A stretch of DNA of 50,145 nt from Flavobacteriaceae bacterium (lineage in GTDB: Bacteria; Bacteroidota; Bacteroidia; Flavobacteriales; Flavobacteriaceae), in contig JADZFW010000124.1 in the NCBI GenBank assembly GCA_020854235.1, positions 1 to 50,145 of the forward strand, written 5' to 3'. A program made the position numbers and the translations under genes. The notes under the pieces were generated by a model. It was not told the DNA's origin, made no database searches, and was given only the letters and a program-made list of their open reading frames with translations. This document shows positions 1 through 50,145 of the stretch, in pieces (within the stretch, counting starts at the first letter, position 1; each line of letters starts with the position of its first letter).

Positions 1-11
1 ACTATAACATC

Positions 12-272
12 ATGGCTCACAAGAAAGGAGTAGGTAGTTCCAAGAACGGTAGAGAATCGGAAAGCAAACGTTTAGGCGTTAAAATTTTCGGTGGTCAAGT
101 TGCCAATGCTGGTAATATTATCATCCGCCAAAGAGGAACCAAACATCATCCGGGAGAAAATGTGTATATGGGTAAAGACCATACCATTCATGCTCAAGTA
201 GACGGTATTGTTGTTTTCAACAAACGAAAAGACGACAAATCTTACGTTTCTATCAAACCGGCAGAAGCTTAA
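12..272 (+). CDS. rpmA: 50S ribosomal protein bL27
   Basis: This is bL27, a component of the large ribosomal subunit whose N-terminus reaches towards the peptidyl-transferase centre. The 86-residue protein begins [16 protein letters not shown] and continues with the conserved blocks [22 protein letters not shown] and GKDHTIHA, which identify the family at its usual length. The N-terminus begins directly at MAHKKG, without the cleavable extension found in Firmicutes. Only 11 bases lie upstream, so the usual partner rplU (bL21) is expected just outside the window but is not visible. A strong hairpin terminator follows the stop codon. Confidence 0.97.
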
Positions 273-294
273 ATTTTTCGTTTTATAACTTCAA

Positions 295-330
295 AGTAGA
301 GTTGTTGCCCGGCAATAACTCTACTTTTTT
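295..330 (+). terminator. Intrinsic terminator after rpmA
   Basis: A 13-bp stem (AGTAGAGTTGTTG paired with CAATAACTCTACT, one G-T pair) with a short CCCGG loop is followed directly by six T residues, 23 nt after the rpmA stop codon. Confidence 0.85.
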
Positions 331-442
331 ATTTTACCATTTCAGTCAAATCTTCAAGTATTCAATTAAAATACTCGAATGAAACTCCATTTTTTTACAA
401 CATGAATGTAAAATAATTGGAATAATTACGTTATTTTGCGGA

Positions 443-1681
443 GTGCATTTTCTATACAACATACTGATTTTCTTTGTTGATTTACTACTTCCTTTTACAT
501 CTTTTTTCAACCCCAAAATGAAATTATTTGTGAATGGTAGAAAAACTTCCATGTATCAAATTACCTCCAAACTCAACCCATCTGATAAAGTGATATGGAT
601 GCATTGCGCTTCATTAGGTGAATTTGAACAAGGAAGACCCATTATTGATAATTTCAAATTTCAATTTCCAAATTACAAAATTGTCCTTACTTTCTTTTCT
701 CCTTCAGGATATGAAATCAGAAAAAATTACGAAGGTGCCGATGTGATTGTTTACCTTCCGATGGATACACCTCAAAAAGTGCGCAAATTCATCAACGTAG
801 TGCATCCCGAATTAGCAATTTTTGTCAAATATGAATTCTGGCCCAATTATCTAAAGCATTTGCGTAAAAAAAACATCAAAACCATTCTTGTTTCAGGGAT
901 TTTCAGAGAAAATCAAGCTTTTTTTAAATCCAATTTTGCTTGGTATAGAAACCAATTAAAAACTTTTTCACATTTTTTTGTACAAGATGACTCTTCGGTA
1001 ACACTACTGCAAAATATCGGGTTTCAAAACGTATCCCAAAGTGGTGATACGAGATTTGACCGCGTTTCTCAATTGGTCTCTCAAAAAAAAGATATTCCAT
1101 TTCTGAAAGAATTTGCACAAGAAGCACATGTATTGGTAGCCGGAAGTACTTGGTCCCCCGACGAAACCATTTTGGTCCCATACATCAATCAAACCCAAAA
1201 TTTAAAATCTAAATTTATCATCGCTCCACATAACATTCATTTGGCAGATATCGAGAAATTGAATGCCGGAATTCATAAAAATGTGGTTCTCTATTCTCAA
1301 ATCAATATTCAAAATGCCTTCGAAGCGCAAGTTCTTATAATTGATTCTATCGGATTACTGAGTGCTGCCTATGCCTACGCTCAAGTAGCCTATGTAGGTG
1401 GTGGCTTTGGATCCGGTATTCACAATGTATTGGAACCGGCAACCTATGGTATTCCCATTCTCATTGGTCCTAAATATCAAAAGTTCAAAGAAGCCGTAGA
1501 TTTAATTAGACTTGGAGGTTGTGTCGAAATAAAAAACGAGTTTGATTTGACCCAAACATTAGATTTATTAGCTCAAAATCAAAATATTACAAAAACAAAA
1601 GGTCAAGTTTCAAAACTCTACGTCATGAATAATATGGGAGCTAGTGAAAAAATATTGGCTTATATTCAAGATGTATTGTAA
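443..1681 (+). CDS. waaA: 3-deoxy-D-manno-octulosonic acid (Kdo) transferase
   Basis: WaaA (KdtA) transfers Kdo from CMP-Kdo to the lipid A precursor at the inner membrane, an early step of LPS core synthesis. The 412-residue product has an N-terminal hydrophobic anchor (about residues 3-20), the acceptor-side block ASLGEFEQGRPII, then FFSPSGYE, GSTWSPDE and the donor-binding block GGFGSGIHNVLEPATYG near residue 320, all characteristic of the family. The start is a GTG: it places the anchor at the correct distance, and the next in-frame ATG lies beyond it. A TATTTTG sequence lies only a few bases upstream, so the 5' leader may be very short. It stands alone between the rpmA terminator and the Crp/Fnr gene. 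Confidence 0.93.
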   Translation: MHFLYNILIFFVDLLLPFTSFFNPKMKLFVNGRKTSMYQITSKLNPSDKVIWMHCASLGEFEQGRPIIDNFKFQFPNYKIVLTFFSPSGYEIRKNYEGADVIVYLPMDTPQKVRKFINVVHPELAIFVKYEFWPNYLKHLRKKNIKTILVSGIFRENQAFFKSNFAWYRNQLKTFSHFFVQDDSSVTLLQNIGFQNVSQSGDTRFDRVSQLVSQKKDIPFLKEFAQEAHVLVAGSTWSPDETILVPYINQTQNLKSKFIIAPHNIHLADIEKLNAGIHKNVVLYSQINIQNAFEAQVLIIDSIGLLSAAYAYAQVAYVGGGFGSGIHNVLEPATYGIPILIGPKYQKFKEAVDLIRLGGCVEIKNEFDLTQTLDLLAQNQNITKTKGQVSKLYVMNNMGASEKILAYIQDVL

Positions 1682-1757
1682 CTTTGTGGGTTCTAAGCCA
1701 AGCTAATCTAAAAACTGAGGATGATACCAATACCATCCTTCCCAAAAACGCAACCAA

Positions 1758-2402
1758 ATGGATAACAAAGTAAAAGAAAAATTGAAAGGTTTTTTCACTT
1801 TTCAATTTGAAGATGAACTTATTAATGAAATAGCCAATACGGGTGAACTAAGGCTAATAAAAGCCGGCGAAATATTAATGGACATCAATCATCATGTCAA
1901 TTTTGTGCCTTTTCTTTTGCAAGGTGTTTTCAAAGTGCTAAGTGAAGATAAAAATGGCAATGAAATCGTGATGTATTTTTTAGAAAGAGGCGATACTTGT
2001 GCTTCAACATTTATCAACTTTATCAATACAGAGAAAAGCAAAATCAGAGTGATTGCAGAAATCGATTCTGAAGTTGTTTTGGTGAGTTTGGATCATTTTG
2101 ACGATTGGATGGTCAAATACAAATCTTTCCGTTCCTATGTTATTGAAAGCTATAACATTCGCATCAAGGAAATGATTGAAGCAATCGACACTTTGGCATT
2201 CATGCAAATGGATCAACGCTTGTTGAAATATTTGAGAGATAGAGCGCAAGTACTCAGAGAAACAAATATTTCTACTACACATCAAGAAATCGCGTACGAC
2301 CTAAATACCAGTAGAGTAGTTATCTCTAGACTTTTAAAACAATTGGAAAATGAAGGTCGAATTGTCCTTAACCGCAACCGCATCGAAGTAATTGATTTAT
2401 AG
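1758..2402 (+). CDS. Crp/Fnr-family transcriptional regulator
   Basis: A 214-residue Crp/Fnr-type regulator. Residues about 20-115 form the cyclic-nucleotide-binding-like beta-roll (LIKAGEILMDI, GVFKVLSEDKNGNEIVMYFLERGD). Residues 120-150 form the dimer helix, and the C-terminus is a winged helix with the recognition segment LNTSRVVISRLLKQLENEG. There is only one cysteine, so it lacks the cysteine cluster of oxygen-sensing FNR proteins, and its effector is unknown. It is a single gene between waaA and a convergent lipoprotein gene. Two Crp/Fnr-style dyads elsewhere in the window, upstream of the rhodanese and DUF4395 genes, are plausible targets of this regulator or of a paralogue; that link is inference. 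Confidence 0.9.
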   Translation: MDNKVKEKLKGFFTFQFEDELINEIANTGELRLIKAGEILMDINHHVNFVPFLLQGVFKVLSEDKNGNEIVMYFLERGDTCASTFINFINTEKSKIRVIAEIDSEVVLVSLDHFDDWMVKYKSFRSYVIESYNIRIKEMIEAIDTLAFMQMDQRLLKYLRDRAQVLRETNISTTHQEIAYDLNTSRVVISRLLKQLENEGRIVLNRNRIEVIDL

Positions 2403-2403
2403 A

Positions 2404-2832
2404 CTAAAAATTACTAATCCTCAGTACAGTTGCACTCAACATTTCAACGTGATATTCTCTGGCTTGGTATTCGACAGTATTGGAAACTCCTCCTGTCAAA
2501 GGATTAAATTGACTTGAATCACAAGGACAATTTAAATAAAGCCCATCATAAGTCATAGCTGTACAATCATTGACGCCATAATGCGGACAAGCTCTATCGT
2601 AAGCTATATATCCACTACCATTTCTATTGATTATAAGAATACCTTTAAGCCCAAATTCAGGAGAAATAGGCGTATAAGCATATCCACTCGGGACCAATAA
2701 ATTTTGATACATAGGCAAACTCATATCAATTGTTACATTGACATCTCTATTGGGCAATAAATCATTTGGTTTGTAGTCTTCACATGAAATGAATAATCCA
2801 AAAGACATGAATAAAAAATATAAAGTTCGCAT
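2404..2832 (-). CDS. Rieske-like lipoprotein with an altered cluster ligand
   Basis: A 142-residue exported lipoprotein. The ATG at 2832 gives a compact signal peptide ending in a lipobox-like FISC; an in-frame TTG six codons upstream is a weaker alternative. The C-terminal half resembles a Rieske [2Fe-2S] fold. It has CPH at residues 82-84, a 17-residue gap, then CPCD at 102-105, matching the C-x-H ... C-x-x-H pattern in spacing but with the last histidine replaced by aspartate (D105). C90 and C104 occupy the positions of the disulfide in bc1-type Rieske proteins. It may bind an atypical cluster or none. The gene converges on the Crp/Fnr gene with one base between them and diverges from greA. 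Confidence 0.75.
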   Translation of the reverse strand: MRTLYFLFMSFGLFISCEDYKPNDLLPNRDVNVTIDMSLPMYQNLLVPSGYAYTPISPEFGLKGILIINRNGSGYIAYDRACPHYGVNDCTAMTYDGLYLNCPCDSSQFNPLTGGVSNTVEYQAREYHVEMLSATVLRISNF

Positions 2833-2889
2833 AGATTGGTATAGTTTCAAATAAAAAACGCAAATTACAATTTATTCGTATATATTTTG

Positions 2890-2897
2890 TATTTTTG
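2890..2897 (+). promoter_or_regulatory. Probable greA promoter (-7 box)
   Basis: TATTTTTG matches the Bacteroidetes -7 consensus TAnnTTTG. It would place the transcript start near 2903, giving a greA leader of about 110 nt. I see no clear -33 TTG. Confidence 0.5.
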
Positions 2898-2904
2898 CTC
2901 TCCT

Positions 2905-2937
2905 AATCTCATCCAAGTCTTTTGGATTGAGATTTTT
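2905..2937 (+). promoter_or_regulatory. Hairpin in the greA leader, attenuator-like
   Basis: AATCTCATCCAA pairs with TTGGATTGAGATT (one bulged T) around a five-base loop and is followed by a short T run. It lies immediately after the predicted transcript start and about 75 nt before the greA ATG. It could be a 5'-terminal stabilising hairpin or a premature terminator. Confidence 0.5.
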
Positions 2938-3012
2938 GTAATTTTAGGAACGACCAAAACAAACCATTTTAATACAAAAAAAGGTTCCCATTCAATTAAT
3001 AAAGCATCAAAA

Positions 3013-3486
3013 ATGAGTAGCATATCTTATTATTCTGCAGAAGGTTTACAAAAACTAAAAGATGAATTACATTTTTTAGAACATCAAGAACGCCCGCGTA
3101 TTTCTGAAGCCATTGCCGAAGCACGTGATAAAGGAGATTTGAGCGAAAATGCCGAATATCACGCTGCCAAAGAACAACAGTCCATGATTGAATACAAGAT
3201 TGTGCAACTCAAAAATACGTTGTCCAATGCTCGTATTATTGATGAATCTCAATTGGATAATTCCAAAGCTTTGATACATTCCAAGGTGAAAATTAAAAAT
3301 TTGACACTCAACAAAGAAATGAGTTTTACCCTTGTCGCAGATGCCGAAGCCGACTTGGCTGGTGGTAAACTTTCTGTCAATTCCCCTATAGGCAATGGTA
3401 TTTTAGGCAAAAAAGTAGGTGATATTGCCGACATTGCTGTCCCTAATGGTAAATTGCAAGTTGAAATTTTGGAAATTTCAAGGTAA
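3013..3486 (+). CDS. greA: Transcription elongation factor GreA
   Basis: GreA enters the secondary channel of RNA polymerase and stimulates cleavage of backtracked RNA, rescuing stalled complexes. The ATG at 3013 gives a 157-residue protein of standard length; the open frame continues upstream but without the GreA fold. The N-terminal coiled coil carries the acidic tip signature ARDKGDLSENAEYHAAKEQQ (residues about 39-58). The C-terminal FKBP-like domain ends with GNGILGKKVGDIADIAVPNG, a variant of the usual SPIGxALLGKxxGD motif. The leader is long and contains a hairpin, suggesting control at the leader. A terminator follows the stop codon. Confidence 0.96.
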   Translation: MSSISYYSAEGLQKLKDELHFLEHQERPRISEAIAEARDKGDLSENAEYHAAKEQQSMIEYKIVQLKNTLSNARIIDESQLDNSKALIHSKVKIKNLTLNKEMSFTLVADAEADLAGGKLSVNSPIGNGILGKKVGDIADIAVPNGKLQVEILEISR

Positions 3487-3510
3487 AATTTAATATTAAT
3501 ATTTTATGAA

Positions 3511-3541
3511 AACCACTGTTTAGTCAACGGTGGTTTTTTTA
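3511..3541 (+). terminator. Intrinsic terminator after greA
   Basis: AACCACTGTT pairs with AACGGTGGTT (one G-T pair) around TAGTC and is followed by a run of T. It separates greA from the HIT-family gene. Confidence 0.85.
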
Positions 3542-3549
3542 TTTATAGC

Positions 3550-3557
3550 TATATTTG
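3550..3557 (+). promoter_or_regulatory. Probable promoter (-7 box) of the HIT gene
   Basis: TATATTTG matches TAnnTTTG, just after the greA terminator and 18 nt before the HIT start codon, so the leader would be only about 10 nt. Confidence 0.5.
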
Positions 3558-3574
3558 TTAAAAATTATTTTATC

Positions 3575-3964
3575 ATGGCAAGTATTTTTACCAAAATTAT
3601 CAACGGAGAAATCCCAAGTTACAAAATAGCAGAAGACGAACGATTTTACTCTTTTCTTGACATTAATCCCAATGCCATTGGTCATACATTGGTGATTCCT
3701 AAAAAAGAAGTGGACAAAATCTTTGACTTAGATGAATCTGAATACACTGCTTTATTGCAATTTTCTTATAAAATAGCCAAAGCTATCGAAAAAAGTGTGT
3801 CTTGTAAAAGGGTAGGAATTGCAGTCATTGGACTGGAAGTACCTCATGCTCACGTACATCTTATTCCACTAAACGAAATGAAAGATGCAACTTTCGGAAG
3901 CAAAGTGAAATTGAGTAATGAGGAATTTGTAGCCTTAGTGGAAAAAATAAAAAGCAACCTATAA
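3575..3964 (+). CDS. HIT-family nucleotide hydrolase (HinT-like)
   Basis: A 129-residue histidine-triad protein. HinT-type enzymes hydrolyse the P-N bond of nucleoside phosphoramidates. The start at ATG 3575 gives the family N-terminus MASIFTKIINGEIPSYKIAED. The core has FLDINPNAIGHTLVIPKKEVD, and the active-site triad is HAHVHLIP near residues 98-105. The longer open frame upstream overlaps the greA terminator and is not family-like. The length and the G-x-EVPHAHVHL context fit the HinT branch better than Fhit or GalT. It is a single gene with its own promoter box, and a terminator overlaps its 3' end. Confidence 0.93.
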   Translation: MASIFTKIINGEIPSYKIAEDERFYSFLDINPNAIGHTLVIPKKEVDKIFDLDESEYTALLQFSYKIAKAIEKSVSCKRVGIAVIGLEVPHAHVHLIPLNEMKDATFGSKVKLSNEEFVALVEKIKSNL

Positions 3965-3986
3965 AAGTTGCTTTTTATTTTTATAT
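3949..3986 (+). terminator. Intrinsic terminator overlapping the 3' end of the HIT gene
   Basis: AAAAAGCAAC pairs perfectly with GTTGCTTTTT around CTATAAAA. The left arm lies in the last codons of the HIT gene. A- and T-rich flanks mean it could also work for the convergent alkaline phosphatase gene. Confidence 0.75.
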
Positions 3987-4003
3987 AGTTTTTCTATATT
4001 TTG

Positions 4004-5416
4004 TTACTCCTTAATACCCGCAACTTTCAACATAAAATAATGCAAGTCGGTGTTGACTAAAAAATTGGGATGATTTTCCTTTCCGGGTCCAAACATTGCA
4101 ATTTCCACATAATCAGCCGAATGATTATCGCCAATCCAACCTACATTGGTAAATTTTTTCTGAATATCTGACAATAATTTGAAAGGTAATTTTTTGTAAT
4201 TATACAAACCATCTTCTCTTTTTTCTAATCCATGATAATAACCAAAAATCTCTTTCGCATCTTCATTGGAAATTTTAAAGCCATTGGCATACTCAATTTT
4301 TTCAATCACTTGTTCCAAAGTAAAATCAGAAGTAATGCCATTTAATATCCATTCATTGGTTTGTTTAAACTTCTGAATCCGGTCAAAATTTTCATTTGCT
4401 TCTTTGCCATAAACCACGCCGGGATTTGAATTTCCATGATCGGTTGTAATGATGATTAATGTGTTGCCATCTTTTTCTGCAAAATCAAGTGCCACAGCCA
4501 AAGCCTCATCAAAAGCCACTTGATCGTAAATCAATCCTCCAATATCATTGGCATGCGCTGCCCAATCCACTTTACCGCCTTCTACCTGCAATACAAATCC
4601 TTCGGGGTGTGATTTCATGTGTTCGATAGCTTTGAAGGTCATTTCCGCCAAAGTTGGGATTCTTTCTTGCAATTCCGGTGAACTATTTCTATCAATGGTG
4701 TAAGGCAATCCATCTTCGTGAAATACACCCAAGATAGGTTTGCCACTTGAGGTTTTCAATAAATCTGTGCGGTTTTTTACCACTTGATAGCCACCTTTTT
4801 CAAAATTTAAATACATATCCTTACTATCTTTTCTCTTATCGGATGCAAATACTTCATGACCGCCACCCATCAAAACATCAAAGTTTTGTTCCAAATACAT
4901 CTCAGCAATATCTTCCATACTTCCTCGATTTTTAGCACTGATTAAAAAACCTGCCGGAGTAGCATGGGTAATGGGAACAGTTGTCACACAACCGGCTTTC
5001 TTTCCTGCTTTTTTAAATTTTTGCCAAATAGGCGTATGCACTTCGCCATTGGTTCCAAAATTGAGTTTGCCGTTTTCTACTCTATGTCCGCCACCCCAAG
5101 ATGAACTTGCAGCAGCTGAATCTGTTACAATTGAAGAAGCCGAAGCCATATCCATCAAACCTCTGCTCACTTTATTTTCACGATATAAATTGAGCCAATT
5201 CGATCCATTTCCAGTAGTTCGTTTCAAATACAAATCAGCCATATTCAAAGTTCCGATACTCATACCGTCACTGACCATAAAGATGATGTTGCGTGCTGTT
5301 TTATTAAACTTTTTCTTTTCTAATCCCGATGCTTGTGAAAACACTTCTACCGGACTGAGTAAGGTGGCTCCGAGTCCAAACAAGCTTGCATTTTTAAAAA
5401 AGTTCCTTCTTTCCAT
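4004..5416 (-). CDS. Alkaline phosphatase, PhoA superfamily
   Basis: A 470-residue alkaline phosphatase that releases phosphate from monoesters outside the cytoplasm. The N-terminus MERRNFFKNASLFGLGATLL looks like a twin-arginine (Tat) signal. Metal and catalytic elements are visible: VSDGMSIG (D50), VTDSAAAS with nucleophile S100, the block VEGGKVDWAAHAND, TTDHGNSNPG and the C-terminal GDNHSADYVE. The nucleophile is serine, as in classical PhoA, not the threonine of PafA-type enzymes. The gene is monocistronic, with a promoter box upstream and a convergent HIT gene downstream. The substrate range cannot be read from sequence. Confidence 0.92.
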   Translation of the reverse strand: MERRNFFKNASLFGLGATLLSPVEVFSQASGLEKKKFNKTARNIIFMVSDGMSIGTLNMADLYLKRTTGNGSNWLNLYRENKVSRGLMDMASASSIVTDSAAASSSWGGGHRVENGKLNFGTNGEVHTPIWQKFKKAGKKAGCVTTVPITHATPAGFLISAKNRGSMEDIAEMYLEQNFDVLMGGGHEVFASDKRKDSKDMYLNFEKGGYQVVKNRTDLLKTSSGKPILGVFHEDGLPYTIDRNSSPELQERIPTLAEMTFKAIEHMKSHPEGFVLQVEGGKVDWAAHANDIGGLIYDQVAFDEALAVALDFAEKDGNTLIIITTDHGNSNPGVVYGKEANENFDRIQKFKQTNEWILNGITSDFTLEQVIEKIEYANGFKISNEDAKEIFGYYHGLEKREDGLYNYKKLPFKLLSDIQKKFTNVGWIGDNHSADYVEIAMFGPGKENHPNFLVNTDLHYFMLKVAGIKE

Positions 5417-5483
5417 GAATAAATATTTAAGTTTTTTTAATGTATGTACTGTATGAAGCAGTAAAGTAAATACCTTCTATAGG

Positions 5484-5491
5484 CAAAAGTA
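5484..5491 (-). promoter_or_regulatory. Probable promoter (-7 box) of the alkaline phosphatase gene
   Basis: On the minus strand TACTTTTG matches TAnnTTTG, 68 nt upstream of the start codon. No convincing -33 element was seen. Confidence 0.4.
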
Positions 5492-5621
5492 ATTTTATTT
5501 TCTATAGTCTGAGTTAAATAAGTGAAATTTTACAATTTGATAGTTTGGCTTCAAATACAGCTTAAACGAGAACCTACTTTAGAAAAAATACAAACCTATT
5601 CAACTGTTTTTATAAAAATAA

Positions 5622-6728
5622 TCACTTCTTAGGCAATTTGATTAAAAATACGGTTCCCTTACCTACTTCCGATTCCAATACCATGATTTTCCCATTGTGA
5701 AAATCCTCTATGATGCGTTTAGATAATGACAAACCCAATCCCCAACCTCTTTTTTTGGTTGTAAATCCGGGTTCGAATATTTTTTTAAACAATTTTTTTG
5801 GAATTCCCTTACCCGTATCGGTAAATCTGATCATTACATATTGAGAATCCTCATACATTTTAAGATAGATTTTTCCTCTTCCCTGCATGGCATCAATGGC
5901 ATTTTTAACCAAATTTTCAATTACCCATCCATACAATTCCGCATGTGTATTGACGATATAATGAGATGCTTCTGATTTGAATTTGAATTGAACTTGCTTG
6001 GAAGCTCTAGATTGCAAATATTGAAAGGCATTTTCCGTCAATGCCACCACATCTTGCTTGCTTAAAGGAGTTTCTGAACCTATTTTTGAAAAACGATTGG
6101 CAATAACTTCCAATCTCAACACATCTTTTTCTATTTCGGAAGCAACTTCCATATTTTTGGCATCTTCTCTCAATAAAGCAATCCAACCCAAAAGAGAAGT
6201 CAATGGCGTTCCTATTTGATGTGCAGTCTCTTTTGCCATTCCTGTCCACAATTGGTTTTGAGCCGCAATTTTACTACTGTGATTAAACAAGTAAATCACG
6301 ACCGAAAACAAAAATAGAATCAACACCAATCCCAAAGGATAATACTTCAAATTGGTCAAAATCTCCGAATCACGATAGTATAAATATTGTTTAGAAGTAT
6401 CGTCCAAATTGATTTGCAATGCTTCGTTTTGAGTTTTCATGATACTCAATTGTTGCTTCAAATAATTCAAATCATCAACTTTTTTCTCATCCAAATTCTG
6501 AAATTCCAAAATATTCCCTTGTTCATCCGTTAATATCAAAGGAATATTATAATTGCTTGAAATAATTTGAATCTCAAAAGACACATCTGCATCCAAATCA
6601 GCATTGCTAAACATTTTTTTATAGGCTGTAGCCAATATTTCCATCTTCGTACGTTCCTCTTCCTTAAACTTTTGAAAGAAAATATAGGTATTCCATAGAA
6701 TCAAACTCACTATAAAGAGCGATACCAA
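5622..6728 (-). CDS. Sensor histidine kinase
   Basis: A membrane sensor kinase of about 368 residues. It has an N-terminal transmembrane helix, a periplasmic sensor segment of about 100 residues with no recognised domain, a second helix (about residues 130-148), a HisKA phosphoacceptor region with AHQIGTPLTSLLG (H170), and an HATPase domain with NAIDAM, DTGKGIPKKLF and GWGLGLSLSKRIIED. The start is uncertain. The first usable start is TTG at 6728, but the frame is open further upstream and the residues there (FTKNIIRWGII) look like a genuine N-terminus, although no ATG, GTG or TTG precedes them. No response regulator is adjacent, so it is an orphan kinase here. Confidence 0.88.
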   Translation of the reverse strand: MVSLFIVSLILWNTYIFFQKFKEEERTKMEILATAYKKMFSNADLDADVSFEIQIISSNYNIPLILTDEQGNILEFQNLDEKKVDDLNYLKQQLSIMKTQNEALQINLDDTSKQYLYYRDSEILTNLKYYPLGLVLILFLFSVVIYLFNHSSKIAAQNQLWTGMAKETAHQIGTPLTSLLGWIALLREDAKNMEVASEIEKDVLRLEVIANRFSKIGSETPLSKQDVVALTENAFQYLQSRASKQVQFKFKSEASHYIVNTHAELYGWVIENLVKNAIDAMQGRGKIYLKMYEDSQYVMIRFTDTGKGIPKKLFKKIFEPGFTTKKRGWGLGLSLSKRIIEDFHNGKIMVLESEVGKGTVFLIKLPKK

Positions 6729-6937
6729 GATGATTCCCCAACGGATGATATTTTTAGTGAAAGTATTTATGGAAAATAATTTTGTTAGTGAAATATTTTA
6801 ATTTTAAAATTATTTTCATTCAATAAGCTTATGAAGTAAAGAATGAAAGCGAAAACAAAGATACAAAACCTTTTACATTGACAGAATAGAATAAATTTTT
6901 TGAATGTCTTGATTCTTTTTTTCATTAAAAAAATATG

Positions 6938-6945
6938 TAAGTTTG
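6938..6945 (+). promoter_or_regulatory. Probable promoter (-7 box) of the DUF3127 gene
   Basis: TAAGTTTG matches TAnnTTTG, 20 nt before the start codon, implying a very short leader. Confidence 0.45.
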
Positions 6946-6964
6946 CACATTAAACAAATATCAC

Positions 6965-7333
6965 ATGGAAGTAACCGGACGTATTAAAAAAATTGAACCG
7001 ACCAAAGAATTTGGAAGCAGCGGTTTTAAAAAAAGAGAATTGGTAATCACTACTGAAGAACAATATCCACAACACATTCTCATCGAATTTGTACAAGATA
7101 AATGTGCCTTATTAGATGCAGTTCAAGAAGGTCAAAATGTAAAAGTAGCCATCAACCTAAGAGGTAGAGAATGGATTAACCCACAAGGCGAAGCCAAATA
7201 TTTCAATTCCTTAAACGGTTGGAAAATTGATTTAGTTCAAGCTAATGCACCACAACCTATGGCTCCTACACCCAAATTTGAAGAAGTAGATCCATTTGTT
7301 GATAGCAACGAACCCGATGATTTACCATTTTAG
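6965..7333 (+). CDS. DUF3127 protein with SSB-like acidic tail
   Basis: A 122-residue protein of the DUF3127 family, a small Bacteroidetes family that resembles an OB fold. The first ~95 residues alternate beta strands (MEVTGRIKKIEP, FKKRELVITTEEQY, ILIEFVQDKC, VKVAINLRGREW, KYFNSLNGWKIDLV). A proline-rich linker follows (about residues 93-105), then an acidic tail ending in DDLPF. That layout is the same as single-stranded DNA-binding protein, whose terminal DDIPF peptide recruits repair and replication enzymes. A role in DNA binding and partner recruitment is therefore likely but not proven. The last base of the stop codon is also the first base of a dispersed palindrome. Confidence 0.85.
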   Translation: MEVTGRIKKIEPTKEFGSSGFKKRELVITTEEQYPQHILIEFVQDKCALLDAVQEGQNVKVAINLRGREWINPQGEAKYFNSLNGWKIDLVQANAPQPMAPTPKFEEVDPFVDSNEPDDLPF

Positions 7334-7359
7334 TCCCGATTCTCGATAGCTATCGGGAC
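7333..7359. repeat. Dispersed palindrome, copy 1 (interrupted)
   Basis: GTCCCGAT, then TC, then TCGATAGCTATCGGGAC: a variant of the 20-bp palindrome seen perfectly at 31566. It starts on the last base of the DUF3127 stop codon. Confidence 0.7.
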
Positions 7360-7448
7360 GGAAATAGAAATTAGCCCTTCAAATTCGCTCAGGGTAATTA
7401 GAAGTAAGTAGCTTTATTTTTAGATTTATTTCTAAATTTTGAATTTAC

Positions 7449-8084
7449 ATGTTTTTATTAAAATCCGAAGATAAATTTCCACCTATTGAACTTGCAAACG
7501 CTGATGGGGTTTTGGCTGTAGGTGGTGATTTACAACCGGAGCGTTTACTCGAAGCTTATAAACTAGGAATTTTTCCTTGGTATAATGAAGGTGAACCCGT
7601 TATTTGGTACAGTCCTCCCTTCAGAATGGTTCTCAAACCAAACGAAGTCTACATCAGTAAAAGCATGAAAAAGATATTGAAAGATGAAGTTTTTCATGTC
7701 ACTTTCAATCAAAACTTTGTACAAGTAATCGAACTTTGTCAAAAAATATACCGTCCTGACCAACCCGGCACTTGGATTACCAAAGATTTGAAAAAATCCA
7801 TGATAAAATTGCACCAAATGGGCAAAGCAAAATCAGTGGAAGTATGGAAAAATGATGCGTTGGTTGGCGGTTTATATGGTTTGGATCTGGACCAAATTTT
7901 TTGTGGTGAAAGCATGTTTAGCATGGTTCCCAATGCCTCTAAAGTAGCTTTTATCTCGCTTTGCCAAAAACTCGAACGCGAAAACTATCGCCTTTTGGAC
8001 TGTCAAGTATACAACGAACACCTAGAAAGTTTGGGTGCCTACGAAATACCACGATCTGAATTCAAAACTTATTTGAATTTATAA
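7449..8084 (+). CDS. aat: Leucyl/phenylalanyl-tRNA--protein transferase
   Basis: Aat adds Leu or Phe from aminoacyl-tRNA to proteins with N-terminal Arg or Lys, marking them for the ClpS-ClpAP N-end-rule pathway. The 211-residue product shows the family pattern FPPIELANADGVLAVGGDL, the LGIFPWYNEGEPVIWYSPPFRMVL block, PGTWIT and the GNAT-like core GLYGLDLDQIFCGESMFS, close to the usual length. It is an isolated gene downstream of the DUF3127 gene and its palindrome, on the same strand as the following MazG-like gene. Confidence 0.95.
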   Translation: MFLLKSEDKFPPIELANADGVLAVGGDLQPERLLEAYKLGIFPWYNEGEPVIWYSPPFRMVLKPNEVYISKSMKKILKDEVFHVTFNQNFVQVIELCQKIYRPDQPGTWITKDLKKSMIKLHQMGKAKSVEVWKNDALVGGLYGLDLDQIFCGESMFSMVPNASKVAFISLCQKLERENYRLLDCQVYNEHLESLGAYEIPRSEFKTYLNL

Positions 8085-8151
8085 TTGAAAAGCTTCTCCT
8101 ATTCAAAAATCAAACAATTCCCACCAATACTGATATAAATCAAAAATCCAA

Positions 8152-8478
8152 ATGAGTCTAAACTTAGCCCAAAAAACCGTCGATGATTGGATCAAAATTC
8201 ACGGTGTAAGATATTTTAACGAATTGACCAATATGGCTATGCTTACCGAAGAAGTGGGAGAAGTAGCCCGCATCATCGCCAGACGTTATGGCGAACAAAG
8301 CGAAAAGGAAAGCGATAAAGATAAAGATTTAGGTCAAGAATTATCTGATGTCTTGTTTGTATTACTTTGTCTAGCCAATCAAACAGGTATTGATTTACAA
8401 GCTGCTTTCGATGAAAATGTGAAACGTAAAACTTTTCGCGATCACAATCGACATCACAACAATTCCAAACTAATATAA
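8152..8478 (+). CDS. MazG-like nucleoside triphosphate pyrophosphohydrolase
   Basis: A 108-residue all-alpha NTP pyrophosphatase. Such enzymes hydrolyse (d)NTPs to monophosphate and pyrophosphate, often for nucleotide-pool sanitation. The Mg-binding motif is clear: EEVGEVARIIARR (about residues 32-44) followed by ELSDVLFVLLCLANQ (63-77), that is EExxE then ExxD. It is a single MazG domain, about the length of the short MazG-like and RS21-C6-like proteins rather than two-domain MazG. It is 67 nt downstream of aat and probably cotranscribed. Substrate preference cannot be inferred. It converges on the M15-type peptidase gene. Confidence 0.9.
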   Translation: MSLNLAQKTVDDWIKIHGVRYFNELTNMAMLTEEVGEVARIIARRYGEQSEKESDKDKDLGQELSDVLFVLLCLANQTGIDLQAAFDENVKRKTFRDHNRHHNNSKLI

Positions 8479-8488
8479 TCCGCATCAA

Positions 8489-9502
8489 TTACTTCCAAAC
8501 TCCCATCCGATACTTCTTCACTGGTTGTTTAGGGAATTGAGCCCAAAAAACCCCGTTTACCCGATCCAAAACTAGCAATAAATCTTCCGTCGCATTGTAA
8601 TAATCTGGATAATATTCAAGAGGCAAAATCGCAATATTTTGTCTGCAAAAACAAGGTTCTTCCTGACGCAACTTATTGATTTCTAACAATAATTCTTTAC
8701 TATCCTCCACCAAATGTTCTTCTCCCTTTACTATGCGATCCCTGACTCTCTTGACATAAGTGTGATAAAAATACTCATATTCAATACCTAAAAAAGGATG
8801 CTTGCGCAACAACTCTGCTGAATTATAATAATATTGTACATGTGGCATATCGACAAATCCCACAAAATGTCCTCCCCATCGCAGCTTAAATTTCTGAGTT
8901 AAACTGTCCAACATCATATAGTGTCTGGCTTGTGTCGTATATTTTTTGTTTCTATAAATGCCAAAATCTGAAGCCAAACCCAACTCATGAAAAGATAACT
9001 GCGCTTGTGAATAACCACTTTTCAAAACCTTTTGCTGATCTTCTCGGGTGCGTTGATCGGATATTACTTTTATGGAATATAATGGATAATGATCTTTAAA
9101 ATAAAGCATTAAAGAATCTCTTCTCCGCAAAAAATCGATTCTTTGTGTGAACAACCAAGGCTCCCATCTTTCAAATAATGTTTGATTCGGCACTAACAAC
9201 AAACTTAAGTATTGTTTGGAAATACTATCCAAAACGGTTTCAGAGGTTGCTTCTTCACTCGGCAAAATCAGCCAAGAAATAACCGAATCATTATCCTTTG
9301 TGCCAAATATTAACCTTTTAGGGACTACAGCAGGCATCGAATCCTTTTTAAAAAGAGTCAAAATCATGGGTCTTACGCCAACAATGTGATTTGCAACTAA
9401 AGTCGTGTCACAATTCAAAGCTTCCCACAAAGGTTTTTCTTGTGCCTGGTTCTTAGCTGAAAAGAAAAAAAACATTACCATAAAACACAAAATTCTAATC
9501 AT
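8489..9502 (-). CDS. Exported M15-type peptidase (putative peptidoglycan endopeptidase)
   Basis: A 337-residue exported protein with an N-terminal signal peptide (about residues 1-20, ending near NQAQ). The central region carries the metal site of M15 peptidases such as D-Ala-D-Ala carboxypeptidases and L-Ala-D-Glu endopeptidases: SFHELGLASDF (H172, D179) and DMPHVQY (H221), preceded by ISDQRTREDQQ. The flanking N-terminal ~120 and C-terminal ~90 residues have no recognised domain, so the protein is longer than minimal M15 enzymes. A cell-wall cleavage role is inferred from the family. It is a single gene converging on the MazG-like gene. Confidence 0.75.
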   Translation of the reverse strand: MIRILCFMVMFFFFSAKNQAQEKPLWEALNCDTTLVANHIVGVRPMILTLFKKDSMPAVVPKRLIFGTKDNDSVISWLILPSEEATSETVLDSISKQYLSLLLVPNQTLFERWEPWLFTQRIDFLRRRDSLMLYFKDHYPLYSIKVISDQRTREDQQKVLKSGYSQAQLSFHELGLASDFGIYRNKKYTTQARHYMMLDSLTQKFKLRWGGHFVGFVDMPHVQYYYNSAELLRKHPFLGIEYEYFYHTYVKRVRDRIVKGEEHLVEDSKELLLEINKLRQEEPCFCRQNIAILPLEYYPDYYNATEDLLLVLDRVNGVFWAQFPKQPVKKYRMGVWK

Positions 9503-9578
9503 GCTGCTGTTAATTAAACAATTCTAAATCAAATCTTACAATTCTATTCTCTTGTGACAAAGATGAAAAAAAATCGTG

Positions 9579-9586
9579 TACTTTTG
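9579..9586 (+). promoter_or_regulatory. Probable promoter (-7 box) for the small membrane protein - aroA pair
   Basis: TACTTTTG matches TAnnTTTG, 24 nt before the start codon of the small membrane protein. A TTG at 9552-9554 is a little too far upstream (24-nt spacer) for an ideal -33 element. Confidence 0.45.
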
Positions 9587-9610
9587 TGAATATTAAAATT
9601 AATTTTCATT

Positions 9611-9859
9611 ATGCAAAATAGAAATTTAAATAATATACCATTTTGGAAATTAGCTCTAAGATTGGGAATTGTATTTATCTTGATTGTAATGACCATCCAA
9701 TTTTTTTGGGAATGGATCAAAACCGGTAACTTGGAGTTTTTTACTGATGCTTTTAAAAATGGGTACTGGAAAGCTTATGCAACATATAGAGTTATATTGG
9801 CAACTGTTTACGGATTGATTTCTGCCTACTTTTTGAAACGTAATGCATCCAAAAAGTGA
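9611..9859 (+). CDS. Small membrane protein of unknown function
   Basis: An 82-residue protein with two predicted membrane helices (about residues 13-32 and 57-75), joined by a segment rich in aromatic residues, and a lysine-rich C-terminus. I do not recognise the family. Its stop codon overlaps the GTG start of aroA in the tetranucleotide GTGA, so the two genes are translationally coupled and expressed from the promoter box upstream. The coupling suggests a stable association with aroA but does not indicate a function. Confidence 0.75.
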   Translation: MQNRNLNNIPFWKLALRLGIVFILIVMTIQFFWEWIKTGNLEFFTDAFKNGYWKAYATYRVILATVYGLISAYFLKRNASKK

Positions 9860-11079
9860 ATAAATATCTAGATAATACTTCTCCTGCCAAAATTGCAGCC
9901 GAAATTCACATTTCCGGCTCAAAAAGTGAGTCCAACAGAGCTTTAATCCTCCAAAAACTCTTTCCGCAGATTTACATAGAAAACCTCTCTGATTCAGACG
10001 ATACACATCATCTCCAAAATGCTTTACGTTCTGAAAAAGAAACCATAGACATTGGTCATGCCGGAACTGCCATGCGTTTTTTAACGGCCTATTATGCTAC
10101 GCTTGAAGGTAAAACTATGTTCCTTACAGGATCTGAAAGAATGCAAGAACGACCTATTCAAATTCTGGTGGAAGCCTTGCGTGATTTAGGTGCAGATATT
10201 GCATATATGAATAGAGAAGGGTATCCTCCTTTAAAAATAACAGGCAAAAAATTAACCCAAAACAAAGTTTCTCTCGATGCCAACATCAGTAGTCAATATA
10301 TCTCAGCATTGTTACTTATCGCTCCTTCTTTGGAAAAAGGTCTGCAAATTACTTTAAAAGGTCATTTGACTTCCATTCCCTATATTCAAATGACTTTGGC
10401 GCTTCTAAACCAAATAGGCGTTCAAACCACTTTTATAGATCAAATAATTCAAGTACAACCACTAAAAAAATCTTCTCAAATCATTCAAATCGAACCCGAT
10501 TGGAGCAGCGCTTCCTATTTTTACAGTTGGGTAGCCCTTCATGGCAATTCAAGTATTTTTTTAAAAGGTTTTAAGGCAAATAGTCTTCAAGGAGATCATG
10601 TAGTTGCCGAAATCTATAAGTCTTTTGGCGTGGAAACAATTTTTTCGAATGCAGGTATTCACATCCAAAAAAACTCACAAGAAAGCAGTGTTAAACCTAA
10701 CAATTCCTCAATTGTTCTAAATCTCAACCATGCACCTGATATTGCTCAAACCATTGCGGTTACTTGTCTGGGTTTGGGTATAAAAGCAAAATTGACCGGC
10801 TTACATACTCTCAAAATAAAAGAAACAGATAGACTCGCTGCCTTAAAAACTGAATTGGAAAAACTAGGAGCAAAAGTGGAAATAACCGATGATTCTCTGA
10901 CCTTAACTACGCCAAAATCATTGAATCAAAATACCATAATTGCTACCTACAACGATCATAGAATGGCAATGGCTTTTGCCCCATTGTCATCAATAATTCC
11001 TCTCCAAATAGAGAATCCGGAAGTTGTTACCAAATCGTATAAATTGTTTTGGGAGGATTGGAATAAACTTATTTGTTGA
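9856..11079 (+). CDS. aroA: 3-phosphoshikimate 1-carboxyvinyltransferase (EPSP synthase)
   Basis: AroA condenses shikimate-3-phosphate with phosphoenolpyruvate, the sixth step of the shikimate pathway. The 407-residue product contains the expected substrate-binding blocks: ISGSKSESNRALIL near the start, GHAGTAMRFLTAYYA, GSERMQERPI, SSQYISALLL, DWSSASYF, KIKETDRLAALKTEL and YNDHRMAMAFAPL. It is shorter than E. coli AroA (427) but in the range for this phylum. The GTG start is chosen because it gives a full N-terminal domain and overlaps the preceding stop codon; there is no nearer in-frame ATG. Confidence 0.95.
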   Translation: MNKYLDNTSPAKIAAEIHISGSKSESNRALILQKLFPQIYIENLSDSDDTHHLQNALRSEKETIDIGHAGTAMRFLTAYYATLEGKTMFLTGSERMQERPIQILVEALRDLGADIAYMNREGYPPLKITGKKLTQNKVSLDANISSQYISALLLIAPSLEKGLQITLKGHLTSIPYIQMTLALLNQIGVQTTFIDQIIQVQPLKKSSQIIQIEPDWSSASYFYSWVALHGNSSIFLKGFKANSLQGDHVVAEIYKSFGVETIFSNAGIHIQKNSQESSVKPNNSSIVLNLNHAPDIAQTIAVTCLGLGIKAKLTGLHTLKIKETDRLAALKTELEKLGAKVEITDDSLTLTTPKSLNQNTIIATYNDHRMAMAFAPLSSIIPLQIENPEVVTKSYKLFWEDWNKLIC

Positions 11080-11088
11080 GTTTTTTTA

Positions 11089-11096
11089 TATCTTTG
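11089..11096 (+). promoter_or_regulatory. Probable promoter (-7 box) of the subtilase gene
   Basis: TATCTTTG matches TAnnTTTG, 37 nt before the start codon and just after the aroA stop codon. Confidence 0.45.
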
Positions 11097-11133
11097 GGTT
11101 TATTTTTTTGATAAAAAAATTAATACAAACAAA

Positions 11134-12771
11134 ATGAATAAATTTGCTTTTACCATTCTAACCTTTCTCATTTTCACAAATACATTTAGTCAAAATACTA
11201 TTGAATTAAGTGTTTGTTTGGATCCAAACATCAACTTTTCCAACCGGGAATCTTTTGAATCTACCTTGATTAAAGCCCAACCGCTTTTCGCTGATGTTTT
11301 GGAACAATTTGACTTTCAATTGGTAAAGAGTTTCGCTATTTCTGATGAAAAAATAGCGTATTTAACTTCTCAAGCGATCCAAATTTCTGGCAGCGATAAT
11401 GCCGTACAAAACCTCAAAAACGTCTTTAAAATACAGGGTGATTTATCCGATTCCAAACTTCAAGAATTGGCAAATGCATTAGAAAAAATAAAAGAAGTAA
11501 AATATTGTAGTTTTTCTTCTACTATACCTATTGATCCACCTTATGATATTGCTCCTACTACGCCCAATTATATAGGAAATCAAACCTTTCTCCAAGCCAA
11601 TCCGGGTGTCAATATGACTTTTGCTTGGAATTTGGGATATTATGGCCAAAATATCAGGCTCAGAGATGTTGAATATGGGTTTAATAAAAATCACGAAGAA
11701 TTCAACGACATCAATACCAATCTGGCAACTGGCACAACAGTTCATCCTGATTGCACTGTAGCTTATACAGAACATGGCACTTCCACAACCGGTGTGATAT
11801 TCGGGCAAACAGGTAGTTATGGAATAACAGGTTTAGCCCATGGACTCTCTGAATTTATTCTTTATCCCGAGTGGACAGTTGAATATGGGTACAACCGTAA
11901 TTATGCCGTGAGCCAAGCCATCAACAACAGTTTGACCGGCGATATCATCGTTTTGGAAATGCAAGCATATGGAGCAACCGGTTCAGGTAATGATTTTGTT
12001 CCTGCCGAATATAACTTGGAATTATGGAATCTAATCAAAGCTGCTACAGATGCAGGAATTGTTGTAGTAGCTGCTGCCGGGAATGGTGCCCAAAATTTGG
12101 ATGGCAGTCTTTACGCAACATATATGAGTAGAGGAAATAGTGGGGCAATACTAGTAGGTGCAGGTACTTCAGATACCAATCACAATCGCGTAAGCTACAG
12201 TTCTTATGGAACACGTGTAGATGTGCAAGGTTGGGGAAGTTCAGTGTTTACATCCGGATATACAACGCTACCTGAATTAGCAAATGATTTCAATCAAACT
12301 TATTCCAATTTTTCAGGAACGAGCTCAGCTACAGCAGTTGTAGGCGGTTGTGTAGCTGTTATACAATCATACTACCATGAGCAAACAGGAAGTTACCTAA
12401 CTGGAATTCAAATCAATCAAATTTTAAAAGCAACCGGGATTCCTCAAGGAACCGGTACAACTGGACAAATAGGTCCACTGCCCAATATGGAAAACGCTTT
12501 TCTTTATATAGACAATATGTTATCGATGGGGGAAATAAGTGATTTTAGTTTTCAAATTTTTCCCAATCCAACATCAGATGTCTTATATTTTCAATTTACA
12601 GAAAACTCCAATACCTCTCATCCTATTCAAATATTCAATGCTTTAGGTCAAATAGTCTTCGAAGATGAAATTCAAAATTCAATAAATATTGCCCAATTGA
12701 CAAATGGAATGTACTATGTTAAAATTCAAAATTTTAATCAGAGTACGACTCAAAAATTTATCAAAAAATAG
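11134..12771 (+). CDS. Subtilisin-like serine peptidase with type IX secretion sorting domain
   Basis: A 545-residue secreted S8 peptidase. A signal peptide (residues 1-19) directs Sec export. An N-terminal region of about 140 residues without a known motif, probably a propeptide, precedes the catalytic domain. The triad is visible: D178 in LRDVEYGFNKNH, H214 in EHGTSTTG and S397 in FSGTSSAT, with the oxyanion asparagine in AAAGNG. The last ~75 residues (FQIFPNPTSDVLYF ... ALGQIVFE ... NGMYYVKI ... QKFIKK) form a type A C-terminal sorting domain for export through the T9SS to the cell surface. It is monocistronic. The D178 region is less typical than the other two motifs. Confidence 0.93.
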   Translation: MNKFAFTILTFLIFTNTFSQNTIELSVCLDPNINFSNRESFESTLIKAQPLFADVLEQFDFQLVKSFAISDEKIAYLTSQAIQISGSDNAVQNLKNVFKIQGDLSDSKLQELANALEKIKEVKYCSFSSTIPIDPPYDIAPTTPNYIGNQTFLQANPGVNMTFAWNLGYYGQNIRLRDVEYGFNKNHEEFNDINTNLATGTTVHPDCTVAYTEHGTSTTGVIFGQTGSYGITGLAHGLSEFILYPEWTVEYGYNRNYAVSQAINNSLTGDIIVLEMQAYGATGSGNDFVPAEYNLELWNLIKAATDAGIVVVAAAGNGAQNLDGSLYATYMSRGNSGAILVGAGTSDTNHNRVSYSSYGTRVDVQGWGSSVFTSGYTTLPELANDFNQTYSNFSGTSSATAVVGGCVAVIQSYYHEQTGSYLTGIQINQILKATGIPQGTGTTGQIGPLPNMENAFLYIDNMLSMGEISDFSFQIFPNPTSDVLYFQFTENSNTSHPIQIFNALGQIVFEDEIQNSINIAQLTNGMYYVKIQNFNQSTTQKFIKK

Positions 12772-12845
12772 AAATCTTTCATTTTGATTTCTTCTATGTC
12801 TTGATGTTTTTTAAAACTATTCCACTTTAACGCATAGGATATTTA

Positions 12846-14495
12846 TTATTTCTTCAATCTCTTGGGGCCACTCAATACGATATCCTCTGGAACTTGACCT
12901 TTAAACTTTTTAAAATTCTCAATATATCGAGCCGCCAAAGCATCGTATTTTTGCCAATATTCTTCTTTATTTCCCCAAGCAGATTCAGGTGTAAATACAT
13001 CGTCATCTATACCGGGACAAGTCAATGGAACTTCAAATCCAAAAATTCCATCCTTGCGATACGTCACTTGATCTAATTCGCCTTCTATAGCTGCGTTGAG
13101 CATTCTACGAGTGTGTTTGATACTGATGCGTTTGCCTACTCCAAATTTACCACCTACCCATCCTGTATTGACCAACCATATTTTGGCACCACTTCGAGCT
13201 GCTTTACTCTTTAGTATTTTAGCATAGTAGTAAGGAAAATGCACCATAAACGGCGCGCCAAAACAAGCACTGAAAGTCATTTCGGGTTCTATCCCTAAAC
13301 CTAATTCTGTTCCTGCAATCTTGGAAGTATAGCCACTCATAAAATGGTATATAGCTTGATCCAATGTCAATCTGGCAATAGGCGGCAAAACTCCTTGAGC
13401 ATCAGCAGTTAAGAATACAATATTTTGGGGTTGCGTATAAGCCATCTTTTCGGGAACGGCATTGGGAATAAAATCAATGGGATATGAAATACGCGTATTT
13501 TCGGTCAATTTATTATCATCCAAATCAATGAATCTCGAACTCTCATCAAACATGACATTCTCCAATATGGAACCAAATCGATGGGTACAAGCATAAATCT
13601 CAGGTTCGGCTGTTGGCGATAATCGAACCACTTTGGCATAACAGCCTGCTTCAAAATTAAAGACACTATCATCACTCCAACCGTGCTCGTCATCTCCTAT
13701 CAAACTACGTGTAGGATCAGCAGATAAAGTTGTTTTTCCGGTGCCACTCAATCCAAAAAACAAAGCAACATCACCCTTGACTCCTACATTTGCAGAACAA
13801 TGCATCGCCAAAACATCTTGCAAAGGCAACAAGAAATTCATAATCGTAAAAACCGATTTCTTGACTTCACCTGCGTATTTGGAACCGGCAATGATAGCAA
13901 TTCGTTGTGCAAAATTAATAATAATAGCCGTTTCACTTCGAGTACCATCTATACGTGGATCTACATTGAAAGCAGGAGCAGCAATAACCGTAAATTCAGG
14001 CACAAAATTGCGATGCGCACTTCTATCTTCATATACGTTAAACATATTATGAGCAAAAAAACTTTGCCAAGCTGTATCCGTAATAACCCGCACATTGAGT
14101 TTGTAATCGGGGTCGGCTCCAGCATAAACGTCTTGCACAAATACCTCTTCGCCCTGTAAAAACGCAAGCAAACGGGCATAAATGGAATTGAATTTTTCTT
14201 CTGTAATGGGTCGGTTGTATTCTCCCCAATCCACCATTTCGTCTGTGGAAGGTTCTTTGACAATGTATTTATCGTCGGCAGCACGAGCTGTCCATTTTCC
14301 CGTATGAACCACAAAGGCACCACCTTGAACTAATTTTCCTTCATTTCTAATGATAGCCTCTTCATATAAAGCAGCTACCGGTAAATTCCAAAAAACGGTT
14401 TCCAAATGCTTGAATCCATGATGCTCCAATCCAAAATCACTCTTGAATTCTGTGGCTTGTTTTTGAGCCGGTGTTGTAAATTTAAAATATTTCAT
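12846..14495 (-). CDS. pckA: Phosphoenolpyruvate carboxykinase (ATP)
   Basis: PckA converts oxaloacetate and ATP to phosphoenolpyruvate, CO2 and ADP, the entry step of gluconeogenesis. The 549-residue protein has the diagnostic kinase loop FGLSGTGKTTLSADP followed by LIGDDEHGW, and the upstream substrate motifs TRSETAIIINFAQ and AGSKYAGE, typical of the ATP-dependent bacterial type. The length is slightly above the usual 530-540. It lies downstream of the aminotransferase gene on the same strand. A minus-strand CAAA-NN-TA complement at 14584-14591 could be its own -7 box with a leader of about 85 nt, but read-through is equally possible. Confidence 0.96.
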   Translation of the reverse strand: MKYFKFTTPAQKQATEFKSDFGLEHHGFKHLETVFWNLPVAALYEEAIIRNEGKLVQGGAFVVHTGKWTARAADDKYIVKEPSTDEMVDWGEYNRPITEEKFNSIYARLLAFLQGEEVFVQDVYAGADPDYKLNVRVITDTAWQSFFAHNMFNVYEDRSAHRNFVPEFTVIAAPAFNVDPRIDGTRSETAIIINFAQRIAIIAGSKYAGEVKKSVFTIMNFLLPLQDVLAMHCSANVGVKGDVALFFGLSGTGKTTLSADPTRSLIGDDEHGWSDDSVFNFEAGCYAKVVRLSPTAEPEIYACTHRFGSILENVMFDESSRFIDLDDNKLTENTRISYPIDFIPNAVPEKMAYTQPQNIVFLTADAQGVLPPIARLTLDQAIYHFMSGYTSKIAGTELGLGIEPEMTFSACFGAPFMVHFPYYYAKILKSKAARSGAKIWLVNTGWVGGKFGVGKRISIKHTRRMLNAAIEGELDQVTYRKDGIFGFEVPLTCPGIDDDVFTPESAWGNKEEYWQKYDALAARYIENFKKFKGQVPEDIVLSGPKRLKK

Positions 14496-14648
14496 TATAA
14501 AAATTTTAACCTTTTTAAATTTGTTTTTTAACTTCCTGTCTTCATTAACCTACTTCAAAATCGCTTGCTTTTTCCAAAGAAAGCAAATCTATTTTCAACA
14601 TTCAATCTATGATTAAACTAGGACACTGAGTTTGCCAAAGTGCTAGTT

Positions 14649-15866
14649 TTATAACCAATCTCTAACCAATTTACGATCTCCTATGTACAATTCATTGGGT
14701 GCATTGGGATCAATCGCCCATTTGATGCGTTCCATGCCTCCCTTAATATCTTTGACTGACCCGCAAAATGACAATCTCAGATGTCCTTCCAATCCAAATT
14801 CGATACCCGGCATTACCAAAACTTTCACTTTTTCCAATAAAAAAGCTGCCAGTTTCTTGGAATCCTTTTCGTAATTAGAAAAATCGGCAAACACGTAAAA
14901 AGCCCCATCCGGTTTGGTATAATGTACACCACTCAAGGTATCTAAATATTTACACAAAACATTTCGGTTGTTTTCCAAAGTTGAATTGAGTATTTCTACG
15001 CTAGATTGATTGCCATTTAAAGCTCCCGTCGCTGCTTTTTGCAATAGAGCGGAAGGTCCAGCCGTTTGGTGACTTTGGATATTGGTCATGATGTTGACCA
15101 ACTTTTTATTAGCAACAGCCCATCCAATTCTGAAACCGGTCATGGCATACGTTTTTGAAATACCGTTAATCACAATGATTTTGGAATTTTCTTCTGTCTT
15201 TTTCGAAAATTCATATACATTGACCGCTTTTTTTCCGTCAAACAACAAGCGATGGTAAATATCATCCATGATGAGATAAATTCCTTTTTGCTCTGTAAAA
15301 GCAACAATTTGTTTGATTAACGCTGCCGGATATTGAACTCCGGTTGGATTGTTGGGACTGTTGATAATAATGGCTTTGGTGCGAGAAGAAACATGTTGCT
15401 CAATATCACTCATTCGAGGAATAAAAGAGCCGTCTTCCGGTCTAAAAGAAATTCCCAATGCGCCAATCAATCGAGCCATTTCACTATAACTGACCCAATA
15501 AGGAGAAGGATATAAAATTTCATCTTGTGGATCCAAAATGGCTTGCATAGCTACCATCAAGGATTGTTTGGCTCCATTCGAAACAATAATGTTTTCAGGA
15601 TCAAAATGTCGCCCATAATTTTGCTCCATATAGCGAATAACGGCTTGCTTCATTTCCCTTGTACCATCTGATGGGGTGTAGCGTACTTCTGCACCGTCGA
15701 GAAATGCAGCCGCAGAAGTAATGGCTTCCATAGGTGCTTTACTTTTGGGCTCACCGCCACCCAAATGGATTACAGGTTCACCTTTTGCTTTTAGTATGGC
15801 AAAAGTTTCATTCAGCTTTAAGGTTGCTGATTCCCCTATCGATTTACCAATTAAACTGAAACTCAT
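14649..15866 (-). CDS. Class I/II pyridoxal-phosphate aminotransferase (aspartate aminotransferase-like)
   Basis: A 405-residue fold-type I aminotransferase. It has the PLP phosphate-binding block VSNGAKQSL, the NSPNNPTG motif (about residues 169-176), MDDIYHRLLFDG and the Schiff-base lysine K238 in NGISKTYAMTGFRIGW. The C-terminal GHLRLSFCGS contains the arginine that binds the substrate carboxylate. The motifs fit subgroup Ib aspartate or prephenate aminotransferases. Aspartate is the likely substrate, and the downstream pckA would use the oxaloacetate product, but this is inference. The C-terminal ~20 residues after the usual end (PNAPNELYIGDRKLV) are unusual. Confidence 0.88.
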   Translation of the reverse strand: MSFSLIGKSIGESATLKLNETFAILKAKGEPVIHLGGGEPKSKAPMEAITSAAAFLDGAEVRYTPSDGTREMKQAVIRYMEQNYGRHFDPENIIVSNGAKQSLMVAMQAILDPQDEILYPSPYWVSYSEMARLIGALGISFRPEDGSFIPRMSDIEQHVSSRTKAIIINSPNNPTGVQYPAALIKQIVAFTEQKGIYLIMDDIYHRLLFDGKKAVNVYEFSKKTEENSKIIVINGISKTYAMTGFRIGWAVANKKLVNIMTNIQSHQTAGPSALLQKAATGALNGNQSSVEILNSTLENNRNVLCKYLDTLSGVHYTKPDGAFYVFADFSNYEKDSKKLAAFLLEKVKVLVMPGIEFGLEGHLRLSFCGSVKDIKGGMERIKWAIDPNAPNELYIGDRKLVRDWL

Positions 15867-15966
15867 TTTAAATAGGAATTATAAATTATTAGTGTGAATT
15901 AAAAAACCTTCCGACTTCAATTAATCTTGAGGAAATCAAAATCTGATTGTTTCTTCAAATTTCCCA

Positions 15967-15974
15967 CAAATTTA
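15967..15974 (-). promoter_or_regulatory. Probable promoter (-7 box) of the aminotransferase gene
   Basis: Minus-strand TAAATTTG matches TAnnTTTG, about 100 nt upstream of the start codon. Confidence 0.4.
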
Positions 15975-16131
15975 GACCGAAACCAAATGTCAATTATTGA
16001 CAATAGTCATATTCCAAGAAATAAACAATCTCTATTTTGCATTTTATCAAAAATTAATGCCTCTCAACCTTAAAAAAAAGCTAAAACTGAAAAGATTTAC
16101 AGATTTGTTTTAAAAATACTTAAGCAATTAC

Positions 16132-16163
16132 TTGACTTCGCCTATATCGATATTGTATATTTG
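16132..16163 (+). promoter_or_regulatory. Promoter of the queA operon
   Basis: A TTG at 16132-16134, a 21-nt spacer and TATATTTG at 16156-16163 match both halves of the Bacteroidetes promoter. The leader to queA would be about 80 nt. Confidence 0.6.
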
Positions 16164-16250
16164 CCGGCTTTTAAGGTCAAATGCACTTCATTTTTAGCAT
16201 TTTTAAAGCAATTAACAAGTCTCAAACCAAACGACTAAAGTCATAAACGC

Positions 16251-17300
16251 ATGAAGTTATCCAAATTCGATTTCGAACTACCTAAAGAACTACTCGCAGA
16301 ATATCCAGCTGAAAACCGTGATGAATCTAGATTAATGGTAGTTAATCGCAAGACAGGAACCATTGAACACAAACATTTTAAAGATCTCATTGAATATTTT
16401 GATGAAGGTGATTTGATGTTGTTGAACAATACCAAAGTTTTTCCCGCTCGATTGATGGGAGAAAAAGAAAAAACAGGAGCCAAAATCGAAGTTTTCTTAT
16501 TACGAGAATTAAACTCAGAACACCGCCTATGGGATGTTTTGGTGGATCCTGCCCGTAAAATTAGAATTGGGAACAAACTTTTCTTTGATGATGATGATAC
16601 ATTGGTAGCAGAGGTAATTGACAACACTACTTCACGAGGAAGAACCCTTCGCTTTTTATTTGATGGAGATCATGAATCATTTATATCCAAATTGAAAGAA
16701 TTGGGACAAACTCCACTGCCCAAATACATCAAAAGAGAAGCTACTCCCGAAGATGCAGAACGTTATCAGACCATTTATGCAAAGCATGAAGGCGCAGTAG
16801 CTGCTCCAACTGCTGGTTTGCATTTTTCTAAACACTTGATGAAAAAAATGGAAATCAAAGGAATTGAATTTGCTGAACTAACATTACATGTTGGTTTGGG
16901 GACATTTAATCCTGTAGAAGTAGAAGATTTGTCTAAACATAAAATGGATTCTGAGCAAATCATAATCGATCAGCTTGTTGCCGATAAAGTCAATCAAACA
17001 CATGCCGATGGCAAGAAAGTAATTGCCGTTGGAACAACTGTAATGAGAGCTGTGGAAAGTTCTGTTTCAGCCAACAAACTTTTGCATCCTTGCGACAAAT
17101 GGACGCACAAATTCATTTTTCCACCCTATGAATTTAGTGTGGCAGATGCTATGATTACAAATTTTCACACTCCAAAATCGACGCTATTAATGATGACTGC
17201 TGCATTTGCCGGCTACGATTTAATCATGAAAGCTTATAAAGAAGCTGTCAAGGAACAATACAGATTCTTCTCTTATGGTGATGCCATGCTCATCATTTAA
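16251..17300 (+). CDS. queA: S-adenosylmethionine:tRNA ribosyltransferase-isomerase
   Basis: QueA transfers and isomerises the ribosyl group of SAM onto preQ1 in the wobble position of tRNA, producing epoxyqueuosine. The 349-residue product starts [20 protein letters not shown] and has the family signatures [44 protein letters not shown]-like [12 protein letters not shown], and [15 protein letters not shown] with FFSYGDAM near the end. Length is standard. It is the first gene of a plus-strand series; a hairpin lies between it and coaX. Confidence 0.96.
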
Positions 17301-17314
17301 TATTGTATACAAAT

Positions 17315-17348
17315 GGGAGAACTTCCTGAAAAGGCTGTTCTCCTTTTA
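17315..17348 (+). terminator. Probable terminator between queA and coaX
   Basis: GGAGAAC pairs with GTTCTCC around a 14-base loop and is followed by a short TTTTA tract. The weak T run suggests partial rather than complete termination. Confidence 0.5.
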
Positions 17349-17371
17349 CTAATCTTGCACAAAAACAGTTG

Positions 17372-18109
17372 ATGCAATTAGTCATAGACATAGGAAATAC
17401 ATCTATAAAAATTGGTCTGTTTGAAAAAGACACCTTGCGTATTCATGCCACATTTGAACATATTGACTTCAAGCATGAAATTAGCCAAATTATTCAAAAG
17501 CATAATATTAAATCGGGTATTGTTTCTTCAGTTGGAAAATTGAATGACATTGAGAAACAATGGCTTTCTGATACCTTAGCGGTATTGGTTTTAAATCAAG
17601 AAACAAAAGTTCCTTTTATAAATAGATATGAAACACCTCACACTTTGGGTGTAGATAGAATAGCCTTAGCGGCAGCGGCATCAACAATTTTTCCGGAACA
17701 AAATGTTTTAATAATTGATGCTGGAACTTGTATAACCTACGATTTTTTGGACAGAAAAAAATCATATTGGGGCGGAGCTATTTCACCCGGAATCCACAGT
17801 CGTTACAGGGCTTTGCACGATTATACTGCCAAACTACCCTTATTGGAGCAACAATTCCCAGAAAATTATCTAGGAAATAATACTCAAAATTCAATCCATT
17901 CAGGCGTAGTCAATGGAACTCTTCAAGAAATTGAAGGTGTAATCAACCAATATTCAATAGATTACAAAAAATTAACAGTTGTTTTAACAGGCGGAGATGC
18001 CGAGTTTTTGGCTAAACAATTAAAAAGTAGCATCTTTGTCCGTCCGTTTTTCCTTTTGGAAGGACTCTATACCATTTTGAAATTAAACACCAATGATAAA
18101 AAAGATTAG
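17372..18109 (+). CDS. coaX: Type III pantothenate kinase
   Basis: CoaX phosphorylates pantothenate, the first step of coenzyme A synthesis. The 245-residue protein begins MQLVIDIGNTSIKIGLFE (ASKHA phosphate motif DIGNT) and has HTLGVDRIALAAAA, IDAGTCITYDFLD and GGAISPGIHSRYRALHDYTAKLP, the type III signatures. The ATG at 17372 is preferred over the adjacent in-frame TTG at 17369. The 3' end overlaps the start of the outer-membrane protein gene by 17 nt, which indicates cotranscription. Confidence 0.95.
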   Translation: MQLVIDIGNTSIKIGLFEKDTLRIHATFEHIDFKHEISQIIQKHNIKSGIVSSVGKLNDIEKQWLSDTLAVLVLNQETKVPFINRYETPHTLGVDRIALAAAASTIFPEQNVLIIDAGTCITYDFLDRKKSYWGGAISPGIHSRYRALHDYTAKLPLLEQQFPENYLGNNTQNSIHSGVVNGTLQEIEGVINQYSIDYKKLTVVLTGGDAEFLAKQLKSSIFVRPFFLLEGLYTILKLNTNDKKD

Positions 18110-19382
18110 TTTTTTAATGTTTCTTGCATGGAACACCACTTTTTTCGGGCAAGTAACCAATCAATCACCATATTCCTTTTTCGGAATTGGAGAAAGTAAC
18201 CAACAAATATCTATAGCTTCTGCCGGAATGGGTGGCATTTCTGTTGCTTTGAATAGAACACATGAACTTAATTTTGCCAATCCGGCTTTATTGAGTAATG
18301 TACAATACACTTTATTTGATATTGGGGTAAAAACCCAATTTTTGACGCTCAAAGATGCTAGTCAAACTCAGAATTCTTCTTTCACCAGTCTATCTTATTT
18401 GACAGCCGGTTTTCCTATCACTAAAAAAATGGGATTTATGGTAGGGTTACAACCCAATTCAAATGTGGGTTATAATATCGCTCAAGAAATTTATGACACC
18501 GATGATGAAATCCTAGAAGCCAATTTATTCAACGGAAATGGTGGTACCAATCGTTTTTTTATGGGGGTTGGATTTCAGGCATGGAAAGGTCTGAGTATCG
18601 GGGCCGAAACAGAGTTTATTTTTGGTAGTATTGAAAACAATGTAATCAATCAAAGAGCTGACACTCAACTGTACACCCGTTATAGAAATCAATCACAAAT
18701 AGGTGGAATTGGTTTTAAATTGGGTGGAGCTTATCAAACTGAGATTAAAAAAGGTTTGGAATTAAATATTGAAAGCAGTGTAAAACTCGCCAATGACATT
18801 CATACAGAAAGTGATAACGTTTTTTATACTTTTTTATATAGTACTTATGGAACTGAATCTCCTCAGGATACGCTTTTCAGCAATGAATCTGTAAAAGGTA
18901 AAATATCAAGACCTTTGGCTTTCCATTCTGGAATTGGAATTGGAAATCCGGATATTTGGTATGCCGGTATCGAATACAACATGCAAAATGCTTTGGAATT
19001 TGATACAGAGTTGATGAGTAATTCTAAAATCAAATATACCAATCGCTCTCAAATATCTTTAGGTGGTTATTACTTACCAAAGAAAAATTCAATCTCAAGC
19101 TATTGGCAAAGAGTGATATACAGAGCCGGTGTGCGTTTTGAAAACCCTGGAATAGCTTTGGATGTCGATGGCCCTGCTAATTCTTTTTCCGAAATGAAAG
19201 ACTTTGGCATATCTTTTGGTTTGGGTTTACCCGTAGGAAACCAACTAACCAGATTAAATGTCAGTGTTGAGTACGGAAAAAGAGGTGAAACATCTCAAGG
19301 ATTAATTCAAGAAAATTATGTTAATTTGCGTCTCGGTCTCAATTTAGCTGAAAAATGGTTCCAAAAAAGCAAAATTAATTAA
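18093..19382 (+). CDS. Outer-membrane beta-barrel protein
   Basis: A 429-residue exported protein with a signal peptide (about residues 1-20, ending FFGQ). The remainder consists of alternating amphipathic strands rich in glycine and aromatic residues, for example KMGFMVGLQP, FFMGVGFQAWKGLSIGAETEF, IGGIGFKLGGAY and the C-terminal VNLRLGLNLAEKWF, the pattern of an outer-membrane barrel distantly like FadL or OmpP1 proteins. I cannot assign a substrate. It overlaps coaX and is 12 nt from the TPR gene, so it belongs to the coaX-ppiD set; the same order occurs in other Flavobacteriia, from memory. Confidence 0.7.
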   Translation: MIKKISFLMFLAWNTTFFGQVTNQSPYSFFGIGESNQQISIASAGMGGISVALNRTHELNFANPALLSNVQYTLFDIGVKTQFLTLKDASQTQNSSFTSLSYLTAGFPITKKMGFMVGLQPNSNVGYNIAQEIYDTDDEILEANLFNGNGGTNRFFMGVGFQAWKGLSIGAETEFIFGSIENNVINQRADTQLYTRYRNQSQIGGIGFKLGGAYQTEIKKGLELNIESSVKLANDIHTESDNVFYTFLYSTYGTESPQDTLFSNESVKGKISRPLAFHSGIGIGNPDIWYAGIEYNMQNALEFDTELMSNSKIKYTNRSQISLGGYYLPKKNSISSYWQRVIYRAGVRFENPGIALDVDGPANSFSEMKDFGISFGLGLPVGNQLTRLNVSVEYGKRGETSQGLIQENYVNLRLGLNLAEKWFQKSKIN

Positions 19383-19394
19383 CCTAAAACTTAG

Positions 19395-20783
19395 ATGACA
19401 ATGAAGACTTTAACAATGAAAGGATTATTAGCAACCTTTACCTTTTTGTTTTTAATACAAGGTATTATTGTTAACGCTCAAGAAAACAAAGAACAAGAGT
19501 GTAATATTAAGTACAACTTCTTCCGCGTTGATGCCAAAAACAAAAATTACGATTTAGCCTATGACAATTGGTTGTGGACATTTGAAAATTGTCCCGATTT
19601 ATCCATCAATGTATACAAAATTGGTTCGGACATAGCTGATTATCGTTATCAAAAAGCCACATCAGAAGCTGAAAAACAAGTAACCAAAGATTTGGTTATT
19701 AAAGTTTTCAAACAAAGATTACAATATTATCCAAATGATAATCCTGCCAAAATATACAGTGATTGGGCAGACTTTTTATACAAAACCGGAAGTCCTGAAA
19801 CTGAATACTTTGAGTTTTTTGAAAAAGCTTATAAAACCAATCCAGAAGAAATGGGTGTTAAAGCCATTCCATTATATTATGAAGGTATTATCAAAAGAAA
19901 TAAAGACAACAACGTTCAATTTATTTTTGATATGTATGACAACTTAACGGATGTCATCAACAGAAAAGTAGATAATTTTTCAAAAAAATTGGAAGATTTT
20001 CAAACCATGGAAACCAATGGGGTTGAATTGAGTGATACTCAAAAAAATAATAGAGTAGCTTACTCCCAAAACATGGAAAGTTTGGGTATGGTAGCTAGTT
20101 TGATTACGGATATGTCTGAAGAATTCGCTACTTGTGAAAGATTAATACCATTATATCAAGCTGAATTTGAAAGTCACAAAACAGATATTACTTGGTTGAG
20201 TAGAAGTGTTGATCGCTTACAAAATAAAGGATGTACGGATTCAGATTTATATGACCAAATAGTAGAAGTCTATATCAATGCAGACCCAAGTTCAAATGCA
20301 TATATTTCTTACGCCAACTTACAATTGAAAAAAGGAGATGAAAACAAAGCGCTCGAATATTTCAAAAAAGCTGTAAATTTGGAAACTGACAATTTTAAAA
20401 AGGCAGAAATATTATTTAAAATAGCCCAAATCATGCAAGGAAAAGGGCGTTTAGCTGAAGCTCGCACATACGCCTATCAAGCATTGGAATCAAGACCAAG
20501 TTTAGGAAAAGCATATTTATTAATTGCTCAAATGTACGCTTCAAGCGCCAATTCTTGTGGAGGTGGTGATGTGTTTGGTGTACGTATGGTTTATCAAGCT
20601 GCTTTAGAAAAAGCATACAAAGCTAAAGCAGTAGATCCAAGTATTTCAACTTTGGCAAACAAATTCATCAATAGCTATGGTTCTAAAGCACCTACTACAG
20701 AAGACGTATTCTTAAAAGGTATTAATTCTGGTAGTTCATGGAGAATCAACTGTTGGATTAGTGAAACGGTTAGAGTTCCATAA
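19395..20783 (+). CDS. Exported tetratricopeptide-repeat protein
   Basis: A 462-residue protein with a signal peptide (about residues 1-28, ending VNAQ) and helical repeats. A recognisable TPR pair lies at about residues 300-375 (AYISYANLQLKKGDENKALEYF, then ILFKIAQIMQGKGRLAEARTY). The C-terminus contains CGGGDVFGVR and a final SSWRINCWISETVRV. TPRs serve as protein-interaction scaffolds, and here the product is periplasmic or surface-bound. Its position between an outer-membrane protein and lptC suggests a part in envelope assembly, but no specific function can be given. Two start ATGs lie close together; the first is used. Confidence 0.75.
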   Translation: MTMKTLTMKGLLATFTFLFLIQGIIVNAQENKEQECNIKYNFFRVDAKNKNYDLAYDNWLWTFENCPDLSINVYKIGSDIADYRYQKATSEAEKQVTKDLVIKVFKQRLQYYPNDNPAKIYSDWADFLYKTGSPETEYFEFFEKAYKTNPEEMGVKAIPLYYEGIIKRNKDNNVQFIFDMYDNLTDVINRKVDNFSKKLEDFQTMETNGVELSDTQKNNRVAYSQNMESLGMVASLITDMSEEFATCERLIPLYQAEFESHKTDITWLSRSVDRLQNKGCTDSDLYDQIVEVYINADPSSNAYISYANLQLKKGDENKALEYFKKAVNLETDNFKKAEILFKIAQIMQGKGRLAEARTYAYQALESRPSLGKAYLLIAQMYASSANSCGGGDVFGVRMVYQAALEKAYKAKAVDPSISTLANKFINSYGSKAPTTEDVFLKGINSGSSWRINCWISETVRVP

Positions 20784-20835
20784 TTGAAAGTGTAAAGTAA
20801 AAAAAACAACCTTGATTTTTTTAAAACTAAAATAC

Positions 20836-21405
20836 ATGCATACTTACAGTGTTGTCATTTTAATGGCAACACTGTTTTTTTCGTGTACAAATGACATCAA
20901 GGAGGTTAGAGATTTTTTGGCAGACAAAAACTTACCCATTGGGGTAGCTGAGAATATCAATATGGTTTATAAAGACTCCGGTAATATTACAACCAAAATG
21001 CTCAGTCCGTTACTTTACGACTTTAGCAATAGAAAAGAACATCCCTACACCGAATTTCCTGAAGGTTTGCATATTACCAAAATTTACAAAGACGGTGACT
21101 CAACTACCGTTGATGGAGATTACGCCATCACTTATTCCAAAACTGATGTTTCTGAACTTCGAGACCATGTGGTTATAATCAACCATAAAGAAAAATATAC
21201 CCTTAAAACTTCCCAGATTTTCTGGGATCAAAAATTCCATTATTTTGTTACGGAAAGAGCATTTACCTTTATTACACCTACCGATACTTTACAAGGAGAA
21301 GGATTTGAATCCAGTGAAAACCTTACCCGTTGGCATGTGAGAAACAATAGTGGTGTTTTACAAGTGAAAGACAATCCTAAAGCAGAAACGATTACTCCTC
21401 AATAA
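20836..21405 (+). CDS. lptC: LPS export periplasmic protein LptC
   Basis: LptC links the LptB2FG transporter to the periplasmic LptA bridge in LPS transport. The 189-residue product begins at ATG 20836 with a lipoprotein-type signal ending LFFSC, so it appears lipid-anchored, as in many Bacteroidetes, rather than bitopic as in E. coli. Features match LptC: AENINMVYKDSGNITTKMLSPLLYDF and YTEFPEGL near residues 38-80, then beta strands with TSQIFWDQK and the GEGFES motif. An in-frame TTG eight codons upstream is a weaker start. It lies 52 nt after the TPR gene. Confidence 0.88.
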   Translation: MHTYSVVILMATLFFSCTNDIKEVRDFLADKNLPIGVAENINMVYKDSGNITTKMLSPLLYDFSNRKEHPYTEFPEGLHITKIYKDGDSTTVDGDYAITYSKTDVSELRDHVVIINHKEKYTLKTSQIFWDQKFHYFVTERAFTFITPTDTLQGEGFESSENLTRWHVRNNSGVLQVKDNPKAETITPQ

Positions 21406-21619
21406 TTTTCTTGCTGATTAATTTTCAATCAACTTTTTTTAATTTTCTAACGGTTATTGTATTGCGTTTATTATCATCGCAACTTATAGGCTTGTAAATT
21501 TTTATATTTCAATACTTAATCGTATTTTCGCACACTATTTTTAGAATCTTTTCAATAAAACTAAATTTGTTGAAATTTTTAGGAATAAATCGTAAATCGT
21601 AAATCTAAAATTTTAGAAT

Positions 21620-23734
21620 ATGGCTATTTTATCACAGATAAGAAATAAGAAATGGTTACTGATTGTATTCGTTGGGATTGCAATGTTTATGTTCATTACA
21701 AATCTTGATGATGTTATGGGATTTTTCAATTCCAAAAAACAAAATTCAATTGGTAGCGTTGATGGTGAACACATCACTCGTGAAGAATTTACCGAAAAAG
21801 TAAAATCTTTCACTGCTGCCAATGGAGGCACAAATGATTCTCAAGCTTCCAGACAAGTTTGGGAAAATATCATTGGTGAAAAAATATTTGACAAACAACT
21901 AAAAAAAGCCGGAATCGTAATTGGTGAAAAAGAAATTTGGAAAGCAATTATCAGCGATCCTCAACTTCAATCCAATCCTCAATTTCAAAATGAAGCCGGA
22001 CTTTTTGACGAAGAAAGTGTAAAAACCTTTATTGCTGAAATGAAAGAGGATGATTCTGAAGAAGGTAAAGCAAGATGGAATAATTGGTTGTTATCTGAAA
22101 AACAAATCAAACAAAATTTGGAACGCAATACCTACATTAATGCAGTTAGTGCTGGATTGGGTATTCCTTTAGAACAAGCAAAAAGAGAATACATCACTGC
22201 CAACACACGTGTCAACGGTTCATTTGTTTTCTTACCTTTTAGTTCCATTCCCGATAGCACAATTCAAGTTACAGATGCAGAAATTGAAGCATATGTAAAA
22301 GCACATAAAAGCCAATTCAAAACCAATGCAAGTCGCAGTATCCAATATGTAGTATTGGATGTTGATCCTTCAGTTGAGGATAAAAAAGATGTTTACAATA
22401 GCATAACTCGTTTGATTCAAGATTTTCAAGAACCATCGGCAGATGATGCAACTGTAATGGATACCATCAAAGGATTTGCTAACACTACTGATGCAGCTAG
22501 TTTTGTAAAAGCTTATTCCGAAACTCCTGGAAACGATAATTTTATTTTTAAAGGTGCTCAACCACAAGCTACTGATTCATTGTTCAACTTGGGTGTAGGA
22601 GTTGTAGTAGGTCCATATGAAGAAGGTGGGTATTATAAAGTTTCAAAAGTAGTTGAACAAAAACAAGTTCCATCGGCTAGAGCCAGTCATATTTTATTTG
22701 CTTTTACCGGTTCAAGAGCCAATCCTAAAACGGCTAGAACCAAAGATGAAGCCAAGGCATTAGCAGAACAAGAATTAGCAAAAATAAAGGGCGGTGCTGA
22801 TTTTGCAACCGAAGCCCAATTGAATTCTGACGACAGCTCAGCTCAAATGGGTGGTGATTTAAACTGGTTTAAAGAAGGTATGATGGTGCCTCAATTTAAT
22901 GATTGGGTATTTGGACATGGAACAGGAGAAGTAGGTATGGTTGAAACAGATTTTGGATACCATATCATCAAAAAAACTGATTCCAAATCTGAATTAGGGA
23001 TTAAAGTTGCTACAGTTGCTAAAATAATTGAGCCATCAGAAGTTACGGTACGAAAAGCATTTGAAGTAGCAGAAGGTTTTAATTCCAAAGTTTCCAAAGA
23101 ATCTAAAGAATTTGAAAAAATTGCAAAAGATTCCAAAATGGAAGTTAGAAAAGCAGAAAAATTAAGCCGCATGGATGAAAACATTGCAGGATTGCCTGGT
23201 GTTAATTCTCAAATCGTTTATTGGGCTTTTGAAAGTCAAACTGAAGTGGGCGATATCAAACGTTTTGATTTAGATAAATCTTATGTTATTGCTCAAGTTA
23301 CGATGAAGCAAAAAGAAGGTTTGATGTCAGCTACAATGGCTTCCGATCGCGTAAAACCAATTTTATTGAATCAGAAAAAAGTAGCTTTATTGACCAAAAA
23401 ACTTGAAAAAGGCACTTTGGAAAGTATTGCTCAAACAGAAAAAGTGATGGTTCAACAGCTAACAGATGTTTCCTATAATGAACCTGCTTCTTCTTTGATG
23501 GGAGACAAATCAGCAATTGGAGCTATGTTGAGCATGAAAGAAAACACGATTGAAAGAGGCGTAGTGGGGAGAATTGGAGTGTATGCTATCCAATTGGGAA
23601 AACGTACAGCACCTGTACAAATCAACTCATACGAACCAACCCGTTTGCAATTGGAAAAAGCTATGCGTAAAGATGGCAATACCATATATGGTGCTTTGAG
23701 AGAAGCTTCTAATATTGGAGAATTGCAATTGTAA
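21620..23734 (+). CDS. Membrane-anchored peptidyl-prolyl isomerase (PpiD/SurA-like)
   Basis: A 704-residue periplasmic folding factor. An N-terminal transmembrane helix (about residues 12-28) anchors it in the inner membrane. A SurA/PpiD N-domain follows (GEHITREEFTEKVKSF ... LEQAKREYI), then one parvulin domain at about residues 353-450 with ARASHILFAF, ADFATEAQLNSDDSSAQMGGDLNWFKEGMMVPQF and TDFGYHIIKKT. The remaining ~250 residues are helical and end in a short C-terminal tail. Length and layout match PpiD. It acts on outer-membrane and secreted proteins, fitting its place after lptC. A 214-bp spacer precedes it, with only an imperfect -7 box (TATTTTCG at 21523). Confidence 0.88.
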   Translation: MAILSQIRNKKWLLIVFVGIAMFMFITNLDDVMGFFNSKKQNSIGSVDGEHITREEFTEKVKSFTAANGGTNDSQASRQVWENIIGEKIFDKQLKKAGIVIGEKEIWKAIISDPQLQSNPQFQNEAGLFDEESVKTFIAEMKEDDSEEGKARWNNWLLSEKQIKQNLERNTYINAVSAGLGIPLEQAKREYITANTRVNGSFVFLPFSSIPDSTIQVTDAEIEAYVKAHKSQFKTNASRSIQYVVLDVDPSVEDKKDVYNSITRLIQDFQEPSADDATVMDTIKGFANTTDAASFVKAYSETPGNDNFIFKGAQPQATDSLFNLGVGVVVGPYEEGGYYKVSKVVEQKQVPSARASHILFAFTGSRANPKTARTKDEAKALAEQELAKIKGGADFATEAQLNSDDSSAQMGGDLNWFKEGMMVPQFNDWVFGHGTGEVGMVETDFGYHIIKKTDSKSELGIKVATVAKIIEPSEVTVRKAFEVAEGFNSKVSKESKEFEKIAKDSKMEVRKAEKLSRMDENIAGLPGVNSQIVYWAFESQTEVGDIKRFDLDKSYVIAQVTMKQKEGLMSATMASDRVKPILLNQKKVALLTKKLEKGTLESIAQTEKVMVQQLTDVSYNEPASSLMGDKSAIGAMLSMKENTIERGVVGRIGVYAIQLGKRTAPVQINSYEPTRLQLEKAMRKDGNTIYGALREASNIGELQL

Positions 23735-23756
23735 AAAATAGATTACTAAGTCATAT

Positions 23757-23792
23757 AAAACCACAACCTTTTTAAGTTGTGGTTTTTTTTTT
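23757..23792 (+). terminator. Intrinsic terminator after the ppiD-like gene
   Basis: AAAACCACAAC pairs with GTTGTGGTTTT around CTTTTTAA and runs into ten T residues, a very strong terminator closing the queA-ppiD series. Confidence 0.9.
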
Positions 23793-23840
23793 ACCATCGT
23801 ACTGTTGGCTCATTAGGATACGTGTTTCACTCATTTTAAG

Positions 23841-23870
23841 TTGGAACACTTGACTAATGTTGTAAATTTG
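23841..23870 (+). promoter_or_regulatory. Promoter of the DUF4139 gene
   Basis: TTG at 23841-23843, a 19-nt spacer and TAAATTTG at 23863-23870 match both promoter elements. The start codon is 26 nt downstream. Confidence 0.65.
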
Positions 23871-23895
23871 CTGATGCAATTAATTTACAAATCCA

Positions 23896-25518
23896 ATGAA
23901 AAAATTCATTCTCTTATTCGTCTTATGTGGTTCGATTCAAATATGGGCACAAAAACCCGTTTTCACCACAGCCAAAGTTAATGCCGCAACAGTGTATTTC
24001 AACGGTGCAGAATTGAGTCAAACAGCAAGTGTTACACTTCCGGTAGGAACCAGTGAAATTGTCGTAAAAAATGTAGCCGATTACCTCAATGAAAATACGG
24101 TACAAATCGGAGCGCCTTCTACAGTAACTGTGCTATCGGTTCAGTTTACTCAAAACTATCTTTCTGAATACGAAATCGACGAAAATTCGCCTGAAATCAA
24201 AAAAGTAAAAGATAGCATTGAACTGGTTAGAAAAGAATTGAGCAGAATCATCGTGGACCGAACATCTCATACCAAAACCATTGAATTACTCGATAAAAAC
24301 CAAGAAGTAGCAGGAACCAATACCGGACTTAGCGTTATCGAACTCATGAAATTGGTCGATTATTACAATGCCAAACGCACCGATCTAAACAATGCACTCA
24401 ACAACATTTACGAAAGAGAAAATAAGTGGAATGCTACCTTAAGTCGATTGAATGCCAAACTGCAAATCAATACTGAAAAAGAAGAAAAAACTTCCAATGG
24501 CAAACTCATCTTACAAGTGATGAATGAAACTGCCGGTTTAATCAATTTTGATATTAATTATTTGACTTCCAATGCCTCTTGGTCACCATTCTATGACCTT
24601 AGAGCCGAAAGTGTAACTGCACCCATCAATATGATGTACAAAGCCAAAGTGGTTCAAAATACCGGAATCGATTGGAAAAAAGTGAAATTGACCCTTTCTA
24701 GTGGCAATCCCAACCAAAACAATCAAGCACCTATCTTGAATGCTTGGTTTTTGAGATATGGTAATCCTAATTATTATGGGTATACTGATCAAATGTTGAT
24801 GTCTAATGTTCTTCAGAGCAAGGTTTCCGGAATAAGTGTTACAACTCAGGAAAGCAATGAAGAAGTAGCCTATGATGGCATATCTGATTATACCAAAATT
24901 TCAGAAAATCAGCTTAATATTACATTCGAAATAGATATTCCTTATGATATTCTTTCCAACAGTAAAGCGCATAGTGTGGCTTTAAAAGAAATCAAATTAC
25001 CGGCTACTTACAAATATTATGCAGTACCACGAGTGGAAAAAGAAGCGTTTTTATTGGCTGAAATCAGTGATTATTCTAAATACAATTTATTAACAGGTGA
25101 AGCCAATATCATTTTTGAAGGTATGTATGTAGGTAAAACTGTTATCAATCCAAACCAAACTTCCGATACGCTTAACCTCAGTATGGGTAGAGATAAAAAG
25201 ATTTCCATCAAACGAGAAAAGGTGGCAGATAAATCGGGAACTAAATTTTTATCGGCTTTTAAAGAGCAAACTTTTACATTTGATATTACAGTTCGTAATA
25301 ACAAAAAAGAAGATGTGTTTTTATTACTCAAGGATCAATATCCATTGAGTACTGATAAAGACATTGAAATCGAGTTATTGGAAAGTGACAAAGCCAAAAT
25401 CAATACTGAAACCGGTATTCTCACTTGGGATCTCAATCTAAAACCCAATGAAACCAGAAAAATCAGGGTGAGTTATAAGGTGAAGTATCCCAAAGATAAG
25501 GTTATAGATAATTTATAG
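23896..25518 (+). CDS. Exported DUF4140/DUF4139 (MuiA-like) protein
   Basis: A 540-residue exported protein with a signal peptide (residues 1-18, ending IWAQ). The N-terminal DUF4140 part (VNAATVYFNGAELSQTASVTLPVG) is followed by a coiled coil at about residues 95-200 and a C-terminal DUF4139 beta domain (LTSNASWSPFYDLRAES, WKKVKLTLSSGNPN, GMYVGKTVINPNQTSDTLNLSMGRD). These proteins are named after Streptomyces MuiA, but their function is not established. Around residues 303-313 the segment VLQSKVSGISVT resembles the plug signature of SusC-type TonB receptors, which is odd for this family. It is monocistronic, with a strong promoter and a terminator. Confidence 0.85.
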   Translation: MKKFILLFVLCGSIQIWAQKPVFTTAKVNAATVYFNGAELSQTASVTLPVGTSEIVVKNVADYLNENTVQIGAPSTVTVLSVQFTQNYLSEYEIDENSPEIKKVKDSIELVRKELSRIIVDRTSHTKTIELLDKNQEVAGTNTGLSVIELMKLVDYYNAKRTDLNNALNNIYERENKWNATLSRLNAKLQINTEKEEKTSNGKLILQVMNETAGLINFDINYLTSNASWSPFYDLRAESVTAPINMMYKAKVVQNTGIDWKKVKLTLSSGNPNQNNQAPILNAWFLRYGNPNYYGYTDQMLMSNVLQSKVSGISVTTQESNEEVAYDGISDYTKISENQLNITFEIDIPYDILSNSKAHSVALKEIKLPATYKYYAVPRVEKEAFLLAEISDYSKYNLLTGEANIIFEGMYVGKTVINPNQTSDTLNLSMGRDKKISIKREKVADKSGTKFLSAFKEQTFTFDITVRNNKKEDVFLLLKDQYPLSTDKDIEIELLESDKAKINTETGILTWDLNLKPNETRKIRVSYKVKYPKDKVIDNL

Positions 25519-25560
25519 CAAATAATCGTTGGATGAACTTTTATCATACAATATAAAAGG

Positions 25561-25599
25561 AAAGGTCATAGGATAGTAAAATATCTTATGACCTTTTTT
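25561..25599. terminator. Bidirectional intrinsic terminator
   Basis: AAAGGTCATAGGATA pairs with TATCTTATGACCTTT (one G-T pair) around GTAAAA, with T residues downstream on the plus strand. It lies between the DUF4139 gene and the convergent SPFH gene. Confidence 0.85.
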
Positions 25600-25637
25600 A
25601 AGATAGAAATCAGATGCACTTTAGTTATCCGATGACT

Positions 25638-26543
25638 TTACTTATCTGACAAAATAAGCGGTGTATTTTTTCCATTCATGATGATAACCTTAGCATTGGA
25701 AGAAGTGGCAATTTCTTTTTGAGCTTTGATCATTTCATATTGTAATTGTTTGTCGGTTAAAGTACTGGTAATGATTCTTTGATAATCGGCGATACCTTGG
25801 GCTTCCACTCTTTTACGTTCGGCTTCTTGTTTTTCTTTTTGGAGAACAAATACCATTTTTTGGGCGTCTTGTTCGGCATTAATTTTACTTTCTATAGTTG
25901 CCTTGACTGATGCAGGCAGATTGATATTTCTGATTAATAGCTGTTCTAAAACCAATCCGCGAGTTTTAAAATCAGCCTCAATCGTTTTGAATATTCTCTG
26001 TTGAAATTCATCTCTTTTGGTGGAATACAATGAAATTGCATCGTAAAAAACAGCATTATCACGAATACGTGTACGAGTTATTGGTCGCACAATTTTGTCA
26101 TTGTAATTTTCTCCAATGGTTTGATAAATAGTTGGCGCTTGTTCAGGAATAATTCTGTATAATACGGTCAAATCAATAACCACTTCCAAACCGTCATTGG
26201 ACAAAACTCTGATGGCATCATCTCCACCTTTATCACCTTCATCATGAACCGCAGACATGGTGTAATTATGCGTTTGCACATCAAATATAGTTATGTCCAT
26301 TAAAGGATTGATGAGGTGTAAACCACTTGGTAAAACGCCTTTTTGAACTTTTCCGAAAAGAGATTTTACACCTACTTTTCCGGGATTTACTTGCACAAAC
26401 ATGGCAGAAAATATGCCTATAAAAATGATAAAAACACCTGCATAAATTAAATAAATTGAAAACTTAGAAAAGGGGTTAGGAGTTTTTTGAAAGAAAAATG
26501 CTACTAAAATCAGTAGGGTTCCGATGATAATGGATGCTAACAT
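25638..26543 (-). CDS. SPFH/prohibitin-family membrane protein
   Basis: A 301-residue protein with two N-terminal hydrophobic segments (about residues 4-20 and 30-50) followed by an SPFH (Band 7) domain: VNPGKVGVKSLFGKVQ, LPSGLHLINPL, DGLEVVIDLTVLYRI and RDEFQQRIFKTIEADFKTRGLVLEQLLIRNINLP. A charged coiled coil follows (about residues 210-255, VLQKEKQEAERKRVEAQGIADYQRI), and the end is ALPLxLSDK-like. SPFH proteins form membrane microdomain cages and often regulate the FtsH protease, the likely role here. A TATATTTG box lies 31 nt upstream. Confidence 0.9.
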   Translation of the reverse strand: MLASIIIGTLLILVAFFFQKTPNPFSKFSIYLIYAGVFIIFIGIFSAMFVQVNPGKVGVKSLFGKVQKGVLPSGLHLINPLMDITIFDVQTHNYTMSAVHDEGDKGGDDAIRVLSNDGLEVVIDLTVLYRIIPEQAPTIYQTIGENYNDKIVRPITRTRIRDNAVFYDAISLYSTKRDEFQQRIFKTIEADFKTRGLVLEQLLIRNINLPASVKATIESKINAEQDAQKMVFVLQKEKQEAERKRVEAQGIADYQRIITSTLTDKQLQYEMIKAQKEIATSSNAKVIIMNGKNTPLILSDK

Positions 26544-26573
26544 AATTTAATTGTTTTTGGGTTAAGGGAAGTA

Positions 26574-26581
26574 CAAATATA
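26574..26581 (-). promoter_or_regulatory. Probable promoter (-7 box) of the SPFH gene
   Basis: Minus-strand TATATTTG matches TAnnTTTG, 31 nt upstream of the start codon. Confidence 0.45.
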
Positions 26582-26613
26582 CGCTATTCGAACATTCAAA
26601 ATTTATTTAGTAT

Positions 26614-29424
26614 CTAATTAATAATCATTTTGTAAAAGAGATACAAAACAAAAACACTACCTAAACCAAAGATAAAAATCAGTCCATACAATGGAAAGAA
26701 ATTATGATTAGGATTTTCCATTTGATTTGTAATACTAATTAATCCTGCCCAATAGTGGGGTGTTTTCTTATAATCCGGTATGTCGGGATTGTTGAGGTAA
26801 TTGATTTTGGCTTGATGAAGTGCTTCGGAAACATTTTGATTTTGATTCAAATTTTGATAAAAATCTCCCATCAATAAGGCAGTGGATTGATCGTTTATTT
26901 CCCAGAGTGAAACGACAAGTTTTTTCACACCTGCATAAGAAAATCCTCTTGCCAAACTCATGACACCTTCTCCATCACTGATGTGTCCGATACCGGTTTC
27001 GCAACTACTCAAAACCAAAATATCAATAGGAAATTGATATCCGTAAATCTCGGTCAGATACAATGTTTCGTCATAAAAAGAAATGGAAGCTGGCAAGCTA
27101 TCCCGTTCAGATTGTGCATGTGTGGATACATGTACGATGGGATATTGAGAAGCATGTTGAATAAAATGGGTTTTGGTTGCTTCTTGCTTTGTGAAAATTT
27201 TGAAAGTCTGATTTTTGGAAATCAATTCGGATTCTTTCATTGAAAATTTGAGTTCAGAAAATCCACGTTGGTTTTGATCAAAAATCGGAAAAAATCCTAC
27301 TGCATCTTTAGATTTGTAGTGGTTGTTTTGGGTTGTATTTGGTTGCCATAAAAGTCCCACCGAATAAGCATAAGAAATATTCTTCTCAAAGATTAAATAA
27401 GGGTACAAATGTTTGGAATTCGATGTGTTTTGCGTCCATAAAGCTTCAAAAGGAAGATAGGATAGTATATCGTCGGGAATGAGTAGGATGTTTTGAAAGG
27501 AACTCGATTTCAATTCTTCAGCCAAAAAAACTTTGTATAATGTATAGGCCAACTCATTAAAATGGGTAAAATCAATTTGCATCTTGCCATTGTTTTCAGG
27601 TTGGTAATATGCTAAATATTGGACTAACTCATTTTCGTAACTTGTGTTGAGCAATTTTCTAAAATGCAAGGTTTGACTTTTGGAAAGTGAAAAAACATAA
27701 GTAACTTCTGAACCAACAAAAAATTCTATCAATTGGCTGTTGTTTTTCAAAATAGATTTTTGAATGGATTGTATATTCCAATCAAGAGATTTTCTAGTTG
27801 CAACATCGGGATATTTTTCTCCAATTTGATTTTGAATTACAATCCATTCTCTACTCAATTTTTCAGACTGAATCAATAATGCTTCTTTTTTCTTTTTATT
27901 TTCGGGTAAAGTATTGGGGCCTAATAGTGCTAATTCGGTATTGAGTTCTGCTTTTAATAGCTGTAATTCTCTTTCTCTTCTGATCAAGGTATCATGGGCG
28001 TAAATGCTTTTTTGAAATTTTGAACTCAATTCATCCGCTAAAACACTTGCTTTATTCCTCTCTACCATAAAAAAGGCTTTTTCAACCCAAATGGCATTTT
28101 GAGTTTGCTCATATAGTTTATAACAGGCGTCTAAATACTGTTCTGTTCGTTTGGAATTTTGGCTTTGCAATAATAATTTGGAGTTTTGAAAAGCATAGGT
28201 AAAACGCAATTGTTCATTGGTTTGAAAAGTCAATTCCAAAGCTTGTATTGCAAGCTCGTGGTTTCCTTTTTCATTTTGAATTTGGGAAAATAAATCAAAT
28301 ATATCGAGAAAAGTATTTTCCGGATAGAGCATTTCGAGTGAGGGAAGCGTGTGAATGGAAATTGGATTAAAGGAAGGCAACAATCCGGTAAGAGCTTTTT
28401 GAAGGTTTTGCAATGCTGCCTGTAAATCTTTCTTTGCATGAAATACTTGAGCCTTTAACACAAAAATTTTTGAAGTTTCTCGATTATATCTACCATAGAG
28501 CTCCAAGGCACTTTTCAAGGCAATATCGTAATGTATAAGTGATTTGTCAAATTGCTTTTCATCGGCATAAATCTTACCCAAAGTCAATTCATTTCTCAAC
28601 AAAATGGGTTTGGCTGTAGTATTTTTGGATTCAGATTTTAAGAGTGAATTGGAAAATTCGGCAAATTTTCGAGCTTCTGTTGTTTGATTTTCATCCAAAT
28701 AATTTCGGGATAATTCACTGTTTAAACCTGCTTGCTGATAGTTTGATAGTTTTGGATTTTTCAACTCGTCTTGGAGTAATAAAATGGCTTCTTTATACTT
28801 TCCAACACTGTTATAAAAAATAGATAAATTGAGAACCGAACCGGCTCTTTTGGTTTTGTTTTCAGGAAGTTCTGTTAATTTTAAAGTTTTGACGAGCAAC
28901 TCTTCAGCACGGTCATAATCCCCAATTCGGGTGCAATTATTGGCCAAAGGTTTCAGTGCATAATCTATAATATCATAGTTATTAATATGATTTTGGTCGA
29001 AAAAGTACATTGCCTTTTCATACGATTGGATAGATTGGTAGATGTTTCCAAAACTCTTTTGATGGTACGCTAGGTTGATCATCACATGGAGTTTGGCCAC
29101 TTTTTCAGCTTCATTTTTTTCGGGACGCCAAGTTGATTTCAGCGCATTTTTAAGTAAATAAAGTCTTTCTTCTACAGGTTCAAGCATAAAATATTCCCAC
29201 CAAGCATAGAGATATTCTTCAGCATTATTTTGTCTTTTCAAATAGCTACTTTTTTGCTGAAATACAACATCACTTTGACTTTTATTTCCTTGAGCATATA
29301 ACTTAGAAATTTTGGTGTTATAATAGTTTAAGGAATCCTGACTGTATGACAAACATGATGTCAACAGCATAAAAAACAGCACTTTAAATGTATTTCTCTT
29401 TATTTTAAAACTTCCAAATGGCAT
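26614..29424 (-). CDS. Exported TPR-CHAT protease-like protein with C-terminal membrane anchor
   Basis: A 936-residue protein (ATG at 29424; the frame is open 22 codons further upstream, but that part overlaps the preceding gene). A signal peptide (about residues 1-30) ends in LLTSCLSYSQ; the LTSC could also be read as a lipobox. Residues about 35-480 are TPR-like helical repeats and 480-560 are coiled coil. The C-terminal CHAT domain has the caspase-type dyad H769 (VHVSTHA) and C808 (LVLSSCETGIG), followed by EGVMSLARGFSYAGVKKLVVSLWEIND. A final membrane helix lies at about residues 911-931. The predicted topology puts the protease domain in the periplasm. It overlaps the stop of the PKD gene by 20 nt. 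Confidence 0.82.
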   Translation of the reverse strand: MPFGSFKIKRNTFKVLFFMLLTSCLSYSQDSLNYYNTKISKLYAQGNKSQSDVVFQQKSSYLKRQNNAEEYLYAWWEYFMLEPVEERLYLLKNALKSTWRPEKNEAEKVAKLHVMINLAYHQKSFGNIYQSIQSYEKAMYFFDQNHINNYDIIDYALKPLANNCTRIGDYDRAEELLVKTLKLTELPENKTKRAGSVLNLSIFYNSVGKYKEAILLLQDELKNPKLSNYQQAGLNSELSRNYLDENQTTEARKFAEFSNSLLKSESKNTTAKPILLRNELTLGKIYADEKQFDKSLIHYDIALKSALELYGRYNRETSKIFVLKAQVFHAKKDLQAALQNLQKALTGLLPSFNPISIHTLPSLEMLYPENTFLDIFDLFSQIQNEKGNHELAIQALELTFQTNEQLRFTYAFQNSKLLLQSQNSKRTEQYLDACYKLYEQTQNAIWVEKAFFMVERNKASVLADELSSKFQKSIYAHDTLIRRERELQLLKAELNTELALLGPNTLPENKKKKEALLIQSEKLSREWIVIQNQIGEKYPDVATRKSLDWNIQSIQKSILKNNSQLIEFFVGSEVTYVFSLSKSQTLHFRKLLNTSYENELVQYLAYYQPENNGKMQIDFTHFNELAYTLYKVFLAEELKSSSFQNILLIPDDILSYLPFEALWTQNTSNSKHLYPYLIFEKNISYAYSVGLLWQPNTTQNNHYKSKDAVGFFPIFDQNQRGFSELKFSMKESELISKNQTFKIFTKQEATKTHFIQHASQYPIVHVSTHAQSERDSLPASISFYDETLYLTEIYGYQFPIDILVLSSCETGIGHISDGEGVMSLARGFSYAGVKKLVVSLWEINDQSTALLMGDFYQNLNQNQNVSEALHQAKINYLNNPDIPDYKKTPHYWAGLISITNQMENPNHNFFPLYGLIFIFGLGSVFVLYLFYKMIIN

Positions 29425-31486
29425 AAAATTGTAGGATACTTCTTTGATTTTTGATGGGATACAAATAGCGAATTCCGGCACTCGGACCAATTCTTGAAAT
29501 TCCTCCGGTTATATCAACAAATGGAGCTGCATCTTCCCAATGAAATCCCAATGCTGTTTTTCTTTCCATATTTGAATAAAAATCGGGAATTTCAGTTCCG
29601 AGTTCGTCTGGATTTGCAGAATTGTATTGAAAATATCGTTTCTCCAATTGGTCTGTGATTGTCCCGCTCCATCTAAAATGGGTTATAACTCCTACTCCTA
29701 CTCCAAAAACGGAGTTTAAATTATATCTAAATGAAGCCGGAACAAATTGTAGGTTGGTTTGCTCAATATGCATGGATTCTGTTCGTTGCAACCAAAAAAC
29801 ATTTCCAGTAGCGCTGTTCAGTAAAAACTCAAATTGAGCATCTGAATTGGAAAATTGCCTTTCCAAATAAAGTTCGGTTTGAAAATACTTTTTATAGGCT
29901 TTGTAGGGCGAATAGGTCGCTCCCATAAAAAATCCACGAGAGGTTTCCTTTGTTCCAACTTGATCAATGGTATAAATTAATCCATCTTCTGTGACAGTTC
30001 TATTGGTTTTGGATTCCTTTGGAAAAGTATAATTATACCCCATTCTTATTCCTGGAGAAAAACCCGGTTTGAATCTCGTAGTAGCTGTATTGGTAATAAT
30101 AGGTTCGTTTTTATCAAATATAATGGCTGTTTGACTACGGGTTTTGATTTTGTGAAAATCTTTCCCAAAAGCAAGGCTGTATTTGACAAATCCCTTGGTT
30201 GAATCCCTTTCTTGCACTCCTTTTTGTTGAGATCCGGGTAAATAAATGTTTTTAAAAACAAAAGATATTTTATCTCGATAAAACAAGGTATCAATGCAAG
30301 AAAAATTTACATCTTGTCCATCGGGACAGATAGGAACTTTGGGATAAGTATCAATAATTTTCAAGGATTTTTTGTCAAATATTTCAGGAACTTCCGTATC
30401 GAGGCGTATGGTTTTGGCTGGACCTTCACCGTTGTTTTGAAATCGGATTTTGTATTTCATCTCTTTGCCTCTGACCATTCTGTAGTTGAGACGAGCATTG
30501 TAAACAGCCATTTTATTAGGATCATGTGAGGTCACAATTTCCATTTCCATGGTACGAACTTGATGTATATCATAGGTACGTTCCGGTATCCACACACTTT
30601 TCACAGTCAAGATGGCACTGGTATCTTTTAACATTTCAGGAGTAGTTTTGAAAGTGAAAAAGATGTTTCGAGTTTGTCCTGAAGGCATTTGATCGTAATC
30701 TATCACTTTTACATTTCGATATTCTTCATAAGCGCGTGTTAAAGTTTCTTGCAAATTTTGTTTCAGCAATGAATCAGGAATTTTTTCTAATCCAATTTCT
30801 GAAGGTTCCCAACCGGTGGAAAGAATAAAATCGTTTTGGGAGATAGAATGATGAGCCAACTCTTTAAACGAATCAGACGAAGCGTATTCACCGTAATACA
30901 TTCGAATTTCGGGCAAATCGAAATTGTTTTTTTCAAACTGTTGGTCATTGAAAAATAAATAAATTCTTCCGTCGGTAGCGTAAGGTTTATCATTGACATA
31001 GCTGAGTACCATTTCCATCGTTTCGTTGGGCATGGGTTCGCGGTTTTTAAGTAATCTAAAGGCATTGTGTTCTGTCAATAATTGGGCATTTTCATCGGCT
31101 ACAACATTGCTTTCAGATATTTCTGAAATTGAAGTCGGCTTAGGTCGGGAGATTGGTGGTTTGCCATCGTCATAATTATTGGTAGCCACCAATCGCACAT
31201 TATAATCACCCGATTGAGCATAAGTGTGTGTAGGTTGTTCTTCAAAACTGTAATGACCGTCTCCAAATTCCCAAAAATAAGTGTAAAAAGCTTCCGGAGC
31301 ACCCGCAATTTGACTTAAGGCAGGTGTATCGGCATGAAAGACGACTTGATTCTTTTGAACATCTAAATTGATTTCAGCGAAACGCGAAAGAGTATCGATA
31401 GCAACCTGTGCTTGAATATTGTTACTTCCTGCTAAAAAAAAGTATAATATTCCAAGAAATTGGAAAAAATATTTGGAATTATTCAT
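29405..31486 (-). CDS. Exported PKD-domain protein with predicted C-terminal beta barrel
   Basis: A 693-residue exported protein with a signal peptide (about residues 1-27, ending IQAQ). A PKD domain at about residues 55-110 has the typical FWEFGDGHYSFEEQPTHTYAQSGDYNVRLVATN. A central region with SHDPNKM and NGEGPAKTIRLDTEVPEIFD resembles the DUF7619/DUF11-type repeats found in Bacteroidetes surface proteins. The last ~190 residues (GFFMGATYSPYKAYKKYFQTELYLERQF ... ILQFYAIWKF, with a terminal Phe) look like outer-membrane strands. It has no T9SS sorting domain. It is the first gene of an overlapping two-gene operon with the TPR-CHAT gene, so the two products probably act together. Confidence 0.75.
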   Translation of the reverse strand: MNNSKYFFQFLGILYFFLAGSNNIQAQVAIDTLSRFAEINLDVQKNQVVFHADTPALSQIAGAPEAFYTYFWEFGDGHYSFEEQPTHTYAQSGDYNVRLVATNNYDDGKPPISRPKPTSISEISESNVVADENAQLLTEHNAFRLLKNREPMPNETMEMVLSYVNDKPYATDGRIYLFFNDQQFEKNNFDLPEIRMYYGEYASSDSFKELAHHSISQNDFILSTGWEPSEIGLEKIPDSLLKQNLQETLTRAYEEYRNVKVIDYDQMPSGQTRNIFFTFKTTPEMLKDTSAILTVKSVWIPERTYDIHQVRTMEMEIVTSHDPNKMAVYNARLNYRMVRGKEMKYKIRFQNNGEGPAKTIRLDTEVPEIFDKKSLKIIDTYPKVPICPDGQDVNFSCIDTLFYRDKISFVFKNIYLPGSQQKGVQERDSTKGFVKYSLAFGKDFHKIKTRSQTAIIFDKNEPIITNTATTRFKPGFSPGIRMGYNYTFPKESKTNRTVTEDGLIYTIDQVGTKETSRGFFMGATYSPYKAYKKYFQTELYLERQFSNSDAQFEFLLNSATGNVFWLQRTESMHIEQTNLQFVPASFRYNLNSVFGVGVGVITHFRWSGTITDQLEKRYFQYNSANPDELGTEIPDFYSNMERKTALGFHWEDAAPFVDITGGISRIGPSAGIRYLYPIKNQRSILQFYAIWKF

Positions 31487-31509
31487 CTGTATAATAGTTA
31501 GTAGTTGGA

Positions 31510-31517
31510 CAAAGTTA
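31510..31517 (-). promoter_or_regulatory. Probable promoter (-7 box) of the PKD-CHAT operon
   Basis: Minus-strand TAACTTTG matches TAnnTTTG, 24 nt upstream of the PKD gene start. Confidence 0.5.
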
Positions 31518-31565
31518 TCATTTTTTTTATTAATACTGTGATTGTCAATAGAATTTGGTTATTGG

Positions 31566-31585
31566 GTCCCGATAGCTATCGGGAC
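31566..31585. repeat. Dispersed palindrome, copy 2 (perfect)
   Basis: GTCCCGATAGCTATCGGGAC is a perfect 20-bp palindrome in the divergent spacer between the PKD-CHAT operon and the DUF4395 gene. Variants occur at 7333, 35151 and 44021. Confidence 0.85.
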
Positions 31586-31611
31586 GGGATGAAATTTGGA
31601 ATTTCAATTTT

Positions 31612-31625
31612 GTAACATATGTTGC
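31612..31625. promoter_or_regulatory. Crp/Fnr-type dyad upstream of the DUF4395 gene
   Basis: GTAACA-TA-TGTTGC is a near-perfect dyad, 46 nt before the DUF4395 start codon. It matches the GTAACA-N2-TGTTAC dyad at 37337-37350 except for one base in the right half. Confidence 0.55.
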
Positions 31626-31670
31626 AATTAGGATACTAACACCTATTAACAAATTTAAAAACCAACTCAA

Positions 31671-32324
31671 ATGAAAGTATTTGGAGAGCTTGTAAAAGGT
31701 TACGAAATTCCTGTATTAAATGAAAGAGAAATACGGGCTGCTGCCGGCATCATGTTTTTAGCAACATTTATTTCTTTGATGTTGATTATCAACCAAGGGA
31801 ATTTTGTACCCATCAAATATGTCATCATCGTTTTTTTGATTGATTTTTCGATTCGGTTGTTCATTGGTCCTAAATTTTCTCCTCTTCTCATTTTGGGTCG
31901 TTTTATCGTACGCAATCAAAATCCGGAATATGTAGGAGCCATACAAAAGAAATTTGCTTGGTACATAGGTTTGGTCTTGGCTGCGGCAATGTTTATCTTG
32001 ATGGTAGTTTTCAACACGTATAGTATTATTACCGGATTGGTATGTTTAATTTGTTTGATTTTAATGTTTTTTGAATCTGCCTTTGGTATTTGTATTGGTT
32101 GCAAAATGTATCAATTGTTTTATAAAGAAAAAACGCAATACTGTCCCGGTGAAATATGTGATGTAAAAGCCAAACATGACATTCAAAAAATATCCTTAAA
32201 ACAGGTATTGGGTACATTAGCTTTTATTGCTTTTATAATATTGGGTTCCTTATTATTTAAAAATGAATTGAACGCAAAACCTAGTGATCTTTTCAAAGTA
32301 AATGAAGTCAGTCAAACAAAATAA
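31671..32324 (+). CDS. DUF4395 membrane protein
   Basis: A 217-residue integral membrane protein of the DUF4395 family. There are two N-terminal helices (about residues 24-42 and 49-65), two central helices (about 95-115 and 118-135) and one near the C-terminus (about 180-195). The conserved FGICIGCKMYQLF motif (about residues 140-152) and a nearby CPGEIC pair provide four cysteines suited to thiol or sulfur chemistry. Family members are often encoded near thioredoxin-like or rhodanese proteins. Here the gene shares a Crp/Fnr-like dyad with the rhodanese gene 5 kb away, supporting a sulfur or redox role, but the biochemical function is unknown. Confidence 0.85.
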   Translation: MKVFGELVKGYEIPVLNEREIRAAAGIMFLATFISLMLIINQGNFVPIKYVIIVFLIDFSIRLFIGPKFSPLLILGRFIVRNQNPEYVGAIQKKFAWYIGLVLAAAMFILMVVFNTYSIITGLVCLICLILMFFESAFGICIGCKMYQLFYKEKTQYCPGEICDVKAKHDIQKISLKQVLGTLAFIAFIILGSLLFKNELNAKPSDLFKVNEVSQTK

Positions 32325-32353
32325 TAAGCGTTAAATTTATTTTCTTTTTATAC

Positions 32354-32377
32354 ATTAGAAATTAGAAATTAGAAATT
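32354..32377. repeat. Heptanucleotide tandem repeat (ATTAGAA)
   Basis: Three copies of ATTAGAA plus a partial fourth, 29 nt after the DUF4395 stop codon and just before the following terminator. Confidence 0.8.
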
Positions 32378-32396
32378 ATTATTTTTTATAATAAAA

Positions 32397-32422
32397 AATT
32401 CAGCTCTTTGCAGAGCTGAATT
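32397..32422 (-). terminator. Terminator of the lipoprotein gene
   Basis: AATTCAGCTCT pairs perfectly with AGAGCTGAATT around a four-base loop. On the minus strand it continues into a T-rich tract. Confidence 0.85.
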
Positions 32423-32443
32423 CCTATTTAGATTAGTAGTAGA

Positions 32444-33475
32444 TTAGGGTAAAGCGTCGATTAAAACTTCCAATTGAGCTTGAGTTGTGGGTTGTGGTGA
32501 AGCCATCACTTCAACATGATTGACTGATATCGTTGCTGCTTGAATGGTATAATGAAGTACGCCATCAATTTCTGCGACCAAGATAAAATGAACACCTTGT
32601 CCGACCGGAATTCTTCCGTAATGTTCTGTGAACAATTCCTCATCTTCATCATAAATATCCATTCTAGCTAAGGCTGTAGGTTCGCCATCATAGGTTAGAT
32701 AAACCGAACAATTGTCGCCATCAAAACCTTCAGGAACATCTACGTAAAGTTGGGTAGTAGTTCCGGCGTAATTGTACCAACGATCTAGATTTGTCCATCC
32801 AAAAGCACTTGTATTAAATACATTGTACATAGCTGGTCCACCAGTAGCAGTACCTTGTCCATCACGTGCTTGTGCATCATCATTTTCACCATCACCATCT
32901 TCGTCGGCTTCTACCCAAAGATCGGTAGCGTCGATGTCATCACCGGCACGGAATATTTGGAAATTTTCAAATTCAGCTGGATTGACACCTCTACTTTGAA
33001 TTTCCGCCGGAATCAATAATTCTAATTGGTTGCTTCCTTGGACGGCATTGAGGAAATATTCGCCTCCCGATTTGAGTACTTCATGATCTCCATTGGGTTT
33101 AATCCCTGATGTAGGCATATTCAAAGTCAACATACCTGATCTGTCATAAAGTTCGATTAATTGAATGGTAACATTTCCGGTTACAGGATTTCCGTTGAAT
33201 CCAATTGAATTGGGTTGAAAAGTCACTTTAGTTCCTTCGCTACCTATAATGACGCCACCAGTCGTTGCGTTTAAGGAAAATGTTTGAAGTGATTCACTTC
33301 GGTTGGTTTCAAAAAATTCGGTTAAAGCAGCTCCATCAGGAGAAATTGAGTCGTTCTCTTTTTTGCAAGAAGTTAAAGTAAGTCCAACACATAAAGTAAG
33401 ACCAAGCGCAAATTTCGAAAAGTTAACAAACAATATTTTGTTAAGACCGTTTACTGAGTTTTGATTTGTTTTCAT
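32444..33475 (-). CDS. Exported lipoprotein, function unknown
   Basis: A 343-residue lipoprotein. The long signal peptide ends in the lipobox LTSC (Cys about residue 37). The mature part is beta-rich. Residues about 60-160 contain LNATTGGVIIGSEGTKVTFQPNSI and GNVTIQLIELYDRSGML, which recall Ig-like or carboxypeptidase-regulatory folds. An acidic stretch EADEDGDGENDD (about residues 190-200) looks like a calcium-binding segment, followed by FGWTNLDRWY, a motif found in several Bacteroidetes surface lipoproteins. I cannot name the family. It is divergent from the ECF sigma gene, so it could be a target of that regulator; that is inference. Confidence 0.7.
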   Translation of the reverse strand: MKTNQNSVNGLNKILFVNFSKFALGLTLCVGLTLTSCKKENDSISPDGAALTEFFETNRSESLQTFSLNATTGGVIIGSEGTKVTFQPNSIGFNGNPVTGNVTIQLIELYDRSGMLTLNMPTSGIKPNGDHEVLKSGGEYFLNAVQGSNQLELLIPAEIQSRGVNPAEFENFQIFRAGDDIDATDLWVEADEDGDGENDDAQARDGQGTATGGPAMYNVFNTSAFGWTNLDRWYNYAGTTTQLYVDVPEGFDGDNCSVYLTYDGEPTALARMDIYDEDEELFTEHYGRIPVGQGVHFILVAEIDGVLHYTIQAATISVNHVEVMASPQPTTQAQLEVLIDALP

Positions 33476-33756
33476 TTTAAAAAAGTTTTTAGTTATGTTT
33501 GAAATGTCATTTGTAATTTGTTTACATCACTATATCAAAACGCGACAAACATTGTTACCTATGGAAGTGAAAAAAAATGTAAATAATTTTTACCTTGCTG
33601 ATTTTAAGTATTTTAAATTTAAATAAAAACATCCACAAATAAGAATAGAGGTAAAACTATTTAACAATGAAGCATTAAAAGGGATTTAAAAACTCATCAA
33701 TTCTACATTCAAATTTTTATGTACTTTGGCTCAATCAAAAAACTACCTATATAAAT

Positions 33757-34335
33757 ATGTACAACACCACACATCCCGATCAAAAATATATTACGGCTTT
33801 GCTGCACAATGACAGCAAGGTATTGCGGGAACTATATCAAAAGTTTTCGGGTAAAGTAATTTCATTCATTGTAAAGAATAATGGGGATAGAGAAAGAGCA
33901 CAAGATATCATTCAGGAAGTATTGGTAACGATTTATCATCAGGCAAAAGAGAAAGGATTGGTATTGACTGCACCTTTTGATGCTTATTTCTTTTTATTAT
34001 GTAAACGGCGTTGGCTCAACGAAATTCAGAAATATTCGCATAGTAAGGTAACAAATCTGGATGAAAATGTATCTATACTCGATGACAGTGAATCTATGGT
34101 TCAGGAAACTGAAAAATATGAGCGCCAATCGGGTTTGTATCAAAGTATGTTTGATAAAATGAGTTCGGCATGTAAGGAATTATTGGAAAAAACACTGGTC
34201 ATCAAATCTTTGGAGGAAGTTGCCCGAATCATGCAATTATCTTATGCGTATGTGCGCAAAAAGAAATCGGAATGTATGGGAAAACTGACTCAAATGATTC
34301 AGGCACATCCGGAATATCAATCTCTAAAAAACTAA
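33757..34335 (+). CDS. ECF-type RNA polymerase sigma-70 factor
   Basis: A 192-residue extracytoplasmic-function sigma factor. Region 2 covers about residues 20-85 (VISFIVKNNGDRERAQDIIQEVLVTIY, with the acidic DIIQEV core), and region 4 covers about residues 120-180 with the helix-turn-helix KSLEEVARIMQLSYAYVRKKKSECMGKL. There is no region 3. The next gene, 3 nt downstream, encodes a membrane protein with an anti-sigma-like N-terminus, the standard sigma/anti-sigma pair, which fits a signal-responsive system. The targets are not visible. The divergent lipoprotein gene is a possibility. Confidence 0.92.
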   Translation: MYNTTHPDQKYITALLHNDSKVLRELYQKFSGKVISFIVKNNGDRERAQDIIQEVLVTIYHQAKEKGLVLTAPFDAYFFLLCKRRWLNEIQKYSHSKVTNLDENVSILDDSESMVQETEKYERQSGLYQSMFDKMSSACKELLEKTLVIKSLEEVARIMQLSYAYVRKKKSECMGKLTQMIQAHPEYQSLKN

Positions 34336-34338
34336 ACC

Positions 34339-35073
34339 ATGTTGACCAACGAAACTTACGAATTATTTGAACGCTTTCTTCAAGGAGAATTGAATGAAAG
34401 CGAACAATCGGATTTGGATCAAAAAATAGTAGATGATCCTGAATGGGCTGAAGCTTTCAGTCTCTATCAATCAGTAGATCAACATTTGCGATTTCACAAA
34501 CAAAATAAGGAACAAACAGCGCAACTCAAGCAAACTCTTCGACAAATTGGGAATGAAACCCTTTTAGAAAAAACAAAAAAACCGGTTGTGATTCAGTTTT
34601 TCAATCGAAATAAAGTTTGGATGGCTGCCGCCAGTATTCTCTTATTAATCGGTTTATTTATTTTTAAAGACGGACAACCTACTTATGTGGATTTTGCACA
34701 ACATGCAACTATGGAATTGACGGTTAGAGGAGCAAATCAAACTACAGAAATTGAGGCCCAAAATTCCTTCAATCAAGGAAATTACAAACAAGCTGAAACT
34801 TTATTAAAGGATTGGTTGCAAAAAGAACCCGATAATGCGGAAGTCCAATTGTATTACGGCATAAGTTTGTTGGAAAACAACCATTTGATGGAAGCCCAAA
34901 AAGTATTCAAAGACTTAGAAAAAAATGAATTATTTAAGAACACTGCTTATTGGTATTTGGCACTGACCTCATTGAAAGAAAAAGATTACAAAACTTGTGA
35001 GTCATACCTCAAACAAATCAATACCGCATCTTCAGAAGGCAAAAAAGCACGTCGATTGTTGAAGAAGTTGTAA
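34339..35073 (+). CDS. Putative anti-sigma factor with periplasmic TPR domain
   Basis: A 244-residue single-pass membrane protein. The N-terminal ~50 residues (YELFERFLQGELNESEQSDLDQKIVDDPEWAEAF) resemble the cytoplasmic anti-sigma segment common in Bacteroidetes, without a zinc-binding HxxxCxxC motif. A transmembrane helix lies at about residues 93-110, then TPR helices at about 140-240 (FNQGNYKQAETLLKDWLQKEPDNAEVQLYYGISLLENN). It probably sequesters the sigma factor encoded immediately upstream and senses an envelope signal through its TPR part. The role is inferred from architecture and gene order. Confidence 0.82.
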   Translation: MLTNETYELFERFLQGELNESEQSDLDQKIVDDPEWAEAFSLYQSVDQHLRFHKQNKEQTAQLKQTLRQIGNETLLEKTKKPVVIQFFNRNKVWMAAASILLLIGLFIFKDGQPTYVDFAQHATMELTVRGANQTTEIEAQNSFNQGNYKQAETLLKDWLQKEPDNAEVQLYYGISLLENNHLMEAQKVFKDLEKNELFKNTAYWYLALTSLKEKDYKTCESYLKQINTASSEGKKARRLLKKL

Positions 35074-35150
35074 TGGTGTAAAAACAAATAGATTATTAAA
35101 CAACAATTCTATTAACCTGAATTCGATATATCAGAAAACTCAATAACTCA

Positions 35151-35190
35151 TCCCGATACCATGCCTTCTGCGTTTCAGGTCTATCGGGAC
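35151..35190. repeat. Dispersed palindrome, copy 3 (long loop)
   Basis: TCCCGATA and TATCGGGA, the arms of the perfect element at 31566, are separated here by about 24 bases. There is no T run, so it is not a conventional terminator. It lies 78 nt after the anti-sigma stop codon. Confidence 0.65.
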
Positions 35191-35318
35191 TCAACATACT
35201 CATTTAACAGATCATCAAAACTTAAATGAAAATCGATTTCTAAAAAAAGAAATGGGTTACATCTTAGGTTGATATTATTTTTTTAGTATTTTTATCCTCG
35301 AAAAAATAATTGAAAAAG

Positions 35319-36854
35319 ATGTTGACAAAAATCTATGGAAGCGCCGTATTTGGCGTTGAAGCACAAACTATTACCGTTGAAGTAAACATTGACAGTGGTG
35401 TGGGTTATCATTTGGTTGGTTTACCCGACAATGCGATTAAGGAAAGTAATTTTCGAATTGCAGCGGCATTGCAAAACAATGGGTTAAAAATTCCGGTTAA
35501 AAAAATCATCATCAACATGTCGCCTGCAGATTTGCGGAAGGAAGGCAGTGCCTATGACCTCACTTTGGCTATTGGAATACTGGTAGCCAGTGGTCAAATC
35601 AAAGCCGATGATATTGATCGGTATATCATCATGGGCGAGTTGTCTTTGGATGGAAATTTACAACCTATTAAAGGAGCATTACCTATTGCTATCAAAGCTA
35701 GAGAAGAAGGTTATAAAGGTTTTATATTACCCCAACAAAATGTAAAGGAAGCCGCAATCGTAGATCAACTTGAGGTATATGGCGTTGAAAACATCAAACA
35801 AGTCATTGATTTTTTCAACAAAGATATCCCACTGGAGCGAACCATCATCGATACCCGAAAAGAATTTCACGAACATCTAGAAAATCCCGAAAATGATTTT
35901 GCCGATGTCAAAGGACAGGAAACCATCAAACGTTGTATGGAAATTGCAGCAGCAGGCGGACATAATATCATTCTGATTGGTCCGCCGGGTAGTGGCAAAA
36001 CCATGTTGGCCAAAAGATTGCCTTCCATCCTACCGCCTATGACACTTTCGGAGGCCTTGGAAACCACCAAAATTCACTCTGTTGTAGGTCGCCTTAAAGA
36101 ACATACGGGATTGATGCACCAAAGACCTTTTAGAAGTCCGCATCATACCATATCGGATGTGGCATTGGTAGGTGGAGGAACTTTCCCACAACCCGGAGAG
36201 ATTTCCTTGGCACACAATGGCGTTTTGTTTTTGGACGAATTACCCGAATTCAAACGAACTGTTTTGGAGGTAATGCGACAACCTTTGGAAGATAGAGAAG
36301 TGACCATATCTAGGGCTCGATTTACCATTACTTATCCATCTTCGTTTATGTTGGTTGCCAGTATGAATCCAAGTCCGAGTGGGTATTTTAACGATCCCAA
36401 CAGTCCCATGACTTCCACACCACAAGAAATGCAACGTTACTTGAGTAAAATTTCCGGTCCACTACTCGACCGAATTGACATTCATATCGAAGTAACACCG
36501 GTTCCATTTGAAAAATTATCGGAAGACCGCAAAGGGGAAAGTAGTAAAATCATTCGGGGGCGAGTAATCAAGGCGCGTCAATTTCAGACCTTACGGCTCG
36601 AAGAAGACAAAATGCATTACAATGCTCAAATGGGAGTCAAGCAAATCAGGAAATATTGTGTGCTTAATGAAGTATCAATGCAGCTTTTGAAAACCGCTAT
36701 GGAGCGGCTCAATTTATCGGCTCGGGCTTTTGACCGCATTTTGAAAGTAGCCCGTACCATAGCCGATTTGGAAGCATCTGAATCTATTGAACCACATCAC
36801 ATTTCTGAGGCTATACAATACAGGAGTTTGGATCGAGATGGATGGTTGGGTTGA
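35319..36854 (+). CDS. comM: ComM/YifB-family AAA+ ATPase
   Basis: A 511-residue magnesium-chelatase-like AAA+ protein. ComM is a hexameric helicase that promotes branch migration during natural transformation. The N-terminal ChlI-type domain (MLTKIYGSAVFGVEAQTITVEV, VGLPDNAIKESNFRI) is followed by Walker A GPPGSGKTML near residue 223, Walker B GVLFLDELPEF, MRQPLEDREVTISRA, the LLDRIDIH block and the C-terminal Mg-chelatase lid (SARAFDRILKVARTIADLEASE). The ATG at 35319 is chosen over the TTG three codons upstream because it gives the family N-terminus. Family name and role are by homology; competence in this organism is not shown. Confidence 0.93.
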   Translation: MLTKIYGSAVFGVEAQTITVEVNIDSGVGYHLVGLPDNAIKESNFRIAAALQNNGLKIPVKKIIINMSPADLRKEGSAYDLTLAIGILVASGQIKADDIDRYIIMGELSLDGNLQPIKGALPIAIKAREEGYKGFILPQQNVKEAAIVDQLEVYGVENIKQVIDFFNKDIPLERTIIDTRKEFHEHLENPENDFADVKGQETIKRCMEIAAAGGHNIILIGPPGSGKTMLAKRLPSILPPMTLSEALETTKIHSVVGRLKEHTGLMHQRPFRSPHHTISDVALVGGGTFPQPGEISLAHNGVLFLDELPEFKRTVLEVMRQPLEDREVTISRARFTITYPSSFMLVASMNPSPSGYFNDPNSPMTSTPQEMQRYLSKISGPLLDRIDIHIEVTPVPFEKLSEDRKGESSKIIRGRVIKARQFQTLRLEEDKMHYNAQMGVKQIRKYCVLNEVSMQLLKTAMERLNLSARAFDRILKVARTIADLEASESIEPHHISEAIQYRSLDRDGWLG

Positions 36855-36873
36855 AATAAATTGCAAAATCAGT

Positions 36874-36917
36874 AAAAAAAAACGGAAAGTATGCAAAGCT
36901 GCTTTCTTTCCGTTTTA
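36874..36917. terminator. Bidirectional terminator between comM and the rhodanese gene
   Basis: AAAACGGAAAG pairs with CTTTCCGTTTT around about 16 bases, flanked by A's on the left and T's on the right, so it can stop transcription from either convergent gene. Confidence 0.8.
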
Positions 36918-36968
36918 CTACTAACTAAATATATATACAAAAAATCTTGATTCTCGTTAAAAGACTCT

Positions 36969-37268
36969 TTAAAGAGCTGCTTGCCATGGGCCAGCATTAA
37001 TCACATCTATTCCAAATCTCTTTAAATAAGCTTGAGCCGAACCTGCTCTGGCACCAGAACGACAAACCAATATAACCGGTTTGTTCATGGCTTTGATACG
37101 TTCTACACTTTCAGGAATCGAATCTAAGGTAATTAAAATAGAACCCGGAACGTGTCCATCTTCAAACTCCATAGGTGTTCTTACATCGATAATGACTGCT
37201 CCTTTATCTTTGTATTCTTTTACTTGGTTATTGGCACCGCCACCTCCAAAAAGATCAAAAAAGCTCAT
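36969..37268 (-). CDS. Single-domain rhodanese-like sulfurtransferase
   Basis: A 99-residue cytoplasmic rhodanese domain. The active-site loop is CRSGAR with C69, preceded by VIIDVRTPMEFEDGHVPGSI (the CH2A-type block) and followed by GSAQAYLKRFGIDVINAGPW. The six-residue loop starting with Cys fits sulfurtransferases, not the longer loop of Cdc25-type phosphatases. There is no signal peptide. A perfect GTAACA-N2-TGTTAC dyad lies 69 nt upstream, similar to the one before the DUF4395 gene, so a Crp/Fnr-type regulator probably controls both. Confidence 0.93.
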   Translation of the reverse strand: MSFFDLFGGGGANNQVKEYKDKGAVIIDVRTPMEFEDGHVPGSILITLDSIPESVERIKAMNKPVILVCRSGARAGSAQAYLKRFGIDVINAGPWQAAL

Positions 37269-37336
37269 GATTTAAATTTTTAGGTTTGAAAATAGTTTTT
37301 AGAGCACAAATAAAAGCAGAAATTACCTTATATTAA

Positions 37337-37350
37337 GTAACACATGTTAC
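37337..37350. promoter_or_regulatory. Crp/Fnr-type dyad upstream of the rhodanese gene
   Basis: GTAACA-CA-TGTTAC is a perfect inverted repeat with 2-nt spacing, 69 nt upstream of the rhodanese start. It has the size and symmetry of Crp/Fnr-type operators. Confidence 0.6.
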
Positions 37351-37587
37351 ATAATTCAAAAAAACAATACTTAAGGTGGGTTCTATAAATTATTATTATT
37401 TTTTAGTATTTTTAATCGATGTTCTTTTTTAAATATTTTGGCATCTTTTCCTCATTTTTTATATCAAATAGTTTACTATTAGATATTAAAAACAAGAAAA
37501 ATCTATCCAAAATCTTATAAAAAATAACTATCGACTAATTTTTAGAATCCACCTTATTTTTAAAATAGGTAGATTCAATAAAATAAT

Positions 37588-37595
37588 TATTTTTG
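37588..37595 (+). promoter_or_regulatory. Probable promoter (-7 box) of the TraB/GumN gene
   Basis: TATTTTTG matches TAnnTTTG, 24 nt before the TTG start codon. No -33 element was seen. Confidence 0.4.
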
Positions 37596-37619
37596 TTGAA
37601 ATTCTAATATCTCATTATT

Positions 37620-40600
37620 TTGAAAAAGTTATTTGCTTTATTGTCGTTTTTGGTATCCCTTTCAATTTACAGTCAAACTCAAAAAAGTCTTCTTTGGGAG
37701 ATTTCCGGAAACGGAATTGAAAAGAAATCCTACTTATATGGTTCTATGCATGTCACAGACAAAGTTTCCTATCATTTGTCTGATTCATTTTTCAAACATT
37801 TGTTGGAAGCCGATATGGTTGCCAACGAAAGTGATCCGGAAACTTGGGGAGAATTGAATGATTTAATCAATCAGAGTGAGGCGAATACTCCTTTCATGTT
37901 TTACAGTAAGTTTTATTTGACTCCATTACCCAAAGAAGATTTGCTATCCCTTTTTTACAGCAATTACAATTATTTTCAAAACTTACTTTCGGGAGTAGAT
38001 GGATATAATGCCGATTATTCTGAGGATACCGTATTGGATACATTTATTTTTCAAACCGGAAAGAAATACAACAAGAAAACGGTTGGTTTGGAGAATATCA
38101 TGGAATCTATCATTCCTTTGTTGAAAATTGACGATGAAAGTGCGCGTCCCGAACCCGAGAATTTACTTATCATTCAAAAAATCATCAAGGACAAGAATCC
38201 ATTTGATTTATTAAAAGATTTTTACCGTGAGAAAGACATTGTTATGTTGGATTCGATCAACAAATTGATGATGTCAGAAAAGGCACATGATGCCATGATT
38301 GTTCATCGCAACAGAATCATGACCCATAGTATCGATTCATTGGTCAGGCAAGGCAGTTTGTTTGCAGCTGTTGGAGCTGCCCATTTGGCCGGAAACAAAG
38401 GTATTATTAATATGCTCATTGAAAAAGGCTATACACTTACACCTATTTTTGACGTATTTACTGAAACCGGTAAAAACAAACAAAAGGACATTGAAACCTA
38501 TTTTCCGAATCCACAATTTAAAATGGGTTCAACAGCCGATGGCATGGTAAAAATGCCTTTGAATAAGTTTATTGAAGAAGATGCTGATCATTTGGGTTCT
38601 CCCGATTACATCAATGGTGGAGTCATCACTATCAAAAGATTGCCTCTCAATTATTTCTTGAAAAAGGAAGCTACCACTTTTAATCCTGAATCTTTAGACA
38701 GTTTGTTTTTTGAAAATATTCCGGGAGATATTATTGAGAAGAAGTATTTTGAAACCAGCAGTTACAAAGGCTATGATATCAAGAACAAACGCAAATCGGG
38801 GAATAGTCAAAGGTATAAATTTTACATTACACCATTGGAAATCATCAGTATTTCCATGACTGGTGTAGGAGAATACGTCCGAAAATATGAAGCCGATGTA
38901 TTTGATCCCATTGAAATCAAAGCATTTTCTGAGCAGTGGGAAACCTTTAAACCTCAACATCAAGGATTTTCTGTCGAACTTCCTGTTTATCATTTTGTAA
39001 AGGGTGATTTTGTAAACAAAATCAATGATATTGAATTGCAAGGTTATCTAAATACGAATCAATCCTACTTTTTCTTGCATGAAAAAACATTGAATGATTT
39101 GGAAACTTTGGAAAATACGGCATTTGAAAACAAACAAATTCACTATGAATTTTTATTACAACACAAAGCTGATACACTTCAAACCCATTTCAATGAAGAC
39201 CCAAAATATTTCACTTCACAGTCGGAAGTGAATGGCAAAAAAGTACAATTAAAATCGGTTATTCATGGGAATAAATACTATCTGATGGGAAGTGTCAATG
39301 CCACAGAGGAACACACCAATCGGTTTTTTAATTCTTTCCAGATGCAGCCTTTTGTATATCAAATGGATTTAGAAGTACTTCAAGATACTTTATCTTACTT
39401 CTCGGTAGAAATTCCTAAAAAAATAAATCAAGGTTTATTTTTCAATGTAGATAGAACGACATTGGACACCAAAAACATCAATTTACCCAAGAATAAATAT
39501 TATAGCATTTTATCGGCTACCGGACAAACCGTTGAGGTTGAATACTACAAATTGGGGAAATACGATCATTATACCCATTTGGACTCGGTCAAGGTAGCAT
39601 TTAAAAAGGGTTTTACCAAAGATTATGGCATTGACGATTATACAGAAGATTACGAATATGAGTATTTTGATGAAGGGTATGGATACGATGATTTCTTTGT
39701 TGAGAAGAAAGGGCTCAAAGCCTCGACTTGGAATGACCTCATGAAGGAAAAAGAAGTAAAATGGGAACTTCTCAACGAAAAAGAATCGTATGATGAAGTT
39801 CGCAATGAACATATTTTTGAAGCAACAGCCATTGTTCCTAGTTCAGATCAAGCCATTCAATACAAAGCTATTTTCAAGGGCGATTCCTATTATATCTTAA
39901 GTTCTTTAGTCCCTAAAAATTACCAAAGAAACGATCCTTTTATAGAAAAGGTTTTCAGCACATTCAAACCTTCATTGGAAAGTTATAAAAATCCATTTGA
40001 ATCTAGGTTTTCGTCCTTTTTGGAAGATGCGATGAGTGACAAAGACACCATTAGGTTCTCGGCTTTGAATTCGGTACATCAACTGGAATTGACCAAAGAT
40101 GATTTTGAAAAGGTTAAAAATTTCATTGAAACATATGAATTTAAAGATTCTGAAATTGATGCCAAAGAAACACTTATCAGTGCGATAGGTGCTATGGAAG
40201 ACAAAAGGGTCATTCCATATTTGGAAGCATTATACAAAAAAGAAGATACTGAATCTTCAGTCCAATTGGAAATTCTAACAGCATTATCACATCAGAAATC
40301 AAAAGCGGCTTATGAGAAAATATCCGAATTAATGGCATACGACTTACCGATTCCGGATGAGCCCTATGAAATTAATTGGTTATTTAATCAATTTACAACG
40401 GATTTGGAAAATGCCAAATATTTGTTTCCTAATGTGTTTGATTATTACCAAACAGAAGAATACAAATCCCCTATTCTTTCACTTTGTTTAAATGTTTTGG
40501 ACGAAGGTAAAATACAGGTCAAAAAACTGGAACCTCAAAGGAAAAATCTATTGACTCATGCCAAATTGGAACTCAAACGCATTGTGAGTTGGAAAGAAAA

Positions 40601-41282
40601 AGATGATGCAAAAGATGAAGAAGAAGAAAATGACTATTACGATGATAAAGCACCTGTGAGTGACTTGATTACTTATATCAATATTTTGTATTATTTCCCA
40701 CAGGATGATGTTCTCAAAGATTTAGTCAAAAAATCCAGAGCCTTGAATATTCCTGAGCTGACAATGGAAATCAACCGATTGGATGTAGTCAATAAAATTA
40801 GTAATCAAGCAGTTATTGAACAATCACTATCAGATCCAGAAACTCGTTTTATGACAGCTTTATTGCTTTTGAATCAAGATGAGCAAGCCAAACTCAATGT
40901 GAGTGATGATGAAATATCGGTTTCGGCTTTGTATCACCTCAACAATTTGGAGGAGAAAGATTCTATCCATTTGTTGAAAAAAGAAGTTGTTCAAAGAAAT
41001 CAAAAGGAAGTGACTTTTTACTTTTACCAAGTGATACGAAAAGTAAAAGAAGATGAAGCTGAAGAGAAAGAATTGCTCACTGTGGCTTTTGTAAGTAAAG
41101 ATTCCAAAATCAATCCATTGGCTTATGTATCATTGGAAGATAAATCCATTTTGGACGAAAAGGAACTACCCGAAATGTATCAGGAAATTATAGATTCAAC
41201 ATTTGGCGGTGATTCAAACCGAGCCAATTACAGCATTATCAAACCGGGAGGATTTAATCCGTATGGTTATATGGGTTTTTAA
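37620..41282 (+). CDS. Exported TraB/GumN-domain protein with long repeat-like C-terminus
   Basis: A 1220-residue exported protein starting at TTG; this start gives a clean signal peptide (KKLFALLSFLVSLSIYSQ), and no in-frame ATG or GTG does. Residues about 20-285 form a TraB/GumN domain: SLLWEISGNGIEKKSYLYGSMHVTD at the start and FAAVGAAHLAGNKGIINMLIEKGYTLTPI at the end. The remaining ~930 residues are unusual. Residues 300-790 include three or four similar beta-rich blocks (PFVYQMDLEVLQDTLSYFSVEIP-like). Residues about 800-1200 are HEAT-like helices (DTIRFSALNSVHQLELTKDDF, ETLISAIGAMEDKRVIPYLEALY). Ordinary TraB/GumN proteins are ~300 residues, so this is a large fusion. Its stop overlaps that of the convergent hydroxylase gene. 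Confidence 0.82.
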   Translation: MKKLFALLSFLVSLSIYSQTQKSLLWEISGNGIEKKSYLYGSMHVTDKVSYHLSDSFFKHLLEADMVANESDPETWGELNDLINQSEANTPFMFYSKFYLTPLPKEDLLSLFYSNYNYFQNLLSGVDGYNADYSEDTVLDTFIFQTGKKYNKKTVGLENIMESIIPLLKIDDESARPEPENLLIIQKIIKDKNPFDLLKDFYREKDIVMLDSINKLMMSEKAHDAMIVHRNRIMTHSIDSLVRQGSLFAAVGAAHLAGNKGIINMLIEKGYTLTPIFDVFTETGKNKQKDIETYFPNPQFKMGSTADGMVKMPLNKFIEEDADHLGSPDYINGGVITIKRLPLNYFLKKEATTFNPESLDSLFFENIPGDIIEKKYFETSSYKGYDIKNKRKSGNSQRYKFYITPLEIISISMTGVGEYVRKYEADVFDPIEIKAFSEQWETFKPQHQGFSVELPVYHFVKGDFVNKINDIELQGYLNTNQSYFFLHEKTLNDLETLENTAFENKQIHYEFLLQHKADTLQTHFNEDPKYFTSQSEVNGKKVQLKSVIHGNKYYLMGSVNATEEHTNRFFNSFQMQPFVYQMDLEVLQDTLSYFSVEIPKKINQGLFFNVDRTTLDTKNINLPKNKYYSILSATGQTVEVEYYKLGKYDHYTHLDSVKVAFKKGFTKDYGIDDYTEDYEYEYFDEGYGYDDFFVEKKGLKASTWNDLMKEKEVKWELLNEKESYDEVRNEHIFEATAIVPSSDQAIQYKAIFKGDSYYILSSLVPKNYQRNDPFIEKVFSTFKPSLESYKNPFESRFSSFLEDAMSDKDTIRFSALNSVHQLELTKDDFEKVKNFIETYEFKDSEIDAKETLISAIGAMEDKRVIPYLEALYKKEDTESSVQLEILTALSHQKSKAAYEKISELMAYDLPIPDEPYEINWLFNQFTTDLENAKYLFPNVFDYYQTEEYKSPILSLCLNVLDEGKIQVKKLEPQRKNLLTHAKLELKRIVSWKEKDDAKDEEEENDYYDDKAPVSDLITYINILYYFPQDDVLKDLVKKSRALNIPELTMEINRLDVVNKISNQAVIEQSLSDPETRFMTALLLLNQDEQAKLNVSDDEISVSALYHLNNLEEKDSIHLLKKEVVQRNQKEVTFYFYQVIRKVKEDEAEEKELLTVAFVSKDSKINPLAYVSLEDKSILDEKELPEMYQEIIDSTFGGDSNRANYSIIKPGGFNPYGYMGF

Positions 41283-43036
41283 CCCGTTACATCACTTTTG
41301 GCAAGTGTATTATGTGCATTTGCCAAGAGTTTTAAACCGTTTATAATTAATTTAGTTTTTGCAGCATCGGTTTTTAAGGTGTCGAGGTGTTGTAATATTT
41401 GATCTCTCCATTGTGAAAGCGGTGCTATTTCGGCTATTTCAAGAATCAGCAACCAATCATCGGGATATTCTTGTACACATTCCTGAAAAATTTCTTTCAA
41501 TTTATGTATTGTTACCGATTGACTTTCGCGTAAGTTTCTCACTTGCGCATAAAGATCTTGCAAACGTTTTTCGCTATCGGTATATTTGATGCGGTTGGTT
41601 TTTTCAATCGGAACGTTTCCATGGGACACAAATGAATGCACATCGGCGGGACCGGCAAAAGCTGCACATACTTTTTTACCCACAGCCATATCATAAATAC
41701 CCCATTCGGGTTGGAATAAAACTTGGTCGCGATAGGTTACGGTGCAATGTTCAAATGATATCAAGAGAATCTTGCCTTGCAAATTGCGAATTCCGGTGAT
41801 GATATTTCCGGAGACTTTTACGCCTCCTTCAAATGCCAATTGAACTGTTTTTCCCTCGTAAATTCCATATGCTTCCAAATCGGAAGGAGACATATCTTCA
41901 ATAGCCAGATTAATACCTTTCAATTTACCAATAGGGCTACCAAATCCTTCGCGGTGGTAGTTTATTCCATGAGATATCAATTCTTTTTCCCGATGTGCCA
42001 ATGCGGTAGGACCAGTCGTTTGCACATATAATACTTTACCATCCTCGTTGCTTATCACATCGGTAAATGTCCCTGATATTTGCAATCCGGTAGAGAGTTC
42101 TATCGTCCCTAGTGTTCGGGAATCAATGAGTTTTTGCAGTCCACTTAAACCTCCTTTTCGCAGTGCCATGGTATTGGCAAACTCTTCCAAGACCATACTC
42201 AGATGGGCAAAATCGGGGGTTACGTATAATTGGGGTTGGGGTTTGGTAATATCAAAATTCTGAAGAGCAGCTTCCATACTATAGGGAACCTTTTTCACTT
42301 CGGATTTCAGGCAACTTTCGCTTTCGCCAATGGAAGAAAGCAAACCGGCACCGTATATTTTGGGTTGGTCCATATTTCCAATCAAACCATATTCAACCGT
42401 CCACCAATGAAGATTTCTGATTTGAGCCATTTCGGAAGGATGTGTTTCCCTGTATTGAAGTTCCAAAACTTTACCTTCTGCCTTTTCAATTTCATTTGGA
42501 TTTGAATGAGGATCTTCTTTGAGAATAGACAAATGTCGAATGGCTTCATACACTTCATAGTCAAAGGCCGAAGTAATGGCTTTGCTTCCTATTTCACCAA
42601 ATCGTCTCAAATATTCGGCATATTCGGGATTGGCAATGATGGGTGCATGACCGGCGGCTTCGTGGATGATATCGGGAGCCGGTGTATATTCTATGTGTTC
42701 GAGTGTACGGATATCAGCAGCGATTACCAATACTTGATGGGCTTGAAATTCCATAAAAGCATTGGGAGGAATAAAACCATCTACTGCTACAGCGGCCCAA
42801 CCAATTTGAGCTAATTTTTCATTCATTTCATCCATGCTCGGAATGTGATCGAGAGAAATACCGGTTTGTTCCAAACCCTGTAAATATGAATGATGGGCTC
42901 TTTCTTTCAGAAAATGAGTATTCATACGCATTACATAGCGCCATACTGCTTGGTTTTGAGCATTGTAGAGCTGGTATTCCTGAGGAACGATAAAAGCTTG
43001 GAGGTGCGTTGGTAATCTTTCAATGAGTGGATTCAT
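41279..43036 (-). CDS. phhA: Aromatic amino acid hydroxylase (phenylalanine 4-monooxygenase), long form
   Basis: A tetrahydrobiopterin-dependent hydroxylase, most likely converting phenylalanine to tyrosine. The catalytic domain occupies about residues 15-330. Iron ligands H125 and H130 are in PDIIHEAAGHAPIIANPEYAE, and E215 is in HWWTVEYGLIG. The protein is 585 residues, about twice the length of classical bacterial PhhA (~260-300). Residues about 310-470 form a beta-rich extension (LQISGTFTDVISNEDGKVLYV, GKTVQLAFEGGVKVSGNIITGI), and the C-terminal ~110 residues are helical. No pterin dehydratase gene is adjacent. The gene ends tail-to-tail on the TraB/GumN gene. Confidence 0.9.
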   Translation of the reverse strand: MNPLIERLPTHLQAFIVPQEYQLYNAQNQAVWRYVMRMNTHFLKERAHHSYLQGLEQTGISLDHIPSMDEMNEKLAQIGWAAVAVDGFIPPNAFMEFQAHQVLVIAADIRTLEHIEYTPAPDIIHEAAGHAPIIANPEYAEYLRRFGEIGSKAITSAFDYEVYEAIRHLSILKEDPHSNPNEIEKAEGKVLELQYRETHPSEMAQIRNLHWWTVEYGLIGNMDQPKIYGAGLLSSIGESESCLKSEVKKVPYSMEAALQNFDITKPQPQLYVTPDFAHLSMVLEEFANTMALRKGGLSGLQKLIDSRTLGTIELSTGLQISGTFTDVISNEDGKVLYVQTTGPTALAHREKELISHGINYHREGFGSPIGKLKGINLAIEDMSPSDLEAYGIYEGKTVQLAFEGGVKVSGNIITGIRNLQGKILLISFEHCTVTYRDQVLFQPEWGIYDMAVGKKVCAAFAGPADVHSFVSHGNVPIEKTNRIKYTDSEKRLQDLYAQVRNLRESQSVTIHKLKEIFQECVQEYPDDWLLILEIAEIAPLSQWRDQILQHLDTLKTDAAKTKLIINGLKLLANAHNTLAKSDVTG

Positions 43037-43217
43037 GAAGTATTAGTTTAGTAGTTGGGTAAAAATACTAACTTTTTTTTAATTGAGTGCCGTTTTTGTT
43101 GTTTCGATTTGAGGAAGACGTTGAGGTTAGCAAGGTGGCTGAGGAGTCTATTTTCACCTATTGAAATATCGAAGAAAACCATTACTTTTACTTTGGCAAA
43201 TACTAAAACCCAAAATT

Positions 43218-44012
43218 ATGGCATTATTTAATTCATCTCGCAGCGGTGGATTTCCCATCAAGCTCATATTAGCAGCAGGAATCATCATTTTTTCATTGGT
43301 TCGTTATTGGTCCAATTCGGAAAGTAATCCTTGGACCGGACGCAAGCAACACATCACTTTGGAGCCTCAGCAGGAAATTGCTTTGGGTATTGAAAGTGCA
43401 CCGCAAATGGCTCAAGAATATGGGGGTTTGTATCCAGACCAAGAATTACAAGATTTAGTCGATAAAGTAGGACAACGTTTGGTTCAATACAGTGTAGCTC
43501 AGGAAACCCCTTACCGTTATGATTTTCACTTACTGCGTGATCCCAATACCATCAATGCATTTGCTTTACCAGGAGGTCAAGTATTTATCACGTATGGATT
43601 GTTGCGTAAATTGCAGAGTGAAGACCAATTGGCAGGCGTATTGGGTCATGAAATCGGGCATGTATTGGGCAGACATTCAGCCGAAAGAATTGCCAAACAA
43701 GACCTCACGTCGGGAATTGTAAATGGTGTTTTGGTAGGTTCGGATGGTAGTCAAAGTGCGGCTCAAACGGCAGCTATGATAGGTAATATCGTCAACATGA
43801 AATACGGACGGGATGACGAATTGGAAAGCGATGAATTAGGTGTTAAAATCATGCTCGATGCCGGATATAACCCCGAAGAAATGATAGGAGTGATGGAAAT
43901 ATTGAAAGCAGCCTCGGGAGGACAAAGGGTTCCGGAATTTCAGAGTACGCATCCCAATCCTGAGAATAGAATTGAGAAGATTAAAGCAGCTATTGAGAAG
44001 TATAGGAAATGA
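43218..44012 (+). CDS. M48-family metallopeptidase, membrane-anchored
   Basis: A 264-residue zinc metallopeptidase starting at ATG 43218. An N-terminal membrane helix (about residues 13-29) is followed by a periplasmic M48 domain. The zinc site is HEIGH at residues 144-148, with the third ligand in ELESDELGVKIM about 55 residues later, and INAFALPGGQVFITYGLL is the block before the zinc site. It resembles the BepA/LoiP group, which clears misfolded outer-membrane proteins. BepA has a C-terminal TPR domain; this protein ends soon after the catalytic domain. The open frame continues upstream to a TTG at 43161, but the ATG fits the family better. A palindrome copy follows the stop codon. Confidence 0.9.
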   Translation: MALFNSSRSGGFPIKLILAAGIIIFSLVRYWSNSESNPWTGRKQHITLEPQQEIALGIESAPQMAQEYGGLYPDQELQDLVDKVGQRLVQYSVAQETPYRYDFHLLRDPNTINAFALPGGQVFITYGLLRKLQSEDQLAGVLGHEIGHVLGRHSAERIAKQDLTSGIVNGVLVGSDGSQSAAQTAAMIGNIVNMKYGRDDELESDELGVKIMLDAGYNPEEMIGVMEILKAASGGQRVPEFQSTHPNPENRIEKIKAAIEKYRK

Positions 44013-44020
44013 AGAATTGA

Positions 44021-44040
44021 GTCCCGATAGCTATCTGGAT
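44021..44040. repeat. Dispersed palindrome, copy 4 (degenerate right arm)
   Basis: GTCCCGATAGCTATCTGGAT: the left arm is identical to the perfect copy at 31566, and the right arm differs at two positions. It lies 8 nt after the M48 stop codon. Confidence 0.75.
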
Positions 44041-44089
44041 GAGAATTATGAATTTATTGAATAAGGGAAAAAATCTCATCTTTAGGAAA

Positions 44090-44605
44090 TTAACCTTTAA
44101 CGCCTTTCTTAAAAGCTTCATTCAATTCTTTAAAATCCAATTTGCCATTTACACCAACAAGGTAATGTCTCAAAACTAATAATTTCTCGAGTTGTTTTGC
44201 CTCCGATTTGAATTTGCCTATCAAGTGCAACAGCGTTCTTTGTTTGCCGGGTGAAAGTGCATGAAAAACTTCATCAAATTCGGGGTCTTGTTGCCACAAT
44301 TCGGCAAAGACTTCCGGAACAGGCATTCCATACTTACTGGGATCTGGGATCAAATGAACCCTTATTTCATCGTGTAATTTCAAAAGCAAACGATCCCTAA
44401 TTTCTTTATTGATATTGATAAAATATCCTTTTTCACCAGCTGACATCACAGCGCATTGAAAGGAATAAGTGTGATTCAAAGTACATATCACCCGAGTTCC
44501 ACCAGACTTCAAAGCGAGCGCTACCTCATCGGGAACTTGTAGGTGATAATGCCACAAGTCTTCTCGTTCAAATTGTTGTAGATAGGCTGTGAATGAATGG
44601 AACAT
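44090..44605 (-). CDS. DUF1905 / YdeI (OmpD-associated) family protein
   Basis: A 171-residue protein with two parts. Residues about 10-90 match the DUF1905 barrel (WHYHLQVPDEVALALKSGGTRVICTLN, GYFININKEIRDRLLLKLHDEIRVHLIPDPS). Residues about 95-145 form the YdeI/OmdA helical bundle (PEVFAELWQQDPEFDEVFHALSPGKQRTLLHLIGKFKSEAKQLEK). Family members are implicated in stress and peptide-resistance phenotypes, but the molecular function is unknown. There is no signal peptide. It is encoded on the same strand as, and 54 nt downstream of, the unknown CxxC protein, with a heptanucleotide repeat in the gap. Confidence 0.82.
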   Translation of the reverse strand: MFHSFTAYLQQFEREDLWHYHLQVPDEVALALKSGGTRVICTLNHTYSFQCAVMSAGEKGYFININKEIRDRLLLKLHDEIRVHLIPDPSKYGMPVPEVFAELWQQDPEFDEVFHALSPGKQRTLLHLIGKFKSEAKQLEKLLVLRHYLVGVNGKLDFKELNEAFKKGVKG

Positions 44606-44615
44606 GGGTTAGAGA

Positions 44616-44678
44616 GTTTAAAGTTAAAAGTTAAAAGTTAAAAGTTAAAAGTTTAAAGTTTAAAGTTTAAAGTTAAAA
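44616..44678. repeat. Heptanucleotide tandem repeat (GTTAAAA/GTTTAAA)
   Basis: Nine contiguous 7-bp units, GTTTAAA or GTTAAAA, without interruption. The right end lies within the coding sequence of the upstream minus-strand gene and contains its stop codon and last residues. Confidence 0.9.
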
Positions 44679-45454
44679 AATGGTTCATTGATATAAGTAT
44701 TGCCGTAATATTCTACGGGTCTTATGTGTTTGTGGGTTGGGAAGTCAATGAAAGGGCTTTGGCAATGTGGACAAAGCAAGGCGTTGTAGTAACGAAATTT
44801 TCCTTTTCCATTGGTAGGTAAAGGCAATTGGGCTTCTACTTCGGAAATTAATTTTTCATCTATTTCAGATTGCAAATGAACCGGGAGATTGGGGATATCG
44901 GTGTAATGTACGAGGAGTGTTTGTCGACTGTCTTCGGAGTAGAAGTATTGTAATTCGGAATGCCCACCATGTATGTGTTGGAGGGTGAAACTTTTTTGAC
45001 AATGGTCGCAGATGCAGATATTTCTGACCGCTGTGGGAGTGATGGTTCCCGAATAATGCAAACCCCTTTCGAAGAGACCTTTTCCGATGAGTCTTTGGGG
45101 AAAAGCAGGATCGGCTGTTGAGAGGAAAAAAGGCTGAAGACGAATGGCTTCATAATCCGGATCTTCCCATGTGGGATGTGTATCGGGACGAGGAGCGATG
45201 ATTCCATCGATCATGACACCACTATTAGCCAAAATTCTCACCGAGAAATGTAGAAATTGGCCCGATAAATCGGGGTTTGTCAACAGCGTTTCAACCACAA
45301 AAGATTTAATCAACACTTCGTCTTCATAGACGTTGATGATAGGGATAGCCGTATGGAAGGAAAGCACTCCGGTAAGTTCATCGGTGATGGGACTATCGGG
45401 TGCGGGAGCTGTGATGTAGAAGTTGGTGTCAAGAGTTTTGATTCGGTAAGACAT
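44660..45454 (-). CDS. Unknown protein with two CxxC pairs (putative zinc-binding)
   Basis: A 264-residue protein (ATG at 45454) that I do not recognise. It has no signal peptide or membrane helix. The N-terminal ~140 residues are beta-rich. A cysteine cluster at about residues 150-160 (CICDHC, followed by HIHGGH) and a CPHC at about residue 240 suggest two half-sites of a zinc ribbon. The last residues NFKL and the stop codon are encoded by a heptanucleotide tandem repeat, so the C-terminus may vary in length between strains. It is probably cotranscribed with the YdeI-family gene. A regulatory or nucleic-acid role is possible but unsupported. Confidence 0.65.
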   Translation of the reverse strand: MSYRIKTLDTNFYITAPAPDSPITDELTGVLSFHTAIPIINVYEDEVLIKSFVVETLLTNPDLSGQFLHFSVRILANSGVMIDGIIAPRPDTHPTWEDPDYEAIRLQPFFLSTADPAFPQRLIGKGLFERGLHYSGTITPTAVRNICICDHCQKSFTLQHIHGGHSELQYFYSEDSRQTLLVHYTDIPNLPVHLQSEIDEKLISEVEAQLPLPTNGKGKFRYYNALLCPHCQSPFIDFPTHKHIRPVEYYGNTYINEPFFNFKL

Positions 45455-45562
45455 AGGTTTAAATTTCCAATTATTAAATTTCAAATTCCAAAAGCGTTCA
45501 TAATTTATTTTTTTAATTTAAAAAAGCTTTCTTAGCAAAAGCAGGGACAGATTTCAACAAAG

Positions 45563-45635
<73 letters not shown>

Positions 45636-45646
45636 GGGTTGTAGTG

Positions 45647-45654
45647 CAAATATA
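45647..45654 (-). promoter_or_regulatory. Probable promoter (-7 box) of tRNA-Thr
   Basis: Minus-strand TATATTTG matches TAnnTTTG and lies 12 nt upstream of the tRNA 5' end. Confidence 0.6.
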
Positions 45655-45788
45655 GTAATTTTGTTTTCTGAAAGTTGGGGGTTTTTATTAATTGTGAATA
45701 AGATTTAAAATCTGTCCACAAAACTGATTACCTCACAATTAATCGAATGTTCTAGTTATAAATTCCCTTATTCTTTTTTTATATCTTA

Positions 45789-45880
45789 AAACTAAAGTCA
45801 AAAAACAAAGTTAAGTTTACCTTATACATCATTAAATCTGAAAAAACTTACCCATATACTAGAAGATGTTTTTTGGTTTA
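45789..45880. repeat. Diverged direct repeat, copy A
   Basis: This segment is similar along its length to 47038-47130. The first 22 bases differ at one position (AAACTAAAGTC against AAACTATAGTC, then AAAAAACAAAG in both). ACATCAT and the region corresponding to the hairpin of copy B can also be aligned. Confidence 0.65.
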
Positions 45881-45987
45881 TTAAACTATTTATTCATTTG
45901 GATTTGGGTGTTTCATTTAAATTGTTTAAAAAACATTTTTCACTAAAACTATAGAAACTCATTAAATGAACGCATTACTTTACAATA

Positions 45988-46550
45988 TCAGAAACACTTT
46001 TTTCCGTCAGAAATACTTTTTATTATAAGAAGAACATTTAAGCATCAGAAACCTATAATTTTAAATCAGAATTATATTTTTAAAGTTCGGAATTATATTA
46101 AACAATATCGGAAATACATTTATTGATTCAGAATCACCTATTATAATATCAGAATCATATTTTATAATATCAGAATCATATTTTATAATTTCAGAATCAT
46201 ATAATTTTAATTCAGAATCATATTTTTTAATTTCAGAATTATATAATTTAAATTCAGAATCATATTTTTTAATTTCAGAATTATATAATTTAAATTCAGA
46301 ATCATATTTTATAATTTCTGAAATATATTTATCAATTTCTGAAATACATTTTTAAGTTTCGAAAAAGAAAATATTCATTTCAGAACAATCTATTAAATCA
46401 TAAGAAACACAAAATTTTAATTCTAGCAAACTTTTTAATTGAGATGAAAACTATTTTATTCATTCTGAAGACTACATATCTTCATCGGAAGATTAAATAG
46501 CTTTTGTTGAAGAACTGTTATTGATGTTTGAAGGAATTAATAGTTTCACT
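45988..46550. repeat. Degenerate tandem array with 21-nt period
   Basis: TCAGAA (or TCGGAA, TCTGAA, TCGAAA, TAAGAA) recurs at 45988, 46007, 46026, 46045, 46066, 46087, 46108, 46128 and then every 21 nt exactly: 46149, 46170, 46191, 46212, 46233, 46254, 46275, 46296, 46317, 46338, 46359, 46380, 46401. More weakly the register continues to about 46550. The core units are TCAGAATCATAT or TCAGAATTATAT followed by nine A/T bases. The first three intervals are 19 nt and one is 20. No gene is open through it: the frames free of stops in most units (S-E-x-Y type forward, K-Y-D-S-E type reverse) are interrupted by TAA or TGA. Confidence 0.85.
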
Positions 46551-46650
46551 CGAGTCTGTTGATATAGTGAATATTGGAATTGTTGATAAAATTGAAGTAC
46601 AATTTATAAATATAGTTATCTTAAAAAAATGATTTAAATATATTTTTAAA

Positions 46651-46781
46651 TTCCGTAGGGGATAAATATCTGTAGAGTATGCAATTAGATAAAATTATCG
46701 CCGACGGTTGCAGCGAAGCTGCAACCGTCGGCGTGTTTATTTCCATGTTGTTTTTTCTACAAATATTTAGTCCCTACGGGA
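46651..46781. mobile_element. MITE/REP-like inverted-repeat element with central perfect hairpin
   Basis: A 26-bp left end at 46651-46676 (TTCCGTAGGGGATAAATATC and six more bases) pairs with a right end at 46756-46781 (containing CTACAAATATTTAG then TCCCTACGGGA) at 22 of 26 positions. In the centre, CGCCGACGGTTGCAGC (46699-46714) pairs perfectly with GCTGCAACCGTCGGCG (46718-46733) around a GAA loop. It encodes no protein. The structure resembles non-autonomous REP or MITE elements. The assignment rests on structure only, since no transposase or second copy is in the window. Confidence 0.6.
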
Positions 46782-47037
46782 CATTATTTCACATTATGTA
46801 TGGATCAAAATTAAAGAATGAATCATTATTAATTTTTATCTAGTGAAAAGTTTTTATACAAAAAAGTTTAAAATCCTTGCACATGGCATTAATATTTCGC
46901 TTTAATTTATTGAAAAAACTGACATGTAAGACTTTTTCAGCAGACCCTAAATAACTTGTTTTTTTAATATTGATTTATCCTAATAAAAGATTTCAAGTAT
47001 TATCTATCAAATAATATTCATTATAATTTTTTCCCTG

Positions 47038-47130
47038 AAACTATAGTCAAAAAACAAAGGAAAGATTAGCATTGACATCATACCAAACCAAAAACACCTT
47101 CCCGAATATAGGAAGGTGTTTTATTATTCA
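47038..47130. repeat. Diverged direct repeat, copy B
   Basis: Second copy of the segment at 45789-45880. It ends in the terminator hairpin of the minus-strand gene at 47154. Confidence 0.65.
47090..47122 (-). terminator. Terminator of the exported protein gene at 47154
   Basis: AAACACCTTCC pairs with GGAAGGTGTTT around an 8-base AT-rich loop, followed by a T run on the minus strand. It lies about 30 nt beyond the stop codon. Confidence 0.8.
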
Positions 47131-47153
47131 AGTATATCTTGAAAAGCAATAAT

Positions 47154-47561
47154 TTATTTCACTTGGGTATCTACCGTTTCGGTATCAATATCAAATACTA
47201 AACTGATGCTCAATTTTTTCTTGAGATTTATCGCACCATCATAATAGGCATCAACGGAGTAATTGTTTGCTACGGTATGATCTTCCCATACACCTTCGTA
47301 AAGGGCTTGATTCATGATGCGCACATCGTGTTTACCTTTGGCAACTTTTACTTTGATAGAAATAGGTTCTGACTGTAATTGAACAGGAGATTCGGCTACC
47401 AGTTCGCCATCGACATAAACCAAAGTTCGACATTCGTGATCGTAACCTTCAATGATGTTGATGTAGTGCGTTTTTACGGTAATAGTACCCATTTTTTGGG
47501 CAAAAGTGTTGAATGCAAAAAATGGAATCAACAGTGCGAGTAAGAAAAATTTTTTCTTCAT
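47154..47561 (-). CDS. Small exported protein, function unknown
   Basis: A 135-residue exported protein with a clear signal peptide (about residues 1-21, ending TFAQ). The mature part is beta-rich with alternating charged and hydrophobic residues (GTITVKTHYINIIEGYDHECRTLVYVDGELVAESPVQL, ISIKVKVAKGKHDVRIMN), resembling PEGA-like or Ig-like modules. It has one cysteine. I do not recognise the family. It is on the same strand as the response regulator gene but separated by 222 bp of hairpin repeats, so joint expression is uncertain. Confidence 0.7.
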   Translation of the reverse strand: MKKKFFLLALLIPFFAFNTFAQKMGTITVKTHYINIIEGYDHECRTLVYVDGELVAESPVQLQSEPISIKVKVAKGKHDVRIMNQALYEGVWEDHTVANNYSVDAYYDGAINLKKKLSISLVFDIDTETVDTQVK

Positions 47562-47652
47562 TGGTGTTTAATTAGTAATTATTTATTCTTGATTTGTGGA
47601 GCATTTTAAAATGTAGCATGCTTGACACAATGTTTTGATATTTTATTTGTTT

Positions 47653-47780
47653 AGTGAGGGCTCGACTTGGAGTCGAACCCTCACTCGACTTGGAGTTTAA
47701 ACCCTTTAGTGAGGGCTCGACTTGGAGTCGAACCCTCACTCGACTTGGAGTCGAACCCTCACTCGAGTCGAGCCCTCACT
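47653..47780. repeat. Hairpin-forming direct repeats downstream of the response regulator gene
   Basis: A 33-bp hairpin unit AGTGAGGGCTCGAC-TTGGA-GTCGAACCCTCACT (13 of 14 pairs) occurs at 47653-47685 and 47708-47740, spaced 55 bp apart. A partial copy CGACTTGGAGTCGAACCCTC follows at 47741-47763, then CGAGTCGAGCCCTCACT up to 47780. GC content is much higher than in the surroundings. It starts only 3 nt beyond the response regulator stop codon. Confidence 0.85.
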
Positions 47781-47783
47781 GAC

Positions 47784-48437
47784 TTAAATGATACGTCGGT
47801 TTTTAGCTATTTGGACGGCTTCCATTTTATTGTGTACTTGTAATTTGCCGTAAATATTTTCGATGTGTTTGCGTACGGTACCTTGTGAAATAAAGAGGTT
47901 TTCGGCTACTTGATTGTAGTTTAAACCTTTGCTGAGTTGTTCTAAAATTTCGACTTCTCTTTTGGTCAAAGCCAATTCATCATCTGAGTTGGTTGTTACT
48001 GCAAATTCTTGAGGATTTCGCAAGAGTTTGAGTGTTTTGAGTGCCACTCCAGGAGTCATGGGTGCGCCACCTTGAATGGATTCCAAAATAGACCTATGAA
48101 GTGCATCGGCATCAATTTCTTTCAGCAGGTATCCGTCTGCACCGGCTTGAATGGATTTAAAAATATTTTCATCGTCATCAAAAACGGTAAGCATGATGAT
48201 TTTGATTTGCGGATAACGTTGTTTGACCAATTCTGTAGCAACAATACCGTTCATCTCAGGCATTTGGATGTCCATCAAAATCACATCTATGTTGTGATTG
48301 AGTTCCAGTTTTCCAATCAATTCTGCCCCATTGACTGCTTTAAATTTGAACTGCAAATCCTCGAAAAAACTCAATTTTTCGATAACAGCTTTGGCTAAAA
48401 AAGCATTGTCTTCGGCTATTGCTATTCTGTACTTCAT
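47784..48437 (-). CDS. NarL/FixJ-type response regulator
   Basis: A 217-residue two-domain response regulator. The receiver domain (residues 1-125) has the acidic pocket ED at 9-10, phosphoacceptor D56 in VILMDIQMPEMNG, T83-type MLTVFDDDE and K105 in GYLLKEID. The C-terminal LuxR-type DNA-binding domain is at about residues 150-215 (LTKREVEILEQLSKGLNYNQVAENLFISQGTVRKHIENIYGKL). No histidine kinase is adjacent. The genes upstream on the same strand encode exported proteins spaced 11 and 35 nt apart, so it is probably the last gene of that set. A partner kinase could lie beyond the window end. Confidence 0.93.
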   Translation of the reverse strand: MKYRIAIAEDNAFLAKAVIEKLSFFEDLQFKFKAVNGAELIGKLELNHNIDVILMDIQMPEMNGIVATELVKQRYPQIKIIMLTVFDDDENIFKSIQAGADGYLLKEIDADALHRSILESIQGGAPMTPGVALKTLKLLRNPQEFAVTTNSDDELALTKREVEILEQLSKGLNYNQVAENLFISQGTVRKHIENIYGKLQVHNKMEAVQIAKNRRII

Positions 48438-48472
48438 GATAAATGGGTTATTCTTGGGTAAATATAGAAAAT

Positions 48473-49171
48473 CTAATCTAAAACTTTCAAAGTTTCGAGT
48501 TTATCGTTACACAAATGCATTTCCAAAGGTTGTCCTCCAAAAACGCTGTCTTTCATGATGTCTCTCAAAAGTTTGAAAACAACCACATTGGCATTGTCTT
48601 TTTCGGCGCCTTCTTTTACAACGGCTTTAAATTGGTAACCTGCATCGGTTTTCTCAATAGAAACGGTTTTGGCACGGTCATCAGAATAGCCATATTCCAC
48701 TAGGAAATCGGCAGTTTTTTGGGCAATTTCATCAGATACATTTGCGGTGTACATGACATCGGTAGCTTTGGCTTTGACCACTTTTTGAAGGTCTTTGTAG
48801 TAGAAAGTTTTGAGGGTTTTGAAGGTATTGTCACAAGCTTCAAAATCGACAGGTTGTTTGAATTCATTACTCAATTCACGGGCAAAGAGTTTGAACATCA
48901 CATCATTGGTAGCGTCTTTGGCTACTTCGTCCAATACAACCATCCGAAAAGTCAGATTTTTAGTTTCTTTATTGCGAACAAACTGTACGGATTTCGTATT
49001 GCCATCGGCAAATTCGGAAGTAACCAGATAATTTCCCAATTGGGTAGCTTCGGCTTCGGTGACGCCATCTTTGTAGTATACTTCGGTAGCGTTAAATTCC
49101 AATTTATCGCCATAATTGGAACATGAGAGCAACAATTGAGTTGCGATGCATAATAAAAATAATTTTTTCAT
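48473..49171 (-). CDS. Lipoprotein with two tandem homologous domains
   Basis: A 232-residue lipoprotein with lipobox LLSC (Cys at about residue 17). The mature part is an internal duplication. Residues about 25-125 and 130-232 share the order ATxVxY, A-x-x-x-G(D)Y(L), KSVxxx/KTVxxE, a block with VVLDEVAKDATNDVMFKLFARELS against VVKEGAEKDNANVVVFKLLRDIMK, and an ending with C-DN-F-TLKTF against C-ND-L-TLKVL. One cysteine is conserved in each half. I do not recognise the family. It is the third of four adjacent minus-strand genes, and its stop codon is 35 nt before the response regulator start. Confidence 0.78.
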   Translation of the reverse strand: MKKLFLLCIATQLLLSCSNYGDKLEFNATEVYYKDGVTEAEATQLGNYLVTSEFADGNTKSVQFVRNKETKNLTFRMVVLDEVAKDATNDVMFKLFARELSNEFKQPVDFEACDNTFKTLKTFYYKDLQKVVKAKATDVMYTANVSDEIAQKTADFLVEYGYSDDRAKTVSIEKTDAGYQFKAVVKEGAEKDNANVVVFKLLRDIMKDSVFGGQPLEMHLCNDKLETLKVLD

Positions 49172-49182
49172 TGTATATGGTT

Positions 49183-49806
49183 TTATGATTTTAGAAATTC
49201 GTTGACAACTATTTCGGGGATAATCAAGTTGAGGAACATTTGAAATTCGGGTTTTAGTTCGAGCATCTTCATTCCATCAAGGGAAGCATCTTCAATGAGG
49301 AGGATTTTTTTGTCCCCTTCGATTCTGATATCGCTTACATTTTGGGTAACGCGCATATCGGAAAATTGATTGGCAAAAATTGAAGTCATAAATGATACGT
49401 AATTATCATGTTCTTCCTGAGTTTGCTTTTCATCTTTGATAAAATGAAAAGTAAATGCCGAGTAATAATCTATTTGATAGTAATATACGTCATTGAAGAC
49501 AATTGATTTACTAATTTGATTGAAACGCATCTCGTCAAAAGTAGTAGTATAAAGGTAATTATTCAAAGCTTGATCCAATTGGGATTTCATCTGTTCGCGT
49601 GTGGTGAGCTTTATCAATCCCGGATGGGTTTTATCCAATACTTTATCCCAATCCATCTTTCGGGTATCTTCTAGATAAACATTGAAAAAGGATTCAATTT
49701 CTTCAAATTTTCCGGCAGAGACATCCCAAGTTGCAGGTTGGGTATCATTTTGGCTCCACGCTATAAGTGGGAACCAAAGTAGCAGTGTAAGGATGGATTT
49801 ATACAT
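49183..49806 (-). CDS. Exported protein of unknown function
   Basis: A 207-residue exported protein with a signal peptide (about residues 1-19, ending AWSQ). The mature part is mixed alpha/beta, with FEEIESFFNVYLEDTRKMDWDKVLDKTHPGLIKLTTREQM near its start and three tyrosines in VYYYQIDYYS. The shape recalls NTF2-like or DUF4878-type small proteins, but the assignment is weak. It ends 11 nt before the lipoprotein gene start and probably shares an operon with it. Confidence 0.65.
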   Translation of the reverse strand: MYKSILTLLLWFPLIAWSQNDTQPATWDVSAGKFEEIESFFNVYLEDTRKMDWDKVLDKTHPGLIKLTTREQMKSQLDQALNNYLYTTTFDEMRFNQISKSIVFNDVYYYQIDYYSAFTFHFIKDEKQTQEEHDNYVSFMTSIFANQFSDMRVTQNVSDIRIEGDKKILLIEDASLDGMKMLELKPEFQMFLNLIIPEIVVNEFLKS

Positions 49807-49907
49807 AAATGGGTTTTAAAATAAACACTTTATAATTTAGAACTTCGACATTTCAGGTTCAGTGAAATATACTCAGTTATCAAGTTTGAAAATTGGAATT
49901 CAATGAA

Positions 49908-50145
49908 CTAATCATTCCAAGGCGAGTAATTGGGATCAGTGGTAAAGAATACATCTGTGTTGTATTGGGTGTATCCATTATCATCCAATTGATAACCTTT
50001 GAGCAACATAAACTGATTATTATCTTGATCGATATAGATGGTAACCTTGATATGGTCCAACATAAAGTACAAATCTCCCGGTAAGTCATTTTTGTAAATG
50101 AAATCGGTATCTTGAATGGTAAACGTTTGATCTGCAGCATTGAAA
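49908..50145 (-). CDS. C-terminal part of an unknown protein (cut by window end)
   Basis: The 3' end of a minus-strand gene whose start lies beyond the window. In the frame read from 50144 it encodes 78 residues, beginning FNAADQTFTIQDTDFIYKND and ending TTDPNYSPWND before a TAG stop codon. It has normal amino-acid composition and no internal stop. The acidic, beta-rich tail with repeated D and N residues fits an exported protein, as in the neighbouring genes. A competing overlapping frame (49880-50140) has a poor composition and is not coding. Confidence 0.6.
   Translation of the reverse strand, partial: FNAADQTFTIQDTDFIYKNDLPGDLYFMLDHIKVTIYIDQDNNQFMLLKGYQLDDNGYTQYNTDVFFTTDPNYSPWND

Follow-up and report, generated by a model that had tools for sequence, protein, structure and literature searches.

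A non-coding tandem array in a Flavobacteriaceae genome keeps a 21-nt register beyond recognizable sequence similarity

A periodic array between a tRNA gene and a short reading frame

We analysed a 50,145-nt stretch of DNA (the window) that lies in contig 124 of a Flavobacteriaceae genome (G000) of 2.49 Mb and 76% completeness. A tandem array (W) occupies positions 45988 to about 46547, with a tRNA-Thr gene (45562-45635, minus strand) on one side and, on the other, a 135-codon open reading frame (47154-47561, minus strand) whose product was found only in this genome and its sister species (G001) among 149 genomes searched. No open reading frame of at least 60 codons lies across 45988-46550, and within 44000-48500 no Rfam family reached its gathering score apart from the neighbouring tRNA. 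A Pfam scan of eight neighbouring genes, four of them without any Pfam match, recognized no replication initiator and matched no cas gene.

The periodicity of W is real and exceeds chance. Self-identity at lag 21 reached 0.652 over 45981-46400, and no lag exceeded 0.472 in any of 500 Markov shuffles; lag 42 gave 0.65, and Tandem Repeats Finder reported a period of 21 with 14.5 copies at 46059-46360. An initial annotation had described roughly 27 units in a 21-nt register, and this description holds when degenerate in-register positions are counted as units; the objection that the period might not stand out from shuffled sequence fails. The same annotation had spoken of TCAGAA-type hexamers, which do recur at 21-nt steps, but the core is TCNGAA (often TTCNGAA, with A, T or G as the middle base) rather than TCAGAA only, and one step, from 46108 to 46128, is 20 nt. 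TCNGAA stands at 45988, 46007, 46045, 46066, 46087, 46108 and 46128, continues in 21-nt steps to 46338 and appears again at 46380, 46464 and 46485. The first three steps are of 19 nt, as had been noticed for the 5' end, and the remaining ones are 21 nt or multiples thereof.

A flank on the left (45893..45987), which G001 has conserved, leads into the left end of the array (45988..46065), four units with 19-nt steps and 21 nt after the fourth. Three diverged units follow (46066..46127; cores TCAGAA or TCGGAA; steps of 21, 21 and 20 nt), and then a homogenized centre of nine units (46128..46316) with the consensus TCAGAATCATATTTTTTAATT, organized in part as 42-nt pairs. Beyond it lie four units with the cores TTCTGAA, TTCTGAA, TTCGAA and TTCAGAA (46317..46400) and seven strongly degenerate units (46401..46547), six of which hold an in-phase GAA, with TTCTGAA at 46463 and TCGGAA at 46485. 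The short sequence common to the units is TCNGAA or, in the degenerate part, GAA, and is absent from a few degenerate units.

Register outlasts sequence in this array. Six of the eight GAA trinucleotides in 46385-46560 (46404, 46446, 46467, 46488, 46509 and 46530) share a single 21-nt phase, which none of 2000 shuffles matched, and in the left part four of eight are in phase (0 of 2000 shuffles). The phase persists to 46530 through units without other remaining similarity, in agreement with two earlier proposals: that the array continues more weakly towards 46550, and that its register is kept better than its sequence.

The surroundings hold further repeats. At 46551-46947, about 400 bases in G000 correspond to about 30 in G001; the segment contains a GC-rich hairpin, GCCGACGGTTGCAGCGAAGCTGCAACCGTCGGC and TAGTCCCTACGGGACAT, which likely belongs to a dispersed REP-like family, because G001 has 54-nt units with AGTCCCTATGGGACAT in tandem at 9433-9631 of locus L229. 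A palindromic repeat, GTGAGGGCTCGACTTGGAGTCGAACCCTCAC, is present in several copies between two genes at 47676-47780 and in a single copy in G001; the CTCGGGG...CCCCGAGT palindromes at L165:6393-6554 and 7215-7359 resemble it. Two similar segments (45775-45885 and 47030-47125), each with GTCAAAAAACAAAG and then a terminator-like inverted repeat, lie on either side of the array region. Tandem arrays of 7, 8 and 9 nt (AGTTAAA, ATAACCCA, GGTTATTA and CTTTACAAA) occur at 44615-44678 of the window and at L166:10707-10888, L175:5906-5984 and L217:5260-5386, and are numerous in the genome.

Whole-unit changes and low divergence in a sister species

The array is also present at the corresponding site of G001. 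Identity between the two genomes starts near 45890, where the array region is bordered by tRNA-Thr in G000 and, in G001, by the terminal part of a T9SS type B gene (TIGR04131 sorting domain), a gene that also points to G000 as probably a member of the Flavobacteriales; because the G001 array adjoins that gene instead, the array is not tied to tRNA-Thr, and we rejected a role as a regulatory element of the tRNA gene. Inside the array, G001 has one additional unit in 46066..46127 and three fewer in the centre, so that the lengths differ by exactly 21 and 63 nt and nowhere else; the centre (46128..46316) also differs in unit sequence. The static parts differ by 4 substitutions in 254 positions on the left and 3 in 230 on the right. 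Together, these 7 of 484 positions (1.4%) compare with 11 of 127 fourfold sites (8.7%) in the two nearest genes (Fisher P = 0.0002) and with 10 of 202 positions (5.0%) in nearby intergenic DNA (P = 0.013). This low divergence suggests constraint on the static units. It could also reflect a local recombination tract, since nucleotide difference in the adjacent genes climbs with distance from the array, from 2% to 7%.

W is common to two species of one genus. TTCNGAA matches elsewhere among 60 relatives appear unrelated to it, and we found no orthologous locus, and so no syntenic empty site, in G002 or G003, where the neighbouring response regulator has best matches of only 28-31% identity.

Arrays of 21 nt with other unit sequences

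W is one of several 21-nt arrays in its genome, designated W, A, B/D, C, E, F and G, which differ in unit sequence; their numbers rest on samples of contigs. A DNA search revealed related arrays on contigs C81 and C195, where 21-nt arrays form composite runs, arranged in both cases as C, A, B/D along one strand. The C195 array is split by a mutator-family transposase gene (PF00872, IS256-like; L040:4497-5711) with an intact open frame. Further A or B/D arrays lie on C42 and C125. In 373 kb of contigs picked by number rather than content, we found three more 21-nt arrays (E, F and G) of unrelated sequence, and 21 was the commonest period within 10-50 nt. When periods of 15-25 and 15-27 nt were allowed, all matches listed for this genome were exactly 21 nt apart from the 19-nt ends.

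The 46 nt at 45986-46031 that include the odd 19-nt steps are 93% identical to a type-A array end at C81 and 89% at C195, and a 34-base pattern for this end occurs exactly in three places, W, C81 and C195. Because the three arrays have this end in common, the 19-nt steps are an inherited array end. Register also outlives sequence in arrays C and E. The cores differ among arrays (TCNGAA, AACCNCAA, TATTAAACC and GAACTC), and conserved columns cluster into a core at P < 0.05 in 3 of 10 arrays, W not being among them.

Beyond this genome, at least 118 DNA stretches from cyanobacteria, spirochaetes, Bacteroidota, planctomycetes and others hold TCAGAA arrays at exact 21-nt spacing, a set selected by the TCAGAA motif; in later searches the period was left free. 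At the loci of those matches, outside the searched array, nine of the arrays in the 18-25-nt range had a period of 21 nt and one had a period of 25. TCAGAA triplets sought in six genomes with periods of 19-23 nt allowed were exactly 21 nt apart in all matches listed, and a reversed-pattern control gave at most one match per strand in five of these genomes; for the sixth, a Nostoc genome, it gave 14 and 13, as counts without listed spacings. An even sample of 400 kb from a complete Nostocales chromosome held five arrays, of which four had a 21-nt period, one of them probably coding; 21 nt was the commonest mid-length period in the samples of both this chromosome and the genome studied here. A genome of the same order, G198, has many GAACTC arrays with units mostly of 22 nt. 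Its contigs C6, C10, C17 and C18 hold many arrays of the unit GAACTCACCTACCACATACCTC (22 nt, occasionally 21) near contig ends, and G198 may be rich in such arrays. Separately, 22-nt iteron-like repeats, TTCGTGGTTTTCGGAACCTAAA, at 1380-1560 of L009 (G006:C47, a 9.4-kb contig) may belong to a plasmid origin.

Codons, curvature and RNA are unlikely to explain the period

As 21 nt equals seven codons, W had been thought possibly left over from a heptad-repeat protein, which would be coiled-coil-like. On the minus strand, heptads of the SEIKKYD type can be read, with I/F/L and Y spaced as in a coiled coil, in a frame that is open for more than 90 codons in G000. We nonetheless consider this origin extremely unlikely: G001 has stops in both the minus SEIKKYD frame and the plus SESY frame, no ordinary-start reading frame of 60 codons runs through the array, and ten arrays showed no mod-3 pattern of variability (P 0.11 to 0.96). 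We thus found neither an open heptad frame in G001 nor variability concentrated at one codon position. The mostly 22-nt units of G198 cannot hold a reading frame, and several of the TCAGAA arrays of 21 nt elsewhere have no open frame whatever. The locus comparison that the annotation had called for recovered the array in G001, the one relative with the locus, without an intact heptad gene, and so gave no support to the objection that relatives might carry such a gene.

Intrinsic curvature from phased A-tracts, also suggested at the outset, fared no better and seems to us most improbable. W is AT-rich (84%), and its A/T runs show weak 10.5-bp phasing (0.56 against a 95% shuffle value of 0.54), but the bend predicted with a wedge model, using a hand-entered wedge table, was slightly less than that of shuffles (z = -1.45). 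Other 21-nt arrays gave z values from -2.3 to +5.1, and some exceed 50% GC.

Transcription and processing into RNA units, or a CRISPR-like array, is very unlikely, if somewhat less so. A core followed by a variable part resembles a repeat and spacer, most clearly in array E, and transcription as small RNA has been raised for bacterial repeats of this size (Subirana and Messeguer, IJMS 2021, PMC8161180). The Rfam result given above argues against this, as do the folding scores (z = -2.0 for the plus strand and -0.6 for the minus strand), and the supposed spacers are diverged copies of each other rather than independent sequences. Across 116 arrays, the unit consensus is also no more palindromic than chance would give. 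Palindromic or hairpin units, an idea that came from TTCNGAA and from apparent compensating changes in a Treponema array, were rejected on that comparison, as self-complementarity was no higher than in shuffles (mean P 0.48, with 7% of arrays below 0.05). With codons, curvature, palindromes and RNA folding made unlikely, two alternatives are left: a phased protein array and a two-turn copying bias.

A possible phased protein array or two-turn copying bias

We put at about even the chance that W is a satellite remodelled by whole-unit copy changes, its two-turn spacing being kept through a protein on one face of the helix. In this scheme, units would multiply by replication slippage or unequal recombination. 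A putative DNA-binding protein, nucleoid-associated or regulatory, would contact the short core at every second turn, always on one face, so that length changes other than whole units would be removed. The arrangement of W is in keeping with this: a homogenized centre lies between diverged, static outer units, one end is common to three loci and the length differences from G001 are whole units. That a putative protein meeting each core on one helix face is itself the reason for the spacing we suggest tentatively; none is known or was found for this array.

A neutral satellite, in which slippage or recombination is biased to about two helical turns and the array has no function, is possible, although we do not favour it; its register would last only because short indels occur less often than substitutions or because unit conversion erases them. 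Unit sequences vary between arrays and genomes as length stays near 21, copy number differs between the sister species, and some sampled relatives lack such arrays (none in 400 kb of G017; none of 21 nt in 199 kb of G002). On the other side, the GAA phase persists in units without other similarity, static units diverge several-fold less than the fourfold sites of the two nearest genes, and conserved columns cluster in some arrays. Because cores differ between arrays of one genome, a single sequence-specific protein is disfavoured, and the neutral two-turn bias is therefore a close rival of the phased protein array.

Selection on spacing, as the initial annotation had it, is plausible. The retention of 21 nt in arrays of unrelated sequence, here and in other phyla, speaks for it, as does the divergence of static units below that of fourfold sites; the array is not isolated, however, being one of several. 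A broader version, in which a spacing-sensing protein that polymerizes with one contact per two turns holds 20-22-nt arrays of many sequences in register across several phyla, is unlikely; if true, the arrays would be phased nucleoid or regulatory sites. The locus offers a testable case, with an array common to two sister species, outer units that look constrained and a phase that outlives sequence.

Comparison with known systems

CRISPR arrays likewise combine a conserved core with a variable stretch at a fixed period. In W, however, the period is 21 nt, the scanned neighbours include no cas gene, and the "spacers" are related: in place of unrelated spacers between identical repeats, the units are diverged copies throughout. 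Plasmid iterons are direct repeats of about two helical turns that are bound by an initiator on one face. The arrays described here differ in being dispersed over several sites in the genome, and no initiator was recognized among the eight neighbouring genes. Heptamer tandem repeats (PMC4692102, PMC4679880 and PMC6344855) lie between genes in many bacteria and have a fixed short length; 21 is three times seven, and arrays of 7-9 nt occur in this genome as well. The units of W are 21 nt, however, and lags 7 and 14 are absent from its top self-identity lags, so we rejected a heptamer origin.

Subirana and Messeguer (J Bacteriol 2020, as cited in PMC8161180; IJMS 2021, PMC8161180) described tandem repeats of bacteria whose size is constant (20-21 or 52 nt) and whose sequence varies; they are non-coding, occur in many bacterial groups, form several families that differ in sequence but have one length per genome, and keep a short sequence conserved throughout their units. 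The repeat length equals two helical turns, and published surveys find that length is kept but sequence is not in the 20-21-nt and 52-nt repeats, with function not known; protein polymerization on DNA and transcription as small RNA have been put forward as hypotheses (PMC8161180). W very probably belongs to the 20-21-nt group as a non-coding bacterial satellite: it is non-coding, its steps are 21 nt apart from the first ones of 19 and a single one of 20, its units hold a short characteristic sequence, and its genome contains several families of the same length. The published repeats are also largely species-specific and patchy over phyla, cyanobacteria included; the arrays reported here are likewise patchy over phyla. 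The present case differs from that class in the 19-nt steps at an end common to several loci, in a register that runs past recognizable similarity, in the composite neighbouring arrays of its genome and in conservation between two species of one genus, with whole-unit changes.
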